Shown here: piece after piece, positions 1 to 58,781 of the stretch
Layout: every line of letters starts with the position of its first letter
Position numbering within the stretch: the stretch's first letter is position 1
IMG/VR virus record: IMGVR_UViG_3300029939_000011
Location: 1 to 58,781 of that record
From: a virus
Direction: 5' to 3' (one strand)
Length of the DNA stretch: 58,781 nt
The notes under the pieces: generated by a model
Database searches by the model: none
Seen by the model: only the letters and a program-made list of their open reading frames with translations
Told to the model about the DNA's origin: nothing
Program-made: the position numbers and the translations under genes

Positions 1-300
1 CGCTGAAGCCTGCCGAGAGCAGGCCGCTGGCGCTGAAGCCTGCCGAGCGCACGTCGCTGGCGCTGAAGCCTGCCGAGAGCACGTCGCTGGCGCTGAAGCC
101 TGCCGAGCGCACGGCGCTGGCGCTGAAGCCTGCCGAGCGCACGTCGCTGGCGCTGAAGCCTGCCGAGAGCAGGCCGCTGGCGCTGAAGCCTGCCGAGCGC
201 ACGTCGCTGGCGCTGAAGCCTGCCGAGCGCACGTCGCTGGCGCTGAAGCCTGCCGAGAGCAGGCCGCTGGCGCTGAAGCCTGCCGAGCGCAGGGCGCTGG
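1..300. repeat. Tandem repeat, ten copies of a 30-bp unit
   Basis: Ten head-to-tail 30-bp units begin with CGCTGAAGCCTGCCGAG. Differences occur only at unit positions 18 and 22-24, while the rest is invariant at the DNA level, including third codon positions. This means recent expansion or ongoing homogenisation. The unit length is a multiple of three, so copy-number changes keep the leftward reading frame. The array runs off the window edge. Confidence 0.97.
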
Positions 301-346
301 ATTGCTTACTGGCAAGCAGCGCCAATAAATTTCGTTTTGCCTTCAT
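1..346 (-). CDS. Decapeptide-repeat protein, N-terminal part (cut by window edge)
   Basis: A leftward gene starts at 346 and stays open to base 2, giving 115 codons before the window ends. The start ATG has AAAGGA 8 bases upstream; an ATG 5 bases before it is closed at once by TGA. The first 18 residues (MKAKRNLLALLASKQSSA) are basic and then hydrophobic. From there the protein is pure 10-residue repeats of the form S-x-x-x-S-A-G-F-S-A, where x-x-x is DVR, DVL, AVR, ALR or GLL. The core SAGFSA never varies in ten copies. Such short periods usually form solenoids; function is unknown. The opposite strand is also open through the repeat, but has no comparable start. Confidence 0.7.
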   Translation of the reverse strand, partial: MKAKRNLLALLASKQSSALRSAGFSASGLLSAGFSASDVRSAGFSASDVRSAGFSASGLLSAGFSASDVRSAGFSASAVRSAGFSASDVLSAGFSASDVRSAGFSASGLLSAGFS

Positions 347-443
347 TTCATATCCTTTGGTTGACTGCAAAATAGGGTAGAACCGCTCGCGACTACTTCA
401 CCTGGGGTTGTCGGCGGACCTTTCGCCGCGGCGGTTCCGTTGA

Positions 444-812
444 CTACTCGTCGATGTCGCAAAACGTGCTGCGCGTGCCATCCCAATTCAATAGGTACGG
501 ATCGCCGTTTTCCTTGATCTTGGCGCTATAGTGTGTTCCGAGTTCATCTAGCACTTTGGTATAGGGATAAAGGTCGGCATGCGGTTTGATGTTCTTGTAG
601 AAAAATGAGCCGACTGAATCTGCTTCCTTGAGTTGGGAGAACAGTTCGGCACTGACGTTGCGATACCGGTAAACGCTACCTACATCACCTTCCTTGCCCT
701 TGAATTGGATGGCGAGAACGTCTGTTTCCGGATCGTGACCAATTGCGTGCAATTGGCTGCTTTCCACCTCGTCCATCGCAATACGTGGGCTTGTTGCGGT
801 TACTTGATCCAT
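444..812 (-). CDS. KTSC domain protein
   Basis: This is a 122-residue protein. Residues 18-75 match the KTSC domain pattern: a start like SSQLHAIGHDPETDVLAIQF, then V-Y-R-Y-x-N-V, then a helix and S-V-G-S-F-F-Y-K-N-I-K. The domain is named after its likeness to the lysyl-tRNA synthetase C-terminus and is common in phage recombination operons; its biochemical role is not known. The start is set by AAAGGAG 7 bases upstream. It is the last gene of the leftward recombination block (RecT, exonuclease, coiled-coil protein, KTSC). Confidence 0.85.
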   Translation of the reverse strand: MDQVTATSPRIAMDEVESSQLHAIGHDPETDVLAIQFKGKEGDVGSVYRYRNVSAELFSQLKEADSVGSFFYKNIKPHADLYPYTKVLDELGTHYSAKIKENGDPYLLNWDGTRSTFCDIDE

Positions 813-839
813 GTGATTCTCCTTTGGGTTGAGCTACGA

Positions 840-2000
840 TTAGGCGGCTGTCTTGAACAGCGAAAAATCCAGCGACTCAACGTGGTTGATAATCACGCGC
901 TTGATCGCTTCCAAATCGGCGGCTCGGTAGAGCCTAGTGGTGCCATCCTTGCGCGGAATGAAACCCTTGCGCTCTAGGAACTTGGCGTCAGTACTAAGGC
1001 CGTCGAGCATGGCGTTGATCTGGCCGAGGTTGACCGTGGCGTCACTCGCTGCCGGTGCAGGCGAGGGCGATGGCGCGACCGGCGAAAGCAGAGATGTTTG
1101 TGCTGGCATCGCTGTAGGCTGTTCAGCACGGCGCGTTTCCTGCGCGGCGCTGAGCACTGCTTGTGCGCGCGCCGCGATTGCTTCGGCTTGGATCCGCGCT
1201 TCAACATCGGCCTGTCGGCGACGTTCATCCTCGGCTGCACGCTTGATGCGCAAGGTTTCCGCGGCGGCGGCTTCGGCCTTGGCGCGTTCTTCGGCTTCGA
1301 GGATGACTTTCTCGCGCGCTTCAATTTCGGCACGCTGACGCGCCAATTCGGCAGCTTGTCGCTCATTCTCGATGCGTTGCTGCTCAAGGCGCGCAGCTTC
1401 GGCTTCGCGGGCCTTGGTTTCTGCCAGAATTGTTTGCATTGCCGCCAAGGTTTCTGCTTTGGCCGTTGCAGCCTCGCCGACGAACTCGGCGAATGCTTGC
1501 TCGCTCACATCCAGCAGTTCGACCTGTGCGATTCCCTTGATGATGCGTTCCGACGAGATGCCGACGCACTTCGCGACAAAGCTGCGTACCTGATCGATCT
1601 TGGCGTGATAGCCAGCTGCGCGTTCGGCAGCAATACGCTCCTTTTCCGCTTTCTCCGCAGCGCGGCGCTTTTCGTCGGCCTTGATTTGTTCGTCAATCGG
1701 CGTTTCAAGCGCCACGATTTCACCAGTAATGCGCGCAGCCTCGGCGTCGATCATCTTGCCAAACTCCAAGGCCGGGGATTTGAATTCCTTGCGCTTTTTC
1801 TCCAGGCTGGTGCGGAGCGTAGTCAATTCCAAGCGAGCGGCACGAGCGGCTTCATTGCCTTTGGTTGTTGCCAGGTCGTAGATGACGCCGGAATATTTGG
1901 TGCGCAAGGCGGCAAGCGCGGCAGTCGTCTGGCTGTACTCAACAATGCCCTTGCCATCCTTGAACTCGGCGCGATCGATGATTTCGATTTGCTGTTCCAT
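840..2000 (-). CDS. Coiled-coil protein of the recombination operon
   Basis: The 386-residue protein is rich in Ala, Glu, Lys and Arg. Residues about 60-130 and 190-300 should form long coiled coils (runs such as AEAARLEQQRIENERQAAE). A Pro/Ala/Ser linker follows at about 305-325. A small C-terminal domain (about 328-386) includes FLERKGFIPRKDGTTRLYR. It lies 9 bases downstream of the exonuclease gene with AAGGAA before its ATG. Similar DUF1351-like or RecF-like coiled-coil proteins often sit beside phage RecT and exonuclease genes, so a role in DNA recombination is inferred from context only. Confidence 0.8.
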   Translation of the reverse strand: MEQQIEIIDRAEFKDGKGIVEYSQTTAALAALRTKYSGVIYDLATTKGNEAARAARLELTTLRTSLEKKRKEFKSPALEFGKMIDAEAARITGEIVALETPIDEQIKADEKRRAAEKAEKERIAAERAAGYHAKIDQVRSFVAKCVGISSERIIKGIAQVELLDVSEQAFAEFVGEAATAKAETLAAMQTILAETKAREAEAARLEQQRIENERQAAELARQRAEIEAREKVILEAEERAKAEAAAAETLRIKRAAEDERRRQADVEARIQAEAIAARAQAVLSAAQETRRAEQPTAMPAQTSLLSPVAPSPSPAPAASDATVNLGQINAMLDGLSTDAKFLERKGFIPRKDGTTRLYRAADLEAIKRVIINHVESLDFSLFKTAA

Positions 2001-2009
2001 AAGAATTCC

Positions 2010-2717
2010 TTAAAAGTCGATTGCCTCAAGAGCTAAACAAGGCTCAGGTTTCGTAATTGGTTCCAGTGCACCGATTGGCCGTTTGAGAATGCCAACAAGC
2101 CGCTCGACACGCCGATCAAAATCAAGCAGTCTTTCCACCATGTCATCAATGAAGTCGTCATCGCGCATGATTCGCTTGATGAAGAGGTCTTTGCCGACCG
2201 ATTCCAACTCAGGCACGTACATGATGAAGTCGCACCACCTCCGACCAGTGATCCACATGCCGCCTTGCATCTGGTGGATATACTCGGAGACATCGCCGGT
2301 TTCCCACATATCTAGGATTTTTTGGCTGTCGATTGGTGCTTTGATTTCGATCAAGCCATCTTCGGGCATGCCATCCGTCGAATAACCGAACTTGCGATCA
2401 TCGGTGAGGACAAGCCCCGATTCTTCTGCCAAGTAGCCAGTTCTGACCTCATAAGCAATGCGTGCCAACGATTCCATTTCATGGCCGCGATCAAGAACCC
2501 ACGCCTTGATTGGTGCGCCGTGCGGCTTCTCGCTGATACGCTCGATGGCGAGGTCGGCGGCATACCGTTCTGACGCTCCACTCGGATCGCCAGGCTTCCG
2601 CGAACCAGAGGCGCGGGACAACACCTCGATAGCTTCGCGGTAGCAAGACGCAGTGATTGCCCCCGCCCGTGCGGCAAGCCACTCCTCAGAACCTTGCTGG
2701 CATTCGATAAAGATCAT
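2010..2717 (-). CDS. YqaJ-family phage exonuclease (RecT partner)
   Basis: A 235-residue PD-(D/E)XK nuclease of the YqaJ/lambda exonuclease family. It degrades one strand at a double-strand end and loads the annealing protein. The N-terminal motif QQGSEEWLAARAGAITAS (7-24) is typical. E80 and E82 lie in RGHEMESLAR. The active site is visible as D115 in YSTDG and E124-x-K126 in GLIEIKAP, followed by the QMQGGMW motif at 149-155. All key residues are present and length is normal. The ATG lies 3 bases after the recT stop, with its ribosome site (GGAG) inside the end of recT, so translation is probably coupled. Confidence 0.95.
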   Translation of the reverse strand: MIFIECQQGSEEWLAARAGAITASCYREAIEVLSRASGSRKPGDPSGASERYAADLAIERISEKPHGAPIKAWVLDRGHEMESLARIAYEVRTGYLAEESGLVLTDDRKFGYSTDGMPEDGLIEIKAPIDSQKILDMWETGDVSEYIHQMQGGMWITGRRWCDFIMYVPELESVGKDLFIKRIMRDDDFIDDMVERLLDFDRRVERLVGILKRPIGALEPITKPEPCLALEAIDF

Positions 2718-2720
2718 GAT

Positions 2721-3713
2721 TTACTCCGGGACGTATTCTTGATGACGATCAAGCGCCGCCGTGAAGTCATCAACTGGCGGCTCGCCGTTTTGCTTCGGCA
2801 CTTCGGTAAATTTGACATCGCTCGTGTTCGAGTTGGCCTTTTCCTGCATGGCGGCACGATGGGCGACAACCGCATTTTTGAATCTCTGATAGTCGGCCTT
2901 TTGCTTCATCAACTTGGCGTTGTTGGCTTTCCAGAAATTCAATGCGTCGGCGTCGGTTGTTGTCTTCAGTGCGTCGGCGATCAGCGGATTTACATCTACC
3001 CAATCCTCGCCGCGCTCCTCGGCTTTGAAGTCGATACCCTCGGCCGCCTCTGTATTTAAATGGTGAATCGCATTGTCCAGGCGGTCGGTCTTCGGCCACA
3101 ATTTGTAGGCGCGCTTGATGACGGTCTTTTTCGCCATTTCGCCGTAGTCGGTTTTCCATGGACTAGACTTGCCAGCCTTGACTGATTCTGAGCGATCACG
3201 AATCGCGTTGATTTCATCGACCATCATTGTGGTAGTGAGATATTCGCCATCCGCCGTCTTGACTACAACATAGGCACCAATGACTTCGCCACGATCCTTG
3301 CTGAACGGGTTGAACGTGTGCGTGGGTGCTTTGTCGAAGCCATTGGTCTGGAATACGTCATGCTCACGCACAAGATCAGCCTGCCCCCATTTTATCGAGC
3401 CCGAATTGATTGCAAGATCAAGTAAGCCCATATAGCTAATGTCTAGGCAAATCTTGCCCTTGCGCGGCACCAAATAGGCTTGCTTTTTCGCTGGATTCAG
3501 GCTGATTCCGATAGCGGCGATATTCGTAACAGCGTCGACAACTGCCTGCCTATTTTCCATCGCCGCCTTGAGGGAATATTCGTTGTTCTGCAACACCTGA
3601 ATTGCAAACCCAGCCTCCCGCTCGAAGCTGATATTGCGGTCTGTTAAAACGCTTTGGAAGGCGTCCCGCGCCGCGTAAATGTCGCCCGAAACCAAGGCCA
3701 GTGCGTTGCTCAT
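2721..3713 (-). CDS. recT: RecT-family single-strand annealing protein
   Basis: This 330-residue protein matches RecT along the first 250 residues. The family signature is visible as NIAAIGISLNPAKKQAYLVP followed by CLDISYMGLLDLA, then E-V-I-G-A-Y-V-V-V and a late M-A-K-K-T-V-I-K-R-A block. RecT coats single-stranded DNA made by the neighbouring exonuclease and anneals it to complementary DNA. The C-terminal 80 residues are charged and less conserved. The start has AGGAG at a good distance. It is the first of four tightly spaced recombination genes read leftward from the early leftward promoter. Confidence 0.95.
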   Translation of the reverse strand: MSNALALVSGDIYAARDAFQSVLTDRNISFEREAGFAIQVLQNNEYSLKAAMENRQAVVDAVTNIAAIGISLNPAKKQAYLVPRKGKICLDISYMGLLDLAINSGSIKWGQADLVREHDVFQTNGFDKAPTHTFNPFSKDRGEVIGAYVVVKTADGEYLTTTMMVDEINAIRDRSESVKAGKSSPWKTDYGEMAKKTVIKRAYKLWPKTDRLDNAIHHLNTEAAEGIDFKAEERGEDWVDVNPLIADALKTTTDADALNFWKANNAKLMKQKADYQRFKNAVVAHRAAMQEKANSNTSDVKFTEVPKQNGEPPVDDFTAALDRHQEYVPE

Positions 3714-3817
3714 TTGCTGCTCCTATTACTTCCTGAATGTTGCAAGGGTCTTTTTGATCGAAGCTGATACCGAATAGCCACGGCACCGGTACCAGCGGAA
3801 TATATAATAAAACATGA

Positions 3818-3988
3818 TCACTTGGCGCGAATCTCGCGTACATTTCTCTTCGTCGCCGTTGGTTGCTGTTTTTCAGCCCATCCTGGACAAACGCGATTGA
3901 ATGTATGTCGGATGTCGGTATTTGCTGCCGTAATGTACGGTATCGGCTTCCCAGTGTTTGGCGATTTCAGATCATGTAATTTACTCAT
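3818..3988 (-). CDS. Small basic protein of unknown function (56 aa)
   Basis: A 56-residue protein starts MSKLHDLKSPNTGKPIPYI and ends with a basic tail (ATKRNVREIRAK). Its ATG overlaps the stop of the upstream small membrane protein in an ATGA arrangement, which supports coupled translation. I do not recognise a family. It is the gene directly before recT in the leftward operon, about 100 bases upstream. Confidence 0.6.
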   Translation of the reverse strand: MSKLHDLKSPNTGKPIPYITAANTDIRHTFNRVCPGWAEKQQPTATKRNVREIRAK

Positions 3989-4098
3989 TTAGTCACCCAA
4001 TCAATAGTTGATAACAAAACCAAAATCACCGTGATGCATATCCACTGGTGCCGGTCGAGGAAGTCGCCTGGGCGACCAAAAAGAGATTTATTCGACAT
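3985..4098 (-). CDS. Small single-pass membrane protein (37 aa)
   Basis: A 37-residue protein with a polar N-terminal half (MSNKSLFGRPGDFLDRHQW) and one predicted membrane helix (ICITVILVLLSTIDW). The ATG overlaps the end of the preceding gene by 11 bases and its TGA overlaps the next ATG. These two junctions are the main evidence that it is translated. Function unknown. Confidence 0.6.
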   Translation of the reverse strand: MSNKSLFGRPGDFLDRHQWICITVILVLLSTIDWVTK

Positions 4099-4507
4099 AG
4101 AATTTCTCGTCGCAATGTGGGCAAGTGACTTTCTTTCCGACCATAACCACATCGCGCTTTTTCGCAACGCCATCCGTGTCGATATAAAGCTGCCAGCGGT
4201 CTTCTATGTCTTCCCCTTGCGCAGTGAGGGTTCCGCAAAGGCCGAAGTCGGGAAATTGCTTGCGCATCTCACGAATGATGAGATTCACATGCTCGACCAT
4301 GCCGTGGTTTTTTCCGGTGTCATTGTCCCATTCGATTCCAAGAAAATCATCTGTCAGGCGCAGGTCAATGTATAACGCATCACCAGCATTCCATTCAGGA
4401 TGATCGCGGCAATCTTCGCCAAAGAATGCTTTGACGGCGCAGAGCATCGGCGCGGTAACTGCGCATTGAAATGTCAGCACACCTGAAAATTTGGTTGTGT
4501 ATCCCAT
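4088..4507 (-). CDS. Conserved phage protein with C-terminal zinc knuckle
   Basis: The 139-residue protein begins MGYTTKFSG, a start shared by a group of small phage proteins in early operons. Its middle part is acidic and aromatic (LRLTDDFLGIEWDNDTGKNH). The last 20 residues hold V-T-C-P-H-C-D-E-K-F, one half of a zinc-binding site; an extra pair of ligands is not obvious (C77 and C93 upstream are candidates). No enzyme motif is seen. It lies between two small membrane proteins in the leftward operon. Confidence 0.75.
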   Translation of the reverse strand: MGYTTKFSGVLTFQCAVTAPMLCAVKAFFGEDCRDHPEWNAGDALYIDLRLTDDFLGIEWDNDTGKNHGMVEHVNLIIREMRKQFPDFGLCGTLTAQGEDIEDRWQLYIDTDGVAKKRDVVMVGKKVTCPHCDEKFYVE

Positions 4508-4525
4508 GATTCTTCCAATCGAAAA

Positions 4526-4663
4526 TTAGAGGTAATCCCAAGCAAGCAGAAACGCAGCGCCAAGCGCAATCACCAATCCGGCAAGCTTGATCATTGCCAG
4601 CTCAGGCGCAATGGCATCGCACTTCATGCGGCTTTCGGTGAATGCGTCGTGGTCGCGTTTCAT
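4526..4663 (-). CDS. Small membrane protein (45 aa)
   Basis: The 45-residue protein has a charged N-terminus (MKRDHDAFTESRMKCD) and a C-terminal hydrophobic helix (MIKLAGLVIALGAAFLLAW). The start follows GGAAGGAAATC, a strong ribosome site. It lies 18 bases before the MGYTTKF gene. Function unknown. Confidence 0.65.
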   Translation of the reverse strand: MKRDHDAFTESRMKCDAIAPELAMIKLAGLVIALGAAFLLAWDYL

Positions 4664-4723
4664 GATTTCCTTCCGGCCATCGGCCTGTTGAATTAGTGCC
4701 GGTTACACACATTTAACGAGCAA

Positions 4724-4897
4724 CTACCGGCAAGAGTCTCGTGTTGGCAAAGCACCTTGCGGCCATGTCCAGGTTCCGCATACCTTCCGCCCTTTCGCGC
4801 GCGCATACTCGGTATATCCACTATGCGGATTACTAATTACCAACAAAGCAAGTGCCTGGGCGCGACTTCCAGGTTCGTTCCATTTCTCACCTCTCAT
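4724..4897 (-). CDS. Possible small protein (57 aa)
   Basis: An open frame of 57 residues reads MRGEKWNEPGSRAQALALLV and later includes GYTEYARAKGRKVCGTWTWP, which looks protein-like. Against it, no ribosome site precedes this ATG. A good site (GAGAGGTGAGAA) instead precedes an ATG at 4883 in another frame that yields only 16 residues. I rate it as possible. Confidence 0.35.
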   Translation of the reverse strand: MRGEKWNEPGSRAQALALLVISNPHSGYTEYARAKGRKVCGTWTWPQGALPTRDSCR

Positions 4898-5402
4898 TCG
4901 AGGCGCAACCGGCTTAGGTTGCCCGCACCTGCTTTGTTGGCCCTCGCACTATCGCGGCGAGGTTTAACGTGCTGCTGACCGGGCTACTTTCATCGCTACG
5001 TCTTTGCGGACTGCACTGGCGCTTTTGGGGCGTCGAATCGGCTTTTACGGAGACAGGTTCTAGCTGCTCAAATCCAGTCATGCGGTCATCAACATTGAAT
5101 TGCCCTCTACTCGCTCCACGAAAAAAGCCGACGACTAACATTCCCGCATCCGCTTTTGAAGACAATTCAGTGTTGATGCCTGCATTACGCGGCAGGCTCG
5201 CGTGACTCTGCTTCTAAACCAAAAATACCGTTTATCTTTGCGCTGCATTTCAGCAGGTCCGCATTCGGTCTTGCGGAAAGACGGCCTAATGCATGACAGC
5301 CTCCATCAATCATCACCGAGACATTCGGCTGGCTCGGATTCGCCCAAGAAAGCGGACTTCAAGCGCCCACTCGGTGAATGGGCGATAAAGGTCGGCCTTG
5401 GC
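4898..5402. other. 505-bp stretch without a convincing gene
   Basis: No reading frame here has both a ribosome site and a protein-like sequence. The longest leftward frame (4914-5165, TTG start, 83 codons) lacks a recognisable fold. Small inverted repeats occur: GCAACC/GGTTGC at 4905-4922 and CGCCCA/TGGGCG near 5361-5382. The base texture resembles decayed intergenic DNA more than phage coding DNA. It may carry regulatory RNA or be a remnant of a lost gene. Confidence 0.4.
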
Positions 5403-5861
5403 CTAGTTCGCTGATGCCTTCAACGCCACAAATTGCGCACATGTCGTGGTGTCGAAGAAGTTGAGTACGGAACTCCCAGTGCCGATCGACAAATAGCCAC
5501 CGTTGCAAGTGGCATATTTGGCCGCGCCGATGTTGATGAAAACGAGCTGATTGCTGTTGTTGGTGAAGACGCCCCAGGTCAGCGCGAAGCCGGACCAGGA
5601 ACGCAGTGCGCCGAACTTGACGCTGTTGGTATCAGCGATGGCTTGTGTGGTACCGTCTGCGTTCGTGATCGTGAATTGCGATGGCGAGTTCTGCGTGATG
5701 TAGAGCGCGTTGGCGAAGCTATAGATTCGGCCGTCAGCCGATGGATTGCCGGCGACGTTGTTGGCGATCAGATCATTGGTGCTCGAAGCGGCGTGCGCCT
5801 CTTGGCCGCCACAGGCCGCGAGGACCAAGGCGAGTGCTGCGAGTGCGAGATATTTCTTCAT
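5403..5861 (-). CDS. Phage-encoded lipoprotein (152 aa)
   Basis: The protein starts MKKYLALAALALVLAAC, a clear signal peptide with lipobox LAAC, so it should be acylated at Cys17 and anchored to the outer membrane or inner membrane. The mature part is Ser/Asn/Thr rich, with two further Cys residues near the C-terminus that could form a disulphide. I chose the ATG at 5861 because AGGAGA lies 7 bases upstream and the signal peptide starts there; a longer frame (to 5921) would bury the signal. Phage lipoproteins often block superinfection, but nothing here proves that role. Confidence 0.8.
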   Translation of the reverse strand: MKKYLALAALALVLAACGGQEAHAASSTNDLIANNVAGNPSADGRIYSFANALYITQNSPSQFTITNADGTTQAIADTNSVKFGALRSWSGFALTWGVFTNNSNQLVFINIGAAKYATCNGGYLSIGTGSSVLNFFDTTTCAQFVALKASAN

Positions 5862-5954
5862 GATGTTTCTCCTGATGGTTAAATTTGGAATCCGTTTTGG
5901 TCTTCCTGCTGCCGAAGCCACCTCGAGGGTGGCGTCGGATTCAATGCTTCGGCT

Positions 5955-6281
5955 TCAATAAATCCCATCCCAGTTGCCGTCGGATTTCTTCCTGGCTCGG
6001 CGGGGCCTTGTGCTCGTCGCGGCGCTGGGCCAGTTTTCCGATTCGTGCCAATGATCCATAGCCAACCGAGCCTCGTCATCAAGGATGATTGCGCGAACCT
6101 TGTCCAACCGTTCAATTTGGTCTTGCGCTGGAACAAGCTTGCCTGCATAAAAGCCCGAGCAGCCCGAGCAGCCGTAGTTGTTGCCAGCATCCATCTCGGC
6201 CGCTTGCTCATCAGCCCCGGCCTGCGAAACGTAAGACATGCCCACGTTTCCTTTTTCTGTTTTTTTGCTTTCGTAACGCAT
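5955..6281 (-). CDS. Hypothetical protein (108 aa)
   Basis: A 108-residue hydrophilic protein with a C-S-G-C-S-G motif near residue 38 and a basic C-terminus rich in Arg and Lys. The start is preceded by CAGGAGAACAGC, the same ribosome-site context as the lipoprotein gene. No family recognised. It is part of the leftward accessory group downstream of the early leftward promoter. Confidence 0.65.
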   Translation of the reverse strand: MRYESKKTEKGNVGMSYVSQAGADEQAAEMDAGNNYGCSGCSGFYAGKLVPAQDQIERLDKVRAIILDDEARLAMDHWHESENWPSAATSTRPRRARKKSDGNWDGIY

Positions 6282-6298
6282 GCTGTTCTCCTGATTGG

Positions 6299-6604
6299 TT
6301 ATGCTGCGCGCTGGAGCGCAATCTTCTTGATCGTTGCGTCGAATATCGCCATCGCCGACGCCTTGTCGCCGAAGGCAGCCTTGCGGATCATTTCGATGTC
6401 GGTGTCGGTGCCGTTGAGTTGATCCCAGACCGCGCTGGCGATATCCTGGGCGTCGAGCTTGTTGCCCAGGTCGGCGCGGAGCTGATCCATCGGGTCGGCC
6501 ACGCCGGACTCAGGCCCATCGACGGGAAGCTGGCGGTCGTAGTGACGTTGCGCGGCGGCGAGCTTGCTGAAGTGGCTGTTGATTCCTTGCAGGGCGATGT
6601 TCAT
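6299..6604 (-). CDS. First gene of the early leftward operon (101 aa)
   Basis: The 101-residue protein starts MNIALQGINSHFSKLAAAQR. An ATG 39 bases upstream (6643) is in frame but lies inside the operator, whereas GGAAGA precedes 6604 at a good distance, so 6604 is chosen. The protein is mostly helical with an acidic centre (residues about 40-75). By position it equals lambda N, the first product of the leftward operon, but it has no arginine-rich motif at its N-terminus and I do not call it an antiterminator. Confidence 0.7.
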   Translation of the reverse strand: MNIALQGINSHFSKLAAAQRHYDRQLPVDGPESGVADPMDQLRADLGNKLDAQDIASAVWDQLNGTDTDIEMIRKAAFGDKASAMAIFDATIKKIALQRAA

Positions 6605-6641
6605 TTCGTTCTTCCGGTTGGTTTTGTTTTGCGATGTATTC

Positions 6642-6670
6642 ATTAAACACCATGTTTAAGCAAACGTCAA
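6642..6670 (-). promoter_or_regulatory. Early leftward promoter (PL-like)
   Basis: On the minus strand TTGACG (6670-6665) and TTTAAT (6647-6642) are separated by exactly 17 bases. Transcription would begin near 6635, about 30 bases before the first leftward gene. The operator at 6643-6659 covers the -10 box and spacer, and a second operator covers the -35 box, so a bound repressor would block RNA polymerase. Confidence 0.75.
6643..6659. promoter_or_regulatory. Operator O-L1, perfect palindrome
   Basis: TTAAACA-CCA-TGTTTAA is a perfect 7+7 inverted repeat with a 3-base spacer. The same 17 bases occur on the other strand at the rightward promoter (7775-7791). Confidence 0.85.
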
Positions 6671-6683
6671 ACATTTTGTTTAA
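6667..6683. promoter_or_regulatory. Operator O-L2, near-palindrome
   Basis: TCAAACA-TTT-TGTTTAA differs from the perfect operator at one half-site base and overlaps the -35 box of the leftward promoter. Its centre is 24 bp from the centre of O-L1, a spacing that allows side-by-side dimers. Confidence 0.7.
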
Positions 6684-6699
6684 AAGTGCAAAAAATATT

Positions 6700-6876
6700 T
6701 CACCTCCCAATTTTTATTTGGAATAGATCCCAAAAAGCCGCATGCATTCTCCGATCGCCAGCTTCCCATTGCTGCCAAGTTCGACAGTTTGTATGCAGGA
6801 GATCGGCCGCCTTGGTTTGGGTCAGGTTTGCCGCCTCTCGGGCAGCGCGGATTTCGGCGGGAGTGGGCGAAATCAT
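6700..6876 (-). CDS. HTH (XRE-like) regulator, 58 aa
   Basis: The protein starts MISPTPAEIRAAREAANLTQ and continues with T-K-A-A-D-L-L-H, then W-Q-Q-W-E-A-G-D-R-R-M. This is the one-domain helix-turn-helix family in which NLTQTKAADLL is the first helix pair and RTWQQWEAG the recognition turn. Its ATG overlaps the TGA of the upstream gene. It ends the operon that lies in the position of lambda cI-rex, so it is one candidate for the protein that binds the mirrored operators, although it lacks a CI-type dimerisation or cleavage domain. Confidence 0.85.
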   Translation of the reverse strand: MISPTPAEIRAAREAANLTQTKAADLLHTNCRTWQQWEAGDRRMHAAFWDLFQIKIGR

Positions 6877-7124
6877 AATTCATCCGGCACAACGTACCGC
6901 TCGATCAATTCCGCCTGAACCGCACTCGACGCACGTCGTATTTCCGCAACATTGTCATCCAGCAGCGCAAACAGGTCATCGGCCAAAGCCTTGTGCCCTT
7001 GCGCTTCCAGCACGCCGGACAAGCGCGCAACGAATGACCGGGCGCGGGTATTCGCGTCGACCCCTTCCGGGTCGGTTTGGCCGACACGAACGAGATCGGC
7101 GATGATTTGGATAGGACGTTTCAT
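6873..7124 (-). CDS. Hypothetical helical protein (83 aa)
   Basis: The 83-residue protein (MKRPIQIIADLVRVGQTDPE at the start) is predicted helical and acidic towards the C-terminus. An upstream in-frame ATG at 7205 would add 27 residues and would overlap the small signal-peptide-like gene by ATGA; neither start has a strong ribosome site, so the start is uncertain. The stop overlaps the HTH gene start. Confidence 0.6.
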   Translation of the reverse strand: MKRPIQIIADLVRVGQTDPEGVDANTRARSFVARLSGVLEAQGHKALADDLFALLDDNVAEIRRASSAVQAELIERYVVPDEL

Positions 7125-7201
7125 GGTTTTCAACTTAGCTACGCCGTAGCGTTGGCGAGGTGCATCGGAGGGTTCGGCGCGTGGTTCGCCTTGAGGGAGT
7201 T

Positions 7202-7276
7202 TCATTTCCCGACCATCGTGTCGTGGAAGGAAGCCGCGGCCAGGACGAGGACGAGCAGCAATGGTGAGTATTTCAT
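7202..7276 (-). CDS. Tiny signal-peptide-like product (24 aa)
   Basis: A 24-residue peptide (MKYSPLLLVLVLAAASFHDT and four more) looks like a bare signal peptide or a single membrane helix. AGGAGA lies 7 bases before the ATG. Its TGA overlaps an in-frame start for the next gene. It could be a leader peptide for coupled translation rather than a functional protein. Confidence 0.4.
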   Translation of the reverse strand: MKYSPLLLVLVLAAASFHDTMVGK

Positions 7277-7350
7277 GGTTTGATCTCCTGCCCCAGCGGC
7301 CCGAGGCGCGGCGTTAAAATTAGACGAGAAGATATTCAGGGGTTGGGTAG

Positions 7351-7386
7351 TTAGGCGAACAGCATCACGAGTTCGTCTTTGTTCAT
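7351..7386 (-). CDS. Possible 11-residue leader peptide
   Basis: MNKDELVMLFA followed by TAA, preceded by AAAGGGGAAGCGAA. The ribosome site is strong, the product is very short. It lies between the first gene of this operon and the signal-peptide-like gene. Confidence 0.25.
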   Translation of the reverse strand: MNKDELVMLFA

Positions 7387-7417
7387 TTCGCTTCCCCTTT
7401 GCAGTTGCGCTGTCAGA

Positions 7418-7621
7418 TTAAGAGTTGCAAAAATCGGCCCATTGCTTGTTCAGCCATATCATGAATTCCTCATTGCAATCGGTGCGGATTCCGTCAACAT
7501 AATTGGCCGTAACGCGGGAGATATGCGCATCATGACCTTGGGCGCGCAAAAAATCAGCGAATTCCTTGGCATCAGGGGTATCACAATCAAGGGCGATGAC
7601 TTTCTTGTCGGCTGCATTCAT
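7418..7621 (-). CDS. First gene of the immunity-position operon (67 aa)
   Basis: A 67-residue acidic protein (MNAADKKVIALDCDTPDAKE at its start) with no recognised family. The start is fixed by GGGAGA 7 bases upstream. It is the first product of the promoter at 7673-7700 and so sits where cI sits in lambda, but it has no HTH and is far too short for a CI repressor. Confidence 0.7.
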   Translation of the reverse strand: MNAADKKVIALDCDTPDAKEFADFLRAQGHDAHISRVTANYVDGIRTDCNEEFMIWLNKQWADFCNS

Positions 7622-7672
7622 TTCGTTTCTCCCTGGTTGAGGCATCGCTTGATTGCAGTGCCGATGAATTCA

Positions 7673-7700
7673 ATTATACGCGCATTGATCGTATTTGCAA
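7673..7700 (-). promoter_or_regulatory. Leftward maintenance-type promoter (PRM-like)
   Basis: On the minus strand a perfect TATAAT (7678-7673) follows TTGCAA (7700-7695) at 16 bases. It fires leftward into the 67-aa gene, with a leader of about 45 bases. It points away from the rightward promoter about 65 bp to its right, the same geometry as lambda PRM and PR. Confidence 0.7.
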
Positions 7701-7763
7701 GGACTATTTCATGTGCGGATTTTCACGTTTTGACATATTTGGATTTTCCAACAAACAAAGCGT

Positions 7764-7792
7764 TTGCATTTTGTTTAAACATGGTGTTTAAT
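7764..7792 (+). promoter_or_regulatory. Early rightward promoter (PR-like)
   Basis: TTGCAT (7764-7769) and TTTAAT (7787-7792) are 17 bases apart. The expected transcript start is at 7799-7800, right before the ATG at 7802. The operator at 7775-7791 fills the spacer and -10 box. An alternative TTGACA at 7730-7735 has no usable -10 box. Confidence 0.7.
7775..7791. promoter_or_regulatory. Operator O-R1, identical to O-L1
   Basis: TTAAACA-TGG-TGTTTAA, the exact reverse complement of 6643-6659. A weaker site (ACAAACA-AAG-CGTTTGC) lies at 7751-7767, at the same 24-bp centre distance as O-L2 from O-L1. Confidence 0.85.
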
Positions 7793-7801
7793 GCAGATAC
7801 C

Positions 7802-8059
7802 ATGACAGATCAAGAACTCATCAAATACTACGGCGGCCCCGCAAAGTTGGCTGAATTGCTCGGGTTAAAGGAAGGCGGCGTTCAGCGTGTTAACAATTGG
7901 AGGTCGCGTGGCATTCCGCCAAAGGAAAAACTTGCTCGTCCTGATATTTTTTTGTTTGATCTGAGTAAGAAAAAAACCAACCGCACCCACCCCACAGAAC
8001 AGCAAAAGCGCGAGACCGAGCCGATCGGCGCGCGGCTGCCTCCGAAGGGGGTTGCATGA
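7802..8059 (+). CDS. Cro-like HTH protein (85 aa)
   Basis: The protein begins MTDQELIKYYGGPAKLAELL, then L-K-E-G-G-V-Q-R-V-N-N-W and R-G-I-P-P-K-E-K-L. This is the Cro/YdaS-type fold in which G-G-P-A-K-L-A-E-L-L is the first HTH helix and V-Q-R-V-N-N-W the recognition helix. The C-terminal 30 residues are basic and disordered. No ribosome site precedes the ATG, and the predicted transcript begins 2-3 bases before it, so the message may be leaderless. As first gene of the rightward operon it should repress PL and PR through the shared operator. Confidence 0.85.
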   Translation: MTDQELIKYYGGPAKLAELLGLKEGGVQRVNNWRSRGIPPKEKLARPDIFLFDLSKKKTNRTHPTEQQKRETEPIGARLPPKGVA

Positions 8060-8166
8060 GCCACCGCCTCGATGACGAAGACGGCGATATCAGCATGAGC
8101 CCGTTCGCCTTTGTCATTTTCCTGGTCCTGGCATTCGCTTGCGGCTGGGCCGTGGGCTATCTCTAA
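8056..8166 (+). CDS. Small membrane protein (36 aa)
   Basis: The 36-residue product has an acidic N-terminus and a C-terminal hydrophobic stretch (FAFVIFLVLAFACGWAVGYL). The ATG overlaps the TGA of the Cro-like gene and AAGGGGG lies upstream. Function unknown. Confidence 0.65.
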   Translation: MSHRLDDEDGDISMSPFAFVIFLVLAFACGWAVGYL

Positions 8167-8193
8167 CCACCATTCTTCAGGGAGAACAAAACC

Positions 8194-8610
8194 ATGACCA
8201 CCAAAATCAATGACGTGATCGCCGAAGCGATTGCCGCATCTATCCAAAACGCCAACGACATGAAGCGCGCAGCCATTGCTGCGGCCGAAGCGTTCGCCGC
8301 CGGAGAGCATGCATATTCCAATTGGAAGCCAGAGGGAAAGATCGTCGATACGCTCGTCGTGAAGCTCGTTCTCGATACGAGCGATGCCGAGGCTGCAATA
8401 ACGGCATTGGAAAAGAGGGCGGCAGCACTCAAAAGCATTGAAGCCAAGCCTGGAAACCAAGATTCAGTTGCCGTTCGGCCGGTTAAATGCGTTGAGGCGG
8501 CCCGCAAATGGGCCGACCAGGTGCTAACTGATGTCAGCCAAGGTTTGCCGATGCCGCCTTTGCCCGAGCTGCTTTTGACTCTTGCAGCCATTGGCCAAGG
8601 TCGGCAATGA
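8194..8610 (+). CDS. Hypothetical protein (138 aa)
   Basis: The 138-residue protein starts MTTKINDVIAEAIAASIQNA with GGGAGAA upstream. It is Ala-rich and helical. It overlaps the 3' end of the leftward gene 8534-8785 by 77 bases, tail to tail. No family recognised. Confidence 0.7.
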   Translation: MTTKINDVIAEAIAASIQNANDMKRAAIAAAEAFAAGEHAYSNWKPEGKIVDTLVVKLVLDTSDAEAAITALEKRAAALKSIEAKPGNQDSVAVRPVKCVEAARKWADQVLTDVSQGLPMPPLPELLLTLAAIGQGRQ

Positions 8611-8785
8611 GCTGCTCTACAGATTTCTCGTGGATATCGAGCACGGATAGCGCGTCGTCCTGCGGCAATGAGATGCAAAAAGAAACGGTATCGCCGTTTG
8701 GAAAATGAACGTCCCGGCGCACCTGAAAGGTCGAATTTACCAACTCGATAGCGAGGTTTGTTGTAGTTGAAATTTGACTGTTCAT
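8534..8785 (-). CDS. Hypothetical protein (83 aa), opposite to its neighbours
   Basis: The 83-residue product starts MNSQISTTTNLAIELVNSTF, and the central VHFPNGDTVSFCISLPQDDA reads like beta strands. AAGGG lies before the ATG. It runs against the rightward operon, converging on 8194-8610. TTGTCA about 125 bases upstream could be part of its promoter, but no clear -10 box follows. Confidence 0.6.
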   Translation of the reverse strand: MNSQISTTTNLAIELVNSTFQVRRDVHFPNGDTVSFCISLPQDDALSVLDIHEKSVEQLIADLGQWLQESKAARAKAASANLG

Positions 8786-8937
8786 GGGAAACCCTTCGTA
8801 TTGATGGAAGTTGAGGAACGACCATTTTACGCGAAGCGGTTTCCCACCCCAAAAAGCAGCAACGTAGTTCCAGCCATACCAGATTAAGCACCACACCATT
8901 TTGCGCATTGACAAATGACATGCCGGAGACAGAAAAA

Positions 8938-9138
8938 ATGACCCATACCGAACAATGCAACCGCTGCGATGCGCCCCTGGGTGAAATCGTGATTCTCGAC
9001 AACCGCGAGCCGGTCTGCGGTGCCTGCATCACGCAGATCGCGAGCCGCGCCGACGTCGGGCACCGCATCGCAGTTGACCGCACGCCTGCCAGCGAATGCG
9101 GATATCTGAGCGGCATCAAGAAAAAGATGGCCACATGA
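8938..9138 (+). CDS. Small zinc-ribbon-like protein (66 aa)
   Basis: Two CxxC pairs, C-N-R-C near residue 6 and C-G-A-C near residue 32, with 20-odd residues between them, indicate a zinc ribbon. GGAGA precedes the ATG at 8938; an earlier ATG at 8908 lacks a site. The stop overlaps the next gene by ATGA. Likely binds nucleic acid or protein; role unknown. Confidence 0.75.
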   Translation: MTHTEQCNRCDAPLGEIVILDNREPVCGACITQIASRADVGHRIAVDRTPASECGYLSGIKKKMAT

Positions 9139-9485
9139 GAGCCGACGCAAACCCTATCCGGGCAACCGTGCAAAACCTGATCGAATCGCACCCAGGCATC
9201 GCACGCCGGGAAATCACCAAATACCTGCAGCGCATCGGTCATCGCATTGAAAGCAAAGCACTGTCTGCGCACCTACGCCGCATGCGCGCCGATGGAGCGA
9301 TTTCCCAAACTGGCTCACCGATGAGTTTTGTCTACTGGCCGAAAGGGCAGGATGCGGTTGTTGAGACTACCAAGGACGACTTGGAAGTAACGCGCATTCG
9401 TCGCCCTGCGGCGCCAAGCGATTTCAACTATCCGAAACACGCCAGCCCGCTTCAATGGTCGATGGCGCATTTGCTGGGAGCCTGA
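9135..9485 (+). CDS. Winged-helix DNA-binding protein (116 aa)
   Basis: Residues 8-70 read as a winged helix: ATVQNLIESHPGIARREITK, then a second helix with recognition residues and I-S-Q-T as the wing. The 40-residue C-terminal tail is probably flexible. The ATG overlaps the preceding TGA. It resembles the next gene product, and the two may be ancient duplicates. Confidence 0.75.
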   Translation: MRADANPIRATVQNLIESHPGIARREITKYLQRIGHRIESKALSAHLRRMRADGAISQTGSPMSFVYWPKGQDAVVETTKDDLEVTRIRRPAAPSDFNYPKHASPLQWSMAHLLGA

Positions 9486-9486
9486 C

Positions 9487-9846
9487 ATGCAATTGACTGA
9501 AAACCAAATAACCGTAGCCAAGGTGATCTACGCCAATCCTGGCATTAACCGTACCGAACTATCTAAGCTCACGTCCATCCGAGAACAGGCCCTTGATCCT
9601 TTGATCCGGCGCGAACTGGTGACGGAAACGAGAGGTATCCTCGGCCTGTCCGAAGAACTCCGCGAACGCATTGCGAGTTTGATGCCGAAGGGTCAAATCG
9701 CAGCGCCGCGCACGCACGAATTCAAGCCGCTCAGTCCGAAACACATTCCCAGCCTCGAAGGGCGCCGGGAAGGCTGCGAGCGGCGTGAAATCACGTTCAA
9801 GACCATGACGTCCAACATTCCAGGTGCGGCGAGGTCATATGTCTAA
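9487..9846 (+). CDS. Winged-helix DNA-binding protein (119 aa)
   Basis: The first 60 residues (TENQITVAKVIYANPGINRT, then E-L-S-K-L) fit a MarR-like winged helix. The C-terminal half is basic and may be disordered. It begins one base after the previous stop and overlaps the methyltransferase start by 8 bases. Confidence 0.7.
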   Translation: MQLTENQITVAKVIYANPGINRTELSKLTSIREQALDPLIRRELVTETRGILGLSEELRERIASLMPKGQIAAPRTHEFKPLSPKHIPSLEGRREGCERREITFKTMTSNIPGAARSYV

Positions 9847-10498
9847 TCCGGTAGTTATCGGCGATGCGTCGCTTTATCTTGGCGATTGTCGAGACTTTCT
9901 GCCGACATTGCGCGCTGACGCACTTGTAAGCGATCCACCTTACGGCCTGGGCGACAAGATGACCGGCGGCACAAAACGCTTTCAAACTGGCGAAGGCGGA
10001 TTGAAAACACTTGGTGCATGGGATGCGAAGCCGGTCGACCACATCTTGGATTTGATTGTGCCTGTCGCCCCAATATTGATGTTGTGGGGGGGCAACTATT
10101 ACCCAGTTCCGGCGTCTCGCGGCTGGCTAATTTGGGTCAAAACCAATGGCGTAGAAACCATGGCGAGCGTCGAACTTTGCTGGACGAATATCGACATGAA
10201 CTCTAAACATTTCATGCATCCAGTGAACGGTTGGCACCGCGACCATCCGACGCAAAAGCCGCTTGATCTCATGCATTGGTGTCTATCGTTCTTGCCTTCG
10301 ACTCGAACCATTATCGATCCTTTCATGGGATCCGGCACGACCGGTGTCGCAGCAATTCAACAGGGGAAAAAGTTTATTGGGATAGAGCGCGAAGAAAAAT
10401 ACTTCGATGCCTCGTGTCGCCGGATCGAGAAAGCGATCGCCCAAGGTCAACTTTTCGCCCCAGAACCAATGAAGCAAGAGCAGGCAAATTTAATATGA
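9839..10498 (+). CDS. DNA methyltransferase, beta-class (N6-adenine or N4-cytosine)
   Basis: The 219-residue protein transfers a methyl group from S-adenosylmethionine to an exocyclic amino group in DNA. The catalytic motif DPPY lies at residues 32-35, and the AdoMet-binding motif D-P-F-M-G-S-G-T-T-G at 160-169, in the beta-class order. The target domain lies between them. H-P-T-Q-K-P at about 141 is a standard accessory motif. It is a short, stand-alone enzyme with no restriction partner nearby, so protection of phage DNA or regulation is likely. The ATG at 9839 has GAGG close upstream; a longer form from 9824 is less likely. Confidence 0.92.
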   Translation: MSNPVVIGDASLYLGDCRDFLPTLRADALVSDPPYGLGDKMTGGTKRFQTGEGGLKTLGAWDAKPVDHILDLIVPVAPILMLWGGNYYPVPASRGWLIWVKTNGVETMASVELCWTNIDMNSKHFMHPVNGWHRDHPTQKPLDLMHWCLSFLPSTRTIIDPFMGSGTTGVAAIQQGKKFIGIEREEKYFDASCRRIEKAIAQGQLFAPEPMKQEQANLI

Positions 10499-10563
10499 CC
10501 ACCGCCCTCTACCGCGAATTTGTTTTAAACGGCCCGTCTGCGGCAAAGGTGCGTCATGGCTGA
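10495..10563 (+). CDS. Tiny protein (22 aa) bridging two genes
   Basis: MTTALYREFVLNGPSAAKVR and two more residues. The ATG overlaps the methyltransferase TGA and its own stop overlaps the next start by 8 bases, so the frame may serve translational coupling. Confidence 0.4.
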   Translation: MTTALYREFVLNGPSAAKVRHG

Positions 10564-11017
10564 AATCACGCTCATGCGCACACCACAGGGCTACCTCGTT
10601 CCGGCCGACCAGCAATCAGCCGATCAGATCGCGAAGCTGAAGGGCGGCGTTGGCGTCAAAGCTTCGTTTAAGAAAGAGAATAACTTGCAGTTCCATCGCA
10701 AGATGTTTGCTCTTGCCAATATCGGATACGACGCATGGGAGCCTGGATCGGTCGAATATAAGGGTCAGAGCATTGAAAAGAATTTCGATCAATTCCGCGA
10801 AGACATCACGATTCTGGCCGGCTTCTATACGGCTTCGACGCGGTTGGATGGTTCGATTCGCCTGACCGCGAAAAGTTGGTCATTCGCATCAATGAATCAG
10901 GTCGAGCGCGAGCAACTTTACAGCGCAATCATCAATGTTCTGCTGACCCGCATTTTAACGAAGTACACCCGCGATGATTTGGATGCGCAGGTTGAGAACG
11001 TGTTGAGGTTTGCATAA
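10556..11017 (+). CDS. DUF1367-family protein (153 aa)
   Basis: Residues 1-75 carry the family pattern: a beta start (ITLMRTPQGYLVPAD), a K-L-K-G-G-V block, and F-H-R-K-M-F-A-L. DUF1367 proteins occur in early operons of many enterobacterial and betaproteobacterial phages, often near recombination or replication genes; the function is not established. The stop overlaps the homing endonuclease start (TAATG). Confidence 0.85.
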   Translation: MAEITLMRTPQGYLVPADQQSADQIAKLKGGVGVKASFKKENNLQFHRKMFALANIGYDAWEPGSVEYKGQSIEKNFDQFREDITILAGFYTASTRLDGSIRLTAKSWSFASMNQVEREQLYSAIINVLLTRILTKYTRDDLDAQVENVLRFA

Positions 11018-11610
11018 TGGAAATTTGGGAAAAAATCGATGGATTTGACGGGCGCTACTCGATTAGCAATAAGGGGCGCGTGATGCGTCATTACTTTGTT
11101 GATCGCACTGGGAATGCGCACAAAGAAACAATTTTGAAGCCGTGTGCCAATAAAAAATTAGGGTACTGGATGGTCACCATTTCTTACAACAACAAAAATC
11201 ACGCTTTGTACATACACAGGCTTTTGGCATTGGCATTTATTCCCTTGATGCCAGGGAAAAACTGTGTCAATCACATTGACGCTAATCGCGGGAACAATGA
11301 TCTTTCAAATCTTGAGTGGGTGACACATCGAGAAAATATTCAACACGCCGCCTCTCTTGGTTTGATGAAAGGGCCGCTTAATGCATTTGGCGAAAATGCC
11401 CCTGCTTCAAAATTGATGGCGAAGGATGTTGAAGTAATTCGCGGAATGCTGGCAAGGGGGTTGACGCTTAGAAAAATCGGCGCTGTATTCGGCGTTTCTG
11501 GCGGCACGATCGGCTTTATAAAAAGCGGGAAAACTTGGACATCGGTTACGGGCATGTGCTTTGACGATGATCGCGTGCCTGCGCATGTGGATATACGGAG
11601 GGCAGCATGA
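11017..11610 (+). CDS. NUMOD4-HNH homing endonuclease
   Basis: The 197-residue protein starts EIWEKIDGFDGRYSISNKGR, the NUMOD4 DNA-binding module. The HNH catalytic core follows at residues about 87-115: V-N-H-I-D and N-N-D-L-S-N-L-E-W-V-T. The C-terminal third is an HTH-like module (LRKIGAVFGVSGGTIGFIKS). It is more AT-rich than the genes on either side and fits exactly between two genes (TAATG at the front, ATGA at the back), so the insertion left both neighbours intact. It should cut DNA lacking the insertion and copy itself there. Confidence 0.93.
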   Translation: MEIWEKIDGFDGRYSISNKGRVMRHYFVDRTGNAHKETILKPCANKKLGYWMVTISYNNKNHALYIHRLLALAFIPLMPGKNCVNHIDANRGNNDLSNLEWVTHRENIQHAASLGLMKGPLNAFGENAPASKLMAKDVEVIRGMLARGLTLRKIGAVFGVSGGTIGFIKSGKTWTSVTGMCFDDDRVPAHVDIRRAA

Positions 11611-11804
11611 CAGTAGGCGAACTCATAGAGGAATTGCAGAAATTTCCCGCCCATCACTTGGTGATTTTGGAAACGTACACCACCGATATGACCTGCGGTG
11701 CAGTGAGCGAGAACTTGGATTTCATCGCCGATCTGGCCGCCGTAAGCAATGTCGGCGACTTGGGATGTGCGGTCAAGATCATGGCGGAGGTGCCGACGCC
11801 ATGA
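11607..11804 (+). CDS. Small conserved phage protein (65 aa)
   Basis: MTVGELIEELQKFPAHHLVI is the hallmark of a widespread family of short phage proteins, with a helix followed by a beta strand. Their role is unknown. ATGA overlap with the homing endonuclease and 4-base overlap with the next gene. Confidence 0.75.
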   Translation: MTVGELIEELQKFPAHHLVILETYTTDMTCGAVSENLDFIADLAAVSNVGDLGCAVKIMAEVPTP

Positions 11805-11998
11805 CCAACCCCTGCGAATTCCGAGAATTTTGCGGTAAGCGCATGTGCTACGGTGATCGTCGAAACGGTTGCAGCGCTCGCGATTCCTATCACTGCTCTC
11901 AGGCATTAAAACTTGAGGACAGAGTGATGGAAGAGCATGTTGAGCGCGCTGATCGGCACTTTCCTTTAAATCTTCACAAATACGTGAGGGCGACGTGA
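11801..11998 (+). CDS. Cysteine-rich small protein (65 aa)
   Basis: Five cysteines (C5, C10, C15, C23, C31) suggest a zinc site. The C-terminal half is a charged helix. The start overlaps the previous stop in ATGA and its TGA overlaps the next GTG. Confidence 0.65.
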   Translation: MTNPCEFREFCGKRMCYGDRRNGCSARDSYHCSQALKLEDRVMEEHVERADRHFPLNLHKYVRAT

Positions 11999-12195
11999 AA
12001 CTTGAGGTACGCCTGCTCGAATACTTGGTTGATGGTCCTGATACTTCGGACAACATTGCCGATGAACTTGGCATTCCAATGAAAAATGCCAGCGCTGTTT
12101 TAAGTCAGCTACGAGACGATGGTTTTGTGAAAGTGACCGGAAAGTATAGGCTCAAAAAAGCTGGGCGCCCAATGAATATTTGGAGTTTGGCATGA
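11995..12195 (+). CDS. Winged-helix transcription factor-like protein (66 aa)
   Basis: Starts at GTG in a GTGA overlap. LEYLVDGPDTSDNIADELGI followed by N-A-S-A-V-L-S-Q-L-R-D-D-G-F-V is a compact winged helix of the MarR/IclR-like kind. It may regulate the middle operon. Confidence 0.75.
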   Translation: MKLEVRLLEYLVDGPDTSDNIADELGIPMKNASAVLSQLRDDGFVKVTGKYRLKKAGRPMNIWSLA

Positions 12196-12614
12196 AACGC
12201 TCCGCACCACTCACCAGAAAGACGCCCATGGCGCGCACCGGTATCCTGAGAACGGCGAGCACGCAGCTTGCCGCCAGATCGGCAAAGCCGCGCAAGCGCA
12301 TGAAGTCGAAGCAACGCTCTGTGACTACTGCCGAAAAGCTGCACTGGGATCGGCTGGCAAATGAAGTCGGCTGCATCGCCTGCCGTATTGATGGGCGCTC
12401 GAATCACCATGTCAGCATTCATCACGTCGATGGCCGCACGAAACCGGGTTGCCACATGCTCGTTTTGCCGCTCTGCGGCCCGCACCATCAGCAAGACGAT
12501 ACAGATGCGCTCGACCGCGTGGCGGTGCATCCAAATAAGGCGACGTTTGAACTTCTATATGGAAAACAAGAAGCGCTTATGCAAATGTGTGCCGACATAC
12601 TGGGGGTTGAATGA
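12192..12614 (+). CDS. Ref-like RecA-dependent nuclease / HNH protein
   Basis: The 140-residue protein has a basic N-terminal 45 residues and a compact domain with C-I-A-C, H-H-V-S-I-H-H-V-D-G and L-P-L-C-G-P-H-H-Q. These match phage P1 Ref, an HNH-type nuclease that cuts DNA at RecA-made displacement loops. The C-terminus with H-P-N-K-A-T-F-E-L-L-Y-G is typical. It is directly upstream of a Holliday-junction resolvase, which fits a recombination role. ATGA overlaps on both sides. Confidence 0.85.
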   Translation: MKRSAPLTRKTPMARTGILRTASTQLAARSAKPRKRMKSKQRSVTTAEKLHWDRLANEVGCIACRIDGRSNHHVSIHHVDGRTKPGCHMLVLPLCGPHHQQDDTDALDRVAVHPNKATFELLYGKQEALMQMCADILGVE

Positions 12615-12985
12615 TCACGATCGAACTACCGTTCCCGCACCCGGATTTGAATCCGAATCGATCAAACGGGAAACGGGTGCTGACATCCGGCCTACGAAAA
12701 AAGGCACGTTCTGATGCATTTTACCTAACGCGCCAAATCTTGAAAAAATATGCCTTTCCGGCCTCGGTGCTATTGGGCGACATACCGATTTCAATCACAT
12801 TCATTCAGCCGGATAAGCATCGCCGCGATCGCGACAATCTCCTGGCCGCTTTCAAGCCGTCTCTCGATGGTGTTGCCGACGCCCTGGGCATCAACGATTG
12901 CCATTTCGAGCCAGTGGCGATATCCCGCGAGTTTGGCAAGAAGCCCGGATGCGTTCTGGTGGTTATTGGAGATTTTCCGAAATGA
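12611..12985 (+). CDS. rusA: RusA-type Holliday-junction resolvase
   Basis: The 124-residue protein resolves four-way DNA junctions. The RusA signature is complete: L-N-P-N-R near the N-terminus, then the acidic cluster D-K-H-R-R-D-R-D-N and L-D-G-V-A-D-A-L-G-I-N-D. The aspartates in these two motifs hold the catalytic metal. Length is normal for the family. It overlaps both neighbours by 4 bases. Confidence 0.93.
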   Translation: MITIELPFPHPDLNPNRSNGKRVLTSGLRKKARSDAFYLTRQILKKYAFPASVLLGDIPISITFIQPDKHRRDRDNLLAAFKPSLDGVADALGINDCHFEPVAISREFGKKPGCVLVVIGDFPK

Positions 12986-13149
12986 GAATTTACCACAAGG
13001 CAAAATTCATTCGTGAGGATGGAAATGTATCTGCACTTTGTTCACCGAAACCGCGTTCCATCAACATGAAAACATCGACATGGACAATAAGTGATGGTGC
13101 TGTCACATGCAAGCGATGCTTGGCGAAATTGAAGGAATTGAAGCAATGA
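12982..13149 (+). CDS. Hypothetical protein (55 aa)
   Basis: A 55-residue protein (MRIYHKAKFIREDGNVSALC at the start) with C20, C45 and C48 that could form a zinc site. It starts in an ATGA overlap with rusA. No family recognised. Confidence 0.65.
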   Translation: MRIYHKAKFIREDGNVSALCSPKPRSINMKTSTWTISDGAVTCKRCLAKLKELKQ

Positions 13150-13313
13150 CACCAGACCAATATAAAGCCGCTGCGCAGGCACTCAGCGACTATCAATACA
13201 TTCTTGCATCGTGCTGCGCTTTCGCAAGCACCGCGCACACAAAGGAATCGAAGGCACGCATGAAGCAATTGGCCGAGTTGCGCGAAGCCTTGGAAGCCGA
13301 GGGAATGAAGTGA
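13146..13313 (+). CDS. Hypothetical helical protein (55 aa)
   Basis: MTPDQYKAAAQALSDYQYIL is followed by a second long helix. Both junctions are 4-base overlaps, and this choice (13146) is preferred to an earlier ATG at 13107 that would overlap the upstream gene far more. Confidence 0.6.
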   Translation: MTPDQYKAAAQALSDYQYILASCCAFASTAHTKESKARMKQLAELREALEAEGMK

Positions 13314-13756
13314 AATCAAAAACCGTCACCCGCTTCAACTGCGACTTCTGCAACAAGCGCGGCTTCTCGGCCTCGCACATGACGAAGCATGAAAAGCACT
13401 GCACGCTCAATCCTAACCGGGAATGCCGGGTTTGCAGCCTGCTTGAAAACAGCCGGGATGCCGACTACGAACGCAATACGTTGCCCGAACTGATAGCCAT
13501 GCTTCCGGATTCCGGCCCTTATAACGCGCTGGACGGTTTGGACATATACGACGACTGCAGAACCTTAATCAAGGCGCTGGAAGCCGTCTTGCCAGCCTTC
13601 CGGCGCGCCACTGGCGACTGCCCCGCATGCATGATGGCGGCGCTGCGCCAGGCGAAGATACCGGTTCCGATGATGGAAGGCTTCGACTTCAAGCGGGAGA
13701 TGCAAAACATCATGGATTCGATCAACGAAGCGCGCGAAGAAAATAGGTACTACTGA
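13310..13756 (+). CDS. C2H2-zinc-finger-like protein (148 aa)
   Basis: Starts at GTG overlapping the previous TGA. Residues 10-32 read F-N-C-D-F-C-N-K then H-M-T-K-H-E-K-H-C, close to a C2H2 finger. A further C-R-V-C pair lies near residue 41. The C-terminal two thirds are helical with C-P-A-C near residue 104. Zinc-finger proteins of this type are found in phage early regions; target unknown. Confidence 0.75.
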   Translation: MKSKTVTRFNCDFCNKRGFSASHMTKHEKHCTLNPNRECRVCSLLENSRDADYERNTLPELIAMLPDSGPYNALDGLDIYDDCRTLIKALEAVLPAFRRATGDCPACMMAALRQAKIPVPMMEGFDFKREMQNIMDSINEAREENRYY

Positions 13757-13757
13757 C

Positions 13758-13916
13758 ATGAAATACAAAGGCCGAGAACTGGCGCATCCGGTGGTCATCA
13801 TTCGACGCACGATCGCCTTCGCGTTTTTGCATATATTGCGCGCTGCATTCTGCGCCGTGATGTGGTTCGGCTGGGGCTATTACGAGGCAAAGCGCTCATG
13901 GGATGAAATGCTATGA
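13758..13916 (+). CDS. Small membrane protein (52 aa)
   Basis: The 52-residue product has one hydrophobic helix (TIAFAFLHILRAAFCAVMWF) flanked by basic residues. Its TGA overlaps the following ATG. Confidence 0.65.
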   Translation: MKYKGRELAHPVVIIRRTIAFAFLHILRAAFCAVMWFGWGYYEAKRSWDEML

Positions 13917-14176
13917 AGGTACAAACCGAACAGGCAACAGTCTATCGCGGAGGCGGTAGGCGCTGGTTCACAAAGGCAGCGGCGATCAAGGCCGAGGCAA
14001 AAGCTTATTTATTCAAGAAGCATGGCTGCACATGCGAAAAGTATTATGATCCAGATTACGGATATTACCCTGAGACATGCTACCTCCACGCGATGGATGT
14101 AGACCGGTTCAAGAAATATGTCCGGCGCGTGGCGCGAATGCTGGTGAAGGAATCGAAGGAAAGCAAACCATGCTGA
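13913..14176 (+). CDS. Hypothetical protein (87 aa)
   Basis: A basic 87-residue protein with C39, C41, C56 and a tyrosine-rich centre (YYDPDYGYYPETCYLHAM). C-x-C plus C and H could bind zinc. ATGA overlap upstream, 7-base overlap downstream. Confidence 0.65.
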   Translation: MKVQTEQATVYRGGGRRWFTKAAAIKAEAKAYLFKKHGCTCEKYYDPDYGYYPETCYLHAMDVDRFKKYVRRVARMLVKESKESKPC

Positions 14177-14391
14177 AATTCTCCATTGAACCGCAGCGTG
14201 ACGGCACATATGCGGTCGGCTACAAAGTGCCTGGATGCGCAGCCTTTTCACCTTCCTGCATATGCACAACAGCCAAGCAAGCCGTGGAAGAGGTGGCGCG
14301 ATTGAACAAGGAGCGCGAGGAATTCGAGGCCAAGATCAAGGCCGATCAGGTTGCGCGCGGCCTGCGCTTGTTTCGTCCGATGGGAGCATAG
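14170..14391 (+). CDS. Hypothetical protein (73 aa)
   Basis: Starts MLKFSIEPQRDGTYAVGYKV; a beta-rich N-terminal half is followed by a long charged helix (AKQAVEEVARLNKEREEFEA). The start within the end of the previous gene gives a 7-base overlap. Confidence 0.65.
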   Translation: MLKFSIEPQRDGTYAVGYKVPGCAAFSPSCICTTAKQAVEEVARLNKEREEFEAKIKADQVARGLRLFRPMGA

Positions 14392-14393
14392 AG

Positions 14394-15194
14394 ATGGCTG
14401 GCGACTGGATCAAGATGCGAAACGATCTGCAATCACATCCAAAAATTGTCCGCATTTTGTCCGCAACCAAGTCGGACAAGTTTAGCGCGATTGGCGGATT
14501 GCATGCGGTTTGGAGCGTCTTTGATACGCATAGTTCAAATGGAGTGCTAGAAGGGTACACACCTGAAACGCTCGACCATGTGATCGGTTGGGATGGCTTC
14601 GCAGCGGCCATGATCATGGTCAAATGGCTGTCATACGATGGGCTGGAAACCCTTACGCTGCCTGAGTTTGACGAGCATAACGGGGCTTCCGGAAAGCGTC
14701 GTGCGGAGGACCAAAAACGTAAGAGAAATTCCAGAAAAGTTCCAGATTTAGTCCCTGATTTGTCCGATGATGATGCGGACAAATTGCGGACAGAAATCGG
14801 ACTAGAGAAGAGAAGAGAAGAGAAGATAGTAAACCTTACTACCCCTAACGGGGTAGTTGTCGGCAACGATGTTGCCAAGCCCGATTCCTGCCCGCATCAG
14901 GACATCATTGCCCTTTACCACGAGTGCTTGCCTGTTGGCACGCACATTCGCGTGTGGAACGGAACTAGGGCGAAGCACCTGCAGGCCCGTTGGCGCGAGA
15001 ACGTCAAGCGGCAAAGCCTTGAGTGGTGGAAGCGGTTTTTCGAATTTGTTGCCGAATCCGAGTTCTTGACCGGCCGTGCGCCTGCCGCGCAAGGTCGTGA
15101 CCCGTTTGTCGTGAGCTTGGATTGGCTGGTGAACCCGACGAATTTCGCCAAGGTCATCGAAGGTAAATACCACCGAGGGGAGACGGCTGCATGA
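14394..15194 (+). CDS. Phage replication initiator-like protein
   Basis: The 266-residue protein begins MAGDWIKMRNDLQSHPKIVR, the start of a family of phage replication proteins with an N-terminal winged helix (about 1-100). A basic linker follows (KRRAEDQKRKRNSRK), and the C-terminal domain (about 165-260) includes HLQARWRENVKRQSLEWWKR. It is the gene directly before dnaB with a 4-base overlap, the place of lambda O. The start at 14394 is set by GGAG and the fit to the family. The gene itself contains repeated motifs that could be the origin. Confidence 0.8.
   Translation: MAGDWIKMRNDLQSHPKIVRILSATKSDKFSAIGGLHAVWSVFDTHSSNGVLEGYTPETLDHVIGWDGFAAAMIMVKWLSYDGLETLTLPEFDEHNGASGKRRAEDQKRKRNSRKVPDLVPDLSDDDADKLRTEIGLEKRREEKIVNLTTPNGVVVGNDVAKPDSCPHQDIIALYHECLPVGTHIRVWNGTRAKHLQARWRENVKRQSLEWWKRFFEFVAESEFLTGRAPAAQGRDPFVVSLDWLVNPTNFAKVIEGKYHRGETAA
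14445..14480. repeat. Iteron-like repeats, first cluster
   Basis: Three copies of TTGTCCG: ATTGTCCGCA at 14445, TTTGTCCGCA at 14456 and the reverse form at 14471-14480. The first two lie 11 bp apart, one helical turn. Confidence 0.5.
14759..14856. repeat. Iteron-like repeats, purine tract and hairpin
   Basis: TTTGTCCGAT (14759), TGCGGACAAA (14774, exact inverse of the copy at 14456), TGCGGACAGA (14785) and ATCGGACTAG (14796) are spaced 11-15 bp. An AGAAG-type purine tract (14805-14826) and a perfect hairpin CTACCCC/GGGGTAG (14839-14856) follow. The order of iterons, purine tract and hairpin is origin-like. Confidence 0.5.
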
Positions 15195-16579
15195 ACATCG
15201 ATGAACGCGAATTCCTGCGGGCGCCCCCGCATGCCGTTGAGGCTGAGCAATCTGTGCTGGGCGCCATGCTCCTGCAAAACGGGTCATGGGACAAGATCGC
15301 CGACTTGTTGGGAGAAGAGGACTTTTACCGCTATGACCATCGATTGATCTACCAGCACATGGTGCGGCTGATCAACTCCAATCGTCCGGCCGATGTCATC
15401 ACTGTCTACGAATCAGCCGATAGCCACGGCAAAGCGGAAGAGATTGGCGGCCTTTCGTACCTCAACGCTCTTGCGCAGAACACGCCTTCTGCGGCCAATA
15501 TCCGCCATTACGCCGAAATCGTGCGCGATCGCTCCTTGCGGCGCAAGGCAATGGCGGCGGCGATGGAGTTCCTGGGCGAGATCGAAGGAACGGCAATAGA
15601 GCCTGGTGCGCTGATCGATGGATTTTCGACGAAACTCGACAGTCTCAGCAATACGGCGATCAAGAGCGAACCCAAACGTGCCAGCGAGTCGATGGTTAAG
15701 CTTATCGAAGCGATCGACAATCGTTACAACGGAAATGAACCGCTTGGCATCGCGACCGGATTTGTGGACATTGACCGTCGCCTGAACGGCGGCATGCGCC
15801 CGGGGAACCTGATTATCGTGGCTGCTCGCCCGAAGATGGGGAAGAGCACCCTGGCACAGAACATTGCACAGCACGTTGCCCAATCCGGTGTTGCCCTGAT
15901 CCTCAACCTGGAAATGACCGAGGAAGAACTGCAGCAGCGCAATGTGGCGGCCATCGGCGGCATGAATCTAGAGCACGTCATCGACGCGAAGCAGATGACG
16001 GATGACGACTGGCCAAAGCTTACGCATGCAGTCCAACGCGTGAACGAACTGGAACTGTACCTCGACTGCCAGCCGGGCATGACCATCTTCGACGTGCGCG
16101 TGAAGGCGAAGCAGGTCAAGCGCAAGACCGGACGTCTGGACTTGCTCGTCATCGACTACTTGCAGCTCATGGCTGGCGCAGGCGACAACCGCAACGCACA
16201 GATCGAAGCGATCACACGCGGCCTGAAAACCCTGGCCAAAGAACTGGACTGCCCGATCATCTTGCTCAGCCAGTTGAGCCGGAAAGTGGAGGAACGACCC
16301 AACAAGCGGCCGATGCCTTCAGACCTTCGTGATTCAGGAGCGATTGAGCAGGATTGTGACATCGCTATCTTCCTCTACCGGGATGAGGTCTACAACCCTG
16401 ACACTATGGACAGAGGTGTATGCGAGGCTAACTTTGCACTGATGCGCCAAGGTAAGCCTGGTATCACGGCCCTGACTTTCATCGGAGAGCAAGCCAAGTT
16501 CGCCGACATTCACCGGCAGTGGGCGCCACGGCCACCCAAGTCTGCGCCATCGCGCGCAAGGGGGTTCAACGATGAATAG
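15191..16579 (+). CDS. dnaB: DnaB-type replicative helicase
   Basis: The 462-residue protein is a full-length hexameric DNA helicase. The N-terminal collar domain starts P-P-H-A-V-E-A-E-Q-S-V-L-G-A-M-L. The ATPase domain has Walker A A-R-P-K-M-G-K-S-T with K218, Walker B L-L-V-I-D-Y-L-Q-L-M, and the H4 motif R-D-S-G-A-I-E-Q-D-C-D. All ATPase residues are in place. It lets the phage build its own replication fork after the initiator opens the origin. ATGA overlap with the initiator gene. Confidence 0.96.
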   Translation: MNIDEREFLRAPPHAVEAEQSVLGAMLLQNGSWDKIADLLGEEDFYRYDHRLIYQHMVRLINSNRPADVITVYESADSHGKAEEIGGLSYLNALAQNTPSAANIRHYAEIVRDRSLRRKAMAAAMEFLGEIEGTAIEPGALIDGFSTKLDSLSNTAIKSEPKRASESMVKLIEAIDNRYNGNEPLGIATGFVDIDRRLNGGMRPGNLIIVAARPKMGKSTLAQNIAQHVAQSGVALILNLEMTEEELQQRNVAAIGGMNLEHVIDAKQMTDDDWPKLTHAVQRVNELELYLDCQPGMTIFDVRVKAKQVKRKTGRLDLLVIDYLQLMAGAGDNRNAQIEAITRGLKTLAKELDCPIILLSQLSRKVEERPNKRPMPSDLRDSGAIEQDCDIAIFLYRDEVYNPDTMDRGVCEANFALMRQGKPGITALTFIGEQAKFADIHRQWAPRPPKSAPSRARGFNDE

Positions 16580-16895
16580 TGGAGCACAACTCAAAGAGCA
16601 TGGGCAGCAACTCGCGATCTGGAACGCCGGCGCAAACTGGCTCGAACAGACCCTCGATAACCTCAAGGCATTCTGCAAGGTGCGCAAGGATATTGGCAGG
16701 CCGGAGTTCCGCGCCGAAGAACTGCGCCAGATCGCCGCCGAGCGCGGTTGGCCAATGCCGCCGTCGCCGAACGCATGGGGTGCAATTCCGGCGATCGCTG
16801 CACGCCGCGGCATCATCAAATTCACCGGTCGCTACGAGAACGCGCAGTCGCCGCGCACCAGGTCGCATCCGGTCAAAGTATGGGAGGCGCTATGA
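16572..16895 (+). CDS. Helicase-associated winged-helix-like protein (107 aa)
   Basis: Residues about 45-90 (EFRAEELRQIAAERGWPMPP, then A-W-G-A-I-P-A-I-A-A-R-R-G-I-I) match a small winged-helix domain often encoded next to phage helicase genes. Role unknown, possibly DNA binding during replication. Overlaps dnaB by 8 bases. Confidence 0.75.
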   Translation: MNSGAQLKEHGQQLAIWNAGANWLEQTLDNLKAFCKVRKDIGRPEFRAEELRQIAAERGWPMPPSPNAWGAIPAIAARRGIIKFTGRYENAQSPRTRSHPVKVWEAL

Positions 16896-17050
16896 GTTTA
16901 ATATCGAATCCGCGAACCTTTAACTACCTGATCATCGGCCTGTTCCTCTGCGCCGCCATGCGCTGGGGATGCGCCGGAAACTGGAAGCAGGTTGCTTACT
17001 GGTTGGCAGCGGCCGTGCTCAATATCGCCACACTTCCAGGAAAGAACTGA
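16892..17050 (+). CDS. Small two-helix membrane protein (52 aa)
   Basis: Two hydrophobic segments (YLIIGLFLCAAM and AYWLAAAVLNIATL) around a short polar turn. ATGA overlap with the upstream gene. Confidence 0.65.
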   Translation: MSLISNPRTFNYLIIGLFLCAAMRWGCAGNWKQVAYWLAAAVLNIATLPGKN

Positions 17051-17051
17051 C

Positions 17052-17477
17052 ATGGCCGGCAATAAGAAACCGCGCAAGCCGCATCGGCAAAAGCCATGCG
17101 TTCTGCCGCTCGGCATTCGCAGTGCGAGCAAGATGGAACTTCCCGGTTACATCGCGAGTACGGCACTTGGTCAGCCTTGGTTCGAAGAGCAGCACGTCTA
17201 CGACCTATTGAGCAACGCCGACATGACCAGGCGCATTGCGAAGGATGGCGATCCGATCTTGCCGGTTGCAGAAGCGATGGTCCAAGCTTGCCGTGAAATC
17301 CAGGAGCGAGCGGCGCGCACCGGCAAGCACGGCGTCACTGGCGATGAACTGCGGGTATTGCGCGAGGGCGTTGCCATGACGATGGATTTCCTGCGCTCGG
17401 TCCGGAATATCGATATCGATCGCGCCGCGCGAGCAGCACTGGCCGAGTTCAACAAGTCGGGAGTACTACGAGTATGA
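17052..17477 (+). CDS. Hypothetical protein (141 aa)
   Basis: A basic N-terminal tail (MAGNKKPRKPHRQKP) precedes a helical body. Residues about 95-125 (HGVTGDELRVLREGVAMTMD) are family-like in Burkholderiales prophages. It begins one base after the previous stop. Function unknown. Confidence 0.75.
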   Translation: MAGNKKPRKPHRQKPCVLPLGIRSASKMELPGYIASTALGQPWFEEQHVYDLLSNADMTRRIAKDGDPILPVAEAMVQACREIQERAARTGKHGVTGDELRVLREGVAMTMDFLRSVRNIDIDRAARAALAEFNKSGVLRV

Positions 17478-17716
17478 CCGACCTGGTCGAACAACTCGAG
17501 ATCAGGCTGGCCGGCGCGCGGCTGAATCCAGAGCCTTCCCGCGCCCATCCTCGCGAGTTTTATGGTGATCCAGCAAAGCATATCAAACTCCAAGGCGAGA
17601 AGGCATGCGGTGGATGCGTATATTCCCGGCCTGGTGCCAAGGGAGCTTTTTGCGGCCAAGGCAAGGAATACGGGAAGCGTTGTTCGATGTTCAAAGAGAA
17701 GGGGAAGAGGAAATGA
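17474..17716 (+). CDS. Cysteine-rich small protein (80 aa)
   Basis: C45, C48, C60 and C70 in K-A-C-G-G-C, F-C-G-Q and R-C-S-M suggest one zinc site. The C-terminus is strongly basic (KEKGKRK). ATGA overlaps on both sides. Confidence 0.7.
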   Translation: MTDLVEQLEIRLAGARLNPEPSRAHPREFYGDPAKHIKLQGEKACGGCVYSRPGAKGAFCGQGKEYGKRCSMFKEKGKRK

Positions 17717-17919
17717 ATCTCCATACCAAGCGCAGTCATTGTGTCACCTTCAAGGGCGGCCCATATGATGGAAAGCAGCGAATGCTTGAAGGTTGCCGCC
17801 TGACTCTTTTTGAGCCGGTAATCCGTCAGATGTACGGTGAGAACCGACCGATAGAAACAGTTCCGCTGGGCCATTATGATGCGGCCATGGACGGATATGC
17901 ATATTGGGTTCCTGCATGA
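17713..17919 (+). CDS. GPYDG-motif small protein (68 aa)
   Basis: V-T-F-K-G-G-P-Y-D-G is a motif shared by many short phage and actinobacterial proteins of unknown role; the rest is beta-rich. The ATG at 17713 overlaps the previous stop. A 15-codon frame at 17916 follows in another ATGA overlap and carries the ribosome site of the next gene. Confidence 0.7.
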   Translation: MNLHTKRSHCVTFKGGPYDGKQRMLEGCRLTLFEPVIRQMYGENRPIETVPLGHYDAAMDGYAYWVPA

Positions 17920-17946
17920 ACAAGTTCGCTAAGAAGGGAGGTAAAA

Positions 17947-18306
17947 GTGATAGACAAAATTGACATGAAAGTTGCAATTGAAAAGATGCGCAACCAGTTG
18001 ATGGCATCAATCGAAAATGCCCTGATTTCGGGAATAGCTGTCCCATATGATCCCGCTTCTGGGCGCGTTGACCTTGTTGAAAACACCATTACCTTCGATC
18101 TCGGAAAAGAGCGGCCAACACTTGATGGGTTGGATTCTCGCGATCTTGAGCTTGTGCGTCAATGGTTTGATGCTGTTCAAGACGTGAATCCTGAGTACCT
18201 TGAGGCCGAGGACTTTGCCTTAGCGAAGAAGGTCTACGGGCGGCTGAATCTTCGCGTTCCTCGGTCTGTGATCGAAGGCTTGACCAAGAATAAAAAGCCC
18301 CGATAG
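17947..18306 (+). CDS. Hypothetical protein (119 aa)
   Basis: Starts at GTG with AAGGGAGG 6 bases upstream, the strongest ribosome site in the operon. The helical 119-residue protein (MIDKIDMKVAIEKMRNQLMA at the start) has no recognised family. Its TAG stop lies in the loop of a leftward terminator hairpin. Confidence 0.7.
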   Translation: MIDKIDMKVAIEKMRNQLMASIENALISGIAVPYDPASGRVDLVENTITFDLGKERPTLDGLDSRDLELVRQWFDAVQDVNPEYLEAEDFALAKKVYGRLNLRVPRSVIEGLTKNKKPR

Positions 18307-18313
18307 TCGGGGC
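18292..18313 (-). terminator. Intrinsic terminator acting leftward
   Basis: GCCCCGA-TAG-TCGGGGC is a perfect 7-bp stem with a 3-base loop. On the minus strand it is followed directly by TTTTTA, so it ends leftward transcripts. On the plus strand no U-run follows, so rightward transcripts should pass. Confidence 0.75.
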
Positions 18314-18398
18314 AAATTCACTAAGCTGGCGGGCGGCGTGAGAAGTGGTGCTTTCTGTGTTTCGCGTATTTTATCCGAAACGCATATTGGGGGAAAGC

Positions 18399-18812
18399 AT
18401 GAACGACAAAGAATTGCATCAATACTGTCTAGAGTGGGTCGAATGGTGCCGCACGCGCAAATATTATGCGCCACCGGTTAAGCGCAACATACTTGATCGC
18501 ATGCGTAACCCGGGAGGCGGAATAGAGCCGAGCGGCCGGAATGACCCGGATATGCAGTTCTTCAATATGGCGATCCATACCCTGGCCGATATGGAAGAGC
18601 ACAAGGAGCAGTTCGCTTGCTTCCACTTCTGCTACATCGAGGGGCGCCGCGGCGTGAAGCGCGAGGCCGAGCGGTTGAAGATATCGCGCCGCACCTATTA
18701 CAACTATGTCGGCCAGTTTGCGCGCCGGGCGATTTCGATGTCGCGGAGCCTGAAAACGGTCCAGGTGGCCATGTTGGAGGGCGTGGATCGATCGGCGCCT
18801 GCGATCGATTAA
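18399..18812 (+). CDS. Late-gene regulator candidate (Q/antiterminator-like)
   Basis: The 137-residue protein starts MNDKELHQYCLEWVEWCRTR. A helix-turn-helix is visible near the end: V-K-R-E-A-E-R-L-K-I-S-R-R-T-Y-Y-N-Y-V. Size, HTH and position (last gene before the late control region) match phage late regulators of the Q/ArpU type. An inverted repeat GTTTCG/CGAAAC lies just upstream of its GGGGGAAAGC ribosome site. No direct proof of antitermination. Confidence 0.65.
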   Translation: MNDKELHQYCLEWVEWCRTRKYYAPPVKRNILDRMRNPGGGIEPSGRNDPDMQFFNMAIHTLADMEEHKEQFACFHFCYIEGRRGVKREAERLKISRRTYYNYVGQFARRAISMSRSLKTVQVAMLEGVDRSAPAID

Positions 18813-18834
18813 GAGAGCGCCGACATGCCCGTAA

Positions 18835-18904
18835 AAGTGTGCAAAATAATTGCGCATCATAGTTGTGGAAATGCTTGCACACTTCGCTTAAAATTTGGGC
18901 TAAT
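18835..18904 (+). promoter_or_regulatory. Long-range inverted repeat and possible late promoter
   Basis: AAGTGTGCAA (18835-18844) and TTGCACACTT (18875-18884) are perfect inverted copies, 40 bp centre to centre. The right arm contains TTGCAC, which with GCTAAT (18899-18904) at 18 bases could be a promoter pointing at the late genes. The spacing suits looping or two bound dimers. Confidence 0.5.
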
Positions 18905-18964
18905 TTGGATAGGCTAAAAAACTGACTCTAAATTTTCAGAAGGGTTTTTGCTTTGGAGATCTCC

Positions 18965-19108
18965 ATGCAAACCGCTCCGCGCTTCACTCTGCCATACACG
19001 AAGCAGGACGAGCGGCGCGCCCTGGCCGAGATCCGGGAGCGGCGTAACGCCTCGCCGCGGCATGATCCGGCGTGGTTCGCCAGCTTCTGGCTCAGGTTGA
19101 GCCAGTAA
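18965..19108 (+). CDS. Small basic protein (47 aa)
   Basis: MQTAPRFTLPYTKQDERRAL begins a 47-residue arginine-rich protein that ends in an aromatic helix (DPAWFASFWLRLSQ). GGAGATCTCC lies before the ATG. No family recognised. It converges with the leftward gene at 19127. Confidence 0.6.
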   Translation: MQTAPRFTLPYTKQDERRALAEIRERRNASPRHDPAWFASFWLRLSQ

Positions 19109-19126
19109 GCATGCTTTTTTTGCAAA

Positions 19127-19294
19127 TTAAGCATTCTTTTCTGATTTTTCCCGCAATGCCTGCAAACCGGCTGCAAACCGCTTAATAGCGGCATGGTCGC
19201 GTTTGTCGGCATAGAGGTTGAGTTGGGCCAGCCCAAGCGCCTCGCGCCGCTCTCGCAGCGCTTTGACGCGATCGGATGAGGTTTTGCCGTTCAT
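19127..19294 (-). CDS. Conserved small prophage protein (55 aa)
   Basis: S-S-D-R-V-K-A-L-R-E-R-R-E-A-L-G-L is the signature of a short helical family common in Burkholderiales prophages, with a strand-like L-N-L-Y-A-D-K between helices; it resembles a ribbon-helix-helix layout. ATGA overlap with the upstream gene. It ends the small leftward operon. Confidence 0.75.
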   Translation of the reverse strand: MNGKTSSDRVKALRERREALGLAQLNLYADKRDHAAIKRFAAGLQALREKSEKNA

Positions 19295-19560
19295 GGCTGC
19301 ACCGTCAGCAACAGGGCGCGGATGTCCGCCTCGAACTGGATCAGGCCGGGATTGCCAGAAAAAGCGGTTCCCTCGACCAACAACGAGTATCGAGCGTGCG
19401 GCATTTTGTGCTCACGGTAGTTCAAACCGCCATGACCTGCGCTATAGACCACAGTTCCCTCACGTCGCTGAGTGACAAACAAGCCGATAGAGCGGTCGGC
19501 CAGTTTGACCGGCTCGTTATCAAGGTTGATGCCGTTGTTAGTGCAGATTTGAATGGACAT
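19291..19560 (-). CDS. Hypothetical protein (89 aa)
   Basis: The 89-residue protein is beta-rich (SIGLFVTQRREGTVVYSAGH in the centre). It begins 2 bases after the previous stop. No family recognised. Confidence 0.7.
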   Translation of the reverse strand: MSIQICTNNGINLDNEPVKLADRSIGLFVTQRREGTVVYSAGHGGLNYREHKMPHARYSLLVEGTAFSGNPGLIQFEADIRALLLTVQP

Positions 19561-19562
19561 GA

Positions 19563-19802
19563 TTAAGCTGCCTCGATGTCGTAAATGGTGCGGCCACTCT
19601 TGCCAGCGCGGGAAGTAAGCTTCGGCAACGAGTCGAAATCAACAACCGATTCGCCGTGGCGCGCAATGTCGCGGCGCAGATTCTCAAAAGCGACACCTGC
19701 GGTGTGAGTTGATGAATCGGTGAAGAAACAACGGAACTCGCCGTTGTGTTCGATGGCAACAATATGTTGATTGCGCGAATCTTGAACTTGTTTGATTTTC
19801 AT
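19563..19802 (-). CDS. Hypothetical protein (79 aa)
   Basis: MKIKQVQDSRNQHIVAIEHN is followed by a mixed alpha/beta body. TTGGAGAA precedes the start. Part of a four-gene leftward operon whose only visible promoter is at 20147-20174. Confidence 0.7.
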   Translation of the reverse strand: MKIKQVQDSRNQHIVAIEHNGEFRCFFTDSSTHTAGVAFENLRRDIARHGESVVDFDSLPKLTSRAGKSGRTIYDIEAA

Positions 19803-19819
19803 TTGTTTTCTCCAAGGAA

Positions 19820-20083
19820 TTAAACGAGGGCCAAAACTTCTTCAAATTTCTTGACGCGGGAGCCGGCAGCTTCGTTGATGGCTTCCTCGGCGCGATTGAG
19901 CAGATCATCCTTGCGCGTGTAGACGCCTTCAGGAATCTGAACGCGGATGTCGTATTGGAACGAGAATTCGTCGGAAGGCCGAGCGAAGGCGTAGACTTTT
20001 GCCGAAGATTGACCAGCCAAGCCAGTGATGTAGACGCGGACTTCGCCAGTACCAGGGTGAGTCCAAGATTTGAATGTTGCCAT
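19820..20083 (-). CDS. First gene of the small leftward operon (87 aa)
   Basis: Beta-rich N-terminal half (YITGLAGQSSAKVYAFARPS) and a helical C-terminus (LLNRAEEAINEAAGSRVKKF). AACGGAGC lies upstream. It could be the regulator of its own promoter, but no HTH is seen. Confidence 0.7.
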   Translation of the reverse strand: MATFKSWTHPGTGEVRVYITGLAGQSSAKVYAFARPSDEFSFQYDIRVQIPEGVYTRKDDLLNRAEEAINEAAGSRVKKFEEVLALV

Positions 20084-20146
20084 GATGTTTGCTCCGTTTG
20101 GAACGCCTGGAACCGCCAGGACTCGGTTTGTGCTGCTGATGACTGA

Positions 20147-20174
20147 AGTATAGATGTTTCTAGAAACATGTCAA
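20147..20174 (-). promoter_or_regulatory. Leftward promoter with perfect palindromic operator
   Basis: On the minus strand a consensus TTGACA (20174-20169) is 16 bases from TATACT (20152-20147). The spacer is exactly the 16-bp palindrome ATGTTTCTAGAAACAT (20154-20169). A plus-strand -10 candidate, TATAGA at 20149-20154, overlaps it, so one repressor could control both directions. The start codon of the rightward gene lies in the operator. Confidence 0.8.
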
Positions 20175-20374
20175 GAACTATTTTCACGAGCATCCCCACA
20201 CACCGGTACGATATCTGCGAAGCCCGGGCCCAAATCGAAGCCGGCCGCACGATCTATCGCAAGCGGAAGGAGATCATGGAGCGCGTGGATACCGATTGCT
20301 GGCCTGGCTTCATCCTGCAGGGAACCGGCAAGTTCGAGATGATCGAGGTAACGCGCACGGAGTTTTACGCATGA
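20168..20374 (+). CDS. Hypothetical protein (68 aa), divergent gene
   Basis: MSRTIFTSIPTHRYDICEAR begins a 68-residue basic protein. The ATG overlaps the last two bases of the palindromic operator and lacks a ribosome site, which suggests a leaderless or very short-leader message. It ends in a 4-base overlap with the next gene, which supports the frame. Confidence 0.55.
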   Translation: MSRTIFTSIPTHRYDICEARAQIEAGRTIYRKRKEIMERVDTDCWPGFILQGTGKFEMIEVTRTEFYA

Positions 20375-20574
20375 AGCCCAACGACACCGTCGATAAAGCC
20401 ATTGAGCGACTGGCCAACGCATTCTGCAAGATCGGCCAGGGCGCAGCGCACAAGAAACTCTACGTCGAGGCCATGCAGTCTGTGGCGCGCATGCAGCGCA
20501 GCGAGACCTTGCTGGAAATCACCACTGACATGAATCATGCCAAGGTGGCGATGGTCTACGGACCTACGAAATAA
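20371..20574 (+). CDS. Hypothetical helical protein (67 aa)
   Basis: MKPNDTVDKAIERLANAFCK begins an all-helical 67-residue protein. GGAG lies 8 bases upstream. It is the last protein gene before the structured RNA region and the terminase genes. Confidence 0.65.
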   Translation: MKPNDTVDKAIERLANAFCKIGQGAAHKKLYVEAMQSVARMQRSETLLEITTDMNHAKVAMVYGPTK

Positions 20575-20577
20575 GCA

Positions 20578-20649
20578 TCAAAACTCATGCGGATTGCGGC
20601 CGGGAGCTCTCGGCCTGAGCCTAGCTAGCGCAGTCCGCAGGAGTTTTGA
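20578..20649. other. 72-base long-stem RNA hairpin
   Basis: Bases 20578-20598 pair with 20629-20649: 9 bp, one A/G mismatch, 6 bp, a G-U pair, then 4 bp. The top carries a second hairpin GGCCG/CGGCC (20598-20615) and the palindrome CTAGCTAG (20621-20628). No coding frame fits. It could be an RNA processing site, a small RNA, or part of the DNA packaging site next to terS. Confidence 0.6.
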
Positions 20650-20678
20650 GTATCCTTCCATCCTCCTGATGGGATTTG

Positions 20679-20712
20679 CCCGGCGCCCACAACGCGGCGT
20701 CGGGATTTTTCT
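20679..20712 (+). terminator. Strong intrinsic terminator
   Basis: CCCGGCGCC (20679-20687) pairs with GGCGTCGGG (20696-20704) over 9 bp with one G-U, followed by ATTTTTCT. It would stop the middle transcript before the terminase genes unless an antitermination protein acts. Confidence 0.85.
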
Positions 20713-20717
20713 CCATG

Positions 20718-20789
20718 AAGTGAGCCTGTCGATACCAAAGCCTTGATTGGCAAAGAGCGGCGAATACCCGCGCGCCGGCGGGCTCACTT
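20718..20789. other. Inverted repeat between terminator and tRNA-like element
   Basis: AAGTGAGCC (20718-20726) and GGCTCACTT (20781-20789) are exact inverse copies closing a 72-base segment. Smaller hairpins lie inside (CCAA/TTGG, and CCCGC/GCGGG at 20767-20782). Confidence 0.55.
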
Positions 20790-20905
20790 GATGGTGAACG
20801 ATTTGGCGGAATTGGTAGACGCTGAAAGTCGCAAGGCAAAGCTGGACGGGTAACCGGAGGACCAGCGTATTGCAGAGTTCGAATCCTGCACTCGATCACC
20901 ATCAA
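20788..20905 (+). tRNA. Degenerate tRNA-like element (tRNA-Leu-type D arm, T loop and CCA)
   Basis: A Leu-type D arm (TGGCGGAATTGGTAGACGC, 20804-20822) and a canonical T loop GTTCGAATC (20877-20885) are followed by ACCA (20898-20901). The acceptor arms G-A-A-C-G-A-T (20796) and C-T-C-G-A-T-C (20891) pair at 5 of 7 positions. The T stem has one bulged A (20876). No 5-bp stem with a 7-base anticodon loop exists; instead a 6-bp stem ACGCTG/CAGCGT encloses a large insert with its own hairpin. The acceptor helix continues outward for 8 more pairs (TTGATGGT with ACCATCAA), including the CCA, which normal tRNA genes do not do. Confidence 0.5.
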
Positions 20906-20922
20906 CCTTTCAAGACATCGCT

Positions 20923-21426
20923 ATGGCAACCAAGACCATGCGGGTTTCTCCCGCTGATCAGGCTCCGCTAATCATAGCGGACTGGCGCACAGGCGCATTC
21001 ACACAGCGCGACTTGGCGTCGAAGTATCGTGTGAGTGTTGGCTTTGTCAACAAAACGACAAAGGATGTTGCGAAAGACACGGCCGACACCGTGAACAAAT
21101 TAGTTCAAGCAAAACAAGAACTTAGCGAACTTGATGAACATTCCGTGAACAGTGTTCATGCGGTTGTCGATGAGCGAACGAAACACATTCAATTCTTCAC
21201 CAACGCCGCAGTCAAGAACGTCTCCGCAGCGGTCAGGAAAATTACCGAAGCGACTACCCAAGTTGAGCACCGCATGTTGGCAGAAACCATCTTAAAGGGT
21301 CGCGAAACGGTTTTGGGAAAGACGCCAGACACCGCAATCCAGATCAACAACAATGCCCAGCCAGAGCAACGCCGTACTCTTGCCGACTTCTACGCAAGAG
21401 GCGACGCTCAATCCAGCGCTTCGTGA
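20923..21426 (+). CDS. terS: Terminase small subunit
   Basis: The 167-residue protein has an N-terminal helix-turn-helix (ADWRTGAFTQRDLASKYRVS, then V-G-F-V-N-K) and a long helical middle (about 60-130), the layout of small terminases that bind the packaging site and form a ring. The next gene is the large subunit, overlapping by 74 bases. No good ribosome site precedes the ATG. Confidence 0.85.
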   Translation: MATKTMRVSPADQAPLIIADWRTGAFTQRDLASKYRVSVGFVNKTTKDVAKDTADTVNKLVQAKQELSELDEHSVNSVHAVVDERTKHIQFFTNAAVKNVSAAVRKITEATTQVEHRMLAETILKGRETVLGKTPDTAIQINNNAQPEQRRTLADFYARGDAQSSAS

Positions 21427-22789
21427 ATTCTGGCTGAAGCCGGCGCGCAACCGAGTTCTGTACGGTGGTCGCATGAGCTCAAAGTCTTGGGATGCGGCGG
21501 GAGTGGCGGTGGCCATTGCCATGGAATGCTCGACGCGCATTATGGCGACGCGGCAGTTTCAAAACCGCATTGACGACTCTGTCTACACCTTGTTGAAAAT
21601 GCAGATTGAGCGGTTCGGTCTGAAAAGCAGATTTGCGATCTATCAGAATCGCATTGAGTGCCCAGAAACAGGCACCGACTTCCTGTTTTATGGGCGCGCT
21701 CGGAATATCGAAGAAATTAAAGGCACCACTGCCGTAGGAATTCATTGGGCGGAAGAATGTGAGTTGATGACGCCGGAAGAGTGGCGTGTCATTGATCCGA
21801 CGTTGCGCGACGATGAATCACAGCATTGGTTGATCTTCAACCCGAAGTTGATCTCAGACTTTGTGTACAAGCGGTTCGTTATGAATCCGCCGGCCAGGAC
21901 GATCGTTCGCAAGATAAATTACAACGAGAACCCGTTTCTGTCAAAAACGGCCTTGGATTTGATCGCATCCGCAAAAGCGGAGGATTACGACGAATACCTT
22001 CATGTTTATGAAGGTGAGCCGCTTCTCAACGATGATAATGCGATCATCAAGCGCTCGTGGATTCTGGCGGCGATAGACGCTCACAAGCGACTAGGCTTCG
22101 AGGCTAGCGGCCGCAAGCGCATTGGCTTCGACATTGCAGATAGCGGCGCTGACAAGTGCGCAAACGCCTATGCCCACGGTTCCGTGGTGCTTTGGACTGA
22201 CCTCTGGAAGGCCGGCGAAGATGAGCTGCTGAAGTCGTGCTCACGCACATGGAGCGCAGCTCGCGAGCGACAGGCCGACGTGGTCTACGACTCGATCGGC
22301 GTCGGCGCCAGCGCAGGGGCAAAGTTTGGTGAGATCAACGATACGATGATTGATGGCCGCATCAAGTACACGAAGTTCAACGCCGGCGGCGCCGTGTATC
22401 AGCCGGAATCGTTTTATACGCCACAGACGAAGAACAAAGACCATTTCGCCAACATCAAAGCGCAGGCCTGGTGGTTGCTGGCAGATCGGTTCCGCAATAC
22501 CTACAACGCAATCCACCGCGGCGACAAATTCGACGAGGACGAGCTGATCAGCTTGTCCGGTAGTTTGCCGTTCCTAAACCAGATCATCGACGAGCTCTCC
22601 ACGCCCAAGCGTGACTTTGACAACAATGGGAAAGTGAAAGTGGAAAGCAAGAAGGATCTGGAAAAGCGCGATGTGCCTTCGCCGAACTTGGCCGATGCTG
22701 TTGTGATGGCGTTCGCGCCTGGACACATGCCAATGGAGATATCTGGCGATGCTATTCAGGAGTTGGCACGCATGGGGCGCACGCGATGA
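21353..22789 (+). CDS. terL: Terminase large subunit (PBSX/Terminase_3-like)
   Basis: The 478-residue motor packages DNA with ATP and cuts it. Walker A is degenerate-type G-G-R-M-S-S-K-S-W at 38-46, with K44 as the phosphate-binding lysine. Walker B with its glutamate is in V-G-I-H-W-A-E-E-C-E. The C-terminal nuclease domain starts with I-G-F-D-I-A-D, its first metal-binding aspartate, and the later D-x-V-Y-D-S-I-G-V-G fits the second acidic site. The start must lie well upstream of the Walker A, which forces an overlap with terS. Confidence 0.95.
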   Translation: MPSQSNAVLLPTSTQEATLNPALREFWLKPARNRVLYGGRMSSKSWDAAGVAVAIAMECSTRIMATRQFQNRIDDSVYTLLKMQIERFGLKSRFAIYQNRIECPETGTDFLFYGRARNIEEIKGTTAVGIHWAEECELMTPEEWRVIDPTLRDDESQHWLIFNPKLISDFVYKRFVMNPPARTIVRKINYNENPFLSKTALDLIASAKAEDYDEYLHVYEGEPLLNDDNAIIKRSWILAAIDAHKRLGFEASGRKRIGFDIADSGADKCANAYAHGSVVLWTDLWKAGEDELLKSCSRTWSAARERQADVVYDSIGVGASAGAKFGEINDTMIDGRIKYTKFNAGGAVYQPESFYTPQTKNKDHFANIKAQAWWLLADRFRNTYNAIHRGDKFDEDELISLSGSLPFLNQIIDELSTPKRDFDNNGKVKVESKKDLEKRDVPSPNLADAVVMAFAPGHMPMEISGDAIQELARMGRTR

Positions 22790-22980
22790 ACCAAAAGCAA
22801 AGGGCCAGAAACCGCCTAAATGCGGTCGCGCTGTTCGCCTGCGCACAGGCGAAGAAGCATGCATGTGAAGCTCTACTATTCCCGGCGATTTTCAACCCAT
22901 TGGCCAATCTTCAGCGCTTCCACCATATGAAAATGTGGCAGCGCAAAGGTGTGGCGCATCGCATCGTTGACATTAAATGA
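22786..22980 (+). CDS. Small basic protein between terL and portal (64 aa)
   Basis: A 64-residue basic, partly hydrophobic protein (LNAVALFACAQAKKHACEAL near the start). It overlaps terL by ATGA and the portal gene by 4 bases. No family recognised; the position suggests a minor head or packaging role. Confidence 0.6.
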   Translation: MNQKQRARNRLNAVALFACAQAKKHACEALLFPAIFNPLANLQRFHHMKMWQRKGVAHRIVDIK

Positions 22981-24524
22981 ACCGCCGCCAGCGCAAGAAA
23001 GCCGAGAGGGTGGCGCAGGCCGTCACGCCTGCTGCTGCTTCCATTCCGCATCCCGCATTTCGGGTAACGGATGAAGCTGTCTCGACCATGCGCGTCAACC
23101 CAAAGCGAAAGAAGTCGGTTGAGGAAATCGTTCGCGACAATCTGAGGCCCTACAAGCCCATGAAGGGCGTGCTGCCTGCGGGTCGGCGCATAACGATGGA
23201 CGGCGCCTTTGATGGCGCTATTCCTTTGGCGCTTGGCGAGAATTTGAACGCCGCCTTTCAGGAAGGCTATGCATTTCCTGGCTTCACGGTCTTGGCCAAT
23301 TGGGCCCAGATCACCGAGTTCCGCAAGCCGGCCGAAATCTATGCGCGCGAGATGACGCGCAAATGGATCAAGATTCAGGCAACGGGCGAAGAAGACAAGG
23401 CCGACAAGATCAAGGTCATTGAGGCCGAACTCAAACGCCTGAATACGCAGGCCAAGTTTCGGCAGGCGATCGAGCAAGATGGCCTGTTCGGCCGCAGCCA
23501 GATTTTCATCGACTTCGGTGACGACTTCAATAAGGACTCCGGCGAACTAAAGACCGAACTGGTGGAGAAGACCGAGAAGATCGGCAAGCGTCAGATCGAG
23601 CGTTTGACTGTGATTGAGCCAATCTGGTCCTACCCGAACCTGTACAACGCCGACAATCCGCTCGACCCGACGTTCTACAAGCCCACGAGTTGGTTTGTCA
23701 TGGGCAAGGAAATACATAGCAGCCGGCTGTTGACGATCATCACGCGCGACATCCCGGACATCCTGAAGCCAGCCTACGCGTTCTCTGGCTTGAGTTTGTT
23801 GCAGATGATGAAGCCTTATGTGGACAATTGGCTGCGCACGCGGCAGTCGGTTTCCGATCTGATCCACAGCTTCACGGTGTGGGTGTTGAAGACGGACATG
23901 TCCACGATTCTGCAGGGCGGCAGCGCACAGAATCTGTTCAATCGCTTGATGGTGTTCAATCAAACGCGCGACAACCACGGTGCGATGGCGATCGACAAGA
24001 GCGCCGAGGAATTCGAGAACGTCAGTACGAATTTGGGATCACTCGACAAACTCCAAGCGCAGAGTCAGGAACAGATGTGCGCGCCGACGGGGATTCCGCT
24101 GGTCTACTTGACCGGCATCACGCCTGCGGGCCTGAACGCATCGAGCCAAGACGAGATTGAAGTGTTTCAAGACACTTGCATGGCGAATCAAGAACTGTAC
24201 ACGCCTCCGCTCTCGAAGGTCATCAACCTGATCCAGCTTTCGAAATTTGGCGAAATCGATCCTGAAATTGGTTTCAAGTGGGAGCCGTTGAAGATGATCG
24301 ACCGCGAGCAGGAGGCCAGGATCAAGAAGGCTCAGGCCGAAGAGGATCAGATTCGTATCGATTCGGGGATTCTCTCAGCGGAAGAGGTGCGCACCCGCAT
24401 CGCCGGCGAGGAAGACAGCCCGTATTCGGGGATTGACGTAGATGACGTACCGGCGCCGCCGGAGCAAGAACCCGGCAGCGAGATGGACGTGAAAGATATC
24501 GCTGACCAAAGCAGCGACACCTGA
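22977..24524 (+). CDS. Portal protein (DUF1073 family)
   Basis: The 515-residue protein forms the dodecameric DNA gate of the head. DUF1073 features are visible: D-G-L-F-G-R-S-Q-I-F-I-D-F-G-D-D, then a long helix region and the motif G-I-P-L-V-Y-L-T-G-I-T-P-A-G-L-N-A-S-S with the acidic E-V-F-Q-D following. Position right after terL supports the call. The last 60 residues are acidic and probably disordered. Confidence 0.92.
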   Translation: MNRRQRKKAERVAQAVTPAAASIPHPAFRVTDEAVSTMRVNPKRKKSVEEIVRDNLRPYKPMKGVLPAGRRITMDGAFDGAIPLALGENLNAAFQEGYAFPGFTVLANWAQITEFRKPAEIYAREMTRKWIKIQATGEEDKADKIKVIEAELKRLNTQAKFRQAIEQDGLFGRSQIFIDFGDDFNKDSGELKTELVEKTEKIGKRQIERLTVIEPIWSYPNLYNADNPLDPTFYKPTSWFVMGKEIHSSRLLTIITRDIPDILKPAYAFSGLSLLQMMKPYVDNWLRTRQSVSDLIHSFTVWVLKTDMSTILQGGSAQNLFNRLMVFNQTRDNHGAMAIDKSAEEFENVSTNLGSLDKLQAQSQEQMCAPTGIPLVYLTGITPAGLNASSQDEIEVFQDTCMANQELYTPPLSKVINLIQLSKFGEIDPEIGFKWEPLKMIDREQEARIKKAQAEEDQIRIDSGILSAEEVRTRIAGEEDSPYSGIDVDDVPAPPEQEPGSEMDVKDIADQSSDT

Positions 24525-24537
24525 CTAGGAAACCAAA

Positions 24538-26292
24538 GTGCCATTTTTCGACCTTTTGACGACAGCCCAAATCGCCGCGCTCACGACCGCCCAAATGACG
24601 GGCCTGAGCACGGCCGATATGCAGAGCCTGACGACGGCTCAGGCAGCCTATTTGGGTACGGCCGAGGTTGCTGCGCTGTCTTCGACGCAGATGGCGGCGA
24701 TCACGCCGCCGGCCTTGTCTCAGTTCACGACTGCACAAATCGTTGCGATTTCGCCGGCATCGGATATCGCTGCCCTTACAACTGCGCAGGTGGCCGCGCT
24801 CACTACGGCTCAGGCTCAAGCATTGACGACGGCACAGATTGCCGCCATCACGCCGCTGCAAACGCCGGCGATTACGACGGTTGATATCGCCGCACTGTCG
24901 ACCGCACAGGTCCAAGCCATTGTGACGGCAGACGTTGCTGCTCTGGTGACCGCCCAAGTCGGCGCATTGACGACAGCCGAGGCCGTAGCGCTGACCACAT
25001 CGCAGGTCAATACGATCAGTTCCAGCCAGATCGCGGCGATCACTACGGCTGACATTCAGGCCTTGAGCACGGCTCAGGTCGACACTATCGCTTCGGCATC
25101 GATTCCTGGCCTGCAATCGGCCCAACTTCAGACGCTTTCCACAGCAGACATCGCTGCGCTGACAACTGCCCAGGTATCGTCGATTGCAGCATCTCAGATC
25201 GGCAGCTTGTCGACCGCGCAGTTAGCCGCACTGAATACCTCACAAATTGTCGCGCTGCAACCGGCCACGGTAGCCGGCATGACAACGGCGCAAATTGTGT
25301 CGCTGAGCACCGCCGACATTCAAGCGCTCACGACCAAACAAATCAACGCCTTCTGGTATTCGCAATCACCGGCCCTGACCACGGCGCAGGTTACGGCGCT
25401 GTCGACCGCGCAAACTGCTGCGCTTGACATGGGCGCGCTCGCCGCATTGCCAACAGCCGATATTGCTGCGCTCAGCACCACGCAGGTCGCAAACCTTACG
25501 ACGAGCCAAGTTGCCTATGGTTTGACGCCGGTTCAGGTGGCCGCACTTTCCACGGCGCAAACGCATGCGCTGACTACATCGCAAGTGCAAAGCCTCACGC
25601 CGGCGGCCGTCATGGGATTGACAACGGCCCAGATCGTTGCGTTGAGTACGGCACAAATCCAGGCTTTCACAACGTCCCAGATCAACCAAGGCCACACGAC
25701 AGCGGATATCCAGGCACTTACGACGTCGCAACTGGCGGCCGTGACTACGGCGCAGATACAGGGCGTAAATTCGGCTCAGCTGCAGGCTTTGACCACGGCG
25801 CAACTGGCATCGCTGTCCACTTCGCAGCTCGCAAGCATCCCTGCGCCAGGAATCTCAGTTCTATCTACTGCTCAACTGGTTGCGCTGACGACAGCCCAGG
25901 CGGCTGCCATGACGGCCGCACAAATTTCTGCGCTCAACAGCGTGGCGGCAATTCCCTCGCCGCCGCCCGTATTTGTCAGTGAAAACGCTCCGATCTATAT
26001 CCAACCACCGACCCCGTTCCCCACCGCGATTCTGGCTGGAACTACATGGTCATCTGGCGTTTTTTCGACCTCGGTTTTCAATCGGCGCTCGGGTGCTATT
26101 CAAGGCTACAACAATGTTTTGGCATCGGTTTCTGGATCGCAGTCGCTGACAGTGCAGGTTCAATACTACGCAGACGCCGCCGGTACGCAGATGGTCGGCG
26201 TGCCCTCTACCTATGTGCAGGTCACAGCCCAAAACGCGACTGCCACAACCTGCATCGTGACTGGTGCATCCATCCAACTGCAGAACGTATGA
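24538..26292 (+). CDS. Octapeptide-repeat solenoid protein
   Basis: Starts at GTG with AGGA upstream. About residues 5-470 of 584 are more than fifty 8-residue repeats of the type A-L-T-T-A-Q-I-A (variants S-T-A-D, S-T-S-Q, S-P-A). Every eighth residue is Leu, Ile or Phe, as in a left- or right-handed beta solenoid. The last 115 residues form a separate domain (FNRRSGAIQGYNNVLASVSG). It sits between portal and a fibre-like protein, where head genes are expected, so it may be a long virion fibre or decoration protein. Function unknown. Confidence 0.85.
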   Translation: MPFFDLLTTAQIAALTTAQMTGLSTADMQSLTTAQAAYLGTAEVAALSSTQMAAITPPALSQFTTAQIVAISPASDIAALTTAQVAALTTAQAQALTTAQIAAITPLQTPAITTVDIAALSTAQVQAIVTADVAALVTAQVGALTTAEAVALTTSQVNTISSSQIAAITTADIQALSTAQVDTIASASIPGLQSAQLQTLSTADIAALTTAQVSSIAASQIGSLSTAQLAALNTSQIVALQPATVAGMTTAQIVSLSTADIQALTTKQINAFWYSQSPALTTAQVTALSTAQTAALDMGALAALPTADIAALSTTQVANLTTSQVAYGLTPVQVAALSTAQTHALTTSQVQSLTPAAVMGLTTAQIVALSTAQIQAFTTSQINQGHTTADIQALTTSQLAAVTTAQIQGVNSAQLQALTTAQLASLSTSQLASIPAPGISVLSTAQLVALTTAQAAAMTAAQISALNSVAAIPSPPPVFVSENAPIYIQPPTPFPTAILAGTTWSSGVFSTSVFNRRSGAIQGYNNVLASVSGSQSLTVQVQYYADAAGTQMVGVPSTYVQVTAQNATATTCIVTGASIQLQNV

Positions 26293-27830
26293 AAATGCAC
26301 AATACATTGAAATTGTTCGCTGCAACCATCGCCCTGATTGCCGCTGCGCTGGCGTTTGCTGGTCCCGGTGATTTTGGAGGATGGACCTACGGTAACAATG
26401 GTCAAATCACGGGCGTCGTGAGCAATCGTGGAATCGTCACGCCGATTCCTCCATACCTTACCAGCGGCACCATCGCCAATGCGCTTTGCTCGGATGCCAA
26501 TGGCAACATCATTCCGAATGCTGGCGCCAATTGCTACGGCGGTGGAGGCGGTGGAAGTGGGACGGTTACATCCCTGTCGGTGGTATCGGCAAATGGCTTG
26601 GCCGGATCCGTATCGAACCCGACAACAACGCCGGCAATCACGTTGGGCACGACCCTCACCGGCATCATCAAGGGCAATGGCACCTCGTTCCTTTCCGCCA
26701 CTGCAGGAACCGACTATGTCGCCCCTGGCGGTGCGCTCGGCACACCTTCGAGTGCCACGCTTACAAATGCTACTGGATTGCCAATTACCGGTTTGACTGG
26801 CTTGGGTACCGGTGCCGGAACGGCATTGGGCAACAACGTGTCGGGCAGTGGTTCAATTTGCCTGACAACATCTTGTGCGCTAACAACCCCGAACTTGGGA
26901 ACTCCCTCGGCCGCTGTTTTGACAAACGCGACGGGAACGGCAGCAGGGCTGACCGCCGGTAACGTCACAACCAATGCGAATTTGACGGGACCAATCACCA
27001 GCGTCGGCAATACGACGTCGGTTGGAGCGCAAACGGGTACCGGCTCAACTTTCGTGATGCAGACAAGCCCTAGCATCACTTCGCCGACGATTACTGGCGG
27101 CAGTCACACTGGCGGTACACTCTCCGGCACATCGACTACGTTCGACCAATACCTATATTCCTCCGCCGTGCCAATCGGTATTCCGTCAAGCGGAAGCATC
27201 GGCAACAATGGTGCGCTAACTGGCGTTACCGCATTCCAGACCACCTATAGCAACGGGATTTATCTCTATTTTCCGGCTAATGCGATTTCGTCAGGTTCGG
27301 CTGCTGGCTTGTATTGGACGGTCATGTCCAGCACGACCGCTGGCACTATTTACAACAATACTTACACGGGCGGCATCCCGGCCGTTGTGGGCAGCCCAAC
27401 GGCATTTGTTACAACCGGCCCAGGCGCATACACGCAGACCATTACCGCCAACATCACCTTGGCATCCGTCTCCCTCGTAGCTGGCACAATGGGGATCAAC
27501 AGCCGCATCCGCTCAACAGCGGCATTTTCCTGCACAAACAACGCCAATTCCAAAAGCGGAAGCACGCTGCTAGCTTCAACCGCAGTGGGGGGGACCATTC
27601 CCTACGCCAGCAGCGCCGGCGGTGGCACGATACGTGAAATCCAGAATCGCGGTTCGCTGACTTCAAACTTCACCATTATCAGCAACGCATTGTCCTCGAA
27701 CAATTCCGGCACGCCGACCTATACCTCGGTCAATACGGGAAACACACAAACGCTTTCCATTGTCGCGCAGATTTCCACGGCCACCGATTACATGGTGCTT
27801 GAAAACGGCTTGCTTGAGCTGTTCTATTGA
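26289..27830 (+). CDS. Fibre-like protein with signal peptide
   Basis: The 513-residue protein starts MKMHNTLKLFAATIALIAAA, followed by L-A-F-A-G, a good Sec signal with a signal peptidase I site. Then comes G-G-G-G-S and a repeat-rich part typical of phage tail fibres (G-T-S-F-L-S-A-T-A-G-T-D-Y-V). The ATG overlaps the previous stop. A Sec signal on a virion protein is unexpected; possibly the protein is exported, or the hydrophobic start anchors it in the virion. Confidence 0.75.
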   Translation: MKMHNTLKLFAATIALIAAALAFAGPGDFGGWTYGNNGQITGVVSNRGIVTPIPPYLTSGTIANALCSDANGNIIPNAGANCYGGGGGGSGTVTSLSVVSANGLAGSVSNPTTTPAITLGTTLTGIIKGNGTSFLSATAGTDYVAPGGALGTPSSATLTNATGLPITGLTGLGTGAGTALGNNVSGSGSICLTTSCALTTPNLGTPSAAVLTNATGTAAGLTAGNVTTNANLTGPITSVGNTTSVGAQTGTGSTFVMQTSPSITSPTITGGSHTGGTLSGTSTTFDQYLYSSAVPIGIPSSGSIGNNGALTGVTAFQTTYSNGIYLYFPANAISSGSAAGLYWTVMSSTTAGTIYNNTYTGGIPAVVGSPTAFVTTGPGAYTQTITANITLASVSLVAGTMGINSRIRSTAAFSCTNNANSKSGSTLLASTAVGGTIPYASSAGGGTIREIQNRGSLTSNFTIISNALSSNNSGTPTYTSVNTGNTQTLSIVAQISTATDYMVLENGLLELFY

Positions 27831-27839
27831 TTGCCTGAC

Positions 27840-29582
27840 ATGACGACATCCTGGACGGCCTCGAATAGCCGAAATACTGCGAATATCACGTCTGGAACGA
27901 TTGGCGGCGCGCCTGTAGCAACGCTGTTGGGAGGTATCGATCCACGCAACCCATTCTATGGTGCCAAGGTAGACGGGCAAGCTGTTTACGACGCGGTCAT
28001 CGCATTGGTATCCGGCACTACCTATTCGGTAAGTTCTGCAACGGCTAATTTTTCGGCGAACGACGTCAGCAAGGTATTCGGCTCCATTGCAAAGAGCTCG
28101 GGCCAGCAATATGGCTACCATGGCACGGTGTCGCAATTCGTGTCGACCGGGCAGATCTATATCACTTGCGCCAACAGCGGCGTGGTTTCATCGGCATCGA
28201 TCTTTGTTTGGGGAACCGATGACAGCGCCGCGCTGAACGCTGCGATTACTGCAGCGGCCGCTTCCGTTCCGCAATCTCCAGTCATTATTCCGCTGGGAAT
28301 CATGACCCTGGCGCCGGCTGCTCCGATCACATTTCCCAACGGAGTGACGCCTGTCGGAATCCAGAATACGACCGTGATCGACCCTATCGCCAACATGAGC
28401 TATGGCGGTTCGTGTATGGTGCTTTGCAGTTACCTCGGCGGTTCGCCGTTCGTCGAGTTGGGTACCGTTGCGAATCCGCATTATGTGGGCTCGAACATTC
28501 GCAATGTTACGGTTGATGCCATGGGCCAGGCGGCCAGCGCTGTCTATGATAACCAGGTGGAAGCCGAGCACACGCTCTGCACGTTCCTGCATGGCACGGG
28601 CACGACGCTGAACACCAATCAAGGCGCAGTGGTAGAGCAGTGCCGTATCACTGGCACGGACCAGCAGGCCACGCTGAGCATGACCGGCGATTGCCGCGTG
28701 CAGAATAATTACGTTCACGGCGCCGGCGCGAACTATCCGTGCATCGTCATGTCCGGTACCGATATGACACTGGTCAACAACCACATGTGGCGGGATAGCG
28801 ATACGAACCCGCTGGGCGACGGCATTCTCTTGAATTTGAACGATGGCGGCAACGTTGACGGTGCCATCACGATCGGTGGCGCAAACAAGTTTGACTCGAT
28901 CAATGGCTCGCCGGTCAACATCACGATAACGAACAATACGACGGTACGCGTGATCAACATCGTGGCGAATCATGCGTTCGCCAATGATGCCACGCAGAAT
29001 TACCCTTCTGCCGTTTGTTCGACAGCGAATATCGCGATTGCGAACAGCTCGAGCCAGATCGCTGTTGCCGCAATATCGTCTGGACTTGTTCAGGGCTCGA
29101 ACGGAACCGCAACGAGCAACTCGAGCGGGACCATCTATATTGGTCAGGTAGTCAGCGGCACCAATATACCGGCCAACACGCGAATCATCGCGCAAGTATC
29201 TGGGACGCCAGGCGGTGCGGGAACATACACGATGAGCGCCAACGCTACGGGCACATCAAGCGGCACCTACAACTTCATCGGTAATCCGTTCGTGATCCTC
29301 AACATTGCCGCCGGCTCGACGTTGCGCATGCTGCGGATTTCGGACAACACCGGCATGGGCTCTCTTTCCACAGCAACGAAATCGCCTTGGGCGAATCTCG
29401 TGGATGGAACGAACGTCAAGGGTACTTTGTTGGCCATGGACGTGAGCGGGAATGACTTCGACGATATGGGCGCTGGCTACGGTTCTTCTGGTACCGGAAC
29501 AAGTTTGCTTGCATCAACGACGCCATCGGGGCGCAATGTATTGATCGTCAACTCGGCTTCGACTGCGCCAGTCGCATTCTGA
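27840..29582 (+). CDS. Beta-helix tailspike-like protein
   Basis: The 580-residue protein has a glycan-lyase-type right-handed beta helix (residues about 150-400; runs such as MTLVNNHMWRDSDTNPLGDG). At about 415-480 it carries one copy of the small beta domain found in other virion proteins here. Start is ATG 27840 or TTG 27831, neither with a clear ribosome site, so coupling to the previous gene is likely. Likely receptor binding or polysaccharide cleavage; no catalytic residues identified. Confidence 0.75.
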   Translation: MTTSWTASNSRNTANITSGTIGGAPVATLLGGIDPRNPFYGAKVDGQAVYDAVIALVSGTTYSVSSATANFSANDVSKVFGSIAKSSGQQYGYHGTVSQFVSTGQIYITCANSGVVSSASIFVWGTDDSAALNAAITAAAASVPQSPVIIPLGIMTLAPAAPITFPNGVTPVGIQNTTVIDPIANMSYGGSCMVLCSYLGGSPFVELGTVANPHYVGSNIRNVTVDAMGQAASAVYDNQVEAEHTLCTFLHGTGTTLNTNQGAVVEQCRITGTDQQATLSMTGDCRVQNNYVHGAGANYPCIVMSGTDMTLVNNHMWRDSDTNPLGDGILLNLNDGGNVDGAITIGGANKFDSINGSPVNITITNNTTVRVINIVANHAFANDATQNYPSAVCSTANIAIANSSSQIAVAAISSGLVQGSNGTATSNSSGTIYIGQVVSGTNIPANTRIIAQVSGTPGGAGTYTMSANATGTSSGTYNFIGNPFVILNIAAGSTLRMLRISDNTGMGSLSTATKSPWANLVDGTNVKGTLLAMDVSGNDFDDMGAGYGSSGTGTSLLASTTPSGRNVLIVNSASTAPVAF

Positions 29583-29583
29583 A

Positions 29584-30477
29584 ATGCAGAAGACTCTCCG
29601 TCCCGTGCGGCCGAATGCCGGGATCGAGGCGGCATATCGAAAGAAGTTGGATTCGCTGATCGACCAGATGCAGCGCTCAATCGTGTGGTGGGTAACGTCG
29701 GCTTACAAGGCCAACAAGCCCGAGATGGCCGCTGACGCCGCCGAGGACGATCCGCGCTCCAAGTGGGAGCAAAGCAACACACCAGCGCAGCAATCAATCG
29801 CCACCGAGTTGTCAACGGCGATTCGTAAGTCAGGCAGCCCAGCCAAGGTGCTGGATCGTGTCATGGGTAAGCTATCGAAGCACTGGCAAGCGAAGTTCGA
29901 CCAAGCAGCCCCGGACCTTGCCAAATATTTCGCCACCAAGGCCAAGGATCGCACCGACGCCATACTTAAGGCCGCTTTGAAGAAGAGCGGCTTTGCGGTC
30001 GAGTTCAAAATGACCGCGAGCATGAACGATGTCATGCAGGCGACGATTGCCGAGAACGTGCAGTTGATCAGCAACTTGGCCGAGCAGCATATCGCCGAAG
30101 TGCAGGGCGCGGTGATGCGCAGCGTGGCGGCCGGGCGCGACATCACAGGCTTGGCCAACGATCTGCAGAAGCGACTCGGCATCACGAAGCGCCGCGCCAC
30201 GCTGATTGCGCGCGATCAGAACAACAAGATGAACTCAAACATCAACCGCGTGCGGCAGATGGACATGGGCATCAAGACCGCGATCTGGATTCATAGTGCC
30301 GGCGGCAAAGAGCCGCGGCATGATCACGTCGAGGCGAACGGCAAAGAATACGATATCGCCACCGGGGAGTTTCTCGACGGCTTTAAGTTGAAGGATGGGT
30401 CCGGAATATTTCCGGGGCAGTTGATCAATTGCCGGTGCGTATCTAAAGCAGTGATTCCCGGATTAAAGCGGGCGTGA
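29584..30477 (+). CDS. Head morphogenesis protein (SPP1 gp7 / Mu gpF-like)
   Basis: The 297-residue protein ends in the family signature: A-T-L-I-A-R-D-Q-N-N-K near residue 210, then K-T-A-I-W-I-H-S-A, P-R-H-D-H-V and F-P-G-Q-L-I-N-C-R-C-V at the end, where His and Cys residues may bind zinc. The N-terminal two thirds are helical. These minor head proteins act with the portal during capsid assembly. The next 18 bases lead to the transposon. Confidence 0.9.
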   Translation: MQKTLRPVRPNAGIEAAYRKKLDSLIDQMQRSIVWWVTSAYKANKPEMAADAAEDDPRSKWEQSNTPAQQSIATELSTAIRKSGSPAKVLDRVMGKLSKHWQAKFDQAAPDLAKYFATKAKDRTDAILKAALKKSGFAVEFKMTASMNDVMQATIAENVQLISNLAEQHIAEVQGAVMRSVAAGRDITGLANDLQKRLGITKRRATLIARDQNNKMNSNINRVRQMDMGIKTAIWIHSAGGKEPRHDHVEANGKEYDIATGEFLDGFKLKDGSGIFPGQLINCRCVSKAVIPGLKRA

Positions 30478-30564
30478 AACAGGATTGCCAGGATTGCGGA
30501 AGTATGTACTTTACAAACCCATGATTTTTGCCTATCCTGATCCCATATCAGGAGCGAAAACATC

Positions 30565-31497
30565 ATGGCCGAAGCAATCCTCAATCAACCGCAATTCCAA
30601 GATGCCGAAAAGGCCCGCGAATATCTGGAAGCAATCCGCTGGCCGGATGGCCGCGTTTGCCCGCATTGCGGCGTTGTGGGCGAGCATTACAAGCTTGAAG
30701 GTAAAGCTACTCGCCCTGGCGTGTACAAGTGCTCGGATTGCCGCGAGCAGTTCACGGTCACGGTTGGCACCCTGTTTGAAGACAGCAAGGTAGGCTTGGA
30801 CAAGTGGTTGACTGCCTGCTACCTGATGTCGTGCAGCAAGAAGGGAATCAGCAGCAAGCAGCTCGAACGCATGCTTGGTGTCAGCTACAAAACCGCTTGG
30901 TTTATGTCGCACCGTATCCGCGAAGCCATGGACAACGGCGGCGGCATTTTGGGCGGCAGTGGAACCCCTGTGGAGGTTGACGAAACCTATTGGGGCAACA
31001 ACGGCAAGCAAGCCAAAGGCGCTCGCGGCGGCGATCACAAGATGAAAGTCGTTTCGCTGGTTGAGCGCGACGGCCAAAAGCGCTCGTTCCACGTTACGAA
31101 CGTGAATGCCAACACCCTGCGCCCGATCATGAAGAAGCACATCCATGAGGATTCGCGCCTTATGACTGACGAAGCCAAGGTCTACAACAAGATCGGCGTC
31201 GAGTTCGGCCAGCACCAATCGGTGAACCACAGCGCCAAGGAATATGCCCGTGGCGATGTGACCACCAACACGGTTGAATCGAGCTTTGCTATCCTGAAGC
31301 GTGGCTTGTACGGTACGTTCCACAGCGTCAGCGAAAAGCACTTGCAGCGCTATGCCAACGAGTTTGACTTCCGTTGGAACAACCGTGCTAAGCTTGGCGT
31401 GACTGATTTGCAACGCACAATTAACGTGCTGAGTGGGATTGGCGGTAAGCGCCTGATGTATCGGCACTCATTACCGGCAATGGAAAAGGTCAATTGA
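30565..31497 (+). CDS. IS1595-family (ISXO2-like) transposase
   Basis: The 310-residue protein cuts and joins the element ends. An N-terminal zinc ribbon (C-P-H-C and C-S-D-C, residues 33-58) precedes a DDE-type core: V-E-V-D-E-T-Y-W-G (first Asp), M-T-D-E-A-K-V-Y (second Asp), and V-E-S-S-F-A-I-L-K-R (Glu/Asn position). All elements look intact, so the transposon may be active. GGAGCGAAAAC precedes the ATG. Confidence 0.96.
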   Translation: MAEAILNQPQFQDAEKAREYLEAIRWPDGRVCPHCGVVGEHYKLEGKATRPGVYKCSDCREQFTVTVGTLFEDSKVGLDKWLTACYLMSCSKKGISSKQLERMLGVSYKTAWFMSHRIREAMDNGGGILGGSGTPVEVDETYWGNNGKQAKGARGGDHKMKVVSLVERDGQKRSFHVTNVNANTLRPIMKKHIHEDSRLMTDEAKVYNKIGVEFGQHQSVNHSAKEYARGDVTTNTVESSFAILKRGLYGTFHSVSEKHLQRYANEFDFRWNNRAKLGVTDLQRTINVLSGIGGKRLMYRHSLPAMEKVN

Positions 31498-31503
31498 ATA
31501 AAA

Positions 31504-32322
31504 GTGGAAAAAGATCGAAATAAGATAACTGTACAAGTTGAGGGGACCGCCGAGGATGGTGGGGATCTCTCTTTGTCCAATTTCATCGATCAATTGCAAA
31601 ATATCCGCGCCCTTCTTGCCGAGGCGGACAGAATAGTAACTGGAGAACAGCAATCTACTGTGTTCAGGGTTACGAATCTATCCCATAGCAGCCCATCTGC
31701 CATTGAGCTTACGGGTTATCCGAAGGTATCCGACAAGGACTTTACGAATCAGGTAGTTGAATATGTAACTGGTTCGCTTGATAGCCTGGTTACGCTAAAA
31801 CAGTTTCCAAAAGACGCATCTCAGAAATTCATAAGGAGCGTAAAAAAACTGTTTGATGGGGTCGGAAAGCGCATTGACTCTATAAAGGTTTTCGGGCCGA
31901 GCGCAGATTTACCGATCATAATAACCAGCGATGTTGTTGAGCAGTTGGAAGTTTCTGTTCTTCGACAAGTTCGTTCGTTCGGTTCGGTAAAGGGCGTAAT
32001 GCAGGCATATAACAGCCACACCAAGACTAGATACTTTAATCTTTACCCTCCAATACCTGGGGTTGAGATAAAGTGCATTTTCTCTAAGGAGCTTGTACGA
32101 AAGGCTTCTGATGCGGTCGAAAGAAACGTCACTGTGAGCGGGACACTGATATACACGGTCGGAAATGTTTTTCCTGATGAAGTCATAGTCAACGATATAG
32201 AAGTTCATAAAAACGATAACGAATTGCCGACGCTGGAAAGTTTCTCCGGGTCGGCAACGGATGCCACTGGAAGCCTATCTACCGAAGACTTCATAAGGCA
32301 AACGCGAAATGAGTGGCACTAG
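31504..32322 (+). CDS. Unknown transposon passenger protein (272 aa), paired with a PIN protein
   Basis: Starts at GTG 6 bases after the transposase stop; the ribosome site is weak. The protein is mixed alpha/beta with no motif I recognise. Residues 1-150 look like one domain (LSLSNFIDQLQNIRALLAEA near the start), and about 155-240 another (RYFNLYPPIPGVEIKCIFSK). It overlaps the PIN gene by 14 bases, a spacing common in toxin-antitoxin and defence pairs. Base use is AT-richer than the phage genes. Confidence 0.85.
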   Translation: MEKDRNKITVQVEGTAEDGGDLSLSNFIDQLQNIRALLAEADRIVTGEQQSTVFRVTNLSHSSPSAIELTGYPKVSDKDFTNQVVEYVTGSLDSLVTLKQFPKDASQKFIRSVKKLFDGVGKRIDSIKVFGPSADLPIIITSDVVEQLEVSVLRQVRSFGSVKGVMQAYNSHTKTRYFNLYPPIPGVEIKCIFSKELVRKASDAVERNVTVSGTLIYTVGNVFPDEVIVNDIEVHKNDNELPTLESFSGSATDATGSLSTEDFIRQTRNEWH

Positions 32323-32881
32323 AGACGCCATCTATTGGGATACCTGTATATTCTTTGCCTTGCTCAAGAAAGAGGAGCATAGGCAAGGAGAATTCGACTC
32401 GATCCTAAAAAGTGCATTAGCCTTCGATGCCGGAAGCTTAATCATAGTAACTTCGGCGATAACAATCACAGAATTGATGGCGGGGAAAATAGATCAGGCC
32501 CAAAAGGATAGGTTTCGCCAAATGGCGAATAGATCAAACTTCATGTTTGTTGATGCCAACGACGCGGTATGTAGTATGGCCTCCGAAATTCGCGAATATT
32601 ACTTCGCAAATCGAATTGATGACCTGTATCCAACAACGCCAGATTCTATCCACGTCGCGTCTGCAATCCTGTCGCAGGCATCCGCGCTAATCACTTTTGA
32701 TGATAATAACAAGCCAAAATCAAAAGAACTGGCGATGAGCAAGATGGTCATTGCCGGGAAAATAGCCGAAAAATATCCATTGAAAATATGCCGCCCAGAG
32801 GTTGGCGAAACTCAGCCAAGCCTACCGCTTGATGCCCCAAATCAAATTGAACAGGAGGGGGACAATGGATACGACGAATAA
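32309..32881 (+). CDS. PIN-domain ribonuclease-like protein
   Basis: The 190-residue protein has the four acidic positions of a PIN nuclease: D in I-Y-W-D-T-C (near residue 10), E in T-I-T-E-L-M (near 51), D in T-P-D-S-I-H-V-A-S-A, and D in L-I-T-F-D-D-N-N-K. PIN proteins cut RNA; many are toxins such as VapC. The last 30 residues are Pro/Glu-rich. It overlaps its neighbours on both sides, and with the 272-aa protein it may form a toxin-antitoxin or defence unit. Confidence 0.9.
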   Translation: MSGTRDAIYWDTCIFFALLKKEEHRQGEFDSILKSALAFDAGSLIIVTSAITITELMAGKIDQAQKDRFRQMANRSNFMFVDANDAVCSMASEIREYYFANRIDDLYPTTPDSIHVASAILSQASALITFDDNNKPKSKELAMSKMVIAGKIAEKYPLKICRPEVGETQPSLPLDAPNQIEQEGDNGYDE

Positions 32882-32993
32882 AGAAAAGGAAGACAGTAAG
32901 AAATTGGACGACTTGCTTCGCAAGATGCTATCCACGCCACCCAAGCCGCACAAGAAACCCGCCACCGAACAGAAAAAGAAAACCGCCAAATAG
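32865..32993 (+). CDS. Small lysine-rich peptide (42 aa)
   Basis: MDTTNKEKEDSKKLDDLLRK and a Pro/Lys tail. AGGAGGGGG directly precedes its ATG, the best ribosome site in the transposon. It overlaps the end of the PIN gene by 17 bases. Its TAG lies in the terminator loop. It could be an antitoxin or an accessory peptide. Confidence 0.7.
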   Translation: MDTTNKEKEDSKKLDDLLRKMLSTPPKPHKKPATEQKKKTAK

Positions 32994-33003
32994 GCGGTTT
33001 TTT
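32981..33003. terminator. Two-way intrinsic terminator
   Basis: AACCGCC-AAATA-GGCGGTT followed by TTTT on the plus strand; on the minus strand TTCTTTTTCTG follows. It separates the rightward passenger genes from the leftward GIY-YIG gene and ends both. Confidence 0.9.
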
Positions 33004-33011
33004 ATGAGGAT

Positions 33012-33386
33012 TTACAATGCATTCCGAACCGAATTTATTATCCCCTGCTTGTGATGAACATTCAGCTCTGGCTGGAAATGGGCGATCAGCTTCACCTCCC
33101 AGTCATCCCTTTGCTGCTGCAATGCAACCGGCGCCAGGAGCAAGAATTGAGCCCCTTTACCAATCGCCGGACCACGTTGTTCGTGCTGTCCTGGGCGATC
33201 TTTCAGATTATCAGATTGCCCAATATAGACTGGTATGTAGGAATTCTGCGATGTCTGCCCGTTCCAAGTGTGGGTACAAAACATATACAAACCAGCCTCT
33301 TCAGGAAGATTCGGCTCTTGAACTGAATAGATAAAGAAATCCAGCCGTTCGCCACTTGGAAGGCTGATTGCAATTGCATTTGACAT
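33012..33386 (-). CDS. GIY-YIG nuclease-like protein
   Basis: The 124-residue protein holds A-G-L-Y-M-F (GIY part) and I-P-V-Y-I-G-Q-S-D-N-L-K-D-R (YIG part with the arginine 8 positions later), then an acidic E-V-K-L-I-A-H-F near the end that fits the catalytic glutamate. It is a small single-domain nuclease of the type found on mobile DNA. AAGGGGATC precedes its ATG. It points away from the right transposon end. Confidence 0.85.
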   Translation of the reverse strand: MSNAIAISLPSGERLDFFIYSVQEPNLPEEAGLYMFCTHTWNGQTSQNSYIPVYIGQSDNLKDRPGQHEQRGPAIGKGAQFLLLAPVALQQQRDDWEVKLIAHFQPELNVHHKQGIINSVRNAL

Positions 33387-33427
33387 TTGATCCCCTTAAA
33401 ACAAACCGGTACTCCCCCGCGCCGATT

Positions 33428-33616
33428 TTACCATGGGTTTGTAAAGTACATACTTCCGCAGGATTGGAATGCGTAGCCAGGAGAATGGCCTATTCCAGTC
33501 TCGCCACTGCCGACGCAAAACCAAATCCTACGGTGATACGGCGCAGAGGATCGTTCGCCATTTAGATAATCTTGTACGAGGCGAATTTGTGAAGTCAGGC
33601 ATGGCTTGATTTGCAT
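33428..33616 (-). pseudogene. Gene truncated by the transposon
   Basis: The frame starts MQIKPCLTSQIRLVQDYLNG after a GAGG ribosome site, but its last 10 codons (CGSMYFTNPW) are read from the right inverted repeat. If the transposon and one AGGATT are removed, the frame runs on to a TAG at 30443-30445, giving a 67-residue protein ending L-I-R-E-S-L-L and overlapping the head morphogenesis gene tail to tail. So the original 3' end is now on the other side of the element. Function unknown. Confidence 0.7.
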
Positions 33617-33625
33617 GGGAGAACC

Positions 33626-33856
33626 TCAGTGAGATTTAGTGCGCATGCACATCGATTCGGAATCTTGCCAAGTAATTGAGGTGATCAAATACGGTGTCGG
33701 CGCTCCATCGGTAGATATGGGCTTGACGATTTCCATATTCACGGCATAAGGGCCAGAAACGCCGCGAATGCGGATCGTTTTTGGAAGCAATTTCTCGATA
33801 AGTTCGCCATGCTGCGATGTCATGTCGTCGTCTTGGATGTCGATGATGATTTTCAT
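33626..33856 (-). CDS. Hypothetical protein (76 aa)
   Basis: MKIIIDIQDDDMTSQHGELI begins a 76-residue alpha/beta protein. GAGGTAGCC precedes the ATG. It is part of a leftward accessory operon whose last gene the transposon interrupts. Confidence 0.7.
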   Translation of the reverse strand: MKIIIDIQDDDMTSQHGELIEKLLPKTIRIRGVSGPYAVNMEIVKPISTDGAPTPYLITSITWQDSESMCMRTKSH

Positions 33857-33858
33857 GG

Positions 33859-34194
33859 CTACCTCACGAGGAAGTTGATGATGCGGCGGATGATGGATGG
33901 CGGCTTGATGACGGGAGCGTTCCAGGCTGGGGCAGAAATCAAGCGCATCAAATTAGGTGCGCCGACGACTATCTTTCCAATCGGGTCATCTTCGGTAAAT
34001 TCTAGGCTAACCGGGAATCTTGAAATCTGACCCAAATGGGCATGGGCAATTTTCCCATCCTCACCAAGTATGAAAAACATTTCCGGAAATCTTTCTTCGG
34101 AGATTTTCAGATAGTTGAAAACGACGCCTACGCCTCGATGCATTTCTGCTTGTTCGATGGTGAGGCCAACGAATTTCAATTCGAATTCTGTCAT
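33859..34194 (-). CDS. Hypothetical protein (111 aa)
   Basis: MTEFELKFVGLTIEQAEMHR begins a 111-residue protein with a beta-rich centre and a basic, hydrophobic C-terminus (PPSIIRRIINFLVR). It overlaps the upstream regulator by ATGA and lies 2 bases before the next gene. No family recognised. Confidence 0.7.
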   Translation of the reverse strand: MTEFELKFVGLTIEQAEMHRGVGVVFNYLKISEERFPEMFFILGEDGKIAHAHLGQISRFPVSLEFTEDDPIGKIVVGAPNLMRLISAPAWNAPVIKPPSIIRRIINFLVR

Positions 34195-34331
34195 TGCTGT
34201 TTCTCCACCTTCTTAAGATAAGCCTCAACCGCCCGCCGGATATGCTCGGCGACGGAATAGCCTGTGCTGTCGGAAAGTGACCGCAGGCGGTCAAGTAGTT
34301 GCTGAGGCAGGAAGATTTGGAAACGGATCAT
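34191..34331 (-). CDS. Ribbon-helix-helix (CopG-like) regulator, 46 aa
   Basis: M-I-R-F-Q-I-F-L-P is the DNA-binding strand, followed by two helices (QQLLDRLRSLSDSTGYSVAE, then H-I-R-R-A-V-E-A-Y-L), the exact ribbon-helix-helix plan. Such proteins are repressors or antitoxins. It overlaps both neighbours by ATGA and probably controls the promoter at 34574-34601. Confidence 0.85.
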   Translation of the reverse strand: MIRFQIFLPQQLLDRLRSLSDSTGYSVAEHIRRAVEAYLKKVEKQQ

Positions 34332-34543
34332 AGTAATTTCGAAAGAACCCATGCATACGGGAAGAACCAGAAGATGAAGCATGGAAGTGTAACGAAGAGG
34401 GTGTGCCTTACCAGTCCCGGAAATGGAATATTCCTGGAAATACAAAAAAGATGAATGCTGCTCATAGATACGCATGAACCGATTATCCAGGCACACGTTA
34501 ATTGAACGATGGCGCAATAAAGCTGAAATTTTTCATGAGACAT
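34328..34543 (-). CDS. Small membrane protein (71 aa)
   Basis: MSHEKFQLYCAIVQLTCAWI begins a protein with two hydrophobic helices, the second being TLFVTLPCFIFWFFPYAWVL. AGAGGAG precedes the ATG at 34543. First gene of the accessory operon. Could be a superinfection-exclusion type protein by size and topology; not proven. Confidence 0.75.
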   Translation of the reverse strand: MSHEKFQLYCAIVQLTCAWIIGSCVSMSSIHLFCISRNIPFPGLVRHTLFVTLPCFIFWFFPYAWVLSKLL

Positions 34544-34573
34544 AGCGCACTCCTCTGAAATGTTTATGCATAC

Positions 34574-34601
34574 ATTATACACACAATGAACTCACATTCA
34601 A
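34574..34601 (-). promoter_or_regulatory. Leftward promoter of the accessory operon
   Basis: On the minus strand TTGAAT (34601-34596) and a perfect TATAAT (34579-34574) are 16 bases apart. It lets the accessory operon be read against the late genes, possibly in a lysogen. The start codon of the divergent rightward gene (34586) lies between the two boxes. Confidence 0.75.
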
Positions 34602-34741
34602 TCACCGTAAGCATCAAGCAGCGCAAGTTCTTTCGCGCCGCGATGCGCGTAATTGTTATGCTGAATTTCTTGGGCCTTATCTCGTCTGAGCGCGCAGGGA
34701 AATTCATCGCCGATCATTGCGTGAAATTCGAGGTGAAATGA
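34586..34741 (+). CDS. Small conserved protein (51 aa), divergent gene
   Basis: MNSHSITVSIKQRKFFRAAM is typical of a short family in Burkholderiales phages: a beta strand, a basic patch and one hydrophobic helix (RVIVMLNFLGLIS). No ribosome site precedes it, but it ends one base before the next ATG. A leftward frame over the same bases was rejected. Confidence 0.6.
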   Translation: MNSHSITVSIKQRKFFRAAMRVIVMLNFLGLISSERAGKFIADHCVKFEVK

Positions 34742-34742
34742 A

Positions 34743-34967
34743 ATGCCCATGCCGCCGCTGAAAATGAAGTGCGTGCCACATCGCATGTGGGGATGCAAGC
34801 GATGCTTTTCGCCGCCACCTCCGCCACCTGGTCCGCCCACTCGGAAGGTGTATGAAAAATTTCCGATCGAGATCGGCAGTTCTGATATGTGGACTGGATT
34901 TTTCGCTGGGTGTGCATTTGGAATGTTGTTTGTCGTGATTTTGATCAATCTGAAAACGTTATGGTAG
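34743..34967 (+). CDS. Proline-rich membrane protein (74 aa)
   Basis: The N-terminal half contains C-K-R-C and a proline run (SPPPPPPGPPTRK). The C-terminus is a membrane helix (GFFAGCAFGMLFVVILINL). GAGGTGAAATG precedes the ATG. It overlaps the protease/scaffold start by 7 bases. Confidence 0.65.
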   Translation: MPMPPLKMKCVPHRMWGCKRCFSPPPPPPGPPTRKVYEKFPIEIGSSDMWTGFFAGCAFGMLFVVILINLKTLW

Positions 34968-36367
34968 TAGCAAACGAAAAACAAAAGCGCGACACGCTGA
35001 CATTCGACCTGAAAAGCGCGCGCTACTACGACGCCGATGGTCGGCTGCACGTCACGCTGTCGAACATCAGCAAGGCCAACGTCTGCCCGTACTACGGGCA
35101 TGAGATTCCAGACCCGGATGGGAAGCTTGGGCTAGACCCGGAAAAGGTCTATCAGCTATACCGCGATCCGGAAGAACTGGAAAAAGGCGCGCCGACCAGC
35201 AACGGCATTCAACTGATGTCGATCCACATTGCGGTATCCGCCGATGAGCCGCAGAAGGAAGTCGTCGCAGGAACAACCGGAACCGATGCGGTATTCAACG
35301 CACCTTATCTCCAAAACAGCTTGGTGATATGGGATGCCGAAGACATCAAGAACATCGAGGACAACTCGGTTCGTGAATTGTCCTGCGGGTATCGCTATAC
35401 CCCGGATATGACGCCGGGAGGCGTCGATGGCATCGCCTACGACGGCGTAATGCGCGAAATCATTTTCAATCACGTGGCCCTTGTCAAAGAGGGCCGCGCA
35501 GGCAGCGATGTGTTGGTAGCAGATAGTTCAATTTTTTCAAAGGAGCAAGTGATGTCAAAGTCTAAGTTGTCGCCTACCGCGACATTGGTACAGGGGGCTC
35601 TGATGGCTTGCCTCCAACCGAAACTGGCCAAGGATCAAAAGATCGACCTGAAGCCATTGGTGCAAGAAATCAGCAAGGCCAATTGGGCGGCCAAGAAGCC
35701 CGCCTTGATCGACAGCCTGAAAACTGCCGGTAAGGGCAAGTTGGCGAAGGATGCCGAGATGGCCGACGTCGTCAAGATGATCGACGCCCTGAACGGCGAA
35801 GACATGCCGGACGATGATCTTGGCCAGGACGACGATCCGGCCGAGGCCGACACCACTATGGATGCCGACGCGATGCTTGAGAAGATCATCAGCGCGATCA
35901 AGACCTGCTTCGCCGCCAAGTCCGGCGCCGAAGACGAACCGCCGAAGACCGAAGGCGGCGCAAACAACGATCCGAAAAATGGCAAGGACAAGGACAAAGT
36001 CCCGGCCGAAGATGAGGAAGAAAAGGTGGACAAGAAAGCTATGGACGCGGCCATCGCCTCCGCAGTGAAGGCAAACGAAAAGGCCACGATTGAGCGCATG
36101 AACGCCATCTCCCAGGCGCATGAAGACGTCAAGCCCTATGTCGGCAAGCTGGCCGGCGCGTTCGACAGCGCCGAAGGCGTCTACAAGGCCGCGCTCGACA
36201 TCAAGAAGATCGATGTCAAGGACGTGCCGGCGAGTGCCGGCGCCTACCGCGCGATCCTGATTGCGCAGCCGAAGCCTGACGACGACAAGAACAAGTCGAT
36301 TGCCAAGGATGAGGCCATGACGGCCGGTGCCGCCACCCTGATCGGCAAGATCTTCGCCAAGACCTAG
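34961..36367 (+). CDS. Prohead protease fused to scaffold (DUF2213-like)
   Basis: The 468-residue protein joins an N-terminal capsid protease-like domain (residues 1-190, with S-V-R-E-L-S-C-G-Y-R-Y and F-N-H-V-A-L-V-K-E-G-R-A) to a long acidic helical part (about 198-468, runs of Asp, Glu and Lys). The protease would trim the scaffold and itself so that DNA can enter. Start at 34961; the earlier frame start at 34889 is not family-like. An internal ribosome site at codon 198 suggests a separate scaffold product. Confidence 0.88.
   Translation: MVVANEKQKRDTLTFDLKSARYYDADGRLHVTLSNISKANVCPYYGHEIPDPDGKLGLDPEKVYQLYRDPEELEKGAPTSNGIQLMSIHIAVSADEPQKEVVAGTTGTDAVFNAPYLQNSLVIWDAEDIKNIEDNSVRELSCGYRYTPDMTPGGVDGIAYDGVMREIIFNHVALVKEGRAGSDVLVADSSIFSKEQVMSKSKLSPTATLVQGALMACLQPKLAKDQKIDLKPLVQEISKANWAAKKPALIDSLKTAGKGKLAKDAEMADVVKMIDALNGEDMPDDDLGQDDDPAEADTTMDADAMLEKIISAIKTCFAAKSGAEDEPPKTEGGANNDPKNGKDKDKVPAEDEEEKVDKKAMDAAIASAVKANEKATIERMNAISQAHEDVKPYVGKLAGAFDSAEGVYKAALDIKKIDVKDVPASAGAYRAILIAQPKPDDDKNKSIAKDEAMTAGAATLIGKIFAKT
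35539..35554 (+). promoter_or_regulatory. Internal ribosome site for a nested scaffold
   Basis: AAAGGAG followed 6 bases later by an in-frame ATG at 35552. Translation from here would give a 271-residue scaffold (MSKSKLSPTATLVQGALMAC at the start) without the protease, as with lambda Nu3 inside gene C. Confidence 0.75.
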
Positions 36368-36390
36368 TCCACCACCTCAATCCAATTCAA

Positions 36391-36416
36391 GCCGCCTTCG
36401 GGCGGTTTTTTATTTT
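36391..36416 (+). terminator. Intrinsic terminator after the scaffold gene
   Basis: CCGCC-TTCG-GGCGG with a UUCG tetraloop, followed by TTTTTTATTTT. It should lower transcription into the cement and capsid genes unless late antitermination is active. Confidence 0.9.
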
Positions 36417-36429
36417 CAGGAGCAAGAAA

Positions 36430-37593
36430 ATGAGCAATTTCCCTCAAGTGGTTCGCACCCAGGCCGCGCCTGGGGTAATTGGCGACTTCTGCGATGACAA
36501 CCCGCGCAGCACCATCGATGCCGGCCAAGGCGCATTTGTGGCGGGCCCCAACGGCGTCGCCATCGGTCAATTCGCATGGATCGCCGCCGATGGCGTAACC
36601 GTCAATAGCACTGGCGTCGGCGCGCCCGACGGCTTCGTTCGTCGCGACCAGCAATCGATCATCTATCAGTACCTGCAAGAAACCACGATGGTCATCCCGG
36701 CCGGCTTCCCGGTCACGTTGTTCAATGCCGGCGGGTTCTTCGTCCTGAACAGCGGCTCGACCACATCCGCACGCGGCAATGTCGCCTATGCGAACAACGC
36801 AAACGGCCAGATCACGTTCAACACCGCCGGCAACCCGCCGACCTCGGCCAGCGTTACGGCGCAGCTCTATGCCAACCTCATCACCGATGCGACCCTGGCG
36901 GCCAATAGCGCCACGGGCTCGATCTCCAGCACGGTTTTGACCGTGTCCGCAATCGGCGCCGGTTCTGTGCTGGCTGCTGGCCAAACGCTTTCGGGCGGCA
37001 ATTCAACGGTCGGCTATATCACGCCGAACACGACCATCGTCGGCCAACTGACCGGCACGGCCGGCGGCATCGGTACCTACACGGTCAGCATCAGCCAGAA
37101 CGTGGCATCGACCGCAATCGGCGTCTCGGGCGGCGGCATGACCGTGACCACGATGGGGACCGGCACCGTAGCAGTTGGCCAGACCGCAACGGCATCGGGC
37201 AATCTTGCTGCCGGCACCACGGTAACAGCGGTCGGCACTGGCAACGGCACCAACACCGGCACCTACGCACTGAGTGCGGCGCCGACAGCAGCCGGATCGA
37301 GCATTGCTGTGACGCTATCCGGCGGCACTCTTGATGTTACCGCCGTCGCTTCTGGTGTGCTGAACATCAACGACACCGTGACGGGCGGCACCATCGCCGC
37401 CGGCACGTATCTCCAATCCTTCGTCGCCGGATCCGGCACGTTGGGCGGCGTCGGAAATTATTTGGTCAACACATCGACCACATCGGCCAGCGGCACTGTC
37501 ACGGTCGCCGCCGGCACGGCAACGAAATGGGTCGCCTCTTCGGTTGCAGCACCGGGTGAACTCGCAAAGATGACTACCTGGGTCAACGGCTAG
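36430..37593 (+). CDS. Capsid cement/decoration protein with inserted beta domains
   Basis: The first 155 residues match phage cement proteins (Gp24-like): R-T-Q-A-A-P-G-V-I-G-D-F and G-F-V-R-R-D-Q-Q-S-I-I. Residues about 158-375 are three tandem copies of the small beta domain (G-S-I-S-S-T-V-L-T-V to G-T-Y-T-V-S-I-S-Q). The last 15 residues return to the cement pattern (W-V-A-S-S-V-A-A-P-G-E-L-A-K). So the repeats were inserted near its C-terminus, probably as surface loops on the head. Confidence 0.85.
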   Translation: MSNFPQVVRTQAAPGVIGDFCDDNPRSTIDAGQGAFVAGPNGVAIGQFAWIAADGVTVNSTGVGAPDGFVRRDQQSIIYQYLQETTMVIPAGFPVTLFNAGGFFVLNSGSTTSARGNVAYANNANGQITFNTAGNPPTSASVTAQLYANLITDATLAANSATGSISSTVLTVSAIGAGSVLAAGQTLSGGNSTVGYITPNTTIVGQLTGTAGGIGTYTVSISQNVASTAIGVSGGGMTVTTMGTGTVAVGQTATASGNLAAGTTVTAVGTGNGTNTGTYALSAAPTAAGSSIAVTLSGGTLDVTAVASGVLNINDTVTGGTIAAGTYLQSFVAGSGTLGGVGNYLVNTSTTSASGTVTVAAGTATKWVASSVAAPGELAKMTTWVNG

Positions 37594-37627
37594 TCCATTC
37601 ACCAAATTCAACTGAAAAGGAAAAATC

Positions 37628-38758
37628 ATGGGAAGCATGACCGAAATCCAATTGGCGCTTGATGCGCTTCCGACGGCTGAACTGGCCGACCAGCAAGCAG
37701 TGATGCGCTATGCGGAAAAGCACGAGCGCATCTACATGGGCGAGGACTGCAAGATGTTTGCCCGACCCGAGTGGAAGTTGGATTACCACTTGGCAGAAGA
37801 TGCGCAACCGCAATTGGTTACCACCCCGAACTCCGGTATCCCAGCGTACCTGACCTATTTCCATGACCCGGAAATCCTGCGAATCATGACGGCAAAGAAT
37901 CGCGCCGCCGAGATTTTCACAGAACAGGGTCAAGGCGATTGGTTGAGCACCACGCTGATCTACAACATTGTCGAGCCGACGTATGAAGTATCTAGCTACG
38001 GCGACTATAACAACAACGGCAATGCCGGCCTGAACATGGCATTCCCGGAGCGTCAGCCGTACCTCTACCAGGTCATCACCAAGTACGGAGACCGCGAAAT
38101 CGAGCAAGCCGGCCTGGCGCGCATCGGCTGGGTGGCGGAACAAAAGGCGTCGGCGATCGCTGGCCTGAACAAGTTCCAGAACCTGACCTACTTCTTCGGC
38201 GTCCAGGGCCTGCAAAATTATGGCTGGCTAAACGACCCGTCGCTGCTGCCGGCGATCTCGCCAGCACCGAAAGCGAACGGCGGCGTGGCATGGATGAATG
38301 GCAACATCATCAATGCATCGGCAAATGAAATCTTCGCCGATATCCAGGCACTGGTTGCGCAGTTGATCGCGCAGTCGGACGGCCAGATCGAAATCACCGA
38401 TGAACTGATTCTGGCTTTGTCGCCTTCGAGCTTGAACGCGATGACCGCCACCAACAGCTTCAACGTCAATGTTTCGGCGCTGCTCAAGCAGAACTATCCG
38501 AATCTGACCGTGAAGAGCGCTGTGCAATACGGTACCAAGACCGCGCAAAACAATCAGGGTAATTCGGTCGGAAATATCGTGCAGTTGTACGCACCGAATG
38601 CCGGCGGTCAGCGCTCCGGTTATTGCTCTTTCAATCTCAAACTGCGCGCGGGCAAGATCATTCCTGAGTTGTCGGCATGGAAGCAAAAATTCGTGCAGGG
38701 TTCGGCGGGCGCTGTAATTCGCCAACCTTTCGCCCTGGCATCGATGGTCGGCGTGTAA
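37628..38758 (+). CDS. Major capsid protein (DUF2184-type)
   Basis: The 376-residue protein directly follows scaffold and cement genes, has AAAAGGAA before its ATG, and is flanked by terminators on both sides, as expected for the most highly expressed head gene. Family features include E-P-T-Y-E-V-S-S-Y-G-D-Y near residue 118, Y-L-Y-Q-V-I-T-K-Y-G, and A-L-S-P-S-S-L-N-A-M in the C-terminal half. It should take the HK97 fold. Confidence 0.92.
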   Translation: MGSMTEIQLALDALPTAELADQQAVMRYAEKHERIYMGEDCKMFARPEWKLDYHLAEDAQPQLVTTPNSGIPAYLTYFHDPEILRIMTAKNRAAEIFTEQGQGDWLSTTLIYNIVEPTYEVSSYGDYNNNGNAGLNMAFPERQPYLYQVITKYGDREIEQAGLARIGWVAEQKASAIAGLNKFQNLTYFFGVQGLQNYGWLNDPSLLPAISPAPKANGGVAWMNGNIINASANEIFADIQALVAQLIAQSDGQIEITDELILALSPSSLNAMTATNSFNVNVSALLKQNYPNLTVKSAVQYGTKTAQNNQGNSVGNIVQLYAPNAGGQRSGYCSFNLKLRAGKIIPELSAWKQKFVQGSAGAVIRQPFALASMVGV

Positions 38759-38782
38759 ACAACATCGTAATCAGCAACCAAG

Positions 38783-38811
38783 CGCCCGGCTAGTCCGGGC
38801 GTTTTCTTTTC
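38783..38811 (+). terminator. Intrinsic terminator after the capsid gene
   Basis: CGCCCGG-CTAGT-CCGGGCG followed by TTTTCTTTTCC, 25 bases after the capsid stop. Confidence 0.88.
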
Positions 38812-38832
38812 CGAATTCACAAGGGGTAAGTC

Positions 38833-39309
38833 ATGAGCAACGAAACACTCAGCATTAAAAAGCCTACACAATCAGTATCTGGATCGACCGTCACGGTCGC
38901 ATCGAAATTGCCAATGTCGATGATTTTGGCGCTGCATACTCGCGTCACCAAGCATGAGGCAATAGTCGGCGGCGGAAGCCGCGAGTTCGACATTTACGAG
39001 AAGCGCTTTGGCGCGCCGGAATTTACCATTTTCGGAAATTCGCATCCGCAGAATCAGGGTCCGAAGGCGCAAATCGTCGGTGGCTATGCCTTGACTCCGG
39101 GCATTCCGAAAGATTTCTGGGATGAATGGTGCTTGCAAAACAATGGCCATGTTGCGCTGACGAACAAAATGCTTTTCGCGCATACCGAAATGGCAAGCGT
39201 GACATCGCAAGCAACCGACATGCAAAACGAGCGGTCAGGTCTTGAGCGCATCAACCCGGACGATACAAAGAAATTCGGTGTCGAAAAGGCCGAGCGCGGC
39301 GCCGCTTGA
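38833..39309 (+). CDS. Head-region protein of unknown function (158 aa)
   Basis: The 158-residue protein starts MSNETLSIKKPTQSVSGSTV with AAGGGG upstream. A basic centre (HTRVTKHEAIVGGGSREFDI) and F-W-D-E-W near residue 96 are visible. Its place between capsid and head-tail connector genes suggests a structural or completion role. Confidence 0.75.
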   Translation: MSNETLSIKKPTQSVSGSTVTVASKLPMSMILALHTRVTKHEAIVGGGSREFDIYEKRFGAPEFTIFGNSHPQNQGPKAQIVGGYALTPGIPKDFWDEWCLQNNGHVALTNKMLFAHTEMASVTSQATDMQNERSGLERINPDDTKKFGVEKAERGAA

Positions 39310-39311
39310 TC

Positions 39312-39776
39312 ATGAGTTGCGCGCCCAATTCGCCCGTCGTTTTCGACTATTCGACTTGGGCGCTGCGCTATCCTGAATTGGCATCGTCCGTCAGCCAACC
39401 GCTGGCGCAGATGTATTTTCAGGAAGCGCAACTGTATGTCGATAACTCGCCATGCAGCATTATCCCGAATTGCAGCCCGCTATATCAGCGCGCGCAGTTC
39501 TTGAACATGATCACAGCGCACATTGCTGCGTTGAATGCGTCGCTTGGCGGTCAGCCGCCTAACCCTCTCGTTGGTCGCATCTCCAATGCAACCGAGGGTA
39601 GCGTCAATGTCACGGTGGAGAATCAATATCCGCCGGGCAGCGCCCAGTGGTTCCAGCAGTCGAAATACGGATCTGCTTTCTGGCAGGCTTCAGCAGCATA
39701 TCGGACAATGCATTATGTTCCTGGTGCTGTACCTACATTCAATATGTGGGGAATAAATGGTTTCTATCCAAGGTAA
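39312..39776 (+). CDS. Head-tail connector (DUF4054-like)
   Basis: The 154-residue protein has the family pattern: M-Y-F-Q-E-A-Q-L-Y-V-D-N, then L-N-M-I-T-A-H-I-A-A-L-N, V-G-R-I-S-N-A-T-E-G-S-V, and Y-G-S-A-F-W-Q-A-S. These proteins bind below the portal. ATG 39312 is used; a TTG 6 bases earlier overlaps the previous stop. Confidence 0.88.
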   Translation: MSCAPNSPVVFDYSTWALRYPELASSVSQPLAQMYFQEAQLYVDNSPCSIIPNCSPLYQRAQFLNMITAHIAALNASLGGQPPNPLVGRISNATEGSVNVTVENQYPPGSAQWFQQSKYGSAFWQASAAYRTMHYVPGAVPTFNMWGINGFYPR

Positions 39777-39779
39777 ATC

Positions 39780-40118
39780 ATGAAGAAAAGTGAATTATTG
39801 GAAGTGCTTTCCTTTATCAAGGAATTCATGTGTGCTGGTCCTCAGGAAGTAACACAAAAAACTGAGAATGGTCTTTATTTATATTTTAGTAAAGACGGCA
39901 ATTCATTTTCAAATGGACTGGGCCATACTGGCAGGCGTAATTTATGCATTGTTGCCGTTGGAATAAAAATGTCGCAAGATCAAATTGAAAAGGTTTGCGA
40001 TGCATTTGATGTGAGGTTTAATTGCACTTATCCAATGGATGTGATAGACGAACAGCATAATGTTGGACGTGAATATCTTGGATATGTATTTTGTGATCGC
40101 AACGATGCAATCCAATAA
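39780..40118 (+). CDS. AT-rich inserted gene of unknown function (112 aa)
   Basis: Its codons are clearly more AT-rich than the flanking structural genes (TTT, TAT, AAA, ATA used freely). The protein (MKKSELLEVLSFIKEFMCAG at the start) resembles no connector protein. It fits between two neck genes with 3 bases before and a one-base TAATG overlap behind. This looks like a late-acquired accessory gene. Confidence 0.75.
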   Translation: MKKSELLEVLSFIKEFMCAGPQEVTQKTENGLYLYFSKDGNSFSNGLGHTGRRNLCIVAVGIKMSQDQIEKVCDAFDVRFNCTYPMDVIDEQHNVGREYLGYVFCDRNDAIQ

Positions 40119-40663
40119 TGGCCGCCTACAAATTCACCGGCGGCGATAAGCTGAAAGCGAAACTTGCCGAGTTGTCGAAAAAGGTGACGAACGCAGCCGT
40201 AGTGCAGGTCGGATTCTTTGAAGGAACAAGCGAACCGAACGGAGCATCGACACCGATGATCGCCGCGATTCAAGAGTTCGGAGCGCCAGCAAAGGGGATT
40301 CCACCGCGGCCATTTTTTCGCACGATGGTTGCGAAAGAAGAAGGGCATTGGGGAGAAGATCTCGGCGCTGCGCTGCTAGCTACTGAATACGACGCCGAAA
40401 AAGCGCTCGGCCAAATGGGCGAAGTTATGAGCGGCGAGTTGCGCGAATCAATCGTTGCGCTCACCGAGCCAAAGCTATCGGATGTCACTTTGTTGCTGCG
40501 CGAGCGCTTTGGGAATAACCCGCAAGAAATCACTTTCGCCGATGTGCAGAAAGCGCGCGAGGATATTGCGGCAAAAATCGAGCCAAACGTCAGCGGAACG
40601 CAAGCCAAGCCACTGGTATGGACTGGCGACATGCTTAACAGCATCACGCACAAGGTCGAGTAA
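40118..40663 (+). CDS. Neck/tail-completion protein (HK97 gp10-like)
   Basis: The 181-residue protein has G-F-F-E-G, I-Q-E-F-G-A-P and I-P-P-R-P-F-F-R near residues 35-70, the signature of the gp10/virion morphogenesis group, and L-V-W-T-G-D-M-L-N-S-I near the end. These proteins join the head to the tail. Confidence 0.88.
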   Translation: MAAYKFTGGDKLKAKLAELSKKVTNAAVVQVGFFEGTSEPNGASTPMIAAIQEFGAPAKGIPPRPFFRTMVAKEEGHWGEDLGAALLATEYDAEKALGQMGEVMSGELRESIVALTEPKLSDVTLLLRERFGNNPQEITFADVQKAREDIAAKIEPNVSGTQAKPLVWTGDMLNSITHKVE

Positions 40664-40842
40664 TGAGAATCATCAACGTGGCGGAACTGAATTCAGCGAT
40701 TTGCCGGGCGCTGCATCTCGATCCGGCGAACGTTCAGCAGATTGATATTCAGATTTGCGGAGGGAAAGCGCCGAGCGTCACCGTTACGCCGACGCCAGAG
40801 GCCGAAGCCCTGATGGCGATTGCAAAGATGGTGCAGGCGTGA
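40663..40842 (+). CDS. Small protein between neck genes (59 aa)
   Basis: MRIINVAELNSAICRALHLD begins a 59-residue alpha/beta protein. TAATG overlap at the front and GTGA overlap at the back. No family recognised. Confidence 0.65.
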   Translation: MRIINVAELNSAICRALHLDPANVQQIDIQICGGKAPSVTVTPTPEAEALMAIAKMVQA

Positions 40843-41231
40843 ATCTGCACAATATCGCCCAAGGTGCAGTCGGTGTTGTCAATCCTAATGTGCTGGCCAC
40901 GCTGCAAGTATCGTTGGGCAATACGATTGAACCGGGGGGCAAGCAGGTTCCGCAGTACGCAGCGCCAGTCGACATCTTCGTGCAAGTCCAGGCGCTGCAA
41001 TACAACGACATCCAGCAAATCAGTTCGTTGCAGATTCAGGGATTACGGCAGGCGATGTACATCACGGGCGACTGGCTTGGCCTTGTCCGTGCGGACAACA
41101 AAGGCGGCGACCTGATCACGCTCCAAGATGGATCGATTTGGAAGGTCGCCATGGTGCTTGAGCGTTGGTATGTGAGTGCGGGTTGGTGCAAGGTCGCAGC
41201 AACACTGCAAAACGCACCATTCACGGCCTGA
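40839..41231 (+). CDS. Neck protein of unknown type (130 aa)
   Basis: Starts at GTG in a GTGA overlap. The beta-rich protein includes P-G-G-K-Q-V-P-Q-Y and [14 protein letters not shown] near residue 95, shared by neck proteins of related myoviruses. Position between gp10-like and tail terminator genes supports a neck role. Confidence 0.75.
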
Positions 41232-41232
41232 T

Positions 41233-41961
41233 ATGCCAACTCTAAATGTCACAGAAGACCAGGTATTCCTGGCGCTTTGGAATTTCCTGACCGCGATACT
41301 GCCGACCGGAACGCCGATTATCAAAGGCCAGGGAAATTTAGTATCGGAACCGTCGCAGCCCGATTTCGTCGTCATGACGCCGCTGATGCGCAATCGCCTG
41401 GCGATGAACATCGACAGCATCACACAAAACAATTTCACCGGCTCGATCAGCGCCACGACATTGACCGTAACGGCGGTGGCCGATGGCGCGCTTGCCGTCG
41501 GCAGCCAAGTCTATGGTGCCAACGTGGCGGCGAGCACGATCATTACCGCCTTTGGTACAGGAACCGGCGGCACCGGCACCTACACGGTCGGCGTATCGCA
41601 GACCGTCGCCAGCGAACCGATGACCTGCGGCACGAATAACGCCCAGCAGTTCACCGAATACATGATCCAGCTGGACGTGCATGGCCCGAGCAGTGCCGAC
41701 AACGCGCAGATCATCAGCACTTTATTTTGGGATCAGGCGGCATTCGAGCAATTCGGCACGAACAGCTTTGAAATCGAGCCGCTGTATTGTGAAGACCCGA
41801 GGCAGATTCCGTTCGTCAATGCCGAGCAGAACTACGAAGATCGCTGGGTCATCGACGTAAGACTGCAGGTCAACCCGATTGTGCAGACGCCGATTCAGTA
41901 TGCCGTTGAACTTGGACCGGTCGACCTGATTGATGTCGATGTGACTTACCCGCCGACGTAA
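41233..41961 (+). CDS. Tail terminator-like protein with inserted beta domain
   Basis: The 242-residue protein starts [20 protein letters not shown]. Residues about 66-135 are one copy of the small beta domain ([10 protein letters not shown] through T-V-A-S-E). The flanks join sensibly without it (R-L-A-M-N-I-D before, M-I-Q-L-D-V-H-G-P after), which marks it as an insertion. The protein lies just before the sheath gene. Confidence 0.8.
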
Positions 41962-41986
41962 CGAACACTTTTTAGCTTTACCCCAT

Positions 41987-42010
41987 AGCCACCCTTGAGG
42001 TGGCTTTTTC
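41987..42010 (+). terminator. Intrinsic terminator before the sheath gene
   Basis: AGCCACC-CTTGA-GGTGGCT followed by TTTTC, ending 15 bases before the sheath start codon. Confidence 0.85.
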
Positions 42011-42024
42011 ATTTGGAGAATTCA

Positions 42025-43542
42025 ATGTCCTCTTCGTCGTCAGCCACCATTCCGGCCAGCGCGTTTGTCTCGGTCAACCCTGGCGTCATTGGCGCTGGCG
42101 GTGCGGCCGTTGCATTAACCGGCCTATTTCTCACCAGCGGCACGCGCGTGCCGATCGGTCAAGTTCTGTCATTTCCTTCTGCGGCGGCGGTTTCGACTTA
42201 CTTCGGCCCCGGCGCAAACGAAACCACGGAAGCCGGAGTCTATTTTCAGGGATTCACCAATTCCAACGTCAAGCCGGGCGCGCTGTTGTTCGCGCAATAT
42301 CCAGCTGCGGCGGTAGCTGGTTATCTGCGCGGAGGGAATGTCTCAGCCTTGACCTTGGCGCAGCTGCAAGCATTCACCGGCACGATCACGATCAGCTTCG
42401 CCGGCACACCGGCAACATCGAGCTCGATCTCGCTTTCCAGCGCGACCAGCTTTTCGTCCGCTGCTACGATCATCCAGGCAGGCTTTACATCCCCACCCTT
42501 CACGGTTTCGTATGACAGCGTATCCGGCGGCTTTGTCTTCACCTCGAACTCCACCGGCTCGACGGAAACTGTTTCTTATGCGACCGGTTCACTCGCAACC
42601 GATCTTGCGCTAACGCAGGCGCTGGGCGCGGTGACCTCGCAAGGCGCTGCTGCAGCGACGCCTGCGGCATTCATGACCGGCCTCGTCGCACAAAACACCA
42701 AGTGGGCCAACTTCACCACCCTATTCGATCCCGACGGCGGCAGCGGCAATACGCTGAAACTGGCCTTCGCGACATGGACGAGCCAGCAGAACGACAACTA
42801 TGGCTACATCCCCTACGACACCGACATCACGCCGACCGAGTCGACTGATGCAGCCGCGAGCCTCGGGCAGTTGTTGATCACCAATCAGGATTCTGGCACG
42901 GCGCCGATCTATCAGCCTTCGAACCTGCATGGCGCGACGTTCACATGCGGCTTGGCGGCATCGATCGATTACACGGAGACCAATGGCAACACCAGCGCGG
43001 CCTACAAGGGGCAGGCCGGCTTGACTCCTGGCGTGACCAATCAAACCGTACTGTCGAACCTGATCGCCAATGGCTACAACTGCTACGTCGCCTCGGCATC
43101 CGGCGCAGACGAGTGGAATTTCCTGTACCCAGGATCGGTGTCTGGTCCATTCGGCACGCTGCAACGGTATTGGAATCAGATCGTCCTCAACCGCGGCTTG
43201 CAATCCGCCCTGATGAATCTGCTCACGACTGTCAAGGCAGTTCCCTATGTTCCCGCTGGATACGCCCTGATCGAAGCCGCATGCATGGTTCCGATCAATG
43301 CGGCCCTTAATTTCGGTTCCATTCAGCCAGGCGTGACGCTGTCCGCCGCGCAGATCGCGGAAATCAACTACGCCGCCGGCGCCAATATCGCCAGCACCCT
43401 CCAATCGGTTGGCTGGTATCTGCAGGTTCTTGACCCCGGCGCAGTCGTGCGCGCAGGCGGCGGATCGCCCGCCATCACGCTTTGGTACACGGACGGCGGC
43501 TCGGTCCTGCAAATCAATCTCGCGTCGGTTGACGTTATCTAA
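42025..43542 (+). CDS. Tail sheath protein (DUF3383)
   Basis: The 505-residue contractile sheath subunit. N-terminal V-S-V-N-P-G-V-I-G-A-G-G and the C-terminal strand N-L-A-S-V-D-V-I are typical. The middle domain (about 105-200) is Ser/Thr-rich and probably surface-exposed. TTTGGAG precedes ATG 42025. It proves the contractile tail. Confidence 0.92.
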   Translation: MSSSSSATIPASAFVSVNPGVIGAGGAAVALTGLFLTSGTRVPIGQVLSFPSAAAVSTYFGPGANETTEAGVYFQGFTNSNVKPGALLFAQYPAAAVAGYLRGGNVSALTLAQLQAFTGTITISFAGTPATSSSISLSSATSFSSAATIIQAGFTSPPFTVSYDSVSGGFVFTSNSTGSTETVSYATGSLATDLALTQALGAVTSQGAAAATPAAFMTGLVAQNTKWANFTTLFDPDGGSGNTLKLAFATWTSQQNDNYGYIPYDTDITPTESTDAAASLGQLLITNQDSGTAPIYQPSNLHGATFTCGLAASIDYTETNGNTSAAYKGQAGLTPGVTNQTVLSNLIANGYNCYVASASGADEWNFLYPGSVSGPFGTLQRYWNQIVLNRGLQSALMNLLTTVKAVPYVPAGYALIEAACMVPINAALNFGSIQPGVTLSAAQIAEINYAAGANIASTLQSVGWYLQVLDPGAVVRAGGGSPAITLWYTDGGSVLQINLASVDVI

Positions 43543-43553
43543 GAGGAAAAATC

Positions 43554-43988
43554 ATGGGAACTTTAACCTCAACGAATTCGGTAATCATGCTCTCCGTGAC
43601 AAATGTCTATCCGAACGCCCAGCAATTGCAGGGGTATTCCGCCGACGATGTTTTCGATATTGAAGATATCGACGTCGCAGAAACCTCTATGGGCGTTGAT
43701 GGACTGCTTTCCGCAGGCCTGGTCTATGTCGAAATACCTTGGTCTATAAACCTGCAGTCAAATTCGCCATCGTGCCAAGTTTTTGATAACTGGTATGCAT
43801 ACCAAAAAGGACTAAACGACGTCACTAATGCAACGCTGAATATTACGTTACCTGGCCTTGGTTACAAATGGGTCTACAGCAATGGATTTTTAAAGAAATA
43901 TTCTCCTGCTCCTAGTGCCAAGAAAAAAGTTGAACCACGTAAATTCACCATCGTCTGGAACACCATCAGCACAGCCCCACTGGGCTAA
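43554..43988 (+). CDS. Tail tube protein (DUF3277-like)
   Basis: The 144-residue protein follows the sheath gene at 11 bases, the standard order. G-Y-S-A-D-D-V-F-D-I-E-D-I-D-V-A-E-T near residue 27 and W-N-T-I-S near the end fit tube proteins. AAGAGGAAAAA precedes the start. Confidence 0.85.
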   Translation: MGTLTSTNSVIMLSVTNVYPNAQQLQGYSADDVFDIEDIDVAETSMGVDGLLSAGLVYVEIPWSINLQSNSPSCQVFDNWYAYQKGLNDVTNATLNITLPGLGYKWVYSNGFLKKYSPAPSAKKKVEPRKFTIVWNTISTAPLG

Positions 43989-44025
43989 TCCGGTTACGCA
44001 TGCCGGCCTAACGGCAATGCGGTTG

Positions 44026-44099
44026 ATTGCTTGCGCCTGAATTAAATTTCACCTTATTTCATCCCCTTGGTAAGGGGCGCAAGCAATCCTTCTGTGAAC
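44026..44099. other. 13-bp inverted repeat after the tube gene
   Basis: GATTGCTTGCGCC (44026-44038) and GGCGCAAGCAATC (44087-44099) are perfect inverse copies with 48 bases between; inside, CCTTA/TAAGG can form a smaller stem. No U-run follows. It may mark the homing endonuclease insertion, protect the tube message or damp transcription. Confidence 0.65.
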
Positions 44100-44111
44100 G
44101 GAGGACATTCG

Positions 44112-44669
44112 ATGATTGCCCAGGAAAGGTTGAAAAAAATTCTCAATTATGACCCGGAGACGGGAATATTCCGGTGGATAGATGCAAAAAATCAATCTCA
44201 ATTGAACGGAGAAATCGCAGGGTCGCCTGATACAAGAGGATGGATTTATATAGGGATCGAGGGCAAGAAATACGCAGCACATAGACTGGCATGGCTGTAC
44301 GTCTATGGAGAAAGACCTGAGATTGATATTGACCATAAGAACCGCTGTCGATCTGATAACCGTATTGATAATTTGAGACTGGCCACAAAAAACCAGAATC
44401 AACACAACCAAGGAATATCGAGAGCAAACAAAACTGGATTTAAAGGCGTCTGCATTCACAGACCATCTGGGAAGTATCAGTCGCAAATTAAGCATTTTGG
44501 CAAGAAGATTTACTTGGGTTTGTTTTCCAGCCCAGAAGATGCTTCTCGTGCTTACGAGATGGCGGCATTGAAATTATTTGGCGAATTCAGCTACAACACA
44601 AAGGGGAATCACCATGGCGCGCAAAAGTGCTGTCATCACCATATCCAAGGAAGGCCGCGATCAGGGTAA
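44112..44669 (+). CDS. HNH-AP2 homing endonuclease
   Basis: The 185-residue protein has an HNH core (I-D-I-D-H-K-N-R then D-N-L-R-L-A-T and N-Q-H-N) and a C-terminal AP2 DNA-binding domain (G-F-K-G-V, then Y-L-G-L-F-S-S-P-E-D-A-S-R-A-Y). It is AT-richer than its neighbours and its last 56 bases overlap the tail chaperone gene, so its 3' end was fitted onto the start of the next gene. AACGGAGGAC lies before ATG 44112. Confidence 0.92.
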   Translation: MIAQERLKKILNYDPETGIFRWIDAKNQSQLNGEIAGSPDTRGWIYIGIEGKKYAAHRLAWLYVYGERPEIDIDHKNRCRSDNRIDNLRLATKNQNQHNQGISRANKTGFKGVCIHRPSGKYQSQIKHFGKKIYLGLFSSPEDASRAYEMAALKLFGEFSYNTKGNHHGAQKCCHHHIQGRPRSG

Positions 44670-45090
44670 GGCATTCCACATTCGCGAGTTACCGGCCATG
44701 CAGGCTGAACGTCTTGCAATGCGGGCATTCTTCGCTCTGGCGCGCTCCGGCGCTGACATCCCGGAGGATATCGCGTCATCTGGGCTTGCCGGCATCGCCG
44801 AACTTGGTCTCAAAGCATTTAGCGGTTTGCACTTCGAGGATGCGGAACCCATCCTCGATGAGCTATTCACCTGCGTTTCGTTTATTCCCGATCCAAGCAA
44901 GCCGGATTTCATGCGCAAGGATTTTGAGGGCGACATCGAAGAGATACCAACCATCTTTCAATTACGCTTGGCGATTTTTTCGCTGCACCTAAATTTTTCT
45001 ACGGCCGCCGGCACCTCGACCTCGACAGCGGCGGCGAGCACGCTTGGTCGGGGTCATATGCAGAATACGCAAATGTCCCAAAGTCGATAG
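44614..45090 (+). CDS. Tail assembly chaperone, zero-frame product
   Basis: The 158-residue protein (MARKSAVITISKEGRDQGKA at the start) corresponds to lambda gpG or its myovirus analogues: a conserved start, helical centre with L-P-A-M-Q-A-E-R, and a low-complexity C-terminus (S-T-A-A-G-T-S-T-S-T) after the slippery site. It binds the tape measure during tail assembly. It lies directly before the tape measure region, as in other tailed phages. Confidence 0.88.
   Translation: MARKSAVITISKEGRDQGKAFHIRELPAMQAERLAMRAFFALARSGADIPEDIASSGLAGIAELGLKAFSGLHFEDAEPILDELFTCVSFIPDPSKPDFMRKDFEGDIEEIPTIFQLRLAIFSLHLNFSTAAGTSTSTAAASTLGRGHMQNTQMSQSR
44991..44997 (+). promoter_or_regulatory. -1 frameshift slippery site A-AAT-TTT
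   Basis: In the chaperone frame the codons are CTA AAT TTT, so the heptamer A-AAT-TTT has the canonical X-XXY-YYZ form. The -1 frame is open from here to 45233. Confidence 0.85.
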
Positions 45091-45233
45091 GAGCCGTTTT
45101 GTCGAGAGATATTTCACTGCTGGAAAAGCTGGAAACCTATTACAGCGTGGAAGACGTATATCTCATGCTGGAAATAGGCACCATTGATTCCCACAATCGT
45201 TTTATCGCATCCAAAAAGAAACCCAGAGACTAA
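44997..45233 (+). CDS. Tail assembly chaperone, -1 frameshift extension
   Basis: After slipping, 78 codons follow in the -1 frame (starting F-Y-G-R-R-H-L-D-L-D-S-G-G), giving a chaperone of about 206 residues, the G-T analogue. The extension carries a conserved-looking S-G-S-Y-A-E-Y-A-N-V-P-K-S-I-G-A-V-L. A TTG at 45099 with AGGAGCC upstream could also start the last 44 residues alone, but the open frame reaching back exactly to the slippery site favours frameshifting. Confidence 0.82.
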   Translation, partial: FYGRRHLDLDSGGEHAWSGSYAEYANVPKSIGAVLSRDISLLEKLETYYSVEDVYLMLEIGTIDSHNRFIASKKKPRD

Positions 45234-45236
45234 TCC

Positions 45237-47198
45237 ATGGCGACCGTAATCGACGCGCTACTCGTAACGCTATCGCTTGATGCTGCCGGCATGAAAGAGG
45301 GGGCGCATGATGCCTCTGCGGCCTATGACAAGATGGTCGAGGATGCAAAGAAGGCCTCCCGCGAATTTCAAGCGCAAATGGATGCTGACGCCGCAGCATT
45401 CAAGCGCAAACAGAAGGCCGAAGAGCAGGCATACAAGGAAAGCCAGGAAACCGTCAAGGTATCGGCCAAGGAACGCGCCAAGGGACTTGCCAACTTCAAG
45501 AATGAGCAGTCCGTCGAGTCGGAGATATTCAGGAAGTCGCAACGGGAAAAGTCTCTCGCCTTCAAAGATGCGCAAGAATTGCAAATCAAGAAATCCAAGG
45601 ACCAGCAGGGCGAAGTGAAAAAGTCGGCTGATGGGATGTCATATCTCAATGGGAAAATCTTGGGCGTCATTGCGGCCTTTGTTGGGTTGGACGCATTGAA
45701 GAATTTCACAGAGCGGTTGGTTGATTCGGATACGCACGTCAAGCGCGTATCGGGGGCATTGGGCCTCGCATCTGAGCAGTTGAATGCGTGGCAGATGGCT
45801 GCCGAAAAAAGCGGCGCATCTGCGGAGGATATAGAGAGCGCTTTCCGGTCGGTCAACAAGTTTCAAGAGGATATCGCAAAGGGAAACCCTGCGGCAATTG
45901 CCAAGTTGACCGAGTTTGCGCAAACTATTCAAGGGCTGAACTCGATCCGCCCAGGTAACAAGCAGATTGTTTTCGATGTCCAAAAGCTGACCGACAAGTC
46001 GCTTCCTGCCGAAGAGCGGATGCTGGAAATCTCCAAGATTCTCAGCCAACTCTCCGAAAAAGATGCCGCTTTAGCTGCTGAGAAGTTAGGCATATCCGAG
46101 GATGTGTCTCGCTTCCTACGCCAGGGCTCGGATGAAGTTCAAAAGTCCGTCGACAGCGCCAAGGAACTCGATCCGGCATTCAAGAAAGCCGCCGACGACT
46201 CGCTGATATTGTCTCGGCAATGGACTGACATCAAGCAGGAAATCAAGGGTGCGTCCGATAGCTTGCTAGTGGACATGTTCCCAGCGATTAAAGCGGTCGG
46301 CGACATCATCAAGGGATTTGCCGGGGACTGGCGCGCGATTTTTAGCGGTAAGGGCGGGGAGAAATTAAAAGGGCCAGCGAATATCCAATATGACGCAATG
46401 GGTAACGCCACAGGCGTATCGCTTGACGATGAGGATGCCGCCACCCAATCGCCCGCAGTGCGGCGCAATGCCGCTGGTCGGCTGGTTGACGAGAATGGGA
46501 AAACGCTTTCCGACTTGGACAAGGAATCGTCGACCGCTGCACAGCCCAGCAATACATTGAGTCAAGCATTCGATCCAGTAAAAGCCGCGCAAGACGATCA
46601 GACGAAATATGGCATTCCCGCAGCTGTAACGCTCGCTCAATATCAATTGGAAAGCGGCAGTGGAAAGAGAATGCCGGCAGCGTCAAACAACCCATTCGGC
46701 ATCAAGGCAAAACCTGGTCAGCCTTACGTCGAAGCGGAAACCACGGAAGTGGTTGGTGGCGTCGAAAAACGAGTGATGCAGAAGTTTGCAAAATTCGACT
46801 CGATCGCCGATGCATTTGATGCTCATACGAAATTACTCGCCACCGCGCCAGCATATGCCGAAGCGAGAAAGCATGAAGGCAATGCAAGCGATTTTGCCGA
46901 CGCCTTGACCGGGAAATATGCTACCGATCCGAACTATGGGTCGAAGATCAGACAACTAATTGCGCCTGGCTCGGCGATCGACAAAAGCCTCATGACCGGC
47001 GCCAGCGCAGCAGTGGCGGCAAACCAAACCACAAACAATAACCAAAGCTCCAATGCGAATAGTGTGGAGACCAACATCAACGGCCCCATTCATATCAACG
47101 CGCCAAACGCGAAAACGAATGGCGATGTCGCGGACGCGATCGGTGATCGCCTGGGATCGTATGCTTTTGCATCCAATGCAAATTTAGGCCAGAACTAG
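45237..47198 (+). CDS. Tape measure protein with GH73 glucosaminidase domain
   Basis: The 653-residue protein sets tail length and enters the cell first. Residues about 20-110 are coiled coil; about 140-160 are hydrophobic (ILGVIAAFVGLDALKNFTER). Residues about 455-575 form a peptidoglycan hydrolase of the FlgJ/GH73 type: Y-G-I-P-A-A-V-T-L-A-Q-Y-Q-L-E-S-G-S-G with E472 as catalytic acid, then N-P-F-G-I-K and later Y-A-T-D-P-N-Y. It would open the cell wall for DNA entry. The protein is short for a tape measure, so the tail is probably short. Confidence 0.92.
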   Translation: MATVIDALLVTLSLDAAGMKEGAHDASAAYDKMVEDAKKASREFQAQMDADAAAFKRKQKAEEQAYKESQETVKVSAKERAKGLANFKNEQSVESEIFRKSQREKSLAFKDAQELQIKKSKDQQGEVKKSADGMSYLNGKILGVIAAFVGLDALKNFTERLVDSDTHVKRVSGALGLASEQLNAWQMAAEKSGASAEDIESAFRSVNKFQEDIAKGNPAAIAKLTEFAQTIQGLNSIRPGNKQIVFDVQKLTDKSLPAEERMLEISKILSQLSEKDAALAAEKLGISEDVSRFLRQGSDEVQKSVDSAKELDPAFKKAADDSLILSRQWTDIKQEIKGASDSLLVDMFPAIKAVGDIIKGFAGDWRAIFSGKGGEKLKGPANIQYDAMGNATGVSLDDEDAATQSPAVRRNAAGRLVDENGKTLSDLDKESSTAAQPSNTLSQAFDPVKAAQDDQTKYGIPAAVTLAQYQLESGSGKRMPAASNNPFGIKAKPGQPYVEAETTEVVGGVEKRVMQKFAKFDSIADAFDAHTKLLATAPAYAEARKHEGNASDFADALTGKYATDPNYGSKIRQLIAPGSAIDKSLMTGASAAVAANQTTNNNQSSNANSVETNINGPIHINAPNAKTNGDVADAIGDRLGSYAFASNANLGQN

Positions 47199-47199
47199 C

Positions 47200-48432
47200 A
47201 TGGCAAACCCTTCCTATCCCGACGTGCCGATGGTGCCGGGCGTGCCGGCCGTATTGCGCAATCCGCAGGCGGCCGCAGGTAGCTTGGTCAACAGCGCGAC
47301 GAACGCCGCTATCGGCGCCGCGCAGGGCATTGTAGGTGGCGCGGCTGCGGCTGTTGGAAACGGGATCGCCGCAGTCAATGGCGCGGTCAGCAATATCCAG
47401 AATCTGACCGGCGGATCATTTGGCAATATCGGTAGTCTCGTGACGGCCGGCTTTGGCGATGCGCCGACCGCGCTTACCGCAGACGACGCAAGCGTTGCGC
47501 AGTCGACTGGATCGTCGCCGACCTGGGGAATTTTCGATGCGTCAGGCGATCCGATCGCAGATTGGGATTCGATCAAGGCATTCGAGTACAAGCAAGATTG
47601 GCGGCTACCGAATTACCCGATGGAGCAGGGCGCATTCCAGTCCTATGACAAGGTGCAGACGCCGTTCCAGACGCGCGTGACGATGACCAAGAGTGGTCAA
47701 GAGCAAGTCTTGAGTCAATTCCTGGCAGCTATCGCCGCGGCATCCGAAGGAACCGACTTATTCACGGTTGATGCGGGTGGTATCACGTACCAAAATGTTT
47801 CGGTGGAAGGCTACGATTACCAGCGCACAGCCACCAAAGGCGTGACGATGTTGACGGTCGAGATATCGTTGCTCGAAATTCAAATTGCGTCGAGTTCGAC
47901 TTTCACGAACACGGCCCAACCGAGCGGCGCGGATCCTGTGAATGGCGGTACCGTCCAGGCAGTGCCAATCACAACGGCGGCCAACACAACGGATGGGCAG
48001 CCGACCAGCGCCTTGCAATTCCAGGCAGGAGTGGCCGCAACACAGGCAGTCGGGTCGGCTGCGGCAAGTCTTGGACAGAACACGATTCAGGCCATCGCCA
48101 ACACCATGACGCCAGTGGTGCAGGCGACAGGCGCGGGCGTGCCTTTGCCGCCTGGGATCGCATTTTCCCTGTCGTCGTCGCTCTCACTCAACCCGACGCC
48201 GCCATTCGTACCCGTGGCAAGCATCAACACGGAAACCGGATTGGCGCCTTCGACCGGGCCGTTTGTGACGATCGCAGGTCTGCCGATCAATTCCACCCTG
48301 TTATCGGAGAGCGGAGAAACGGGGTATCTAGCGGATGCGACGAGCGGCCTGATTTATGGGGCAACCTTTGCCGCCAGCGGCGCGCAAAACCAGGTGAGCG
48401 TCAACCTATCTCTCGCCAAGAGGTTTCAATAA
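47200..48432 (+). CDS. Baseplate or tail-tip protein (410 aa)
   Basis: Residues 1-100 are Ala/Gly-rich. A structured part at about 105-230 (SFQSYDKVQTP-type region with V-T-M-T-K-S-G) resembles proteins that link tube and baseplate in related myoviruses. The rest is beta-rich and Ser/Thr-rich. It starts one base after the tape measure stop. The name is by position. Confidence 0.7.
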   Translation: MANPSYPDVPMVPGVPAVLRNPQAAAGSLVNSATNAAIGAAQGIVGGAAAAVGNGIAAVNGAVSNIQNLTGGSFGNIGSLVTAGFGDAPTALTADDASVAQSTGSSPTWGIFDASGDPIADWDSIKAFEYKQDWRLPNYPMEQGAFQSYDKVQTPFQTRVTMTKSGQEQVLSQFLAAIAAASEGTDLFTVDAGGITYQNVSVEGYDYQRTATKGVTMLTVEISLLEIQIASSSTFTNTAQPSGADPVNGGTVQAVPITTAANTTDGQPTSALQFQAGVAATQAVGSAAASLGQNTIQAIANTMTPVVQATGAGVPLPPGIAFSLSSSLSLNPTPPFVPVASINTETGLAPSTGPFVTIAGLPINSTLLSESGETGYLADATSGLIYGATFAASGAQNQVSVNLSLAKRFQ

Positions 48433-48737
48433 TGCAATACGTCCCGCTTCAGGCTGAGGCTGCGCAGTCGGTGCAGACCTCGCTCGGCGGTCAGGCCTGC
48501 ACGATCAATCTGACGCAACGCTCGACAGGTCTGTTCATGGATCTGTACGTGGGAACGAATCCGATCGTGCTGGGCGTGATATGCCAGGATCGGAATCGCA
48601 TCGTGCGCGATGCCTACCTCGGCTTTATCGGAGATATTGCGTTTGTTGATACGCAGGGAACGACAGACCCTTATTACACGGGCCTTGGTGCGCAATACGC
48701 CCTGGCCTATCTCGATTCGTTCGATACCATTTCCTAA
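48432..48737 (+). CDS. Baseplate plug-like protein (101 aa)
   Basis: The 101-residue all-beta protein (S-T-G-L-F-M-D-L-Y-V-G-T-N-P-I-V-L-G near the centre) fits the small baseplate plug group of myoviruses. One-base overlaps with both neighbours. Confidence 0.75.
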   Translation: MQYVPLQAEAAQSVQTSLGGQACTINLTQRSTGLFMDLYVGTNPIVLGVICQDRNRIVRDAYLGFIGDIAFVDTQGTTDPYYTGLGAQYALAYLDSFDTIS

Positions 48738-49642
48738 TGACCGTGGCTTTCACGCAGAAGAAAATCGACCTGGTATTTTCGCTCGGGAAGGATACGAGCG
48801 GCAATCAGGCCACGTTCGCAAACCAGAATGGCGCGACGCAGGTAACGGTGACCGGACTGCGCGTGTCCTGCAAGATCGTGAAAAGCGGCGGCGCGCAGAT
48901 GAACATGTGCGAACTGCGTGTGTTCGGTCTGACGCCAACGGTCTACAACGCCCTGACATCGATCTATCAGGTCACACAAACGCAGTTGCAAAACACGGTC
49001 ACAGTGAATGCCGGCGACGAATCTGGCATGTCCCAGGTATTCATTGGCCAGATCACGCTTGCTCAGATCGACTTGAACAATCAGCCTGATTGTGTATTGA
49101 ATGTGATTGCTCAATCGGCACTACTGCAAGCCATCAGCACAGCACAGTCGAATACGTTTGCAGAGGGAACGGATTTAGCTACTGCGATCAATGTTTTGGT
49201 TCAGCAAATGGGTTTGAAGAATTTCGAGCCGAATGGCGTAAAGCAAGTCATATCTAGCTCTACTACATTGAATGGACCAACTCGCCAGCAAGTCATTAAG
49301 TTGATCGAATCTGCTCAGCCGAAAATCGAATATTCATTCGATGACAATTCCCTTGTGCTGATTCCACAGGGTGGATTTAGGGCCAATCAAGCTAATGTGG
49401 TGATCTCGCCAGAAAACGGAATGATTGGTTACCCGACCTACTCGAATATCGGTATCGGGCTGAAGACGCTCTACAACGCCGCCATCAAATGGGGCATGCA
49501 AGTGCAAGTAAAAAGCAGCTTGGACGTGGCGAAATTGAACGGCATGTGGACGGTGTTCAATATCGTTCATACGCTCGAAAGCCAAGTATTTGGCGGACGA
49601 TGGGATACGGAAATGCAGGCAATGGCACAGTCAATATCATGA
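48737..49642 (+). CDS. Baseplate hub protein
   Basis: The 301-residue protein has a hub-like layout: an N-terminal beta barrel with L-R-V-F-G-L-T, a second domain around N-F-E-P-N-G-V-K-Q-V and a C-terminal W-D-T-E-M-Q-A. It corresponds to Mu gp44/T4 gp27-type hubs that hold the spike. ATGA overlap with the spike gene. Confidence 0.82.
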   Translation: MTVAFTQKKIDLVFSLGKDTSGNQATFANQNGATQVTVTGLRVSCKIVKSGGAQMNMCELRVFGLTPTVYNALTSIYQVTQTQLQNTVTVNAGDESGMSQVFIGQITLAQIDLNNQPDCVLNVIAQSALLQAISTAQSNTFAEGTDLATAINVLVQQMGLKNFEPNGVKQVISSSTTLNGPTRQQVIKLIESAQPKIEYSFDDNSLVLIPQGGFRANQANVVISPENGMIGYPTYSNIGIGLKTLYNAAIKWGMQVQVKSSLDVAKLNGMWTVFNIVHTLESQVFGGRWDTEMQAMAQSIS

Positions 49643-50397
49643 CTGGAACAACATCAGGATTTCAACAGCCAAACACCTTCGGCGCGGATTATAACTCGCT
49701 GCGATTCATCATTACTTCGCTGGCGTCCCTGATTCGCACCGGCACGCCTTGCGAGGTACTGAGTGTAACGAATGACGGGAGTATCTCTCCAGTCGGCTAT
49801 GTGAATCTGCAACCGATGGTAAATCAAGTGAGCGGCAACGGATTGTCGCAGCCAGAAGGGGTAATTAAAAACGTCCCATATTTTCGACTGCAAGGTGGCT
49901 CTAGCGCCATCATTATGGACCCGCAGGTAGGCGACATAGGATTTGCACATTTTGCCGACAATGACACATCTGGTGTGATCAAGAACAAAGCGCAGTCGAA
50001 TCCTGGTAGCGCAAGGCAGTTTGATGTATCGGATGGCTGGTTTTTCCCCTGCTTTTTAGGTGGAACGCCAACGCAGGGGATTCAATTCAATGAATCAGGA
50101 ATTACTATTTTTACCCCAGGGAATGTCTCCATTCAGGCTGGCGGAAATGTCACTGCAACAGCAGCCGGTAGCGCTGAGGTGACGGCCGGAACAACGGCCA
50201 GCGTGAATGCCACCACCTCGATCACATTGGCAGCGCCAGATATCAACTTGAATGGGAATACCGCTGTAACAGGTAATTTTTCTTATACCGGAACTGGAAC
50301 AAACGCTGGAACGGACGTTGGTAAAAATCATGAGCACAATGTCGTCAATGTGCAGGGCGGATCGTCAACCATCACCACCACGCCGCCGGTGTCTTGA
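49639..50397 (+). CDS. Baseplate spike (gpV/gp138-like)
   Basis: The 252-residue protein has an OB-fold N-terminal half (V-Y-G-Y-V-N-L-Q-P-M-V region, with P-Q-V-G-D-I-G near residue 95) and a beta-helical C-terminus. Near the tip it has N-H-E-H-N, an H-x-H motif; in related spikes this binds an iron ion at the apex. It pierces the outer membrane when the sheath contracts. Confidence 0.88.
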   Translation: MTGTTSGFQQPNTFGADYNSLRFIITSLASLIRTGTPCEVLSVTNDGSISPVGYVNLQPMVNQVSGNGLSQPEGVIKNVPYFRLQGGSSAIIMDPQVGDIGFAHFADNDTSGVIKNKAQSNPGSARQFDVSDGWFFPCFLGGTPTQGIQFNESGITIFTPGNVSIQAGGNVTATAAGSAEVTAGTTASVNATTSITLAAPDINLNGNTAVTGNFSYTGTGTNAGTDVGKNHEHNVVNVQGGSSTITTTPPVS

Positions 50398-50399
50398 TC

Positions 50400-50753
50400 A
50401 TGGCGAATACACTTTTACTTGATCGCACCGCGTGGGATCTGTGTATTGATGCCTCGCGCAATATCGCGATGGCAGGCGAGCCATACAGCTTGGCGCAGGA
50501 TGCCGCGAGCGCAATCCGATTATTCATCGGCGAATATTGGTATGACACCACGCTGGGCATTCCTTATTTTCAGGAAGTGCTTGGTAAAAATCCCTCGGTC
50601 AATTTGCTGAAATCCCTATTCGTGGCAGCCGCAGAAACGGTGCCAGACGTGAAGAGTGCGACTGTCTATTTGACGTCAATCACAAACGGTCAAGTTTCCG
50701 GGCAAGTGCAAGTTATTGATTCAAACGGCAATACCTCCATCGCGAGCTTCTAA
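50400..50753 (+). CDS. Baseplate wedge protein (gp25/gpW-like)
   Basis: The 117-residue protein has the gp25 plan: [11 protein letters not shown] near the start, [23 protein letters not shown], and E-V-L-G-K-N-P. It joins the sheath to baseplate J. One-base overlap with the J gene. Confidence 0.9.
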
Positions 50754-52411
50754 TGTCCCAAACAAATGTACCGGCGATATCGCAGTCAGCGGTAGGATGG
50801 GTGGCGCCCGCGCAATCCGCCGTGCTGACCGGCGTCACCGCTGATATCAACTCGGCGTTCGGTGGTGGTTTGAATTTCCCGAGCGGCGCGCCGACGGCCG
50901 GCACGGTGGCGCCGCCGCAAGCCCAACTTGCGACATCGGAAGCGGCAATCGTCGGTAACACGAATGATTTGTTGCTGGCGTTGTTCAATGGCGTCGATCC
51001 AGCCTATGCCTCGGGCCGCATGCAGGATGCGATCGGGCGAATTTACTTTCTAACGCGTATCCCCGCACAGCCGACCGTGGCGCAATGCACTTGCGTCGGC
51101 CTGGCTGGCGTGATCATCCCGGCAGGCACGCTGGCACAAGATACGGCGGGCAATACCTATTCATGCCAGGAAACCGGGACGATTCCCGCCGGCGGCAGCA
51201 TCGTGCTGCCGTTCGCGAACAATGTGCAAGGCCCGATTACCTGTTCGGCCGGCACGCTGACGACGATTTACCAAACCATTCCCGGCTGGGATAGCATCAC
51301 CAATGCAAGCGATGGTGTAATCGGTAGCCTGGTCGAAACGCGCGCGCAGTTTGAGAATCGACGCCAGCAGTCGGTGGCGATCAACGCCATCGGCTACACG
51401 CAGGCGATTGTCGGCGCGATCCTGAGCTTGCCTGGCGTGATCGGCGCGTTTGCCTTCGATAACGCGAACAATTATCCGTATGCCATCGGGCCGACTGCCG
51501 TAGTCACCGGTTCAATTTCAGGAACGACCTTGACGGTCACGGCGGTAGCATCCGGCACCGTGGCAGTCGGGCAGGTAGTGAGTTGCAAAGGCGCGCCGAC
51601 CGGTATCACCATCACCGCTCTCGGTTCTGGATCTGGTGGCACCGGCACCTACACCATAAGCAGTTCGCAAACGGCGTCGAGCGAAACCATCCAGCTCGGC
51701 GGCGTGCAGATCAATCCGAATTCGCTCTATGTTGCCGCCGCCGGTGGTGCCGCACAATCGATTGCCAATGCGATTTGGGCAAAGAAGAGCCCAGGCTGCT
51801 CCTACAACGGCAATACGACCGTCACGGTCTACGACACCAGCGAACCTTACCCTGCACCTGGAATTCCCTATTCCGTCACATTCGAACTCCCGGCCGACGA
51901 GGAAATCTACTTCAAGGTGTCGATCCTAAATAGCCCGGCCGTTCCGCCGAATGCAACCACCCTGATACAGAACGCCATCCTGAACGCCTTTATCGGTGCC
52001 GATGGCGGCACGCGTGCGCAAATGGGATCGAACATCCTAGCCAGCCGGTACTACGCTGGCATCACGACATTGGGCTCTTGGGCTGCATTGTCCGGTCTGA
52101 CCATGGGCGCGGAAATTGCGCCTTATGCGGCCGTGATTACTGGCTCGTCGATATCGGGTAATACCCTCACGGTGGGTTCCGTCAGTTCTGGCGCGCTCGC
52201 AATTGGCCAGGTTCTCACCGACACGACTGGCGACATTGTTTTGGGCACAACCATCACGGCTGGCTCCGGCTCGTCATGGACTGTGAGCATATCGCAGACC
52301 GTGGCCAGCGAAACCATGAATGCGGTGGCCGTGACCTCGACCAGCTTGCAATTGCTGATCAATCAGATGCCCGTGACATCCGCGAACAACATCAACGTCA
52401 ATTTCATATAG
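50753..52411 (+). CDS. Baseplate J-like protein with two inserted beta domains
   Basis: The 552-residue baseplate J/gp47-type wedge. Core motifs include [15 protein letters not shown] near residue 195 and L-P-G-V-I-G-A-F. Two copies of the small beta domain interrupt it, at about 249-320 and 460-530. Without them the length is near the usual 400-420 residues, so these are insertions. Confidence 0.9.
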
Positions 52412-52418
52412 GTCTCCC

Positions 52419-54077
52419 ATGTTCAAAAAACTGATCGCGCTCGGTCTGGCGCTGTTTTCGGCCGCCTGCTTCGCCCAATCCAGCCCAGGCTTTACCTATG
52501 GCCAGGTCCCAACTCCCGGCCAGTGGAACAGCTACTTTGCCGCAAAACAGGATTACACCATACCCGGCAATCTGGGTAACGTGCTTCAGTCTAACGGCTC
52601 GTCGTGGTATAGCGCGCCCATAGCCAGCTCGCTTTTACCTCTCGGGACATCGGTGAATAACCCAGGCACCAATACGCTGGAATCGCTGCTACCTCCGCAG
52701 ACTGTGACTGGGACCAGTTACGTATTTGCGACTGCTGATCTGTTCAAAAAGACGCGCCGCAGCAACTCCACCGTCGCGATGACGGACACACTTCCGGCGT
52801 CTACCGCAATCGGCATTTCGAATGGTACCCAGATCAATATCGTCAATGTCGACGCGAGCGCGACTGACACCGTCACGGCAGGATCGGGAACGACAATCTC
52901 GGGAAATAGTTCAGTGGTTATCCAGCCTGGGCGCGATATCTGGATGACCTACGATGCGGCGAATAGCACATGGCGCTTCGTTGCCAATACTTCGGCGCAG
53001 GTTCTGTTTTCGGGGACGCCGGCAACGGCAAATCAGTTGTATGCCGGGAGTGGCGTGCCAGGCAATGCGACCGCGCTCACAATTGCCCAACTCAAGGTGC
53101 TGACCGGTGAGATACCGACGGTCACGGACCCGGCCTATGGCGCGAAGTGCGATAACTCGACTGACGATACGGCAGCTTTCACTGCCATTGCCGCGGCATC
53201 TCCGTTATTTGCTCTGCCGGCCGGGAAGACATGCGTCATCTCTTCTGCCATCACGCTTTCCAGCACTGCGGGTATGGGGATAATCGGCGACGGTGAAGGA
53301 TCTAGCATCATTCGCATCAACAGCACAACGGCCGAAGGCATCATCTTGCCGGCAGGCGCCTCAAATCCTTTGATGTACGGCTTCCAAATTACGCGCACTG
53401 GAACAGCTTCAGCCGGCGCGACGAATCTGGATGTGTCAGGTGGAACTGCGGCAGGGCGATTTGAGAGACTTGTAGTAACCAACGGCTATGTCAACATCAA
53501 ACTCGGCCCGACAGATCATGGTGGTCTGAGAGATATTTTGGTGGGCTATGCCGTGAGCCACGGCATCCTGATGGTAAATAGCGCGTCGAGCGGATCATTG
53601 CAATGGCAACTCGATAATGTGCTCTCCGTCCAAAATGGCGGAACGGGCGTCCTTGTCAATGCCGTAAATAGTGGCCCTAGCGCGATCACCATGGGTGAAT
53701 GGCGAAGCGTGCAGACCTTCGCCAACACGGGATACGGTATTGCATTCCTCGGTGCTTCGGCGATCCCGATCGAGGGAATTCGGCTGCGCGATATTTTTGT
53801 CGGGCAGGATGGCGCGCAAGAGGTCTACCTCGACACATACAACAACAACGGCAATACGCACATCATCGAGGCGCCGTATATCGAGGCTGGCGGCACGAGC
53901 GCAACCGGCCCGACTCTATCAACACCCGCCACGCACACTGCAAACGGCATTTACATCACCGCGAATAATGGAACGGTGCAGGTCAATGGCGCGACGATCA
54001 ATAACAATGCTGGTGATGGCATCGATACGTCGGCAACGTCCACGATCGTATCGAACAGCATCGTAACGAATAATTGA
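52419..54077 (+). CDS. Tailspike/fibre with signal peptide, N-terminal part
   Basis: The 552-residue protein starts MFKKLIALGLALFSAACFAQ, a Sec signal with a possible lipobox (S-A-A-C). Next comes F-T-Y-G-Q-V-P-T-P-G-Q-W-N-S-Y-F, a common fibre start in Burkholderiales phages. A right-handed beta helix begins near residue 230 and is still running when TGA ends the frame. The next gene continues the same helix in the same frame, so this is probably the first part of one 950-residue spike. Confidence 0.82.
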   Translation: MFKKLIALGLALFSAACFAQSSPGFTYGQVPTPGQWNSYFAAKQDYTIPGNLGNVLQSNGSSWYSAPIASSLLPLGTSVNNPGTNTLESLLPPQTVTGTSYVFATADLFKKTRRSNSTVAMTDTLPASTAIGISNGTQINIVNVDASATDTVTAGSGTTISGNSSVVIQPGRDIWMTYDAANSTWRFVANTSAQVLFSGTPATANQLYAGSGVPGNATALTIAQLKVLTGEIPTVTDPAYGAKCDNSTDDTAAFTAIAAASPLFALPAGKTCVISSAITLSSTAGMGIIGDGEGSSIIRINSTTAEGIILPAGASNPLMYGFQITRTGTASAGATNLDVSGGTAAGRFERLVVTNGYVNIKLGPTDHGGLRDILVGYAVSHGILMVNSASSGSLQWQLDNVLSVQNGGTGVLVNAVNSGPSAITMGEWRSVQTFANTGYGIAFLGASAIPIEGIRLRDIFVGQDGAQEVYLDTYNNNGNTHIIEAPYIEAGGTSATGPTLSTPATHTANGIYITANNGTVQVNGATINNNAGDGIDTSATSTIVSNSIVTNN

Positions 54078-54086
54078 TCGGGGTCG

Positions 54087-55268
54087 GTGACGCAACGAGG
54101 CATCATCAATTTGGGAACCGGTCGCATCATCGTTTCAAACTCTCAAGTCGGGAATACGACCGGGATCACGACGCAGCTATACGGAATCGGCATCCTTTCT
54201 GGAAGCGACTATAACCTGATCACTGGGAACGATTTGCGCGGCAATGCGACGGGCGCAATATTCAACACCTCAACCGGAACGAACAATCACATTGAACTGA
54301 ACAGCGGGTACAACCCATCTGGCACTTTGCTTACCAGCGCAACCGCCTTGTCTGGTGCGATAACCGGCACGCCGTCTTCTACGAATTACGTAAGGGGAGA
54401 TGGAACCTGGTCCGCAATTAACAGTGTCAACGGCCTGAATTCGGCCACCACGGTGGTGAATGTGTCGGCCGCTCCTGCGCCCTCCGCAGGGCAGGTTTTG
54501 ACTGCGACCAGCTCTACCACGGCGGATTGGGCGGCGCCTCTCAGCGGCTTGTCCGTGATCAATGGCTACATCAACGGTTACACGCTATCAAACGATGGAA
54601 CCACGCCGAACACGGTATTGGATGTCGCCGCTGGCTATGCGGCTGACTCGACGAACACCTTGATGATCACCGGCACGGCGTTCACGAAGTCCGTCGCTGG
54701 CACGTTCACCGCGGGCACCGGCAACAACGGCATGGGAACCGGCTTGACGGTTGCTGCATCGACCTGGTATCACGTCTTCGGCATCGTGTGCAGCGGCTCT
54801 TATGACGTGTATTTCGATACCTCTCTTACCGCAGCCAACAAGCCAGCATGCGCTACCCAATTTCGATACGTCGGCAGTTTTAAAACGAATGCCAGCGTCC
54901 ATATTCTGGCATTCACTCAAATCGGGCAGAAGTTCATTTGGACTGCACCGCCAGCTGATTTGAATAACAGTTCGTCAGGCGGCGGGACAATCACACTTAG
55001 CACGCCGCCTGGGATAAGCATACCTGCGATTTTATGGATTAGCATCAGCGGCGCAACAAATGCTAGTTGCACATTTTCAGTGCTGTCAGGAATAAGCGCT
55101 TCGTCTGACGGCGTTGTTACTGGGGTTGGGACGGTTTTCAGTGGAACCGGTCAAATCACCACCACAACGAATACTTCTGCGGGAATTACGTTCTCGGCCG
55201 GAAATAATGGTGGCGCAACCGTGAGTACTACGGCCTACATCAATCCCAAAGTCGCACCAAACAACTGA
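54087..55268 (+). CDS. Tailspike, C-terminal part after an in-frame TGA
   Basis: The 393-residue frame (GTG start, GGGG upstream) begins in mid beta helix: R-I-I-V-S-N-S-Q-V-G-N, then S-D-Y-N-L-I-T-G-N-D-L. It shares the frame of the preceding gene; only TGA and three codons separate them. The rest is a fibre-like C-terminus (ASTWYHVFGIVCSGSYDVYF is a typical receptor-binding stretch). It may be made by readthrough, by re-initiation, or not at all. Confidence 0.75.
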   Translation: MTQRGIINLGTGRIIVSNSQVGNTTGITTQLYGIGILSGSDYNLITGNDLRGNATGAIFNTSTGTNNHIELNSGYNPSGTLLTSATALSGAITGTPSSTNYVRGDGTWSAINSVNGLNSATTVVNVSAAPAPSAGQVLTATSSTTADWAAPLSGLSVINGYINGYTLSNDGTTPNTVLDVAAGYAADSTNTLMITGTAFTKSVAGTFTAGTGNNGMGTGLTVAASTWYHVFGIVCSGSYDVYFDTSLTAANKPACATQFRYVGSFKTNASVHILAFTQIGQKFIWTAPPADLNNSSSGGGTITLSTPPGISIPAILWISISGATNASCTFSVLSGISASSDGVVTGVGTVFSGTGQITTTTNTSAGITFSAGNNGGATVSTTAYINPKVAPNN

Positions 55269-55900
55269 TGCTTCAGCAACCAAACGGCATCGGCCAATTC
55301 CAGATCGGAATTAGCCCGATCGGCGATCAGCCTTTCGACTGGAAGCAGACTGTCTATAGTCAGTATCAAAACTCGCCGGTGCTACTGCAATGGCTCGATT
55401 ACTTTTCGCAGTGGATCGACGCGAATCAATCGATTGATGCCTGGTACGACATGTTGTGGAACGTCGATACCGCAGTGGGATATGGGCTCGATGTGTGGGG
55501 GAGAATCGTCGGCGTGAATCGTGTTCTGCCCATCGTGCCGAATCAGTATCTGTGGTTTTCGAACGCGAATGAAACGACCTACGGTAACACGTTCGGCAAT
55601 TCCATCTGGTACTCGGGGCAGCCGATCGGAACAGCCAACTATGCACTGTCGGACGATGTTTTTCGACAAGTGATTTTTGCCAAGGCCGCGGCGAATATTT
55701 GGGACGGATCGATCCCGGGCCTGAACAAGATTCTTCGTCTGCTTTTCCCTGACCGTGTCGCCTATGTCACGGATGGCCAAAATATGACCATGACCTACAC
55801 ATTCACCTGGCTGTTGACGCCAGTCGAATTGTCATTGGTCGAGACCGCGAATGTCTTGCCGCGTCCGTGCGGCGTCGCTGCATCAATCGTTCAAATCTAG
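55268..55900 (+). CDS. Baseplate protein of the DUF2612 family
   Basis: The 210-residue protein is the gpI-like part connecting baseplate and fibres. D-M-L-W-N-V-D-T-A-V-G-Y-G-L-D-V-W-G-R-I-V-G-V near residue 60 is the family signature, with F-R-Q-V-I-F-A-K-A-A-A-N-I in the C-terminal half. One-base overlap with the spike frame. Confidence 0.9.
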   Translation: MLQQPNGIGQFQIGISPIGDQPFDWKQTVYSQYQNSPVLLQWLDYFSQWIDANQSIDAWYDMLWNVDTAVGYGLDVWGRIVGVNRVLPIVPNQYLWFSNANETTYGNTFGNSIWYSGQPIGTANYALSDDVFRQVIFAKAAANIWDGSIPGLNKILRLLFPDRVAYVTDGQNMTMTYTFTWLLTPVELSLVETANVLPRPCGVAASIVQI

Positions 55901-55908
55901 AGGTGTAA

Positions 55909-57207
55909 ATGGAAGCAAGTCAAATCCCGGTCAAGTTCCCGGTGGTTTGGGCATCCGGTGCGTCAAGCAGTTATACGCGCGCCATACCCACTACCACCAG
56001 CACGCCAGGGGCGGCGTCGCTGACGCTTGGTTTCCCGCCTATCACCTTCACCGACGAAGCTGCTGGCGGTGTGCCGTTGGATGGTCGCGACGAAAACGGC
56101 ATCTTGAATCAGCTCAGCGCCTGGGCGCAGTGGCAGAACATGGGCGGTCCAGTCACCTATGACGGAACGTTTTCAACCGCGATCGGCGGCTATCCAAAGG
56201 GCGCATGGCTGATGACGGCGGCCGGTGGCGGGTGGTGGATCAGCCTGGTCGACAACAACACGAGCGATCCAGATACCGGTGGCGCGAATTGGCAGTTGCT
56301 GCAGTTCGGCACCAGCTATGCGGGTAATCCGAATGGGAACGTGGCTGGCGTCGCGTATTCGCAATATGGACTCACCCAGGCACTGCTCTGGGATACCGCA
56401 AACAAGATTCTTTGGCTCTGCACATCAACAGGGACGGCATCAGGCGCCGGGCAGGCCGTGTGGATCCAATTGACTGGCTCGACGGGCGGGAATGTTTGGT
56501 GCGGCACATCCGGCGGCACCGGCAACGCGCCGGTCTTGACCCCGCCGAACACGCTTCAGTCATTTGGCGTCGGCACCGGTCTTGTGTGGAAGGTCGGCGC
56601 AAACAATACGGCAAGTGTCTCTATCACAGTCGGCACATTTGGGTTTTTCACAGTCAAAAAAGGATCGATATCAGGTCTTTTATCGCTATCTGGCGGCGAA
56701 CTCGTTTCTGGGGATGTCGTCACCGGATATTACGAAGGCACGAACATCGTCCTGACCAATTTGGCAACCGGCACGGCGGCCTTGGCCAACGCATCCTCTG
56801 GCACTGGCATGGTAGCAGCAGTGTCCGGATCGACCACGGTCGGACACTTGGCAGTGTTTTCCGATACCACGGGAACCTTGGAGGATGGGGGCGCGCCCGG
56901 TACGGCGCCAGCGAAGACCTACATCAACGCCGCAGCGAACAACACCACGCTCGCGCCAGGTGACTACATCGTAGATACGAACACGTCGGGCGCATTCGCG
57001 GCCAACATGCCAGCCACGCCGACGCTCGGCCAGAACCTGACTTTCGCCGACGTTTCCGGAACTTGGGCCACGGCGAACTTCACGCTCAATGGTAATGGAA
57101 ATTCTTTCATCAGTCCTTCCGGCCTGATCTCAACCACGCTCGTTTGTAACCGCAGTGCCGAGGAAATTCTGGCCTGGTGGAACGGCACATATTGGAGCCT
57201 CTACTAA
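55909..57207 (+). CDS. Tail fibre protein
   Basis: The 432-residue protein begins MEASQIPVKFPVVWASGASS. Its N-terminal part, with P-L-D-G-R-D-E-N-G-I-L-N-Q-L-S-A-W-A-Q-W near residue 60, is a baseplate-attachment domain seen in fibres of many proteobacterial phages. The rest is beta-rich and ends in a carbohydrate-binding-like segment (W-N-G-T-Y-W-S-L-Y). GAGGTGTAA precedes its ATG. Confidence 0.85.
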   Translation: MEASQIPVKFPVVWASGASSSYTRAIPTTTSTPGAASLTLGFPPITFTDEAAGGVPLDGRDENGILNQLSAWAQWQNMGGPVTYDGTFSTAIGGYPKGAWLMTAAGGGWWISLVDNNTSDPDTGGANWQLLQFGTSYAGNPNGNVAGVAYSQYGLTQALLWDTANKILWLCTSTGTASGAGQAVWIQLTGSTGGNVWCGTSGGTGNAPVLTPPNTLQSFGVGTGLVWKVGANNTASVSITVGTFGFFTVKKGSISGLLSLSGGELVSGDVVTGYYEGTNIVLTNLATGTAALANASSGTGMVAAVSGSTTVGHLAVFSDTTGTLEDGGAPGTAPAKTYINAAANNTTLAPGDYIVDTNTSGAFAANMPATPTLGQNLTFADVSGTWATANFTLNGNGNSFISPSGLISTTLVCNRSAEEILAWWNGTYWSLY

Positions 57208-58121
57208 TGTTTCTCAGCGATCTCTATAACCAGAATTCCCAGCAGCCGAAAGGCGCGGGATGGTTGGGTATCTTCGGCAGCGGCCGGTGGGCGGTGCTCA
57301 CGGCTTCGGGGAACTTCACGGCGCCGGTAACGGGCAATTATCGTGTGCGATGCGTCGGCGCCGGCGGTGGGGGCCAGACATCCGGATCTGGTGGATCAGG
57401 CGGCGGCTATGCTCGCGGCACGGTATCGCTGACCGCGTCGACCGGATATGCATACACCATCGGCGCGGCTGGTGCTGGTGGCGCAAGCGCAGGGGCCGGC
57501 GGGAATACGACATGGCAGTCGACCGTCTTGGTGGCAAATGGCGGTAATGGAAATGGCGGCGCTGCTGGCGCGGGCTCAATCGGTGCCGGCGTCACAAATA
57601 GCTTCACGGCATCGGGCGGCGTGGGCGGCGGCGGCGGCGGCGGCGCTGGCAGCGAACTCGGCAATGGCGGCAATGCGGCCAACGGCGGCGGTGCGGTGGG
57701 CGGCATCAATTGCCCCTCTGGATCGAATGGCGGCGGCTCTCCATTTGGCGTCGCAATTCCCTTAATCAGCACTTCGCTTTGGCTGGGTGCGCCAGATATC
57801 ACCGGCACCAATTCTACGGTCGCCGGCGCTGTAAATCTGATAGACGCGATATTGCGCTTCCCGTTTGATGCATTTACGGGCGGCGGTGGAGCTGCTACCA
57901 CCGGCGTCAACAATATGGGAGGCCCTGGTGCCGGCGGCGGAATCGGCGGCCAATCCGGCTCTTTTTTCTACCAAGGAGGCAATGGCGGCCATGGCGGCGG
58001 AGGTGGATTTGCGAACGGAGCCAACGGCGGCTTTGGCGGATATGGCGGCGGCGGCGGCGGCGCAAACGGCGGCGGCTCTGGCGAAAACGGCGGCAGCGGT
58101 TTGATCATTGTGGAGTGGTAA
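57207..58121 (+). CDS. Glycine-rich receptor-binding adhesin
   Basis: The 304-residue protein has polyglycine stretches between short variable loops (residues about 55-180 and 235-300), ending G-L-I-I-V-E-W. This is the layout of fibre-tip adhesins such as T2 gp38 and glycine-rich RBPs, where polyglycine sheets present variable loops to the receptor. One-base overlap with the fibre gene. Confidence 0.82.
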   Translation: MFLSDLYNQNSQQPKGAGWLGIFGSGRWAVLTASGNFTAPVTGNYRVRCVGAGGGGQTSGSGGSGGGYARGTVSLTASTGYAYTIGAAGAGGASAGAGGNTTWQSTVLVANGGNGNGGAAGAGSIGAGVTNSFTASGGVGGGGGGGAGSELGNGGNAANGGGAVGGINCPSGSNGGGSPFGVAIPLISTSLWLGAPDITGTNSTVAGAVNLIDAILRFPFDAFTGGGGAATTGVNNMGGPGAGGGIGGQSGSFFYQGGNGGHGGGGGFANGANGGFGGYGGGGGGANGGGSGENGGSGLIIVEW

Positions 58122-58123
58122 TC

Positions 58124-58483
58124 ATGACCCCAGAGCAAGAAGGAAAATTCTTCGAGCGGATGGAAAAACTGCTCTTGTTGCACAAGAAAAGCAGCGATGG
58201 CCATTCTGATGCTGCACTCCAAAAAATCGCAGCCCAACAAGAGGAATTCTTCGCGCGCGTGACTTCGGCATTTCCCTCTGGCGATATGGATGGGCACTGC
58301 AATTATCACAAAGAAGTTATTGAGCAGATGAAGACAAAGAAGGAATTCTGGACAAAGTTGCGCTACGAAATTTATCGCTGGGGCGTCATTGGCGTTCTGA
58401 TTTTTTTCATATCGCAGCTTGCGCACGCCGTGGGAATGGACTTTGGCAAGTTCATCGATAAATTTGGAGGGCTTTTCAAATGA
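58124..58483 (+). CDS. Small coiled-coil membrane protein (119 aa)
   Basis: The N-terminal 80 residues are helical and charged; one membrane helix follows (WGVIGVLIFFISQLAHAVG). GGAGTGG precedes the ATG. Position at the start of the lysis area suggests a holin-like or spanin-like role, but the topology alone does not prove it. Confidence 0.7.
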   Translation: MTPEQEGKFFERMEKLLLLHKKSSDGHSDAALQKIAAQQEEFFARVTSAFPSGDMDGHCNYHKEVIEQMKTKKEFWTKLRYEIYRWGVIGVLIFFISQLAHAVGMDFGKFIDKFGGLFK

Positions 58484-58781
58484 GCAAATCTGACGCCCCG
58501 CAGGGCGAGCATGAATTCAAGGAAACGTTGACCGACGACGTGTTTTACCCGGACCACACGCGCGTCGACACGCCGACCTTCACGCGCACGAAGCGCGAAG
58601 GAAAGAAAAACGGCGATGTCTGCGCGATCAGCGGGCAGACCGAAGGCATCGAATACCATCACGTCTTCTGCGAGGATGCCTTCACCGATGCAGTCGATTG
58701 GGTGCTGGTCAAGAAGGTGGCGATCGGCGAGGTGAAGGAATTGCCCGTCCTTGACCCGAAAACGAGTCTGCCTACCGGCGC
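58480..58781 (+). CDS. Conserved late protein, N-terminal part (cut by window edge)
   Basis: An open frame starts in an ATGA overlap and runs off the window after 100 codons. It is hydrophilic (MSKSDAPQGEHEFKETLTDD at the start) and has C-A-I-S-G-Q-T-E-G-I-E-Y-H-H-V-F near residue 50, where Cys and two His could bind metal, as in HNH-like proteins. Function unknown. Confidence 0.7.
   Translation, partial: MSKSDAPQGEHEFKETLTDDVFYPDHTRVDTPTFTRTKREGKKNGDVCAISGQTEGIEYHHVFCEDAFTDAVDWVLVKKVAIGEVKELPVLDPKTSLPTG

Follow-up and report, generated by a model that had tools for sequence, protein, structure and literature searches.

A recurrent PIN RNase gene pair carried by an IS1595-family transposon in a tailed phage, and its possible role in competition between phages

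The window analysed here, a stretch of 58,781 nucleotides that spans positions 1 to 58,781 of the IMG/VR record IMGVR_UViG_3300029939_000011, is a tailed phage contig hosting a 2962-bp transposon of the IS1595 family (30497-33458), in which a transposase gene is followed by the genes for a 272-aa protein, a PIN RNase and a 42-aa peptide, a terminator and a GIY-YIG-like gene (Table 1). The pair made of the 272-aa protein (the partner) and the PIN RNase is real, intact, recurrent and mobile. Judging from the genes found in its company and from structure models, there is about an even chance that this pair works as a mobile RNase effector module in competition between phages.

The transposon and its insertion site

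The element shows the features of an IS1595 member, namely a DDE transposase with a zinc ribbon, terminal inverted repeats and an 8-bp target duplication, and its transposase matches Pfam DDE_Tnp_IS1595 (5e-39), Zn_ribbon_IS1595 (3e-15) and NCBIfam transpos_IS1595 (6e-63), all above cut-offs. The initial annotation of this DNA had described an IS1595-type transposon at 30496-33459 with perfect 28-bp ends and an intact transposase. Its type, the perfection of its ends and the intact transposase all stand, the ends being corrected to 27 bp and the boundaries to those given above; an end-to-end match of 29 bp is also seen, whose extra length beyond 27 bp corresponds to flanking bases. The description of the cargo was likewise largely borne out. 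The partner, an unknown protein as had been said and one matching no family library, starts with GTG just after the transposase stop, and its ORF overlaps the PIN ORF by 14 nt. The ORF of the 42-aa peptide overlaps the PIN stop and is preceded, a few bases upstream of its start, by the strong ribosome site AGGAGGGGG, and the two-way terminator is a hairpin with folding energies of −15.5 kcal/mol on one strand (z −4.9) and −13.9 kcal/mol on the other (z −4.7), which no shuffle equalled. The exception is the orientation of the GIY-YIG-like gene, previously called divergent, which lies tail to tail with the operon across the terminator and is convergent. Its product scores 15.8 bits in Pfam, below the curated cut-off of 22.6 bits, and contains GLY...YIG, R64, H68 and E97, mostly common to a relative with 30% identity (L036:7166-7528) that another IS1595 element carries, so that this gene recurs as a passenger.

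Table 1. Features of the transposon and its borders in the window
Feature	Position	Strand	Basis
8-bp target duplication, left copy CAGGATTG	30489..30496	.	Exact match to right copy
Left terminal inverted repeat, 27 bp	30497..30523	+	Perfect match to right end
Promoter-like site TTTACA-17-TATCCT, −35 inside left inverted repeat	30510..30538	+	Not above chance alone
IS1595-family transposase, 310 aa	30565..31497	+	Pfam and NCBIfam
272-aa partner, GTG start, no known family	31504..32322	+	ORF; relatives found
Predicted OB-fold domain of partner, residues 155-234	31966..32205	+	Structure model and Foldseek
Low-confidence tail of partner with conserved C-terminal helix (EDF-R-R-W)	32227..32319	+	Model and alignment
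PIN-domain RNase, 190 aa	32309..32881	+	Pfam PF01850 4e-11; D11, E55, D112, D131 present
42-aa basic peptide with TPPKPH motif	32865..32993	+	ORF reading and alignment
Hairpin terminator, usable from both sides	32979..33001	.	Folding
GIY-YIG-like protein, 124 aa	33012..33386	-	Motif; sub-threshold Pfam
Right terminal inverted repeat, 27 bp	33432..33458	-	Perfect match to left end
8-bp target duplication, right copy CAGGATTG	33459..33466	.	Exact match to left copy

Fifty related elements with definable ends, the one in the window included, have a median length of 2.6 kb (range 1.9-4.6 kb). A −35-like hexamer lies in the left inverted end of all 50, and a properly spaced −10-like hexamer follows in 35, where shuffling predicts 5.4; the elements are related and the cases not independent. 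Because of this layout at the left inverted end, the cargo is probably expressed jointly with the transposase from the end of the transposon.

All ORFs of the transposon are intact, it is present as a single copy in the contig, and its exact inverted-repeat sequence was absent from every other viral contig searched. Head genes are found on both sides, a head morphogenesis gene upstream and the genes for the head maturation protease and the major head protein downstream; the insertion point is located 19 nt past the head morphogenesis stop codon, and no gene is interrupted. Pseudomonas phage Amjad_SA, a relative, has its next gene directly after the head morphogenesis gene. In Aeromonas phage 2_D05 two reverse-strand genes occupy this slot, which therefore tolerates additions. 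Just downstream of the transposon, the window has a ribbon-helix-helix (CopG-like) gene (34191-34517, minus strand; PF01402, 1e-6), which belongs to a group of small reverse-strand phage genes.

The partner protein, the PIN RNase and their linkage

The PIN protein keeps its acidic active-site residues (Table 1), and for this reason, as well as from what is known of the family, it likely cuts RNA; a non-functional active site had been named at the outset as evidence that would count against the proposal, and the residues proved intact. PIN proteins of the VapC type cut tRNA. The PIN of the window reaches 13.1 bits with the NCBIfam VapC model, whose cut-off is 80 bits.

The partner gave no match in Pfam, NCBIfam, PADLOC or PHROGs, no PADLOC model matched the partner or the PIN at E 1 or below, and no solved chain matched the profile of either protein by sequence. 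A reading of the partner as a VapB antitoxin was rejected on domain content, no RHH, AbrB, HTH or Phd domain being present. A structure model built from five sequences (mean pLDDT 76) predicts an alpha/beta domain, an OB fold and a low-confidence tail that ends in a helix. With the OB part, Foldseek returned SSB, ExoVII, PriB and LysRS, all of them nucleic-acid binders, at probabilities near 1 and E-values above 0.004, which suggests an OB fold of the nucleic-acid type in the model; no PDB entry matched the partner model below E 0.004. A DUF6575 protein (E 2.5e-7, TM about 0.4) is among the best full-length fold matches found in viral proteins, and the Pfam model of DUF6575 has no match in the partner. 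The C-terminal helix motif is missing from the partners of two loci, L103 and L025.

As for the linkage of the two genes, a single relative of the partner was found among 50,697 phage records, in Pseudomonas phage vB_PaeS_AV001 (35% identical), where it is directly followed by a PIN that is 38% identical to that of the window. Moreover, when 2.9 million viral contigs were scanned separately with partner and PIN seeds, the same six contigs were returned. The initial annotation had allowed that the pair might never be linked in other genomes; it is linked in every relative found and conserved at 35-39% identity among relatives, whose PIN proteins keep the catalytic acids. Plasmids gave no match to the partner of the window by tblastn, and plasmid copies were later found by their position behind the transposase. 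Two pattern scans of bacterial genome contigs for the partner, of a kind that needs near-exact short peptides, were also empty, and since the plasmid copies emerged by position, this result reflects a limit of the method rather than absence.

In the contigs that were read, which are Pseudomonas-type prophages, the pair adjoins a repressor gene, with four different repressors, of which that of AV001 was tested against a library and the others were judged from sequence. These prophage pairs lie near the repressors without any transposase. In this regard, 1757 bp around the pair are 97.5% identical in DNA between AV001 and a second contig (L009), with unrelated flanks outside, so that the pair moves as a block. 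One prophage copy (L013, G004:C1:4116-4950) has a partner frameshifted near its 3′ end, with the following PIN ORF still open, an observation that bears on whether the PIN alone is toxic.

The module and other cargo in related elements

In four further IS1595 elements, all divergent, the pair comes immediately after the transposase gene; two of them are on plasmids and two on viral contigs. The plasmid elements, from Roseomonas marmotae and Methylobacterium oryzae, present in the same order the transposase, a 266- or 288-aa protein, the PIN and a 61- or 62-aa ORF, and their partners relate to the family of the window with hhalign E-values of 2e-8 and 6e-5, each for a single comparison. Out of 80 loci with related transposases, on contigs classed as viral, L035 and L103 carry the same pair and most lack it. 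In two further loci (L089 and L098) the gene before the PIN encodes a partner from a different family, which has at most an OB-like C-terminal part in common (E 0.002). In three loci, a small protein of about 60 aa with the motif RF.E.AR comes after the PIN and replaces the TPPKPH peptide (L025:5792-5977, L026:3122-3310 and L089:8265-8447).

When 82 transposases were placed on a tree, six changes were needed to account for the seven carriers, the two elements with a variant partner included, at least five of these changes being forced by well-supported branches. The module would thus have been gained at least five times on this tree, the variant-partner elements included, which indicates that it is exchanged among elements and not inherited with one transposase. 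A shuffle control, where 81 of 500 shuffles were as low, showed that carriers are not clustered beyond chance, as fits such an exchange.

The remaining cargo is diverse. One element (L069:5937-10225), whose 24-bp ends are perfect and whose 8-bp duplication is exact, contains PD-Lambda-5 A and B, both genes of a known defence system (E 8e-117 and 2e-117). Others carry DNA methylases, DUF1828 proteins that match the PADLOC candidate PDC-M24B, a PDC-M53B match, and SocA-like, Mrr-like and DUF3800 genes, recognised defence genes being found in a minority of the elements only. The commonest cargo cluster comprises 19 linked members of 170-260 aa with a 'W..lE' motif and no Pfam family (L036:7655-8179, L046:3958-4626, L070:7555-8061, L096:4627-5214 and 15 more), one of which has a weak HEPN-like match.

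Peptides related to the 42-aa product ("ML.TPPKPH") occur in 15 of the 50 elements, inside the element in all 15 cases, and none was found in 461 kb of element flanks; six aligned examples have L..L.TPP.PH in common. When viral contigs were scanned strictly for the motif, 26 stretches emerged, of which about 20 are real peptides; 14 of these are on loci with a recognisable IS1595 transposase. The peptide accompanies IS1595 elements with many different cargos.

Known systems, proposed function and alternatives

IS1595 elements with passenger genes (tIS) are already known, such as MTnSag1/tISSag10 and tISCpe8 (PMC5704250), and the element of the window resembles them in its transposase family, inverted ends of about 25 bp, target duplication and passengers; the examples in that review comprise a resistance element and mobilizable elements, whereas here the passengers are a PIN pair and a GIY-YIG-like gene. 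No link of IS1595 to PIN cargo or GIY-YIG passengers was found in the literature searched, which consisted mainly of non-subscription papers. Tn7-like transposons carry diverse defence systems (PMC8649781) by means of a different transposition machinery, while the IS1595 elements described here, of 1.9-4.6 kb, carry a small module each. With regard to the module itself, the two-gene system DS-5 also joins a PIN gene to an adjoining partner gene, both of which are needed to protect E. coli from phage, and it was reported as likely not a toxin-antitoxin; removal of the partner released no toxicity (PMC13092281). The partner of DS-5 contains DUF5830 and an AcrIF4-like domain, in contrast with the predicted OB fold of the window partner, and none of seven partners gave a Pfam DUF5830 hit. 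One defence system obtained by experimental selection includes DUF6575 (PMC9519451), and proteins with this domain match the partner along its full length in viral models, yet with a TM of only about 0.4 and no Pfam hit. Exclusion of the RexAB type, as in lambda and in a Pseudomonas putida prophage that has such defence genes downstream of its CI-like repressor (PMC12894663), is alike in having two genes beside a prophage repressor and a first protein of similar size; however, the second gene is RexB and not a PIN RNase, and the repressor-adjacent position holds for the prophage relatives only, not for the copy in the window. In VapBC, a PIN RNase with an acidic active site is also preceded by an overlapping partner gene, but VapB is small and has a DNA-binding domain, while the 272-aa partner has an OB fold in the model and no such domain. 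Since the partner is without a VapB domain and the PIN is far below the VapC cut-off, the module is not VapBC by membership, although it may still work like VapBC. The module resembles passenger IS1595 elements, defence-carrying transposons and DS-5 in kind, and differs from them in its partner and its vehicle.

The initial annotation had proposed a toxin-antitoxin, anti-phage or inter-phage competition system. The idea that the module is mobile and takes part in phage competition finds indirect support, because the pair adjoins prophage repressors and sister elements carry known defence genes, whereas a classic VapBC does not, as the partner is not a DNA-binding antitoxin of the VapB type. 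Under the competition reading, a cargo-carrying IS1595 transposon would deliver a two-gene RNase effector module, with transcription from the left inverted repeat spanning, as the layout suggests, the transposase, the partner, the PIN and the peptide. The OB fold and the DUF6575 fold matches point to a partner that may sense nucleic acid and restrain or position the RNase until infection, binding through the OB fold while a flexible tail with its conserved C-terminal helix would hold or position the PIN. A signal of infection, perhaps ssDNA or RNA of a competing phage, might change the partner and free the PIN, which may then cleave RNA of the cell, with tRNA, the substrate of VapC, as the most likely target, and stop the growth of the rival. 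For as long as it is resident, the host phage would be able to exclude superinfecting phages, and this benefit would favour retention of the transposon. The RNase activity, the control by the partner, the trigger and the protection are each proposed on these grounds.

The main rival to competition between phages is a toxin-antitoxin pair that would serve only the upkeep of the transposon, with the PIN as toxin and the partner as a non-classical antitoxin that blocks it through the C-terminal helix, loss of the element killing or stalling the cell. Such a function would agree with a partner gene upstream of and overlapping the PIN gene, a conserved tail helix next to this overlap, a PIN belonging to the VapC toxin family and a pair that is always linked. 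We nevertheless find it rather unlikely: the partner is 3-4 times the usual VapB size and devoid of the RHH, AbrB, HTH or Phd domains, L103 and L025 lack the helix motif, DS-5 is a similar PIN pair that is not toxic after partner removal (PMC13092281), and the prophage of G004 has a frameshifted partner yet an open PIN ORF.

The intact ORFs, together with the retention of the pair elsewhere at prophage repressors, where lysogen-expressed genes gather, also make it improbable that the element is a passive hitchhiker, which recently landed by neutral insertion at a permissive site and currently does nothing for the phage, even if its position 19 nt beyond a stop codon, where Aeromonas phage 2_D05 has extra reverse-strand genes, would suit it and the perfect ends suggest little time for selection. 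Less probable still is that the partner, the PIN and the peptide serve the transposon by regulating transposition or the transposase mRNA. The cargo does start within a few bases of the transposase and the TPPKPH peptide tracks IS1595 elements of varied cargo, but the pair exists without a transposase in prophages and most related elements lack it, and a service to the transposon suits the peptide better than the pair.

Beyond the competition role of this one module, it is tentatively possible that this lineage of tiny IS1595 elements acts as a shuttle swapping single defence cassettes among phages, prophages and plasmids, with promoters built into its ends, the TPPKPH peptide as a marker and, in the window, a PIN defence system not previously described, with a putative OB-fold nucleic-acid sensor. 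If true, this would be a small and easily missed vehicle bringing defence genes into phages, and the PIN system, whose partner would be of a new kind, would be ready for cloning and testing. The recurring cargo would then supply a list of genes outside defence islands that are candidates for a role in defence. Also among the cargo, two loci (L062:7413-8689 and L093:8821-10094) join a DUF1828 protein to a partner of 162-168 aa without known family, with the TPPKPH peptide adjoining.
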